Source: Candidatus Bipolaricaulota bacterium (GTDB taxonomy: Bacteria > Bipolaricaulota > Bipolaricaulia > Bipolaricaulales > Bipolaricaulaceae). Taken from it: a stretch of DNA of 32,956 nucleotides. Positions 1 to 32,956 of the stretch are shown here, piece by piece. The stretch is from assembly GCA_937921255.1 (NCBI GenBank), contig CAKZSO010000036.1, forward strand, positions 1 through 32,956, in the 5' to 3' direction. The first letter of the stretch is position 1. Each line of letters begins with the position of its first letter. The position numbers and the translations under genes were made by a program. A model generated the notes under the pieces. The model saw only the letters and a list, made by a program, of their open reading frames with translations, was not told where the DNA came from and searched no databases.

Positions 1-12
1 GCCTGCCTCCTG

Positions 13-363
13 TCAGTAGATCATCGGATCGAGTCCGTAGGGGACATCGGACACGCAACTGCACACGATCCTGGTCTGCAAACACATCCAGACGGAGGGG
101 CAGCCCGCAATGCATCCCTGCAGACAAGGGCTGCACCACCACCAAAGGAACTCGCACAGATTAACGCACCTCGGGTCGACGTTTTGGTACCACCAAACAC
201 AGACTTCCTCGCAGTGGTAGGCTGTTCCGGGTGGGCACAGCTCGTACATGAGTTGCACAATCCCATCGGGGTTTCGGGTTGGCCAAGCCACGCTCCCATC
301 ACCTGCCAGGCCGAGGACCCCGACCGCCAGCACCAGGGCCAACCCCAAAGCCGTCGCCCGCAT
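13..363 (-). CDS. Secreted Cys/Trp-rich small protein, cassette C1 (signal peptide MRATALGLALVLAVGVLGLAGDGSVA; about 12 Cys in mature part)
   Basis: ORF with AAGGAGGTG Shine-Dalgarno just before ATG at 363; hydrophobic Sec-type signal; mature part rich in C/W (e.g. EFLWWWCSPC). Confidence 0.8.
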   Translation of the reverse strand: MRATALGLALVLAVGVLGLAGDGSVAWPTRNPDGIVQLMYELCPPGTAYHCEEVCVWWYQNVDPRCVNLCEFLWWWCSPCLQGCIAGCPSVWMCLQTRIVCSCVSDVPYGLDPMIY

Positions 364-384
364 CCCGCACCTCCTTGCAGTCTC

Positions 385-474
385 TCACTGGTCGGTCCCA
401 CCCTCGCGGACAAGGGCGAGGACCCCACGGCGAAGGATCCGTTCCAGCGGATCACCCCCTCTTCCTCGAGGCAT
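385..474 (-). CDS. Putative 29-aa upstream leader ORF of C1 (MPRGRGGDPLERILRRGVLALVREGGTDQ)
   Basis: ATG a few nt after the predicted TSS; stops 21 nt before the C1 ATG; the C-terminal motif LRRxVL(A/V)(L/V)V(R/G)EGGTx(Q/D)-stop recurs in all five modules. Confidence 0.4.
   Translation of the reverse strand: MPRGRGGDPLERILRRGVLALVREGGTDQ
402..421 (-). promoter_or_regulatory. 5'UTR hairpin (CCTCGC-8 nt-GCGAGG)
   Basis: Inverted repeat within the leader; the stem is kept in C2 (with a G-U pair) and extended in C5 (CCTCGCC/GGCGAGG). Confidence 0.4.
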
Positions 475-483
475 CGCCAACAA

Positions 484-512
484 TATATAAAGTGAACCCG
501 GAGCCACCTCAA
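484..512 (-). promoter_or_regulatory. Sigma70-type promoter of C1: -35 TTGAGG (507-512), 17-bp spacer, -10 TATATA (484-489)
   Basis: Canonical spacing; duplicated exactly upstream of C3. Confidence 0.65.
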
Positions 513-857
513 CCTCCGGGGAGGAGACCAGAAGACGAACCCGATGGCAGGGCTTCGAGCTCGACCGCGAGCACCCCGGCCCCGATCCGGTGTTGGCCGG
601 CGAACGCGGCCACTGCGCCCCGGTGGGCCCTCGGGGTGACCGTCGTCCCGCCGGCGCCCCCGGGCCGGAGCGGGTCCCGGCCGGCGGGGCGATGCGCCAC
701 GGCTCAGGGAAGGATGGGGCGTTCCTACGATTCGCCCCCCCGTGACCCAGGCCACCCCAGAACGCGGCTAGCAGGGCACCAACGCCCACCGTAGCCCTGG
801 CAACGGTCGCCCCTCGGCTGCCCCCCTCCTGCCGACCGTCATCGCCGGGGGCGCGAC

Positions 858-1667
858 CTAGAGGTCGATCCCAACCTCCCTCAGCGCGTCGCGCGCCTCC
901 CGGGCGAGCGGGGGGTTCACCCTCTCCGTAGCGGCGAGCGCATCCCGGAGCCGCGCCAGAAGCTCCTCTGCGTCCAAAACCACGCGCTCCACGAGTTCCC
1001 AGGTGTAGCGCACCGCGACTCCCAGGGTTCCCTGGGCCCGCACGGGGATCCACCCCGGCCCCGCCGCACCGTCCTCCCCGGGCCACCACGCCTGGCCCTG
1101 GTGCGAGGTGTTTCCCCAGCTCGCGGAGTAGGTGCTCGCGTACAGGCCCCCGAACGTCCCCGCCGGGACCGTGACCGCTCCGTGGGGACCGAGGGCCAGG
1201 CGGATCTCCCCTCGTCCGACGGCACCTCCGTCCAGCAGCTGCTGGAACGAGAGCGTCAACTCCAGCTCCGGCACCGGCACCGCGGGGAGGGCAACCCCCT
1301 GGACCGGGGGCATCCCTCCCCGAAGCTCAGGGACGAGGTCGAGCACCGTGGGCCATCGCAGGACCACCGGGTCCGGCCCCGCGGCGGGGGTGGCCAGAGG
1401 GGCACCGAGGCCCACGGGCCAGACGCTCAGCGTCGTCCCCCTGTCGTCGTCGCCGATGACCGCGATGGCTTGCCTCCCCCCGGGCTCGCCCACGCCCAGA
1501 AACGTGAGAGTCGTCGTGCGGGTGACGTCTCGGGCCAGATCCGTCACCTGGGCCCGGTAGACCCAACCGAGACCTGGGCCAATCCCCCCCGGCACGGGCG
1601 ACCCCGCGGCCTCAACCCCGATCCCGGAAGCGAGGACAAGACACGACAGCGCCAAGAACCTGTTCAT
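858..1667 (-). CDS. Secreted protein of unknown family (about 269 aa)
   Basis: Signal peptide MNRFLALSCLVLASGIGVEA; AAGGAGGTG SD upstream of ATG at 1667. Confidence 0.75.
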   Translation of the reverse strand: MNRFLALSCLVLASGIGVEAAGSPVPGGIGPGLGWVYRAQVTDLARDVTRTTTLTFLGVGEPGGRQAIAVIGDDDRGTTLSVWPVGLGAPLATPAAGPDPVVLRWPTVLDLVPELRGGMPPVQGVALPAVPVPELELTLSFQQLLDGGAVGRGEIRLALGPHGAVTVPAGTFGGLYASTYSASWGNTSHQGQAWWPGEDGAAGPGWIPVRAQGTLGVAVRYTWELVERVVLDAEELLARLRDALAATERVNPPLAREARDALREVGIDL

Positions 1668-1745
1668 CGCCACCTCCTTGCGTCGGGACAAACCCCAGCC
1701 ACCGCCGGTGCTCCGGGCACCCCGCGGTGGATGCTACCCATCGCT

Positions 1746-2093
1746 TCAGTACACGAGCGCCACCTCGCCTACTGAGTACGGGATAGCTTCTGGTGGGAAA
1801 GGTCCACACACGTACGACGTCCTCCACCTCAGGCAGATCGGTCCGATCACGGGCAAGACGATGAAGTTCTCGCAATACTCGCCATAGCAGCAGATGTACC
1901 ACCAGGTTAGGTCCGGGCCGCAACGCCACTTGTACCAACACCACCAGTCCGTGGGCGGGGAAGCCTGGGGGCACATTGCACAGATGGCTCCTTCATCGTC
2001 AACTGCCACCGGCCCCGCCACGCTCCCATCACCTGCCAGGCCGAGGACCCCGACCGCCAGCACCAGGGCCAACCCCAAAGCCGTCGCCCGCAT
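1746..2093 (-). CDS. Secreted Cys/Trp-rich small protein, cassette C2 (about 9 Cys)
   Basis: Signal peptide identical to C1, AAGGAGGTG SD; mature part e.g. DWWCWYKWRCGPDLTWWYICCYGEYC; the longer ORF to 2159 is rejected because of SD position and cassette homology. Confidence 0.8.
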   Translation of the reverse strand: MRATALGLALVLAVGVLGLAGDGSVAGPVAVDDEGAICAMCPQASPPTDWWCWYKWRCGPDLTWWYICCYGEYCENFIVLPVIGPICLRWRTSYVCGPFPPEAIPYSVGEVALVY

Positions 2094-2106
2094 CCCGCAC
2101 CTCCTT
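2019..2106. repeat. 88-bp copy of the signal-peptide/SD part of the module, identical to 289-376
   Basis: Direct base comparison by eye. Confidence 0.9.
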
Positions 2107-2115
2107 TTTCGTTCT

Positions 2116-2190
2116 TCAGTCAACGGTTCCGCCCTCGCCCACGACGACGAGGACCCCACGGCGAAGGATCCGTCCCCCGCAGTGGATCAC
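2116..2190 (-). CDS. Putative C2 upstream leader ORF (GTG start; (M)IHCGGRILRRGVLVVVGEGGTVD)
   Basis: Same C-terminal motif and same about 22-nt distance to the downstream ATG. Confidence 0.3.
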   Translation of the reverse strand: MIHCGGRILRRGVLVVVGEGGTVD

Positions 2191-2230
2191 CCCTCCGGGC
2201 TTTCGGTGTGCGCGCGGAGGCGACCACCGG

Positions 2231-3349
2231 CTACTCCCGGGGGTCGGAGCGCGTCTCACCTTCCTCGGCGGCAGCTGCCCCTACGAACCATAGCTGCAGG
2301 CGATCCAGGGCCGCCACCGCGAGCAGATCGCCGTCAGGGGCAAAGGAGAACGAGACGACGGGCGCTCCCACCTCCAACGTCCCGATCTCCTCCCAACGGG
2401 TGGTGTCCCGCAGGGTGACCCTCCCGTCGCTTCCCCCCGCGGCAAGGATGTCCCCCGAGGGGGCCAACGCCACCGCGTGCATCGGGAGCCCCGGACGGGC
2501 TACGGTTCTGCCGTAGTGCACGCCCCACGGGGTCGGCCAGAGGAACACCAGCCCCGGACCCGCGGAGGCCAGATCACCCGTAACGGGGTTCACGGCCAAC
2601 GCCCGTACTTCGGAGGGGTGGCCGAACAGGAGGCGAGGGGGCTCCTCCTCGTGCAGATCCCAGATTCGGATGACCCCATCGTCGAACCCGCCGATGACGT
2701 AGCGGCCCGCGACATCGAACACCACCGCCATGGCCGTTGAGACCGTGCGCCCAAGGTCGGAAGGGAGGGCGACGAGCTTCGCAACAAGGTTCCCCGTCAC
2801 CACGTCCCAGACCTTCACGGAGAACTCGGCGGTCCCCGCAGCCAGCAGGGTGCCCTGGGGGTTGAAGGCGAGGGACCAGACCGCCGATGGATGATCGAGG
2901 ACCCGAAGGACCGTCCCGGTATCCAGGCTCCACAGGAACAGCTTGCCATCGCGGCCGCCGGACGCCAGCACGCCTCCCCCAGGGTGAAAGGCCACGGCTC
3001 CCACCTCATCGCGGTGACCTTCGAGGGTGGCGGCCACCCAGGCCGATCCGCCGATCTCCCAGAGTCGAACCCGCCCATCCGAGCTCGCCACGGCTACCCA
3101 GCGGCCGTCGGGGCTGACAGAAAGCGCCTGTAGCCGTCCGCGGTGGCCGTAGAGAACGCAATGGGTCAGAGGCCGAGATGGCGGGCACGCTGTCCAGTCC
3201 GAGGAAACCGCCGCGCTGTTCGCCGCTTGCACCGTGAGGAGCGCCGCGGCGAATACAACCAGCAGGCACTGAGCTCCTCCCCTTGAGCTGCTTAAGCACA
3301 GGTTCCCGTCTGACCAACGTCCGTCTATTCCACGCTTCCCTCGACCCAT
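2231..3349 (-). CDS. Secreted WD40-repeat beta-propeller protein (WD40-A)
   Basis: Repeated SPDG...VxLWD units (e.g. GHRGRLQALSVSPDGRWVAVASSDGRVRLWEIGG); ATG at 3349 with GAGGGGG upstream; hydrophobic N-terminal segment. Confidence 0.8.
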   Translation of the reverse strand: MGRGKRGIDGRWSDGNLCLSSSRGGAQCLLVVFAAALLTVQAANSAAVSSDWTACPPSRPLTHCVLYGHRGRLQALSVSPDGRWVAVASSDGRVRLWEIGGSAWVAATLEGHRDEVGAVAFHPGGGVLASGGRDGKLFLWSLDTGTVLRVLDHPSAVWSLAFNPQGTLLAAGTAEFSVKVWDVVTGNLVAKLVALPSDLGRTVSTAMAVVFDVAGRYVIGGFDDGVIRIWDLHEEEPPRLLFGHPSEVRALAVNPVTGDLASAGPGLVFLWPTPWGVHYGRTVARPGLPMHAVALAPSGDILAAGGSDGRVTLRDTTRWEEIGTLEVGAPVVSFSFAPDGDLLAVAALDRLQLWFVGAAAAEEGETRSDPRE

Positions 3350-3425
3350 AGAACCCCCTCGTGGCATGCGCTCCACCTCCGAGCAGACTGAGTAGGTGCG
3401 TGTCGGGCCGAGGCCGTGGGAGGTG

Positions 3426-3842
3426 TCACCACGGAAGTCCTTCGGGCCTGAACCCCGCCCAACCGTGGGGGTCGTACATGGGCCTCGGCGTGAGCAAATC
3501 GTAGCACCGGAAGTCCGACTTGGTACGGTACTCGGTGCAAGACACGCAGTCCATCCCGCAGAGGTAGTTGCAGACTTGGGCTGCCTTGCCTGTGAGCAAG
3601 CAAAAAGCTGTGCACAACGCGAGACACCCTCCATCGAGGACTTCCCTGACGCAGATGTGCTCGATGCAGAAGGTGCACCACTTGTCGGGATACACATGAA
3701 TCCAGCACTCTTTCCATTCCGTGTATTTATCCAGTCGTGACTCCGGCGCTTCGGCCACCGGCCCCGCCACGCTCCCGTCACCTGCCACACCGAGGACCCC
3801 GACCGTCAGCATCAGGGCCAACCCCAAAACCGTCGCCCGCAT
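3426..3842 (-). CDS. Secreted Cys-rich small protein, cassette C3 (about 12 Cys)
   Basis: Signal MRATVLGLALMLTVGVLGVAGDGSVA, AAGGAGGTG SD, Cys-rich mature part. Confidence 0.8.
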   Translation of the reverse strand: MRATVLGLALMLTVGVLGVAGDGSVAGPVAEAPESRLDKYTEWKECWIHVYPDKWCTFCIEHICVREVLDGGCLALCTAFCLLTGKAAQVCNYLCGMDCVSCTEYRTKSDFRCYDLLTPRPMYDPHGWAGFRPEGLPW

Positions 3843-3863
3843 CCCGCACCTCCTTGCAGTCTC

Positions 3864-3953
3864 TCACTGGTCGGTCCCACCCTCGCGGACAAGGGCGAGG
3901 ACCGGACGGCGAAGGATCCGTTCCAGCGGATCACCCCCTCTTCCTCGAGGCAT
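3864..3953 (-). CDS. Putative 29-aa upstream leader ORF of C3 (MPRGRGGDPLERILRRPVLALVREGGTDQ)
   Basis: Same position and near-identical sequence to 385-474. Confidence 0.4.
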   Translation of the reverse strand: MPRGRGGDPLERILRRPVLALVREGGTDQ

Positions 3954-3962
3954 CGCCAACAA

Positions 3963-3991
3963 TATATAAAGTGAACCCGGAGCCACCTCAA
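3963..3991 (-). promoter_or_regulatory. C3 promoter: -35 TTGAGG (3986-3991), 17 bp, -10 TATATA (3963-3968)
   Basis: Copy of the C1 promoter. Confidence 0.65.
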
Positions 3992-4154
3992 CCTCCGGGG
4001 AGGAGACCAGAAGACGAACCCAATGGCAGGGCTTCGAGCTCGACCTCTTTCCCATAACGTAAGGCCGCGCTGGGCCTGCCAGGGATCGCTCTACGCAGCG
4101 TTGGGGTCCGACGGATCCGTACCCACACCAGGGAGAGGACGGGGGAGACGGCCT

Positions 4155-4184
4155 GGCCCACCGGGCCCCGGGGCCCGTTGGGCC
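4155..4184 (-). terminator. Possible terminator/transcript-end structure after WD40-B (15-bp stem, one mismatch, no unpaired loop)
   Basis: GGCCCAcCGGGCCCC/GGGGCCCGtTGGGCC inverted repeat between the WD40-B stop (4202) and the C3 promoter; no U-tract. Confidence 0.4.
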
Positions 4185-4201
4185 TTCGGCCGCGCCGATC
4201 C

Positions 4202-5235
4202 TCACTCCCCCCAGGGGAGCGTCCAGACGTGGGCCGTGGCCTTCATCGCGTCGAGGGACAGCGTGACCACGAGCACCTCCTGGCCATCGGGACTGAACTC
4301 GATGAGGAGTCCGTGGGCTTTCTCCCCCGTCGGGGGGTCGATCCGACGGCAGGCCGGCAGGGACCCCAGTACCTCCCCCGAGCGGCCGTCCCAGAGGAGG
4401 ACCGTCCCGTCGGCCAAGGCCAGGGCAAACCGGCCCCCGCTCGGGTCGGCAGCCACCTGATGCACTTTCCAGCCGCTCGGAAGAAGGAGGGTGGCCGCTC
4501 TTCCGCCGCCCGGGCCTTCCCAGACCTCGATCCGCGTCGCCGCGGCCTCCCGAATCAAGAGGGCAACTTGTCCGTTGGGGAGAAGCTCAGCCGGACCGGG
4601 GAAGATCCTGGCCAGCCGGCCCTCGGCGAGATCCCAGGCCGGAGCCACGAGGGACGAGCCGGCCCCCGCGAGGCCCACGAGCCAGCGGCCATCCGGACTG
4701 AACGCCACCGGGCACACCCGTCCCAGGGGGAGGAACTCGGTGAACGAGAACCGGAGCTCCCCCGAGGCGAGGTCCCACACCCGGAGGTCTCCGTCCGGGC
4801 CGGAGGCGGGAAGCAAGGTTCCGTCCCGGCTCAGCGCGGCGCACCCGCCCCAGAGCGGCGCCGGGAACGAGGCGACCTCCCGCCCCGCCGGAACGTCCCA
4901 GACCTGGACGGTCCCGTCGCTCACGGCGATCGCCAGGAGCCCCGCCTCCGCGGTGGCGGGGCGTCCCACAAACCGAAGGCCCAGCGGGGCGAGGACTCGG
5001 CCGAGCTCCTCCCCAGAGCGGGGGTCGGTCAGCCGGACCGACCACGCGTCCACCCAGGCGAGGGAGTTCCAGCTTGCGTCGAGGCTGACGCCGGCCAAGC
5101 CGCCGCTGAACCCCTGTTCCCCCACGAGGCGAAGCTCCCCACGGAGGGGAGGCACTCTGCCCCGATCCCGCCCAACGCACCGAGGACCCCCACGCTGCCG
5201 ATCGCCAAACCCAACGCCAGCGACATCGCCCGCAT
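4202..5235 (-). pseudogene. WD40-repeat beta-propeller (WD40-B) preceded by a diverged cassette leader/signal peptide (C5) in a different frame; frameshift near 5125-5165
   Basis: The ATG with cassette-like signal MRAMSLALGLAIGSVGVLGALGGIGAECLPSVG at 5235 is out of frame with the WD40 frame ...GELRLVGEQGFSGGLAGVSLDASWNSLAWVDAW...; could be a sequencing error, a genuine frameshift or recoding. Confidence 0.65.
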
Positions 5236-5257
5236 CCCGCACCTCTTTTGCCGTTCT

Positions 5258-5359
5258 TCAGTCACCGGTTCCGCCCTCGCCCACGACGGCGAGGACCTCA
5301 CGGCGGAGCACTTCCTGGGCGACAGGGCCCTCGTGTACCCAGCGGATCCCCCCCGGCAT
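5258..5359 (-). CDS. Putative C5 upstream leader ORF (MPGGIRWVHEGPVAQEVLRREVLAVVGEGGTGD)
   Basis: MP-G start and LRRxVLAVVGEGGTxD-stop shared with the other leaders; 22 nt before the signal-peptide ATG. Confidence 0.35.
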   Translation of the reverse strand: MPGGIRWVHEGPVAQEVLRREVLAVVGEGGTGD

Positions 5360-5424
5360 CGGAGCGCGCACTGCGTTCCAGCGTCGACACGGCTTCCCGG
5401 TGAGCCCACCGGGGGGTGTCCGGC

Positions 5425-6504
5425 CTACTCCGCTCCTGACAGCTTCCCCAGGTACCACACGTAAGCCGCCCCTGTCCAGGCACTGATCCCCGAGATCAGG
5501 GCACTCCCATCAGGGCTGAACACCAGGTTGTGCACAGGGGCCCAGAACCTGCGAGGAGAATCGGGCCGTGCTCCCTCCAGGGCATCGTAGTGGGGGACGC
5601 GCACGCCCAGGACGTCCCACAGGTCGATGCGCAGCGCCTCCTCCCCCTTGGGCACGTCCCACAGGATCACAGTCAGATCGAGCGCCCCCGAGGCAAGCGC
5701 TGTGCCAGACGGGTGAAACGCAAGGCTCATCACCTCGTCGGTGTGCCCGACGAACGCCCTCACCTCACGGCCCGTGGCGACCTCCCACACCCGAACCGTG
5801 GTGTCCCGCGACCCTGACGCCAGAAGCCGCCCGTCGGCGCTGAACGCAAGACAGGTCACGGTGGCTCCGTGGCCGGGTGCGGACCAGACCTTCGTCCCGC
5901 TTGCCACATCCCACAGGTGGATGCCCCTGTCGAGCGCTGTGGCCGCGAGGGATTTCCCGTCTGGACTGAACTGGAGCTTGTACGCACTCCCGGGCGCAGC
6001 GATGCGTCGAACCTCCTCCCGGCGCTCCAGGTCCCAGATCGAAATCTCAAAGGAGCTTGCCAAGGCCAGAAGCCTCCCATCCGGAGACAGCGCGATGTCC
6101 CCCGGGAATCCTGGGGGGGCAGCGACGGAGAACAGCTCCACCCCAGACGGGATTTCCCACACGATCAGCCTTCCATCCGAGCGAAACGCTGCAAGGAGCT
6201 TCCCATCGGAGCTGACGGCAGGGAAGCCGAACTTCATCCACGGCGTGGGGACGTTGAGTCGGACCAGTTCATGTCCCGTCTGAAGATCAGTGACAAGGAT
6301 GGCCCTTGCCCAACTCAGGTAGACTCCTACCTGCCAGCCCGGGTCGACGGCCACAAGGCTGGACCAGGCAGGCATGGGAAGCTCAACGAACGTGAGCGAC
6401 GTGTCCGGCCACCGGCTGACCTCTCGCCAAACCGGGTTGCCCACTGCTTCCAGCGGTAAGAGCACCAGAGCCAACACGAGCGGAACTGCCAGAATTCTCA
6501 CCAT
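5425..6504 (-). CDS. Secreted WD40-repeat beta-propeller protein (WD40-C)
   Basis: Signal MVRILAVPLVLALVLLPLEAVG; repeated FSPDGxxLASGSRDTTVRVWEV-type units; AAGGAGGGGG SD. Confidence 0.85.
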   Translation of the reverse strand: MVRILAVPLVLALVLLPLEAVGNPVWREVSRWPDTSLTFVELPMPAWSSLVAVDPGWQVGVYLSWARAILVTDLQTGHELVRLNVPTPWMKFGFPAVSSDGKLLAAFRSDGRLIVWEIPSGVELFSVAAPPGFPGDIALSPDGRLLALASSFEISIWDLERREEVRRIAAPGSAYKLQFSPDGKSLAATALDRGIHLWDVASGTKVWSAPGHGATVTCLAFSADGRLLASGSRDTTVRVWEVATGREVRAFVGHTDEVMSLAFHPSGTALASGALDLTVILWDVPKGEEALRIDLWDVLGVRVPHYDALEGARPDSPRRFWAPVHNLVFSPDGSALISGISAWTGAAYVWYLGKLSGAE

Positions 6505-6678
6505 CTTGACCCCCTCCTTGTGTCTTCTCTCACCTACTCCCCTCCACCTTGTGAAGTACGGCCAGGAGGGCACTACGAAGCTGGTTCAAGTTCGACTATC
6601 TCGTCGTGCACGCAGCGAATCGCCTTCTGGCCTCGGAGCACGCACTCCGGTCCAACGGAGACACGTCCCCCCGATGAG

Positions 6679-6996
6679 TCATACGGGCGTGATCTCGAGA
6701 ACCCAGTACGGCAGTTGCCAGTCAGGATCGCACCAGGGCACAAACGTGCACTCAGTGTACGTGTAGCCCGACCAGCCCGTCCAACACCAGTACTGGCAAC
6801 ACAGGTAGATGACTGACGCGCACCAGCAGTTCAGGACATAGCAGTACGTGTCAGCGCCTGACAGGGAGTCGTCGCCCTGTTGGCAAGGAGTGCACCCGTA
6901 GGATCCTTCTGCCGCCCATACCACGCTCCCATCACCTGCCAGGCCGAGGACCCCGACCGCCAGCACCAGGGCCAACCCCAAAGCCGTCGCTCGCAT
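6679..6996 (-). CDS. Secreted Cys/Trp/Tyr-rich small protein, cassette C4 (about 10 Cys)
   Basis: Same signal peptide and SD; mature part e.g. YLCCQYWCWTGWSGYTYTEC. Confidence 0.8.
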   Translation of the reverse strand: MRATALGLALVLAVGVLGLAGDGSVVWAAEGSYGCTPCQQGDDSLSGADTYCYVLNCWCASVIYLCCQYWCWTGWSGYTYTECTFVPWCDPDWQLPYWVLEITPV

Positions 6997-7093
6997 CCCG
7001 CACCTCCTTGCAGTCTCTCACTGGTCGGTCCCACCCTCGCGGACAAGGGCGAGGACCGGACGGCGAAGGATCCGTTCCAGCGGATCACCCCCT
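6922..7093. repeat. 172-bp partial copy of the module (lacks the promoter half)
   Basis: About 3 differences from 289-460. Confidence 0.9.
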
Positions 7094-7217
7094 TTGGGCG
7101 GGGTCCCGACCGTCGGGGCAGGGAGGCCGGATTTGGAGGTGTCGTGCGCGGTGTGCCCACCGGGAAGGCCCAGAGGCGACCCATTACCCCGGACGGGCCG
7201 GCTCCACCCTACATTCT

Positions 7218-7244
7218 AGTATAGGTACCCCCCTCCGCTATCAA
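7218..7244 (-). promoter_or_regulatory. Possible C4 promoter: TTGATA (7239-7244), 15-bp spacer, TATACT (7218-7223)
   Basis: Motif match with short spacer; located where C4 has lost the C1/C3 promoter. Confidence 0.3.
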
Positions 7245-7260
7245 GGGGGCGAGGAGGCCC

Positions 7261-8463
7261 CTAGCCGGCCGAGGGATCCAGGAGGACGGCGGAGACGGCC
7301 TTCCCCGCCGCGAGCGCCGCCCGCACCCGGCCCAGGAGCCGGACCATGAACCGCACGTTGTGGAGGGTGGCGAGCCGGTAGTAGGAGAGCTCCCCCGCCT
7401 GGAGGAGGTGGCGGAGGAAGGCCCGGGAGTACCGCCCGCAGGTCGGGCAGTCGCACCCCTCCTCGACTGGGCCGTCGTCGCGGGCGAACCGGGCGTTCTT
7501 GATGGGGATCCGGAACCCTTCTTCCGCCAACGAGAGGAGGACCCCATTCCGGGCCAGGCGGGTCGGCGCCGCGCAGTCGAACGTGTCCACCCCCCGGGCC
7601 ACCGCCTGGAGGACGTCCTCCACCCCCCCGATCCCGAGGAGGTGCCGGGGCCTGTCCGGGGGGAGCTCCTCGGCCGTCCACTCGACGACCCGGAGCATCT
7701 CCTCCTTCGAGCGGCCCAAGGAGCCGCCGATCGCGAACCCCGGAAAACCCATCCCCGCGATCGCCCGGGCCGAGGCCCGCCGGAGGTCCTCGTAGGCCCC
7801 GCCCTGGACGATCCCCCACAGAGCTTGCGCGGGGTTCGGACCCACCCCCTGGGTGCGCTCAAACGCCGCGAGAGCCCGCTCCGCCCAGCGGTGGGTCCGC
7901 TCCATGGCCCTTTTCGTGTACGCGTGGTCGTGGAACGGGGACGTGCACTCGTCCAACGGGAGGATCACGTCGGCCCCAAGGAGCCGCTGGAGGCGGATCA
8001 CACCCTCGGGGGGGAAGAACACCGGGGAGCCGTCGACCACGGACCGGAAGTGGGCCCCGTCCTCAGTGAGGTGGACGAGGCTTTCCCCCACGGGTTTCGG
8101 GGGGGCGTCCCCGGGGAACACGGACGCGATCTTCCCCACCCCGTGGACCTTCCCCGCCCCGAGGCTGAACACCTGGAACCCCCCGGAGTCGGTGAACCAG
8201 GGGCCCCGCCAGCCAGTGAACCCCTGCAGCCCGCCCAGGGCGGCGACCCGTTCCGCCCCGGGCCGCAGGGCGAGGTGGTAGGTGTTCCCGATGAGGACCT
8301 CGACCCCGAGCCGCTCGAGGTCGTCCACCCCGAGGGCCTTGACCGTCCCCCGGGTGGCCACGGCGACGAACGCCGGGGTCCGAACCGTCCCGTGGGGGGT
8401 CACAAGCTCCCCGGCCCGGGCCTCCGACCCCGGAACTCGAGACGTGATCCGGAACTCGGTCAT
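7261..8463 (-). CDS. tgt: Queuine/preQ1 tRNA-guanine transglycosylase
   Basis: TGT family motifs (WFTDSGGFQVFSL, GNTYHLALRPG, Zn-site CDCPTCGRYSRAFLRHL); start ATG 8463 overlaps the upstream stop. Confidence 0.9.
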   Translation of the reverse strand: MTEFRITSRVPGSEARAGELVTPHGTVRTPAFVAVATRGTVKALGVDDLERLGVEVLIGNTYHLALRPGAERVAALGGLQGFTGWRGPWFTDSGGFQVFSLGAGKVHGVGKIASVFPGDAPPKPVGESLVHLTEDGAHFRSVVDGSPVFFPPEGVIRLQRLLGADVILPLDECTSPFHDHAYTKRAMERTHRWAERALAAFERTQGVGPNPAQALWGIVQGGAYEDLRRASARAIAGMGFPGFAIGGSLGRSKEEMLRVVEWTAEELPPDRPRHLLGIGGVEDVLQAVARGVDTFDCAAPTRLARNGVLLSLAEEGFRIPIKNARFARDDGPVEEGCDCPTCGRYSRAFLRHLLQAGELSYYRLATLHNVRFMVRLLGRVRAALAAGKAVSAVLLDPSAG

Positions 8464-9410
8464 CAGTAGGCCGGGGTCCGGACCCGGGGGTGGGGAACCG
8501 GGAGCGACCCTTGGGACCGGTTCCAGAGGATCCAGTCGACCTCGAACGCCCGCACGGGGCGGCCCAGGCGCCAGAGCTCCGCCACAACCCCCTCCACGGC
8601 GACGACCGTGGCCGCCCGGAGCTCGACCTCCTCGGGGGACCCTGGCCGGAGCTCCTCCCCCCGCCGGAGCCGCCGGGCCAGGACCGGATGGAGCGCAAGG
8701 GCCCCCTCGGCCCACAGGAGCTGGGGGAGCTTGTAGTCGGCGAACGCGGTGAGCCACTCCAAGTCGCGGAGCTCCCCCGGGCCTTGGCCCCCGAACGTCC
8801 CCCACAGGTCGGCGCACAGGATCTGGGCCCGCTTGTGGAAGGGGACCCCCCGGCCGCGGTACAGGGCGGCGTCCCGAAACAGGGGGAGCTCGGCGGTGAG
8901 GAGCTCCACAACCCCGCGGCACGAGCCCCCGGCCCGGGCGAAGAAGGCCTCCGCCGAACCCCACCGGAGAAGGGCTTCTCCCACCTCCCGGAGGGCGCGG
9001 ATCCGCCACGGGAGGAGGGGGATCTCCCCGAGCACCGCCCGCACCCTCTCCCCGTCCACCCCGACCAACGCGTCCGGTCTGAAGAACGACGGGCTTTCTT
9101 CCGCCGCCCGCCGGAGAGCCCAGGCGAGGGCGAAGTACCCGGTCAGCCGCTCCCCCCCGGGCCCCCCCACCGCCCACTTCGCCCCGGTCCCGACCAGGGG
9201 GGGCCAGAAGCAGAAGTTGAGGGCATCGAGGACGAGAAGGTAGCGGAGGGTGAGCTCCTCCTCCCCCCGGAAGTGGTACCGCCCCTCCCAGGGGGGGACG
9301 GGGTTATTCCCGATTCGCTCGGCAAGGCACTCCACACCCTCAGGATCGACCCGAACCCACCGCGCCTGGCGGGCGACCCAAAAAGCTTCCGTTCGAACCG
9401 GGTTTTCCAT
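8463..9410 (-). CDS. Queuosine salvage protein (DUF2419 / QNG1-type queuosine 5'-phosphate N-glycosylase)
   Basis: Family-like LVLDALNFCFWP motif, GYFALAWALRRA, FHKRAQILCADLWG; overlaps tgt. Confidence 0.8.
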   Translation of the reverse strand: MENPVRTEAFWVARQARWVRVDPEGVECLAERIGNNPVPPWEGRYHFRGEEELTLRYLLVLDALNFCFWPPLVGTGAKWAVGGPGGERLTGYFALAWALRRAAEESPSFFRPDALVGVDGERVRAVLGEIPLLPWRIRALREVGEALLRWGSAEAFFARAGGSCRGVVELLTAELPLFRDAALYRGRGVPFHKRAQILCADLWGTFGGQGPGELRDLEWLTAFADYKLPQLLWAEGALALHPVLARRLRRGEELRPGSPEEVELRAATVVAVEGVVAELWRLGRPVRAFEVDWILWNRSQGSLPVPHPRVRTPAY

Positions 9411-11678
9411 CTAGACCCCGAGGAGGGCGAGGGCCTGCCCGAACCTTCGCTCAACTTCCTGCGCGAGCTCGGGGGGGACCCCCTCCTCGGCCAGGCGCAG
9501 GGCCTCGTCGCGGGCCTTCTCGAGGAGCGCGAGGTCGCGCCCGAGGTCCGCCGCCTTGAGCCGGGATACGAACCCCGACTGCTCGGTTCCCAAAACGTCC
9601 CCTGGCCCCCGGATCCGGAGGTCGGCCTCGGCGATCTTGAACCCGTCCGTGAGGTCGCGAAACGCGCTGAGCCGTTCCCGCGCCTCGTCGGTTGTCGGGT
9701 CGCCGATCGCGTAGCAAACTGCGCGCTGGCCCTTGCGTCCGATCCGGCCTCGCAGCTGGTGGAGCTGGGCGAGCCCGAACCGGTCGGCGTGCTCGATCAC
9801 GAGGAAACTCGCGTCGGGGACGTCCAAGCCCACCTCGACCACGGTCGTCGCGACGAGGACCCTCACCCGGCCGTCGCGGAACGCGGCCATCGCCTCCCTC
9901 TTCTCCTCGGACGTCATCTGGCCGTGGAGGAGGGCGACCCCTACCTCGGGGAACCGCTCCCGCAGCTCTTCGTACCCGGCGGTCGCCGCCCGGAGATCGC
10001 GCTCGGCCGAGTCCTCGATCACGGGGAACACGACGTACCCCTTCTCCCCCCGGGCAAGCTGGTGGGTCACCTCCCGGTACACGTCCTCCCGGCGCGATTC
10101 GGAGAGCCAGACCGTTCGCACCCCCCCCCGGGAGCTCGGCATCTCGTCGAGCACGGATACCGAGAACTCCCCGTATAGGGTCAGGACCACGGTCCGGGGA
10201 ATCGGGGTCGCGGACATGACGAGGATGTTTGTGCCCTCCCCCTTCGCCTCGAGGGCCGCCCGCTGGACGACCCCGAACCGGTGCTGCTCGTCCACGACGG
10301 CGAGAGCGAGGTTGCGGAAGCGGACGTCGTCCTGGATCAGGGCGTGGGTCCCCACAACAAGGTCCACCCTCCCGTCGGTGATCCCGGCGAGGAGCTCCCT
10401 CCGTTCCTTGCGGCCGAGTCCGCCGGAGAGGTACCCGACCCGCACCGGGAGGTCCCGCACGAGGTCCTGGAGGACGAGGACGTGCTGCTCGGCGAGGATC
10501 TCCGTCGGGGCCATCACGGCCGCCTGCGCCCCCGCGGAGACGGTCATCACGCACGCCCCGGCTGCGACCACGGTCTTCCCCGATCCGACATCGCCCTGGA
10601 GCAGGCGGAGCATGGGCCGCCCGGAGCGGAGGTCGTGCTCGATCGCGTGGAGCGCCCGCTCTTGGGACGGGGTGAGCGCAAACGGGAGGGACGCCACGAA
10701 CCGACGGACCGCTTCCCGGTCGGGATAGAGGGGTCTTCCGACTGCGGCAGCGGGGGCGCGGCGGTGGGCGATCCCAAGCTGAAGGAGGAACAGCTCCTCG
10801 AACGCGAGCGCACGCCGGGCGCGCTCGAAGTCCTGGGGGTCCGCGGGTGCGTGGATCCGGGCGATTGCCTCCCGTCGGGGCGAGAGGTTCAACCGGTCCC
10901 GGATCGGCTGGGGGATTGGGTCGGTGACGTGGCCCCCAAACCGGCGCAGGGCGTGGCGGACCAGGTTTTGGAGGATCGGTTGGGTGAGCCCCTCCGTGGC
11001 GGGGTAGATCGGGACCCAGCGGCCGGTTTGGAGGTCGGTCCCCTCGGGCTCCCACACCGGGTTCTCGATCTGGAGCTCCCCGTAGCGGAGCTGGGCCTTG
11101 CCGTACAGAACGTAGCGCTGGCCCTCGGCGACCTGGTCCCAGACCCAGGGCTGATTGAACCAGATCGCGAACAGGAACCCCGTCCCGTCGTCGAGCGCGA
11201 CCTTGACGAGTTCGAGCCCCCGCCGCACCTTGACCCGGGACTTGGCCCGCACCACACCGCGGACGAGCACGACCTCCCCGTCGCGGACTTGGGCGATCGT
11301 CCGAAGCTGGGACCGGTCCTCGAGCCGGCGGGGGAAGAACGTGAGGAGGTCCTCCACGCTACGGACCCCGAGCCGGGAGAGGAGCTCGGCGCGCTTCTTG
11401 CCCACTCCGGGGAGGCGGGTCACGGGAACGTTCCCCAGAGGCTCGCGGGGTTGGGGCTCCTCGAGCCAACGCTCGAGATCGGCGACCGCGCTCGCCCGGG
11501 CAGCGCGATCGAGCGTGGCGTAGCCCGCCACAAGGGAGGAGGCCTCGGGGACGTGTTGGGACACGAACTTCTCGAGGCCGCCGACGACGGCCGTGTCGGA
11601 GTACGCCTTCTCCTTCTCCAGCGCCAGCACCTTGTCCAGAAGCGCGCGCCGCGGGGCCTCCCGTCCCGTTGTAGGCAT
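9411..11678 (-). CDS. recG: ATP-dependent DNA helicase RecG
   Basis: LLQGDVGSGKTVVAAGA, MAPTEILAEQH, DEQHRFGV, MSATPIPRT, QLRGRIGR. Confidence 0.95.
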   Translation of the reverse strand: MPTTGREAPRRALLDKVLALEKEKAYSDTAVVGGLEKFVSQHVPEASSLVAGYATLDRAARASAVADLERWLEEPQPREPLGNVPVTRLPGVGKKRAELLSRLGVRSVEDLLTFFPRRLEDRSQLRTIAQVRDGEVVLVRGVVRAKSRVKVRRGLELVKVALDDGTGFLFAIWFNQPWVWDQVAEGQRYVLYGKAQLRYGELQIENPVWEPEGTDLQTGRWVPIYPATEGLTQPILQNLVRHALRRFGGHVTDPIPQPIRDRLNLSPRREAIARIHAPADPQDFERARRALAFEELFLLQLGIAHRRAPAAAVGRPLYPDREAVRRFVASLPFALTPSQERALHAIEHDLRSGRPMLRLLQGDVGSGKTVVAAGACVMTVSAGAQAAVMAPTEILAEQHVLVLQDLVRDLPVRVGYLSGGLGRKERRELLAGITDGRVDLVVGTHALIQDDVRFRNLALAVVDEQHRFGVVQRAALEAKGEGTNILVMSATPIPRTVVLTLYGEFSVSVLDEMPSSRGGVRTVWLSESRREDVYREVTHQLARGEKGYVVFPVIEDSAERDLRAATAGYEELRERFPEVGVALLHGQMTSEEKREAMAAFRDGRVRVLVATTVVEVGLDVPDASFLVIEHADRFGLAQLHQLRGRIGRKGQRAVCYAIGDPTTDEARERLSAFRDLTDGFKIAEADLRIRGPGDVLGTEQSGFVSRLKAADLGRDLALLEKARDEALRLAEEGVPPELAQEVERRFGQALALLGV

Positions 11679-11699
11679 GATCGGATCTTCCTATAATAG
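11669..11699. promoter_or_regulatory. Overlapping divergent promoter def/recG (+ strand TTGTAG-17 bp-TATAAT at 11692-11697)
   Basis: -10 lies 5 nt before the def ATG; the opposite strand reads TATTAT upstream of recG. Confidence 0.6.
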
Positions 11700-11702
11700 T
11701 AG

Positions 11703-12233
11703 ATGCGGAGGAGGCGGTCCAAACTGGAGATCCTGACGTACCCGAACCCCGTCTTGCGGCGTCCGGCGCGGCCCGTGGAGCCGCGGAGCCCCGAGGCGTG
11801 CGCGGCGGCGGAAGCCCTGCGCGCCGCGTTTGGCGAGATCGCGGCCCTCGGTCTGGCCGCGAACCAGATCGGCCTCCCCGTGCGGGTGGTCCTCGTCCGG
11901 ATTGGGGACGAGGAGCGCGTCCTCCTGAACCCGGAGGTCGTCGCGCGAAGCGGGGAGCTCGAGGTGGCGTGGGAGGGGTGCCTGTCCCTCCCCGGCGTTG
12001 AGGCCGAGGTCCCGCGGGCCAAGGAGGTCGTCGTGCGGGCAACCGATGAGGAGGGGCAACCGGTCGAGCTGCACCTCTCCGAGCTCGAGGCTCGGCTCCT
12101 TCAGCACGAGGTGGGCCACCTCGACGGCGAGCTCTACGTGGACCTCCTCCCCCGGGACGAGCGGCGGCGGGTGCTCACCGAGTTCCGCATGGCCCAGGAA
12201 CGGCTCAAGGAGAAGGTGTCTTCGCTTCCGTAA
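11703..12233 (+). CDS. def: Peptide deformylase
   Basis: GLAANQIGLPVRV, EGCLSLPG, HEVGHLDGELYVD. Confidence 0.95.
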   Translation: MRRRRSKLEILTYPNPVLRRPARPVEPRSPEACAAAEALRAAFGEIAALGLAANQIGLPVRVVLVRIGDEERVLLNPEVVARSGELEVAWEGCLSLPGVEAEVPRAKEVVVRATDEEGQPVELHLSELEARLLQHEVGHLDGELYVDLLPRDERRRVLTEFRMAQERLKEKVSSLP

Positions 12234-12271
12234 GGTTAAGGGTTGCGTTCGCGGGCACCGGTGGGTTTGGT

Positions 12272-13156
12272 GTGCCCGCGCTCCGGCGTCTCGCGGAGAC
12301 GCACGGGGTGCTCCTTGTCATCACCCAGCCCGATCGGCCGGCCGGCCGGGGACTCGCCCTCACGGCTCCGCCCACGAAGGAGGTCGCCCGGGAGCTCGGG
12401 ATCCCCGTCCTCCAACCGCGTTCGATCAACGCCCTCTCCGCTCTGGACCAGTTGCGGGAGCTCGACCTCGACGTCCTCGTCGTAGCCGCGTTCGGCCAGT
12501 TCCTGCGGGAGGGCGTTCTTCGCCTGCCCCGCCTGGGGTGCGTGAACATCCACGCCTCGCTCCTTCCGAAGTACCGCGGGGCAGCGCCGGTGGCGTGGGC
12601 GATCCTTCGCGGGGAGACGGAGACCGGGGTCACGACGTTCGTCCTCGACGAGGGGATGGACACCGGCCCCTGCCTCCTTCAGCGGACGGTCGCGGTCGGT
12701 CCCGACGAAACTGCCGGGGAACTCGAGGCGCGGCTGGCAGAGGTCGGGGCCGACCTCATCGTTGAATCGCTCGAGGGGATCGCGACCGGACAGATCGTTC
12801 CCATCCCACAACCGGCGGAGGGAACGCTTGCCCCGAAACTCCACAGGGAGGATGGGCGGATCCGGTGGGAGTGGGAGGCGCGGCGGATCCACGACCTCGT
12901 GCGGGGTACCCACCCCTGGCCGGGCGCCCACACCACGCTTCGCGACCGGCTCGTCAAGGTCCACCGGACGCGGGTGGTGGAGGACGAGGGGGGCAGGGCC
13001 CCGGGGACGATCCTCCCCCGCCGGGACCGGCTCCTGGTGGCCACAGGCCGGGGCACGTTGGAGATCCTCGAGCTTCAGCCCGCGGGGTGCCGCACGATCT
13101 CCGGGCCGGAGTTCAACCGCGGGTACTGCCGCATCCCGGGGACGCGGTTTGCCTGA
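12272..13156 (+). CDS. fmt: Methionyl-tRNA formyltransferase (homology extends upstream to about 12236)
   Basis: VNIHASLLPKYRGAAPVAWAILRGETETGVTTFVLDEGMDTG; adjacent to def. Confidence 0.9.
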   Translation: MPALRRLAETHGVLLVITQPDRPAGRGLALTAPPTKEVARELGIPVLQPRSINALSALDQLRELDLDVLVVAAFGQFLREGVLRLPRLGCVNIHASLLPKYRGAAPVAWAILRGETETGVTTFVLDEGMDTGPCLLQRTVAVGPDETAGELEARLAEVGADLIVESLEGIATGQIVPIPQPAEGTLAPKLHREDGRIRWEWEARRIHDLVRGTHPWPGAHTTLRDRLVKVHRTRVVEDEGGRAPGTILPRRDRLLVATGRGTLEILELQPAGCRTISGPEFNRGYCRIPGTRFA

Positions 13157-13224
13157 CCTCGATCGGGTATCCTCAACGCGGGGTACCGGGACCCTACAGG
13201 AGATACATCGCACTAGGAGGAGAG

Positions 13225-13716
13225 ATGGAGAGCCAAGCGGACATTGTGAAGGGGGCGCTGCTTCTCGAGAAGCGGGGGAAGGCCCTGTACGAGGCGAGTG
13301 CGCAGGGGACGGCGAACAAGGCGGTGAAGGAGGTTTTCCTTACCCTTGCCCAGGAGGAAGGGCGGCACATCGAGGTCCTGTCCAAGGCGTTCGCGAGCCT
13401 TGCCCGCAGCGGGCAGGTCCAGATGGGCTTGCCCGCGGATAGGGCGCCCGACGTCACGCGGACCGTCCTCACGGACGCCCTCAAGGCGGAGGTCTCCGCC
13501 GCCTCCTACGAGGCGGCCGCGCTCTATGCGGCGATGGCCCTCGAGGAGCGGGCCGTCGCGTTCTACGCGGACGCGGAGCGGAAGTCATCCGGTGAGGCGA
13601 AGGCCCTCTACGGCTGGCTCGCCCGCTGGGAACGCTCTCACCTCGACCTCCTCACCGCGCTCGACCAGGACCTGCGCCAGAAGGTGTGGAACGACCAGCA
13701 CTTCTGGCCGTTCTAG
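13225..13716 (+). CDS. Ferritin-like/rubrerythrin-domain protein
   Basis: Four-helix, E-rich pattern (LEKRGKALYEA..., EEGRHIEVL, EERAVAFYADA, WERSHLDLL); AGGAGG SD. Confidence 0.75.
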   Translation: MESQADIVKGALLLEKRGKALYEASAQGTANKAVKEVFLTLAQEEGRHIEVLSKAFASLARSGQVQMGLPADRAPDVTRTVLTDALKAEVSAASYEAAALYAAMALEERAVAFYADAERKSSGEAKALYGWLARWERSHLDLLTALDQDLRQKVWNDQHFWPF

Positions 13717-15782
13717 CCGAGCCACATCGGGTCGGGGTCCACCCTGAGCCCGGCAGGGAGGTGGGGTAGGGCCGCGGCAAGGAGCTCGACCACGTCGTCT
13801 CCGCCCCGCACGAGGAGCTGGGCCCGCGGGACCCCCCGACGGGGGAACAGGCGGGCCGGGCCCAAGACCTCGAATCCCTGATGAACGAGGTTCTGCCCCA
13901 CCGCTCCCGCCCTGCCCTCGGCGCCCGCACCCGAGGCCACGATCCGCACCAGGCGGGCGAACGGCGGGTAGCGGAGCGCCTTCCGGTACGCGAGTTCCTC
14001 CGTGTAGAACCCCGTGTAGTCCCCCTCGAGGGCGCAGCGGATCGCGTAGTAGTCGGGCTGGTCGGTCTGGACGATCACCTCGCCGGCCCGCTCGCCCCGG
14101 CCGGCCCGCCCCGCCGCCCCGGCCACGAGCTGGTAGGTCCGCTCGCCGGCGCGGAAGTCGGGGGTCGTGAGGAGCTGGTCCGCGTTCAAGATCCCGACAA
14201 GCGAGATCCGGGGAAAGTCGAGCCCCTTCCCGACCATCTGTGCTCCGACGAGGATCTGGACCTCGCCTCGGGCGACCGAAGCGAGGATCCGGTCCCGGTC
14301 CCGCGCCGTGTCGGCGTCCAGCCGGGCCACGGTGGCCGACGGGAACAGGCGCCGCGCCTCGTGTTCGGCCCGCTCCGTTCCAGCGCCGAACAGGTGGAAC
14401 CGCGTTTCCCCGCACGTCGGGCACACCGGGTTCCGCACGGTCTTCCCGCAGGTGTGGCAGCGGAACGCGCGGTCGGAGAGGTGGAACACGAGGGGGACTT
14501 CGCAGTCTGGGCAGCGCAAGATCGCCCGGCAGCGGCAGACGGCGCCGGTGTAGAACCCGAGACGGTTCACGAACAGGAGGATCTGGCCCCCGCGCGCAAG
14601 GTGGCGCCAGATCGCGTCCTGGAGTACGGGGCCGATCACGTCCGCGCCCCGGGGGGCGACGCGGACCTCGGGCGGGGCGCCCACCACCCGGTCCGGGAGG
14701 GTGAGGAGCTCGACGTCGCCCCGCTCGGCGCGGAAGTAGGTCTCCACGGATGGCGCGGCTGTGCCAAGGACGACCGCGGCCCCCTCGCGCTCGGCCCGGA
14801 GTTCGGCCACGGTCCGGGCGTGGTAGTACGGGGCCATTTCCTCCTGCTTGTACGCGGGCTCCCCTTCCTCGTCGAGGGCAACGAGGCCCAGATCCGGAAG
14901 CGGGAGGAAGACCGCCGATCGGGTGCCGACCGCGCAGCGGACCTCGCCCGCGAGCGCGCCGTGCCAGGTCCCCCACCGCTCGCCCGGGGGGAGCTCGCCG
15001 AAGTAGGGGGCGGGCGGAGAGCCGAGGACCCGCCCGGCCCGGGCCCACAGCTGCGGGAGAAGGGACACCTCGGGGGCAAGGAGGAGTCCGGTCCTGCCGA
15101 GATCGCGCGCCGCGGCCGCGGCCTGGAGGTAGACCTCGGTCTTCCCGGACCCTGGCGGGCCGCACAGGAGGTACCTCTTTCCGCAGCCGATCCCTGCCGC
15201 GACCGCCTCCACCGCGGCCCGCTGGGCGGGGGTGAGGGTGAACGCCTTGTCCTCCTCGCGGTAGGAGAACGGAAACCGCCGCGGCTGAAGGACCCCCTTG
15301 CGCAGAAGGGCGCTCACTCCCCGCGCCCCGCCGGGGAGCTTCCGCAGCTCAGCGATCTGTGTCTCCCCGTTGGCGATCGCTGTGAGAACGCGCGCCTGGG
15401 CGGGTGCCCGTCGGGCGAGCTCGGCCGCGAGCTTGGCCGCGTCGTCGGAGGGGATCGCGGGCTCGACCTCGCGGGCGCGGGCCCGGCTGGGAGACGGGAC
15501 CAGGCGGGCCAGGGCCAGGCCGGGGCTCACAAACGACGGGCGGGCCACGGCCTCGATGAGCTCGATCGCGGCGGGGGAGAGGGCAGGCCCAGCTGTGGCC
15601 TCCACGGCGAGGAGGCGGCCTTCGTACGTAGCTGTGGGGGCAATGGCCACCACGATCCCCCACAGATGGCGGGTTCCGAATGGGACATGCACACGGTCGC
15701 CGATGGCCACGGCCAGGTCGGGCGGGACCTCGTAGTCGAACGGGGCGGCCCGGGGAATAGGGAGGGCCACCCGGGCGATCAC
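13713..15782 (-). CDS. priA: Primosomal protein N' (replication restart helicase PriA)
   Basis: GPPGSGKTEVYLQA, zinc motifs CRCRAILRCPDCEVPL...CHTCGKTVRNPVCPTCG, VGAQMVGKGLDFPRISLVGILNAD. Confidence 0.95.
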   Translation of the reverse strand: MIARVALPIPRAAPFDYEVPPDLAVAIGDRVHVPFGTRHLWGIVVAIAPTATYEGRLLAVEATAGPALSPAAIELIEAVARPSFVSPGLALARLVPSPSRARAREVEPAIPSDDAAKLAAELARRAPAQARVLTAIANGETQIAELRKLPGGARGVSALLRKGVLQPRRFPFSYREEDKAFTLTPAQRAAVEAVAAGIGCGKRYLLCGPPGSGKTEVYLQAAAAARDLGRTGLLLAPEVSLLPQLWARAGRVLGSPPAPYFGELPPGERWGTWHGALAGEVRCAVGTRSAVFLPLPDLGLVALDEEGEPAYKQEEMAPYYHARTVAELRAEREGAAVVLGTAAPSVETYFRAERGDVELLTLPDRVVGAPPEVRVAPRGADVIGPVLQDAIWRHLARGGQILLFVNRLGFYTGAVCRCRAILRCPDCEVPLVFHLSDRAFRCHTCGKTVRNPVCPTCGETRFHLFGAGTERAEHEARRLFPSATVARLDADTARDRDRILASVARGEVQILVGAQMVGKGLDFPRISLVGILNADQLLTTPDFRAGERTYQLVAGAAGRAGRGERAGEVIVQTDQPDYYAIRCALEGDYTGFYTEELAYRKALRYPPFARLVRIVASGAGAEGRAGAVGQNLVHQGFEVLGPARLFPRRGVPRAQLLVRGGDDVVELLAAALPHLPAGLRVDPDPMWLG

Positions 15783-16681
15783 GTCTTCCCCTCCCTTTGC
15801 TCCAAGTACGCGAGGACACCGCGCGCGGACATCGCAAGGTCGCCGCGGGCCGCTCCGGAGGGGATAAGCCCCTCCCGCTCGGCCTCGCGGAGGGCGGCCT
15901 TCACCAGGCCCTCTTCGGTCGCGTGCTCCTGCCGAAGCCGCCGCACCCGTTGTACCCAGTCCCGGAGGAGGTCTCCGTACCTCTCGAGGAGATCGGGACT
16001 TCCGGGTCCGTAGTGGGTGAAGAGGAGCTTTTGGGGGCGGAGTGAAGCAAGGCGGGCGAGGGTGGCGAGCGATTGCTCAAGGTCGAAGCTCGGGGGGACG
16101 GTGGACGGGATGAGCTTCCCTGCCAGGTACAACCCGACCGCGTCGCCGGTGAAGAGGAGCCGCTCGTTCTCCTCGAAGTAGCACAGGTGGTGGGGGGCAT
16201 GCCCGGGCGCGTCGAGGGCCCGGATCCGGAACCGGCCCAATGCGAAGACCTCCCCATCCTCGACCACGTGGAGGCGCTCCTCGGGGATCGGGATGACGGT
16301 CCCGTAGAGGGGGAACCGGTCCCGGACTGCCTCCTTTACCGAGGCCACCAGGCGCGACGGGTCCGCGAGGTGCCGCGCCCCGCGCGGGTGGACGGCGGCC
16401 TTGGCCTGCGGGAGCTCTGCGAGGAGACCCCCTGCCCCGCCAGCGTGGTCGAGGTGGATGTGGGTGAGAAAGATCCACCCGACGTTCCCGCGCGCGATTC
16501 CCATCTGATCGAGGGCGGCGAGGATCCGCTCCCGCGCAAGCGAGGTCCCTGCCTCGACGAGGGCAGCAGGGTCCCCGGCGAGGATGTACACCCCGCCTTG
16601 GCCCTCGACCCCGAACTGGTCGGTGTCGAGGAACTTCACCCCGGGGTGGACGTCCTGTAGGGGAAGCCGGCGGTCGCTCAC
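15779..16681 (-). CDS. MBL-fold metallo-hydrolase
   Basis: LTHIHLDHAGG (HxHxDH), DAPGHAPHH, FTGDAVG; GTG start 16681. Confidence 0.85.
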   Translation of the reverse strand: MSDRRLPLQDVHPGVKFLDTDQFGVEGQGGVYILAGDPAALVEAGTSLARERILAALDQMGIARGNVGWIFLTHIHLDHAGGAGGLLAELPQAKAAVHPRGARHLADPSRLVASVKEAVRDRFPLYGTVIPIPEERLHVVEDGEVFALGRFRIRALDAPGHAPHHLCYFEENERLLFTGDAVGLYLAGKLIPSTVPPSFDLEQSLATLARLASLRPQKLLFTHYGPGSPDLLERYGDLLRDWVQRVRRLRQEHATEEGLVKAALREAEREGLIPSGAARGDLAMSARGVLAYLEQREGKT

Positions 16682-17976
16682 AGGAACCACCCCGTGGCGA
16701 TCCCCAACCACAGGAACAGGCTCGCCACCCCGCACGACAGGACGGCGATCGGGATTCCGTCCCGGAGCCAATCCCGTGCCTCTACGACCTGGCCTGCCCG
16801 CCCGGCGATGGAGATGAGAACCATGTTTGAGGCCGAACCGAGCGGCGTTCCGTTCGCGCCGAGCCCGACCCCGAGGGCGAGCGCCCACCAGAGGGGGGTG
16901 AGGGGGACCCCGGTCCCGGCTAGGCCGCGGACGAGGGCGATCAGGGTGACCGCGGCGGGAATCGCGCTCACCACCCAACTCAGAAGCGCGCCCGCCCAGA
17001 GAAAGAGAAGCGCCAGGATCAGAACCGACCCGCCGGCGGCAGCCACGGCCCACCCGCCGGCGAGGGCAAGGGCCCCGCTTGCCTCGAGCCCGCCCGTGAT
17101 CACGAGGAGCGCTCCGAGGAAGACGAGGAGCTCCCACTCCACTCCCCGGAGGAACGCCTCGATCGTCGGGCGGAGGATCAGGGCGCTCAGCGCGGCCCCG
17201 AGGAGGGCGATCACACCGGGGGTCAGGCCAAGTGCTCCATGGGCGGCAAACAAGACGAACACGAGGGCGAGCACGGCCACCAGTTTGCCCATCGCCTCGG
17301 GGTGGGACAAGGCGCGCCGCTCGTCCATCGCCATCACCTCCGCGATGTTGGTTGCCCGCGAGTGGATCCCCCGGCGGAACCGAAGGCCGAGGACGGCCAT
17401 CGTCCCCGCCAGGACGACCAAGGAGACCGGAAGGGTGTGGGTGAGAAACGCGTTGAACGAGAGTCCCGCCGCGGACCCGATGAGGATGTTCGGGGGGTCG
17501 CCGACGAGGGTCGCCGTCCCCCCGATGTTCGCGGCCATCGCCTCCATCATGAGGAGGGGCCCCGCCGGGATTGCCAGCACCTCGGCCACCGAGATCGTCA
17601 CCGGGACCACGGTGAGGAGGGTGGTCACGTTGTCGAGGAACATCGAGGCCACCGCCGTGCAAACCCCAAACGAGATGAAGAGGACCGTCGGGTTCCCACG
17701 GGCGACCTTGGCCGCGCGGATCGCGATGTACTGGAAGAACCCCGTCTCGCGGAGCAGGCCGACGAGGGCCATCATACCAAAGAGGAGCCACAGGGTGTCA
17801 GCATCGATCGCCGCCACAGCGGCGCGGTGGGGGTAGAAGCCGAGAGCGCTCCCGATCACGATCATCCCCACGGCACCGGCCAGGGCGGCTACAGTGCGAT
17901 GGAGGTAGCGCGAGAAGATGAGCCCGTACGCGGCAGCGAAGACCGCAAGCGCGCCAACGAGAACGGGCCACCCCAC
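16678..17976 (-). CDS. ArsB/NhaD-type (ion transporter superfamily) membrane transporter
   Basis: About 12 hydrophobic segments; ASMFLDNVTTLLTVVPVTI and NIGGTATLVGDPPNILIGS motifs. Confidence 0.85.
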   Translation of the reverse strand: MGWPVLVGALAVFAAAYGLIFSRYLHRTVAALAGAVGMIVIGSALGFYPHRAAVAAIDADTLWLLFGMMALVGLLRETGFFQYIAIRAAKVARGNPTVLFISFGVCTAVASMFLDNVTTLLTVVPVTISVAEVLAIPAGPLLMMEAMAANIGGTATLVGDPPNILIGSAAGLSFNAFLTHTLPVSLVVLAGTMAVLGLRFRRGIHSRATNIAEVMAMDERRALSHPEAMGKLVAVLALVFVLFAAHGALGLTPGVIALLGAALSALILRPTIEAFLRGVEWELLVFLGALLVITGGLEASGALALAGGWAVAAAGGSVLILALLFLWAGALLSWVVSAIPAAVTLIALVRGLAGTGVPLTPLWWALALGVGLGANGTPLGSASNMVLISIAGRAGQVVEARDWLRDGIPIAVLSCGVASLFLWLGIATGWFL

Positions 17977-17982
17977 CGCCGA

Positions 17983-18414
17983 TCACCCCTCCCGGCGCGC
18001 GCTCTGGAGGTACGCCTCGGCCCTGAGGAGCACCGCCCTTTGCTCGGGGTGCGTGAGCCGGTTCACGGCGTCGGGGAGAGGAAGCCACTCCATCGCTTCC
18101 ACCTCGTCCCCGCCGACGGCGCCCGGCTCGTCGGCCGAGGCGAGGTACAGGGTGACCGTTTTCGAGACGACCTCGTGGTTCCGAACGAACCGGTACGCCA
18201 GGCCGTCCACGAACCCGGGGTCGACCCGCGGGTGACGAATCCCCACCTCCTCGGCCACCTCCCGCCGCGCGGCCTCGATCGCGTCTTCTCCGGGTTCGAG
18301 CCGGCCCTTGGGGAAGCCCCAGTGGCCACCGATCCGGCTCTTGATGACAAGGTACAGGCGGCCGGTGGGCTGATCGCGGAACAGGATCATCCCGGACGCG
18401 CGTTCGTCCGGCAT
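17983..18414 (-). CDS. NUDIX hydrolase
   Basis: Nudix box GRLEPGEDAIEAARREVAEEVGI. Confidence 0.9.
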   Translation of the reverse strand: MPDERASGMILFRDQPTGRLYLVIKSRIGGHWGFPKGRLEPGEDAIEAARREVAEEVGIRHPRVDPGFVDGLAYRFVRNHEVVSKTVTLYLASADEPGAVGGDEVEAMEWLPLPDAVNRLTHPEQRAVLLRAEAYLQSARREG

Positions 18415-18418
18415 CGGA

Positions 18419-21400
18419 TCACACGATCTCCAGCTCGCGGTTGTTCGCGTCGTAGGCCTTGGCCGAGAGCCCCAAGCAGCGCAGCTCCTGCCACAGGACG
18501 CGGAACGACTCCGGGATCCCCGGCTTGGGGAAGTCCTCCCCGCGGAGGATCGCCTTGTACAGCTGGACGCGGCCCTTCACGTCGTCGCTCTTGAGGGTGA
18601 GCATCTCCTGGAGAAGCGCCGACGCCCCGTAGGCCTCAAGCGCCCACACCTCCATTTCCCCGAGCCTCTGCCCGCCGAACTGGGCCTTCCCCCCCAGGGG
18701 CTGTTGGGTAATGAGGGCGTAGGGGCCTGTGGACCGGGCGTGGATCTTCTCCGCGGCGATGTGCTCGAGCTTGAGGAGGTAGAGCACCCCGACCGTGATT
18801 GGGGACTGGAAAGGTTCTCCCGTGCGGCCATCCCGCAGGACGACCTTGCCATCGCGGCGGCTTCCATCGGCCAGGCCGTGCTCGACAAGGGCCTGGGTGA
18901 GGTCGTCTAGGATCTCGTCCTCGCGCGCGCCGTCGAACACCGGCGAGGCAACGGTCTCGTCGCGCAACGCAGCGAGCCACCCCAGGTTGGCCTCGAAGAT
19001 CTGCCCCAGGTTCATCCGCGACGGCACCCCAAGCGGGTTGAGGATGACGTCGAGCGGGGTCCCATCGGGGAGGTAGGGCATGTCCTCGTCGGGGAGCACC
19101 GCAGCGATCACGCCCTTGTTCCCGTGGCGCCCAGCAAGCTTGTCCCCCACCGCGATCCGCCGTCGCTGGGCCACGTACACCTTGACGAGCTCGTTCACCC
19201 CGGCCTCGAGCTCGTCGCCCGCGGCGCGGCTCATTCGCTTCACGCGGATCACGGTCGCTGTCCCGGAGATCGGGGGCATCCGGAGCGACGTGTTTTTGAA
19301 GTTTCGCATTCGTTCCCCGAAGATGGACCGGAAGATCCGCTCCTCGGGGGTCGGCTCGGCCTCGCCGCGGGGGGTGATCTTCCCGACGAGGACGTCCCCG
19401 GTCTGGACCTCGGTCCCCGCGCGCACAATCCCGTGCTCGTCTAGGTTGCGGAGCGCCTCCCGCGAGATGTTGGGGATGTCGGCGGTGATCTCCTCGGGAC
19501 CGAGCTTTGTCTCCTCAGCGCGGACCTCAAACTCTTGGATGTGGATCGAGTCGAGGCGGTTTTCGCGGACCAGTCGCTCGGAGATGACGATCGCGTCCTC
19601 GTAGTTGTACCCCTCGAACGGGAGGAACCCCACGAGGAGGTTCGTCCCCAGGGCGAGTTCTCCGCCCACGGACGACTGGGAGTCGGCGAGCACGTCCCCG
19701 CGCTTCACCCGGTCCCCGGTGTGGACGACGGGGTGCTGGTGGAGGATCGTGTCCTGGTTCGAGCGCTCGTAGTTGAGGAGGCGGTAGACCTTCGTCTCCT
19801 TCTTGCCTTTGACCTCGATCCTCTGGGCGTCGGAGAACGTGACGACCCCGTCCTCCTCCGCGAGCAAGGTGGCCCCGGAGTCCTGGGCAGCAACCGCTTC
19901 GAGGCCCGTCCCGACGCGCGGGCTCTCCGGCCGGAGGAGGGGCACGGCCTGGCGCTGCATGTTCGCGCCCATCAGCGCGCGGTTGGCGTCGTCGTGCTCG
20001 AGAAACGGGATCAGCGCCGCCGAGGCCCCGACGATGATGTCGGGGGCGATCTCCACGAAGTCGACCTCCTCGGGGGCCACGAGCAGGACGTCTTCGTTGC
20101 CAGTTCGGACCTGAACTCGTTTGTCCTTGATCCGCCCGTCCGTGCCGATGGGGATCGTCGCCGGGGCGATGCGGTACTGTCGCTCGTCGTCGGCCATCAG
20201 GTACCGGACCTCGCCCGTGACCTTCCCGTCTTTCACCACGACGTAGGGAGCCTCGAGGAACCCGTAGTCGTTGACCCGGGCGTGCAGCGCGAGCGAGGTG
20301 ATGAGGCCGATGTTCTGGCCCTCGGGGGTTTCGATGGGACAGATCCGGGCGTAGTGGGAGGAGTGCACGTCGCGGATCTCGATCTTTGCCCGGCGGGCGG
20401 TGAGGCTCCCCAAGGCCGACAGTCGCCGCTTGTGGGTGAGCTCGGACAGGGGGTTCGTCTGCTCCAGGAACTGCGAGAGCCTCCCGGTGTAGAACAGGTA
20501 GTTCAGCGACGCCTGGATCGTCCGCGCGGAGACGATCCGGCGCAGGGCGTCCTTGTCCTCGGGGTCGTAGTGGGAAAGTTTGTCCTGGGCGATGCGGGCC
20601 ATGCGGGTCAGGCCCTCGCGGAGTGCGATCTCGGCTTGCTCGCCGGGAAGGCGAACCCGCTTGTTGGCGAGGTGGTCTGTCTCGTCCACCAGGGAGGGGT
20701 CGTCGGGGGTCCGGAGGAGGAGGTCAAGCGCGGCGAAGATGTCCTGGGGGGTGAGGCAGACTGCGTCGCCCTTGAGGCCGAGCTTGCGGTTGGCCTTGAA
20801 CCGCCCGACGGCGGTCAGGCGGTACGTCTCGGGGGTGAAGTACAGGGTGTGGAGGTACTCGAAGGCCTGGTTTGAGGTCACCCGCTCCCCGGACCGGAAC
20901 CGAAGGTAGATGTACCGCGCCGCCTCCTCCTGGGTCGTGATCCGCTTCTCGCGCTCCTCCTCCAGGGACTTGGCAACAGCGGGGTGGACGAGCTGGACCT
21001 TGGGCCTCCCGGAGCGCGCGAGAAGGGCCGCCCGCTCGGAGGAGACCTCCTCCCCGATCCCCCATTCGCCGTCCCCGACCCTGACGGACTCCGCCAGGGT
21101 GGCCCGCTTCCATAGCGCGACGTACTCCCCGAGGTCCTCGACGGGGACCGTGACGGCGTACTGCTTGAGGATCTCCGCCTCGGTGCGGCCGAGCGCCCGC
21201 AGGAGGGCTGTTGCCGGGACCTTGGCCTTGCGGTCGAGGTTTGCTCGCAACGTCCAGCGCTTGACGTCGAGGTCGAGCTCGAGCCACGCCCCGGCCTCGG
21301 GGAGGAAGTGCGCCCGGTACGCGTGCGGTTCCTCCTGCGTGATGTAGACGCCGGGAGAGCGGACGAGCTCGTTGACGAGAACGTTCTCGGTGCCGTTGAT

Positions 21401-21760
21401 CACGAACGTCCCCCGCGGCGTCATGAGGGGGACCTCGGCCAGGTACAGCTCGGTCTCCTGGCGGATGCGGCCGCCCTCCCACAACCGTCCCGTGACCTTG
21501 AGGGGGACGGCGAGCGTCAGGTCCTTGTCGCGGCACTCCCACTCGTCGTGGCGCGGCTCGCCGAGCACGGGGTCAACGAGCTCGATGTAGAGGTCGTCGC
21601 GGTTCGGGGCGCGGATTGGGCTGATCGCGGCGAACGCGGCAGGGACGTCCTGGCGCAGGAACCTCTCGTAGGAGGCCACCTGGGCCGAGATAAGGGCCGG
21701 CGGCTCAATCCACCGCCGGGCTCGTCCGTACCCACGCCGGGCTTTTACAGGTGAGGCCAA
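18419..21760 (-). CDS. rpoB: RNA polymerase beta subunit
   Basis: SQFLEQTNPLSELTHKRRLSALG, CPIETPEGQNIGLI, GRHGNKGVI, GGKAQFGGQRLGEMEVWALEAYGA; likely TTG start. Confidence 0.97.
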   Translation of the reverse strand: MASPVKARRGYGRARRWIEPPALISAQVASYERFLRQDVPAAFAAISPIRAPNRDDLYIELVDPVLGEPRHDEWECRDKDLTLAVPLKVTGRLWEGGRIRQETELYLAEVPLMTPRGTFVINGTENVLVNELVRSPGVYITQEEPHAYRAHFLPEAGAWLELDLDVKRWTLRANLDRKAKVPATALLRALGRTEAEILKQYAVTVPVEDLGEYVALWKRATLAESVRVGDGEWGIGEEVSSERAALLARSGRPKVQLVHPAVAKSLEEEREKRITTQEEAARYIYLRFRSGERVTSNQAFEYLHTLYFTPETYRLTAVGRFKANRKLGLKGDAVCLTPQDIFAALDLLLRTPDDPSLVDETDHLANKRVRLPGEQAEIALREGLTRMARIAQDKLSHYDPEDKDALRRIVSARTIQASLNYLFYTGRLSQFLEQTNPLSELTHKRRLSALGSLTARRAKIEIRDVHSSHYARICPIETPEGQNIGLITSLALHARVNDYGFLEAPYVVVKDGKVTGEVRYLMADDERQYRIAPATIPIGTDGRIKDKRVQVRTGNEDVLLVAPEEVDFVEIAPDIIVGASAALIPFLEHDDANRALMGANMQRQAVPLLRPESPRVGTGLEAVAAQDSGATLLAEEDGVVTFSDAQRIEVKGKKETKVYRLLNYERSNQDTILHQHPVVHTGDRVKRGDVLADSQSSVGGELALGTNLLVGFLPFEGYNYEDAIVISERLVRENRLDSIHIQEFEVRAEETKLGPEEITADIPNISREALRNLDEHGIVRAGTEVQTGDVLVGKITPRGEAEPTPEERIFRSIFGERMRNFKNTSLRMPPISGTATVIRVKRMSRAAGDELEAGVNELVKVYVAQRRRIAVGDKLAGRHGNKGVIAAVLPDEDMPYLPDGTPLDVILNPLGVPSRMNLGQIFEANLGWLAALRDETVASPVFDGAREDEILDDLTQALVEHGLADGSRRDGKVVLRDGRTGEPFQSPITVGVLYLLKLEHIAAEKIHARSTGPYALITQQPLGGKAQFGGQRLGEMEVWALEAYGASALLQEMLTLKSDDVKGRVQLYKAILRGEDFPKPGIPESFRVLWQELRCLGLSAKAYDANNRELEIV

Positions 21761-21777
21761 GAGAGGTAACCGTCCTC

Positions 21778-22152
21778 CTACCGCAGCTCGATCTCGGCGC
21801 CTGCGGCAACGAGCTTCTTTTGGATGTCCTCGGCCTCTTCAGGGCTCACCCCGGCCTTGATTACCGCGGGGAGCGCGTCCACGAGGTCCTTGCACTCCTT
21901 GAGTCCCTTGCCGGTGATGTCCTTCACGACCTTGATGAGCTGGATCTTTTGCTGCCCAGCGTTCGTGAGCACCACGTCCACGGTGGACTTCGCCTGCACC
22001 CCTGCCTCGGCGGCCGGCGCAGCGGTGGCCACGGCCACGGGGGCCGCGATCTGGGCCGACACGCCGAACCGGTCCTCGATGGCGGTGACGAGCTCCGCGA
22101 GGTCCTTGACCGTCATCTGTTCGATCGCCTGGATGAAATCCTCTTTCGTCAT
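21778..22152 (-). CDS. rplL: Ribosomal protein bL12 (L7/L12)
   Basis: [27 protein letters not shown]. Confidence 0.95.
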
Positions 22153-22155
22153 GAT

Positions 22156-22680
22156 CTATCCCTCCGCTCCTTTTTTCTTTTCCACTTCCGAGAGAGCCAC
22201 GACCAGTTTGCGCATCACTCCCGACAGGGCGACGGCGAGCCCCCGCATCGGACCGGAGAGAGAGCCCGCCAACCGGCCCAGGAGCTCCTCCCGGGTGGGA
22301 AGGGTTGCGTACCAGTCAGCCTCTGAAGCCGAAACCGCCGAACCATCGAACACCCCCGCCTTCACCTTCAGCTGCGGGTATTTGCGGGCGCAGTCCCGCG
22401 CCACGCGGAACGCAACCGCGGGGTCGCCCTCGCCCAGGAGGAGGGCGTTCGTCCCGGTGAGGGAGGCCGGGAACCCCTCAACCCCCGCCTCGCGGGCCGC
22501 GATTTGGGTGAGGGTGTTCTTGACCACCTTGAGCTCGACCCCCTGCTTGCGGACGATCCGTCGGAGCGTCGTGATGTCCGGCCCCGACAGCCCGCGGTAG
22601 TCCACCACCACCACGGCCCGAGCGCGGGCGAGCTTCGCCCGCAGCTCCTCGACCGCAGCAACCTTCTCCTGGCGCGGCAT
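22156..22680 (-). CDS. rplJ: Ribosomal protein uL10
   Basis: VVVVDYRGLSGPDITTLRR...; position in operon. Confidence 0.95.
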   Translation of the reverse strand: MPRQEKVAAVEELRAKLARARAVVVVDYRGLSGPDITTLRRIVRKQGVELKVVKNTLTQIAAREAGVEGFPASLTGTNALLLGEGDPAVAFRVARDCARKYPQLKVKAGVFDGSAVSASEADWYATLPTREELLGRLAGSLSGPMRGLAVALSGVMRKLVVALSEVEKKKGAEG

Positions 22681-22684
22681 GTCT

Positions 22685-23392
22685 TCACCCCTTCTTCTGA
22701 GCGGCGGAGAGCAGGTCCGCCTCGTCCACCCGGATCCCCGGTCCCATCGTCGAGGAGATGGAGATGCGCTGGATGTACCGCCCCCGTACCCCCTCAGGCT
22801 TGCGCTCGATCACGGCCCGTACGAGGGCGATCAGGTTTTCCCGGAGCTTCTCGGCCTCGAAGGTTGCCTTGCCGAAGATGGCGTGCACGATCCCCGTCCG
22901 CTCGGCGCGGAACTCGATCATCCCCGCCTTGAGCTCCTTCACCGCCGCGCCCACGTCCATGGTGACCGTGTTCGTCTTCGGGGAGGGCATGAGCCCGCGG
23001 GGCCCCAGGATCTTCCCCAGTTTCCCCACCACGGACATCATGTCGGGGGTTGCCACCACCCGCTCGAACTCCAGCCACCCCTCCTTCTGGATCTTCTCCG
23101 CGAGGTCCTCGCCGCCGGCGTAGTCTGCCCCCGCGGCCTCGGCTTCCCGGACCTTCTCCCCGCGGGCGAACACGAGGACCCGCACCGCCTTGCCTGTCCC
23201 GTGCGGGAGCGCGCACGTCCCCCGCACCTGGTGCTGCGCGGGGTTGATCCCCAGCTTGATCGCCGCTTCCGCGGTCTCGGGGAACTTGGCCGTGGCCGTC
23301 TTCTTGAGGAGGTCGATCGCCTCGTCGAGCGGGTAGACCTTCGCTCGCTCCAGGAGAGCAACCTTGGTCTGGTAACTCCGGCTGCGCTTCAT
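22685..23392 (-). CDS. rplA: Ribosomal protein uL1
   Basis: [37 protein letters not shown]. Confidence 0.95.
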
Positions 23393-23817
23393 TGCACCAC
23401 CTCGAGCCCCATGTTCTCCGCCGTGCCGACCACCATACGCATCGCCGCCTCGAGGTCGTCGGTGTTGAGGTCGGGGAGCTTCCGCTCCGCGATCCGGCGG
23501 ACCTGCTCCATGCTGACCCGCCCCACGCGCGCGCGCTTGGCGGTCGCGGAGCCCTTCTCGATCCCCGCTGCTTTGCGCAGCAGCACCGCCACCGGCGGTT
23601 GCTTCAGGACGAGGTCAAACGACCGGTCCTGGTACACCGCGATCTCCACGGGGATGATGAGGCCCGGTTCTTCGCCCTTCGTGGCCTCATTGAACTTCTT
23701 GCAGAAGTCCATGATGTTGACCTTGTGCTCGCCCAACGCCGGCCCCACTGGGGGGGCGGGGTTGGCCTGCCCGGCCGGGATCTGGAGCTTGATCTTGGCC
23801 ACCTGTTGTTTCGCCAC
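23389..23817 (-). CDS. rplK: Ribosomal protein uL11
   Basis: [35 protein letters not shown]. Confidence 0.95.
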
Positions 23818-23827
23818 CGTCGTCTCC

Positions 23828-24931
23828 TTACACCTTCTCGATGCCGTCGAACGAAATGCGGACCGGCGTCTCCCGGCCGAAGATCTTCACCATGACCACC
23901 GCCTCCTCGGCCTCCTTGTCGATCTCGCGGATCTCCCCGGTGAAGTCGGCGAACGGCCCCTCCACGATTTGGATGACCTCGCCCACCTCGAACTCGAGCT
24001 CCACGCGTGGGGCCTTGGCCTCCGTCTGGGGCGTCTCGACGAGCCCCGCCTTGCGCTGGACGAGGAGGATCTCCGGGCCCTCGATCGGCACGGGGCGGGT
24101 CTTGCTCCCCACGAACCGGGCCGATCGCTCCAGCCCGCGCAGGAGCTCAAACATCTCCTCTTCATCCAAGCCCATCTTGGTGAACACGTAACCCGGGATG
24201 AGGCGTCTCCGCTCGATTCGCTGGACCGAGACCTCGCGCTTGTCCTTGTACTCCTTCACCTTGACCAGCCCGGACGCCCGGGCGTAGATCTTGTGCTCGC
24301 GCTCGATCTCCTCCCCCTTGGCAAGGGTTGCCCCCACCCGGACGCGCGGGTGGAGGTAGGCCTCGGGGATGATCCGCGTTTCCTCGCTCCCGTCCTCGCG
24401 GCGGAGGGTGATTCGCTTCACCCTCTCGCGGGACACGATCTCGCCGCGGTCGGAGACCACGTACTGATCGTCGGAGTCCACGGTGAGGGGGAAGCCGGGC
24501 CGCGTTCGCTCCCCGACGCGCACGTCGCGCCGCACCCCCTTCTCCTGGGGGATCAGGTACTCGAGTTCGGTGTGGGCCAGGGTCTCCACGACCACCCGCC
24601 ACAGGGACTCGACGGCCACCACTTCCGCCGCGGAAGGGAGATGGGTCGGCGGCCGGCGGGCGATCACGTCGCCCCGCTGGATGCGCTCGTTTGAGGCCAC
24701 GAGCAGGTCGTAATCGTACGGAACGCGGTACTCGCTGGCCCGGCCCCGGCCCGAGCGCGAGGTGACAACCTCTTCCACCGGGACGAAGAAGTACTCCCGC
24801 TCCTCGCCCGTCGGCAAGGGCTCGAACTGGCGTTCCCATCCCAGGTTGCGGACCCGCTCCTCAAGTTGGTGCTTGAGGCGCAGTTCCGAGCCCGCGTACG
24901 TCTGGATGGCGTACCACCTCTTTCGCTGCAT
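23828..24931 (-). CDS. nusG: Transcription elongation/termination factor NusG with large internal insertion
   Basis: [12 protein letters not shown]-terminus, [13 protein letters not shown]-like [22 protein letters not shown]; about 367 aa. Confidence 0.95.
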
Positions 24932-24942
24932 CGTCGGTCTTC

Positions 24943-25137
24943 CTAGCTGCGGAGAAGGAGGCGAAGGACCTGGGTGACGATCAGGTCGACAAGCCCGAGG
25001 TAGACGCCGAGCACGACCGAGAGAAGGATGATGAGCACGGTGAGGCTCACCACTTCCTTTCGAGATGGCCAGCTGACCCGGCCGATCTCCGTGCGCACGT
25101 TCGTCAGGTAGTCCCGGACTCTCATCATCGCGTTCAT
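24943..25137 (-). CDS. secE: Preprotein translocase subunit SecE
   Basis: EIGRVSWPSRKEVVSLTVLII; position. Confidence 0.9.
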   Translation of the reverse strand: MNAMMRVRDYLTNVRTEIGRVSWPSRKEVVSLTVLIILLSVVLGVYLGLVDLIVTQVLRLLLRS

Positions 25138-25153
25138 CGTTCTCTTCCCTCGC

Positions 25154-25229
25154 TGGCAGGCCCGGGAGGACTTGAACCCCCAACCTACGGATTTGGAGTC
25201 CGCCGCTCTGCCATTTGAGCTACGGGCCT
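25154..25229 (-). tRNA. tRNA-Trp (anticodon CCA), encoded 3' CCA
   Basis: AGGCCCGTAGCTCAAATGGCAGAGCGGCGGACTCCAAATCCGTAGGTTGGGGGTTCAAGTCCTCCCGGGCCTGCCA. Confidence 0.95.
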
Positions 25230-25233
25230 CAAA

Positions 25234-25261
25234 CCCCGCGGCCCCTGGTGGCGCCGCGGGG
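25234..25261 (-). promoter_or_regulatory. 9-bp-stem hairpin between rpmG and tRNA-Trp
   Basis: CCCCGCGGC-10 nt-GCCGCGGGG inverted repeat. Confidence 0.5.
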
Positions 25262-25290
25262 ATAGCCTGGTCGTTCCCCCTTTCGGGCCC

Positions 25291-25452
25291 TTAGGTCTCC
25301 TTGTGCTCGGTGCGCTTCGTGCACCAAGCGCAGTACTTGTTCAAGGCGAGCTTCTGCCGCGTGTTGTTCCGGTTGCGGCGGGTATGGTAGTTGTGCCGCC
25401 CGCACGCGGAACAGGCCAGCGTCACCAGCTGCACCGTCTCCTTCTTCGCCAT
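25291..25452 (-). CDS. rpmG: Ribosomal protein bL33 (53 aa)
   Basis: Translation [53 protein letters not shown]; missing from the supplied ORF track, probably because of length. Confidence 0.95.
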
Positions 25453-25453
25453 G

Positions 25454-26668
25454 TTACTTGAGGATCTTCGTCACGACGCCGGCCCCCACGGTCCGTCCGC
25501 CCTCGCGGATCGCGAACCGGAGGCCTTCCGACATCGCGATGTGCTTCATCAGCTTGCAGCGGAGCTTGTCCACGTTGTCCCCAGGCATGACCATCTCCAC
25601 GCCGGCCGGGAGCTGGACCTCGCCCGTGACGTCGGTTGTCGTGAAGTAGAACTGCGGCTTGTAGCCGTTGAAGAACGGGCTGTGGCGGCCGCCCTCGTCC
25701 TTGGAGAGGACGTACACCTGGGCCTCGAACTCGGTGTGGGGCGTGATCGAGCCGGGCGCCGCGAGCACCTGGCCGCGCTCCACCTCGTCTTTTTCGATCC
25801 CGCGGAGGAGGATCCCCACGTTGTCGCCGGCGATGGCCTGGTCGAGGATCTTGTTGAACATCTCGAGGCTCGTGGCGACGGTCTTGCGGATTTCATCCGT
25901 GAGCCCGACGATCTCTACCTCCGCCCCGGGGGTGATCCGGCCCCGGTCCACGCGGCCGGTGACCACGGTGCCGCGGCCCTTGATCGAGAAGATGTCCTCG
26001 ATCGGCATCAGGAAGGGCTTGTCCTCCTCGCGCTTGGGGAGAGGGATGAAGCTATCAACCGCGGCCATGAGGTCGAGGATCGGCTTGGCGGCCGGGTCGT
26101 CTACCGAGCCTGCGGCCAGCGCCTTGGAGGCCGACCCGCGGATGATCGGGGTCTTGTCGCCGGGGAACTCGTACTTGGAGAGGAGGTCGCGGATCTCGAT
26201 CTCAACGAGATCCACGAGATCAGGGTCCTCCACCAAATCGACCTTGTTCAAGAACACGACGATCGCCGGCACGTTCACCTGGCGGGCGAGCACGACGTGC
26301 TCCCGGGTCTGCGGCATCGGGCCGTCGGCGGCGGACACTACGAGGATCGCCCCGTCCATCTGCGCAGCACCGGTAATCATGTTCTTGATGTAGTCCTGGT
26401 GACCGGGGCAGTCGATGTGCGCGTAGTGACGGGTGTCCGTCTCGTACTCGACGTGGGCGACGTTCACGGTCAGGATCTTCGTCGCATCGCGGCGGAAGAG
26501 CTTCGCATCGGCCTTGGCGACCTCGTCGTAGGACCGGTGCTTGGCCAGGCCCTTCAGGCCGAGGACCTTCGTGATCGCCGCGGTGAGCGTGGTCTTCCCG
26601 TGGTCGATGTGCCCGATCGTGCCGATGTTGACGTGTGGCTTCGTCCGTACGAATTGTTCCTTTGCCAT
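25454..26668 (-). CDS. tuf: Elongation factor Tu
   Basis: [54 protein letters not shown]. Confidence 0.97.
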
Positions 26669-26745
26669 CCTAACACCCTCCTCGTTTTCCTCCCCAGCTT
26701 GGACCCGGAGTAGTCGGGGCGTTCGCCGCCCGCTGCCCGTCCGAG

Positions 26746-26818
26746 AGCCCGCGGTCGGAATCGAACCGACGGCCTCTTCCTTACCAAGGAAGTGCTCTGC
26801 CGACTGAGCTACACGGGC
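26746..26818 (-). tRNA. tRNA-Thr (GGT)
   Basis: GCCCGTGTAGCTCAGTCGGCAGAGCACTTCCTTGGTAAGGAAGAGGCCGTCGGTTCGATTCCGACCGCGGGCT cloverleaf. Confidence 0.95.
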
Positions 26819-26862
26819 GAGGAGGCACAGTCTACCCTACCGCGCCCATTGCGCGCAAGTCA

Positions 26863-26949
26863 TGGTGGAGGGGGAGGGATTCGAACCCCCGAAGGCCTCA
26901 GGCCGCCGGGTTTACAGCCCGGTGCGTTTGACCACTTTGCTACCCCTCC
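26863..26949 (-). tRNA. tRNA-Tyr (GTA), long variable arm, encoded CCA
   Basis: GGAGGGGTAGCAAAGTGGTCAAACGCACCGGGCTGTAAACCCGG...GGTTCGAATCCCTCCCCCTCCACCA. Confidence 0.95.
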
Positions 26950-27005
26950 GGGACAAACGGTTCGCCGCTTCCCGGCTGAGCCGACAACCAGGTCCCCAGT
27001 TGGTG

Positions 27006-27078
27006 AGCCAGTGGCCCGACTCGAACGGGCGACCTTCCGCTTACAAGGCGGATGCTCTGCCTGTTGAGCTACACTGGC
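27006..27078 (-). tRNA. tRNA-Thr (TGT)
   Basis: GCCAGTGTAGCTCAACAGGCAGAGCATCCGCCTTGTAAGCGGAAGGTCGCCCGTTCGAGTCGGGCCACTGGCT. Confidence 0.95.
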
Positions 27079-27107
27079 GGTGCGCTCGAAAAGGTATGCG
27101 AAGCCCG

Positions 27108-27136
27108 ACTATACCGGGAGGGACAGAACGGGGCAA
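27108..27136 (-). promoter_or_regulatory. Promoter of the tRNA-tuf-ribosomal/rpoB cluster: TTGCCC (27131-27136), 17 bp, TATAGT (27108-27113)
   Basis: Canonical spacing upstream of the first tRNA. Confidence 0.6.
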
Positions 27137-27247
27137 GGACCCACGGGGCAGGCCGTCGCGCGCCGAGGGCGCGTGTTCGTTGATCGCGCTGCGTACTGTC
27201 ATCGCGCATCGGCGTCCGGGACTGCCTCGCGAGCGGGTTGGGGGTCG

Positions 27248-27655
27248 CTAGCGGACGGGGAACGCCCACACCTCGCGCTTCCGCGGACCGTCGAACTCGC
27301 AGAAGTAGACCCCTTGCCAACTTCCGAGGGCGAGCCTCCCGCCGGCAACCGGGAGGAGGAGCGAGGGCCCGAGGAGCGCGGCTTTGACGTGGGCGGCGGA
27401 ATTTCCCTCCGCGTGGAGGAAGCGAAGGTTGGGGACGAGCTTCCCGAGGGCAGCTCCCACGTCGGCCCGCACGTCGGGGTCCGCGATCTCGTTCACGGTT
27501 AAGGCAGCCGTGGTGTGGGGGCAGAACAGGAGCACCGCGCCATCGGCGAGGCCGAGGGAGGAGAGGGCGGCTTGGACGGGGCCCGTGATGTCGAGGATCT
27601 CCTCCCCCGCTTGGGTGCGGACGGGGATCTCCACCCGTCCGGGTGGAGCGCTCAC
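27248..27655 (-). CDS. YjbQ family (UPF0047) protein
   Basis: CPHTTAALTVNE, HVKAALLGPSLLLPV, LGSWQGVYFCEFDGPRKREV. Confidence 0.9.
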   Translation of the reverse strand: MSAPPGRVEIPVRTQAGEEILDITGPVQAALSSLGLADGAVLLFCPHTTAALTVNEIADPDVRADVGAALGKLVPNLRFLHAEGNSAAHVKAALLGPSLLLPVAGGRLALGSWQGVYFCEFDGPRKREVWAFPVR

Positions 27656-28212
27656 CGTAGCGTCCCCTTCAGCTCCGCCAGGAGAGCCTTGGGGTCCTGG
27701 ACGCCCTGCACGTGGATGATGAGCTCCCCGCCCCGGCCGCGGAGCACGGCGACCAAGGGGAACCCTTTCGCCCCAAGCACGCTCAGGGTCTGGTAGGCAT
27801 CGGTGGGTGACGAGGTCTGGATCCGGATGCGCGTCCCTTCCTCTCCCAACCCCGCCATCTGGGCCAGGCCCCGCAGGAGTCCCACGCTTGTCAGGACGCC
27901 CACGAGCCGCTTCTCCCCGTCCACCACCGGAAGGAGGAGGTAGCGCTCGGAGAGGAGGACGACGGCCCGCTCGAGCGGGTCGTCCGGGCTCATCGTGACC
28001 GTCGGAGGGGAGGCGAGCTTTCCGGCGGGGAGGTTTGCGTCCGGGACTGAAGACAGAGCCTTACGGGTGAGGAACCCCACCAGGCGACCTTCGTCATCTA
28101 CCACGAACAGGACCGTGACCCCGGCCTCAACGGCGAGCTTCTGGGCCTCGGTCACCGGCGCGTCCGCCCGCGCCACGGGCGGGTCCCGGGTCATGAAGTC
28201 GCTAACCCTCAT
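27652..28212 (-). CDS. CBS-domain-pair protein
   Basis: MRVSDFMTRDPPVA...VLFVVDDEGRLVGFLTRKAL; second CBS LLLPVVDGEKRLVGVLTSVGLL. Confidence 0.85.
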   Translation of the reverse strand: MRVSDFMTRDPPVARADAPVTEAQKLAVEAGVTVLFVVDDEGRLVGFLTRKALSSVPDANLPAGKLASPPTVTMSPDDPLERAVVLLSERYLLLPVVDGEKRLVGVLTSVGLLRGLAQMAGLGEEGTRIRIQTSSPTDAYQTLSVLGAKGFPLVAVLRGRGGELIIHVQGVQDPKALLAELKGTLR

Positions 28213-30160
28213 GGGTGGCCGCTCGCAGCTGGGCGAGCAGGCGTTCCTGGAGCTGCCCGGGGACGAAGTCGTAGCGGGCGGGGGACATCTGGAACGTGGC
28301 CCGGCCCTGGGTGAGCGCCTTCAAGTCCAGGGCGTAGGACACCGTCTCCGCCATCGGGACCTCGACCCGGATCGTCGTCCGCCCTCCCTCGGCCTCCATC
28401 CCGAGGATCCGGCCCCGGCGGGAGGTGAGGTCGGAGATGATGTCCCCCGTGAACGTGTCCGGCGCCGTCACGGCCAGGGCCATGATCGGCTCGAGGAGCG
28501 TCGGCTCGGCCTGCTCGGCGGCCATCTTGAACGCGGTGCGGGCGGCGATCTTGAACGACAGCTCGGAGGAGTCCACCTCGTGGTAGGTCCCGTAGTACAC
28601 CGCGGCTCGGACGTCCACGACTGGGAACCCGGCGAGAACACCCTCCTCGAGCGCCTCACGCACGCCCTTCTCCACCCCGGGGATGAACTGCTGGGGAATC
28701 ACGCCGCCCTTGATCTCGTCGGCAAACTCGAACCCCGACCCGCGAGGGAGGGGCTCAATCCGAAGGTGGACCTCGCCAAACTGGCCGTGCCCGCCGGTCT
28801 GCTTCTTGTGGCGGTACATCGCACTTGCCGTCTTGCGGATCGTCTCCCGGTACGGGACCTTCGGGACGTTGTAGTGGACCTCAACCCCGTACTTGTTGCG
28901 GAGGCGCTCGGCCAAGACGTCGAGCTGCACGTCGCCCATCCCCGAGACGAGTCCCTCCTTCGTCACCGGGTCGCGCTGGAAGGTAAGGGTTGCCTTCGTC
29001 GTGACGAGGTCCCGAAGGGCCGTGCTGATCTTCTCTTCCTCGGCCTGGGACTTTGCGGTTATCGCCCGGATGAACACCGGCTTGGGGAACGGGATTGGGG
29101 GTTCGGGTGTCGCCGCGGGGTCGGTGGCGAGCGTCGCGCCGAGCTCCACTCCCTCCAGCTTAGCAAGCGCGGCGATGCTCCCTGTGACCGCGTGGCCGGC
29201 CTTCTCGAGCTTCGTCCCGGAGTACGCGTACACGTCGCGGACCTGCAGCTTGTCCTTCGTAGCGAGGTTGAACAGGGTGATTCCGTCGCGTACCTCTCCG
29301 CTCAGGACCTTCACGTAGGCAAGCCGCCCGAGGTAGGGATCGAGGGCCAGCGAGAACGCGCGGAGCTTCGTCTCGGCCGGTGCCGGGTCCTGGGGGGCGA
29401 GGAGGAGGACCGCATCGAGGAGCTCCTGCACCCCCTGGCCTTGGGCGACCGACCCCCACAGGACGGGGACGAGCGCCCCCGCCTTCATCCCCGCCCGCAG
29501 GGCGGCGAGGACCTCTTCGGGGGAGGTCTTCTCGTCGGCGAGCACCTTCTCAAGTAGGGCATCGTTGAACGTCGCGGCCTCTTCCACCAGACCGGCCCGC
29601 AGCTCCTCCACGCGATCCTTCACCCCCTCGGGGAGGGCGACCTTGGCGGCGGTGGGGTTGCCCGTGAGCACGTCCACCAACCCCGTGACCACGTTCCCGG
29701 TGCGGATGGGGAACTGAAGCGGCACAAACGTGCCGGGAAGCGCCCCGCGGACCGCCTCCAGAGCGGCCTCCGGGTCGGCGAGAGGCTTGTCGAGCATGTT
29801 GACGAACACGATCGCCGGCCGTCCGGCCCCGCGGCGGATCTCCCACGCCTGCTCCGTGACCACTTCCACCGGTTTCTCGGCGTTCACGACGAGGACCACG
29901 AGGTCAGCCGCCTCGACGCCCTTGTAGATCTCCTCGACGAACTCCCCCAGGCCGGGGGTGACGAGGAGGTCGAGCCGCTTCCCCTTCCAGGTACAGGCGG
30001 CAGCCGAGAGGTCAATGGACTGCTTGCGGCTCTTCTCCTCGGGCGTGCGATCGAGGGCGACCTCCCCCGAGGCCCCCGCGGTGCGGAGCATCGCCTCCGC
30101 GAGGGCGGTCTTCCCCGATCCCGAGTGGCCGACGAAGCATACGCTGTGGGCTTGTCTCAT
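28202..30160 (-). CDS. Elongation factor G-like translational GTPase paralog
   Basis: GHSGSGKTALAEAML P-loop; domain IV/V motifs KKQTGGHGQFGEVHLRIEP, RRGRILGME. Confidence 0.9.
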   Translation of the reverse strand: MRQAHSVCFVGHSGSGKTALAEAMLRTAGASGEVALDRTPEEKSRKQSIDLSAAACTWKGKRLDLLVTPGLGEFVEEIYKGVEAADLVVLVVNAEKPVEVVTEQAWEIRRGAGRPAIVFVNMLDKPLADPEAALEAVRGALPGTFVPLQFPIRTGNVVTGLVDVLTGNPTAAKVALPEGVKDRVEELRAGLVEEAATFNDALLEKVLADEKTSPEEVLAALRAGMKAGALVPVLWGSVAQGQGVQELLDAVLLLAPQDPAPAETKLRAFSLALDPYLGRLAYVKVLSGEVRDGITLFNLATKDKLQVRDVYAYSGTKLEKAGHAVTGSIAALAKLEGVELGATLATDPAATPEPPIPFPKPVFIRAITAKSQAEEEKISTALRDLVTTKATLTFQRDPVTKEGLVSGMGDVQLDVLAERLRNKYGVEVHYNVPKVPYRETIRKTASAMYRHKKQTGGHGQFGEVHLRIEPLPRGSGFEFADEIKGGVIPQQFIPGVEKGVREALEEGVLAGFPVVDVRAAVYYGTYHEVDSSELSFKIAARTAFKMAAEQAEPTLLEPIMALAVTAPDTFTGDIISDLTSRRGRILGMEAEGGRTTIRVEVPMAETVSYALDLKALTQGRATFQMSPARYDFVPGQLQERLLAQLRAATHEG

Positions 30161-30177
30161 CCCGATCACCTCAGAAG

Positions 30178-30205
30178 TTGCTTGGCGACGCGGCGGCAGT
30201 ATATC
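30178..30205 (+). promoter_or_regulatory. Possible promoter of the DUF47 gene: TTGCTT-16 bp-TATATC
   Basis: Motif and spacing, about 35 nt before ATG 30238. Confidence 0.35.
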
Positions 30206-30237
30206 CTACTGGGGAGACGGGCGACAAAGGGAGGCCA

Positions 30238-30885
30238 ATGACGTTCGGACGCAAACGGGGAAGCAAGGTGCACGACCTCGTGGTGGGTCACCTCGCCCAG
30301 GTGGAGGAGGCCCTGGCGGCGATGGCCAAGGGCCTCGCTGCGGTGCTCGACGGCCGGCCGTGGGAGGAGATCGAGGAGTTGGCGGTCCTCACCCACCGCG
30401 CCGAGGCCCGGGCCGACGACCTCCGGCGGGCCGCGGAGCGCGAGCTCGTGCGGGGGGCGTTCCTCGCCATCACGCGACGGAGCCTGCTCGACATCGTCGA
30501 AGGGGTGGACCGGCTGGCCAACGCCGCCGAGGCGGCGATGTACTTCCTCTCCCTCCAGCAGATCAGGCTCCCCGAGCTCCTTCACCCTTTGGTGCGGGAC
30601 GCCGTGGCGACGATGGTCGGCCAAATGGGCGACGTTAAGGCCGCGGTGATGGGCCTTCTCACCGGCGACCCCGCGGCGGTCCAGCACGCGGGAGAGGTGG
30701 ACCGCAAGGAGAGCCGGGTGGACGAGCTCCAGCGGCGGGCGATCGCCCGCCTGTTCGCCACCGACCTCCCCTTGGCGGAGAAGATCCTCGTGCGCGAGTT
30801 CTTGGAGAAGCTCGTCGAGTTCTCCGACCGGGCCGAGGACGTGGCTGATCTCGTGGTCATGGCGGTTGCGGTCCGGCGTACGTGA
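30238..30885 (+). CDS. DUF47 (PhoU-like, TIGR00153-type) protein
   Basis: Helical protein with EGVDRLANAAEAA and DRAEDVADLV motifs. Confidence 0.75.
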   Translation: MTFGRKRGSKVHDLVVGHLAQVEEALAAMAKGLAAVLDGRPWEEIEELAVLTHRAEARADDLRRAAERELVRGAFLAITRRSLLDIVEGVDRLANAAEAAMYFLSLQQIRLPELLHPLVRDAVATMVGQMGDVKAAVMGLLTGDPAAVQHAGEVDRKESRVDELQRRAIARLFATDLPLAEKILVREFLEKLVEFSDRAEDVADLVVMAVAVRRT

Positions 30886-30987
30886 TGGGAGAACTCTGCT
30901 CAAGACGACCCGGGATGGCGTAGCACGGTGGGAGTGACCCCGGGGGGACGGAGGCTGCTCTCCGGGACGGAAAGCAGGAGGTACGGG

Positions 30988-31650
30988 ATGGGACGGATCA
31001 TGGACTACTTTCGGGGGCGCCGGCCCCTGGTCTCCTTCAGGGCTCACGCCACGGCCGTGGAAGAGGCGGCCGAGGAGCTGGGGCGACAGACGCGGGCCTG
31101 GCTGCGGGGCGAGGAGGTGAACGCCGATCTCGTGAGCCAGCGCGAGCACGAGGCGGACCTGATCAAACGGCGGATCCGGAACGAGCTCACGCAGTCCCGA
31201 CGGCTGCTCCTGCCTCGGTCGGCCCTGTACCAGCTTCTGTGGCACCAGGACCAAATCGCTGACCTGTGCCAGGATGCGGCGCTCCTCATGTCGCTCCGGC
31301 GGCCGAAGCTCGGGATCGCCCTCGAGGACGCCTACCGGGCCCTCGCCGAGGCAGTGAGCCGGATCGTTCACGCCTACGGGGTGACAATCGAGGACTTCGA
31401 CGAGGCGATCACCGCGCGGGACCTCCGCGGGGCGGCGGGCAAGATCGCCGAGGGGGTGGACCGGATCAACCAGCTCGAGCACGAGAGCGACCTCGTGGAG
31501 CGGGAGATCGTGGCGACAATCTACGGAAGCGAGGATCTGCCGCCGTTCGACCGGTACCACCTCATCCAGCTCGTCCTCATGCTTGGCGGGATCGCGGACC
31601 AGGTGGAGAACGCCGCCGGCGACCTTCGGGCGATGGTGTCCGGCAGGTGA
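30988..31650 (+). CDS. Second DUF47 (PhoU-like) protein
   Basis: EHEADLIKRRIRNEL, EHESDLVEREIVATIYG, GGIADQVENAAGDL. Confidence 0.75.
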   Translation: MGRIMDYFRGRRPLVSFRAHATAVEEAAEELGRQTRAWLRGEEVNADLVSQREHEADLIKRRIRNELTQSRRLLLPRSALYQLLWHQDQIADLCQDAALLMSLRRPKLGIALEDAYRALAEAVSRIVHAYGVTIEDFDEAITARDLRGAAGKIAEGVDRINQLEHESDLVEREIVATIYGSEDLPPFDRYHLIQLVLMLGGIADQVENAAGDLRAMVSGR

Positions 31651-32192
31651 GCCCTGAAGTGCCCGCCGCGCTCGCGTTCGACCTGGAGACCCAACGCACC
31701 CTCGACGAGGTAGGGGGGAGGGACGGCATCCGCGAGCTGCGCCTTGCGGTCGGGGTCACCTACGACCCGGAGGCGCAGCGGTTCGACACTTACCAGGAGG
31801 CCGACGCGGCCCAGCTCGTGGCCGCGCTGCGCGCGGCCGGCCAGGTGGTGGGATACAACGTGGTGGGGTTCGACTACGAGGTCCTCCGGCCCTACACCAA
31901 GAAGCCACTGAGCGACGTGCCCACGGTGGACCTCATGGTCCATCTCTCGAAGACGCTGGGATGGCGACCACGGTTGGACGATGTCGCCGTCGCCACCCTG
32001 GGCGAGTCCAAGACCGGCGGGGGGCTCGACGCAGTCCGCTGGTTCCGCCAGGGCGACCTGGCGAGAGTGATCGCGTGCTGCAAGAAGGACGTGGAAATCA
32101 CGTGGGGGCTGCACGCGTTCGGCCGCCAGAACGGGTACGTGAAGGTGGCCCAGCGGAGAGGGTCCCCGTTGCGGGTGCCGGTGGCCTGGTAG
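31647..32192 (+). CDS. RNase H-fold 3'-5' exonuclease-like protein (YprB-like/DEDD)
   Basis: ALAFDLETQ, VVGYNVVGFDYEVL, DLMVHL, CKKDVEIT; GTG start overlaps the previous gene. Confidence 0.7.
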   Translation: MSPEVPAALAFDLETQRTLDEVGGRDGIRELRLAVGVTYDPEAQRFDTYQEADAAQLVAALRAAGQVVGYNVVGFDYEVLRPYTKKPLSDVPTVDLMVHLSKTLGWRPRLDDVAVATLGESKTGGGLDAVRWFRQGDLARVIACCKKDVEITWGLHAFGRQNGYVKVAQRRGSPLRVPVAW

Positions 32193-32229
32193 CCCGACCC
32201 ACAGCTCCCACCCGAGGGACCGGTTGTAG

Positions 32230-32250
32230 CGTCGGGGCTTGTCCCCGACG
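32230..32250 (+). terminator. Hairpin CGTCGGGG-CTTGT-CCCCGACG (terminator or REP-like palindrome)
   Basis: 8-bp perfect stem just downstream of the exonuclease gene. Confidence 0.45.
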
Positions 32251-32298
32251 GCAGTGCTGCCTTGTCCTGGCGGTGGGAAACCGGGTATAAGCCAGGGG

Positions 32299-32692
32299 AT
32301 GGCCGAGAACACGTTGTTCCGCGACTACCTCGCCCGGCTCGCTGCGGTTGCCGTCCAGGGCGCCGCCCGCGAGGAGAGCTTCTACGCCTCCCTGGCCGAC
32401 CTCGTCTCGGCGTGGGCTGGGGCGACGAAGGTCGAGGGCGTCCGCGTCACCACGCTCCCCAAGGCCACTGAGGCCGGGAACCCCGACTTTCGCTTGTGGG
32501 ACGGCCAGCAGCACATCGTCGGCTACATCGAGGCCAAGGCCCCCACGGTGGAGAATCTGGAGCCGATCGTGGAGAACGAGCAGCTCGGGTGCTACCGGAG
32601 CACGTTCCGAACCTGATCCTCACGAACTTCTTCGAGTTCCGCCTCGACCGCCACGGTCACCACATAGCCACAGTGACCTGCCCCCAGTGGTA
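32299..32692 (+). pseudogene. Truncated, frameshifted N-terminal nuclease domain of a probable type IIG restriction-modification enzyme
   Basis: NPDFRLWDGQQHIVGYIEAKAPTVENLEPIVENEQLGCYRSTF, then in another frame PNLILTNFFEFRLDRHGHHIATVT; no methyltransferase portion follows in the window. Confidence 0.65.
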
Positions 32693-32956
32693 GGTCCACT
32701 TTCTCAGTTGGTCTACCACGCCTCGCCCCGGGAGCTCCAACGCCTCGGGCGCAGGAGGCAAGTAGCCTAGCGTGTTCGGTTTCCCCGCAGTGTTGACAGG
32801 TGGGAGGTAGAACGGGCGAGGGTCACCGGTGCAGGCTCACCAGGGATCACTCACGAAAGCTGGGTGGGTCCATGGCCCTCGAGGAGGAGGTACCCGGTGT
32901 TCGGCTCCATGCACTCCGCCGAGCGAAAGCGCCTCCGGGCGTACGGGGCGGATGCT

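Follow-up and report, generated by a model that had tools for sequence, protein, structure and literature searches.

Small cysteine-rich proteins encoded by Candidatus Bipolaricaulota, here called mini-proteins, form a genuine and previously undescribed family of putatively exported proteins. We propose, at a probability of about one half, that they are stapled by disulfides, folded by a dedicated twin-domain thioredoxin and work with a β-rich partner encoded beside them. Bipolaricaulota is a little-known phylum, described as anaerobic, with very few cultured members, and the mini-proteins would define an undescribed exported family within it, linked both to a thioredoxin dedicated to it and to partners that match each type. 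The set of thioredoxin, mini-protein and partner can be tested directly as a possible new complex that folds disulfides or bears a cofactor.

Four mini-protein genes beside tgt

The window, a stretch of 32,956 nt, spans one entire contig of the 1.29-Mb MAG G000 of Candidatus Bipolaricaulota, to which the related genomes named below also belong. Its minus strand carries, as a sequence-only reading had described, four ORFs with a near-identical leader: g1 (type A, positions 13-363, 116 aa), g2 (type B, 1746-2093, 115 aa), g3 (type C, 3426-3842, 138 aa) and g4 (type D, 6679-6996, 105 aa). The mature parts are rich in Cys, Trp and Tyr, with 12, 9, 12 and 10 Cys (the same reading gave 9-12) and 7, 7, 5 and 8 Trp past the predicted signal peptide, and they are poor in basic residues (Lys+Arg 3, 4, 11 and 0, versus Asp+Glu 9, 10, 16 and 9). 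No ORF of at least 80 aa with 8% Cys and 8% Trp+Tyr arose in 30 shuffled windows, mononucleotide shuffling being a weak null. Each start is preceded by a Shine-Dalgarno-like AAGGAGG, and the N-terminus, as read from the sequence, comprises Arg2, a hydrophobic core and LA preceding [GDNE]DGSV. Also on the minus strand are an exported protein of 269 aa, termed VYRAEV (858-1667), which adjoins type B mini-proteins in every genome having both; WD40-repeat proteins downstream of g3 (2231-3322) and, exported, downstream of g4 (5425-6504); a further WD40-repeat protein (4202-5155), whose counterpart in G005 has a different N-terminus and lies directly downstream of type D; and tgt (queuine tRNA-ribosyltransferase, 7261-8463), which anchors this locus in related genomes.

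The mark of the family is the motif DGSVxWP just past the predicted cleavage site, not the signal peptide itself: G016 and G017 retain DGSVPWP behind quite different signal peptides, and DGSV is conserved in every copy that retains the leader. Variants occur as NGSALYP (G006, contig C53) and NGSVDWP (G022). A search with a leader profile, along the lines that the sequence-only reading had suggested, did uncover more copies, among them a fifth mini-protein of the window's genome on contig C64 with two DGSVxWP-type motifs, and across 100 genomes of the phylum the strong matches were confined to the same taxonomic family. Leader profile, motif search and thioredoxin search combined give about 25 loci in 13 genomes, all of that one taxonomic family.

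The earlier impression that no known family is represented was borne out. Beyond sub-threshold chance hits in Pfam and NCBIfam, the mini-proteins had no family match in Pfam, NCBIfam, PHROGs or PADLOC, no convincing relative of solved structure in the PDB, and no match among the curated bacteriocin and RiPP precursor models of NCBIfam and Pfam. The PADLOC defence models likewise left VYRAEV, the type A partner TYRV (below) and the thioredoxin unmatched, the WD40 proteins matching only a WD40-bearing HEAT model. A viral origin was rejected, since PHROGs gave no match and a search for related viral contigs found none. Among the papers searched, none combined Bipolaricaulota with cysteine-rich proteins. 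Structure prediction, also suggested beforehand, gave models too poor for a fold comparison (pLDDT 55 for a mini-protein and 45 for one partner), and codon-model scores of the mini-proteins were low.

Cores are conserved by type

The cores are unlike between types, as the sequence-only reading had held. The mature parts of types A and B align only over a short C-terminal stretch (22 columns, E=0.048), and homology between core types was not supported beyond this weak shared C-terminus. Within types A and B, conservation between species is evident. Type A has orthologues in G014, G006, G007, G005 (frameshifted) and G012 (fused), and type B in G014, G005, G007 and G009 (leaderless copies), while G004 carries a partial relative. 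For type D, G005 has a distant counterpart at the same position, and for type C no orthologue was found in related genomes. The G014 copies of A and B are nearly identical to the window genes. Among diverged relatives, amino-acid identity to the window core is 64-74% for type A (G006, G007) and 74-79% for type B (G005, G007). Values of dN/dS lie mostly at 0.16-0.26, with a few pairs at 0.3-0.6; against the window gene they are 0.20 (A) and 0.24-0.53 (B), and other pairs mostly fall at 0.16-0.42. Changes between species are in excess at third positions. Because dN/dS is mostly about 0.2, the A and B cores are under purifying, not diversifying, selection, and the hypervariability that had been ascribed to the mature domains is rejected for these two types.

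The number of Cys residues varies inside a type, from 11 to 13 in A and from 8 to 9 in B, which is odd for a fully paired disulfide scaffold. Part of the mini-protein system is decaying, as several broken copies show: the type A gene of G005, copies in G009 and G012, and the WD40 gene at 4202.

A tandem-thioredoxin gene and its relics lie upstream

Ahead of the window genes lies a conserved repeat, previously taken as part of a 5' module. As tblastn with the intact tail showed, most of it is what remains of the 3' end of a gene for an exported tandem thioredoxin. The clearest relic, GGIRWVHEGPVAQEVLRREVLAVVGEGGTGD* at 5258-5353 on the minus strand, matches the intact gene of G007 at 77% identity across 31 aa (E=1.3e-9). 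Directly before g1 lies ERILRRGVLALVREGGTDQ* (385-444, minus strand), with similar relics at 2122-2169, 3864-3923 and 7018-7077; individually the relics before g1, g3, g4 and g2 reach E values of 0.015-0.16, and their DNA identity connects them with the 5258-5353 copy. Relics in G005 reach 81% identity (E=8e-12). A conserved 5' regulatory RNA was rejected, as the repeat has no Rfam match and reads as a thioredoxin tail.

The intact upstream protein, of about 290 aa and exported-looking, comprises two thioredoxin-like halves with CxxC motifs (CPVC/CPAC and CPPC) behind a signal-like N-terminus, all read from the sequence. In the L089 and L070 proteins the second domain matches PF00578 (AhpC-TSA, E=2.8e-8) and PF08534, and the first half has no Pfam match on its own. 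The second domain thus belongs to the superfamily of DsbE, MauD and AhpC-TSA proteins, from which the upstream protein differs in joining two thioredoxin-like halves, each with CPxC, in one exported chain.

A mini-protein gene directly follows the thioredoxin gene at eight loci in seven genomes (G000 C64, G004, G031, G007 twice, G006 C53, G022 and G017), and in relatives the ends of the two genes often overlap. Two genomes, G012 and G024, have an in-frame fusion of the first thioredoxin half with a Cys-rich segment. A thioredoxin gene, fusion or tail was present at all 24 mini-protein loci with upstream sequence. Within the window the gene persists only as relic tails, and at E 1e-6 no intact copy was found in G005 or G014, though both retain mini-proteins. 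About ten thioredoxin-2 homologues, mostly from other genera, have no Cys-rich neighbour, so this protein has other work too. VKOR was absent from the nine genomes searched; DsbD-type proteins are present but not specific.

Downstream partners follow the mini-protein type

The gene that follows usually encodes an exported β-rich protein, and the family of this partner tracks the type of mini-protein: TYRV with type A, VYRAEV with type B and a WD40 propeller with types C, D and E. TYRV follows type A in five of five cases (G014, G006, G007, G005 and G012). VYRAEV follows type B or B-like copies in all seven with downstream sequence (the window, G014, G005, G007, G004 and G009 twice). A WD40 gene comes next after types C and D and after the mini-protein genes of C64, G006 C53 and G022, and one gene later in G031. 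G017 has a VYRAEV-like partner, and the G016 partner has a weak BNR-repeat match. Neither TYRV nor VYRAEV matched a Pfam family, and homology between the two was not supported, with no relation detectable. The neighbours read or part-scanned (tgt, thioredoxins, WD40 proteins and two unknown exported families) included no peptide-modifying enzyme, which leaves the RiPP-style logic of the sequence-only reading unsupported.

Proposed working and alternatives

From gene order, relics, fusions, the partner pattern, selection and leader recombination we infer the following scheme. The mini-protein would be exported by Sec and cut by signal peptidase ahead of [GDNE]DGSV, after which the twin thioredoxin would form or reshuffle its disulfides. 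Outside the membrane, the stapled product may then serve its co-encoded partner as a module for binding or as a subunit. In genomes like that of the window, the one remaining complete thioredoxin, on contig C64, may serve all copies.

By logic, the closest known systems are peptide clusters that encode their own thiol-disulfide enzyme, and the mini-proteins could by analogy be secreted antagonistic, bacteriocin-like peptides whose downstream protein gives self-protection. They are small, exported and Cys-rich, their gene sets are patchy with fast turnover, their neighbour gene is type-matched, and a dedicated thiol-disulfide oxidoreductase encoded beside the peptide gene is familiar from sublancin-type clusters (PMC4336743, PMC6391423). 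Sublancin and glycocin clusters with a BdbB-type oxidoreductase share with our loci a secreted Cys-containing peptide and its enzyme; the mini-proteins differ in their Sec-type signal peptide and anionic, aromatic cores of 85-130 aa, and no glycosyltransferase or peptide exporter was seen near them. We consider the antagonistic function rather unlikely, since the window cores have few basic residues, unlike cationic peptides, core selection is purifying rather than diversifying, no bacteriocin model was matched in NCBIfam or Pfam, and we know of no WD40 propeller that serves as an immunity protein. Metal binding or redox storage by thiolate clusters would accommodate the high Cys content, with CC and CxxC-like spacing, as well as a varying Cys number, and would fit the lack of a VKOR-type oxidant in nine genomes. 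It is nevertheless decidedly improbable: Trp and Tyr are very high, unlike in metallothioneins, the proteins are predicted to be exported, and disulfide chemistry is the more natural fit for proteins linked to an exported twin thioredoxin with CPxC motifs.

In architecture the closest analogue is methylamine dehydrogenase, which combines a small Cys/Trp-rich chain (MauA), a β-propeller (MauB) and a thioredoxin-like accessory protein (MauD), the same three parts that adjoin in our WD40-type cassettes. The mini-proteins might accordingly resemble the small subunit of this enzyme or of quinohemoprotein amine dehydrogenase, whose γ-subunit has Cys crosslinks and CTQ (PMC7876137), and would then be propeller-bound, carry a Trp-derived cofactor or crosslinks and be matured by a thioredoxin-like protein. 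The tandem thioredoxin does weakly match MauD (TIGR02661), at 20.6 bits, far under the curated cut-off of 188.6 bits. No mini-protein matched Me-amine-dh_L and no partner matched Me-amine-dh_H in Pfam; the propellers hit WD40 instead (for two of the window propellers, among the 25 top-ranked families out of more than 40), and the partners of types A and B matched no propeller model. The Bipolaricaulota system also differs in its twin-domain thioredoxin, its other partners for A and B and its several interchangeable mini-proteins. The phylum, moreover, is described as anaerobic. We consider such a cofactor very unlikely. That the ORFs are chance or decaying sequences rather than genes, as low codon-model scores and the many broken copies in relatives might suggest, is hardly credible given dN/dS mostly about 0.2 with a third-position excess between species, the AAGGAGG ahead of every start and the retention of DGSV wherever the leader is kept. 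The disulfide-stapled, partner-bound mini-protein is the reading that we favour.

Leaders are homogenised within genomes

The leader of g1 and g2 is MRATALGLALVLAVGVLGLAGDGSVA, that of g4 is identical except for SVV, and that of g3 is MRATVLGLALMLTVGVLGVAGDGSVA. In the 66-nt stretch that ends at DGSV, g1, g2 and g4 share 100% of their DNA sequence, with g3 at 91%. The recombined module of g1, comprising the leader and about 203 nt upstream (281-566), is 96% identical to that of g3 (3760-4045); the modules of g4 (6921-7083) and g2 (2011-2176) are 98% and 88% identical to it, the g2 leader alone 100% (all minus strand). DNA identity between g1 and g3 is 95-100% from -200 to 0 (one bin 90%) and 85-95% in the leader, falling to 20-30% by +80, just past the DGSV codons. 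Among ten leaders, mean identity is 0.91 for different types in the same genome versus 0.74 for the same type in different genomes (permutation p=0.0004, a guide only, the leaders being few and related), and in type A the leader and the core diverge between species at about the same rate. As leader identity tracks genome and not core type, the leader is homogenised by within-genome recombination rather than by constraint kept across species. The constant secretion leader of the sequence-only reading thus holds inside a genome and not across species.

In G005, a single complete contig, some 588 kb separate the type A gene from B and D, yet its leader shares 94% identity with each of theirs; short-read assembly is no explanation there. 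An exception is G007, where the leaders of A and B agree at only 62%. Similar signal peptides are likewise found in conotoxins and nodule-specific Cys-rich (NCR) peptides, ahead of unlike Cys-rich mature parts; the bacterial mini-proteins differ in that their cores are kept by type between species and their leader identity comes from within-genome recombination. They thus offer a clear example, in bacteria, of leaders being homogenised ahead of mature domains that differ.

This identity probably arises through gene conversion and unequal crossover, processes that also delete blocks of mini-protein and partner. The type B gene of G014 has upstream sequence corresponding to window g4 and a core corresponding to window g2, with the switch inside the leader. 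Because G005 has tgt, D, WD40 and B in this order, the intervening block was probably lost in G014 by a leader crossover. From position 8974 of L066, identity to the window is 99.7% for the G014 block and 74-76% for its flank, so a recent between-species transfer or an assembly chimera must be considered at this junction. We speculate that the shared leader and relic thioredoxin tail act as a recombination handle for adding, deleting and re-pairing Cys-rich cores with exported partners, yielding strain-specific sets of surface or antagonistic mini-proteins folded by a single twin thioredoxin, an extension that we regard as unlikely. A fifth copy of the leader module (5180-5308, minus strand) precedes the WD40 gene at 4202, its frame broken just past AECLPSVG.

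Leader-module repeats and a near-identical block

The mini-protein gene g1 (13-363, minus strand) adjoins the contig end (window 1-13), and repeats of the leader module, which comprises the near-identical leader of the exported Cys/Trp-rich mini-proteins and its upstream stretch, probably caused the assembly breaks both here and in the related Bipolaricaulota genome G014. Across one block, window 359-8991 and L066 8974-12721 of G014, which represents a different species, are 99.7% identical; the block edge is abrupt, and its flanks are only 74-76% identical.

Neighboring and fused genes

The mini-protein leader and the thioredoxin tail are also borne by a WD40 gene (window 4202-5353), whose reading frame is broken after AECLPSVG. 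In its counterpart in relative G005, the frame is open and the N-terminus differs. A CPP..PxTxC motif close to the N-terminus is common to the exported WD40 proteins at window 2231-3322, L068 2470-3570 and L070 3515-3805. In relatives G031 and G007, an additional protein lies between the mini-protein and the next gene (L068 1630-2466; L062 2010-2735); neither had a match in Pfam, and one of the two looks exported. In two genera, an in-frame fusion joins the first half of the thioredoxin to a Cys-rich segment (L063 7513-7851; L108 1399-1974). Lastly, four tRNA genes lie on the minus strand at window 25157-27078.
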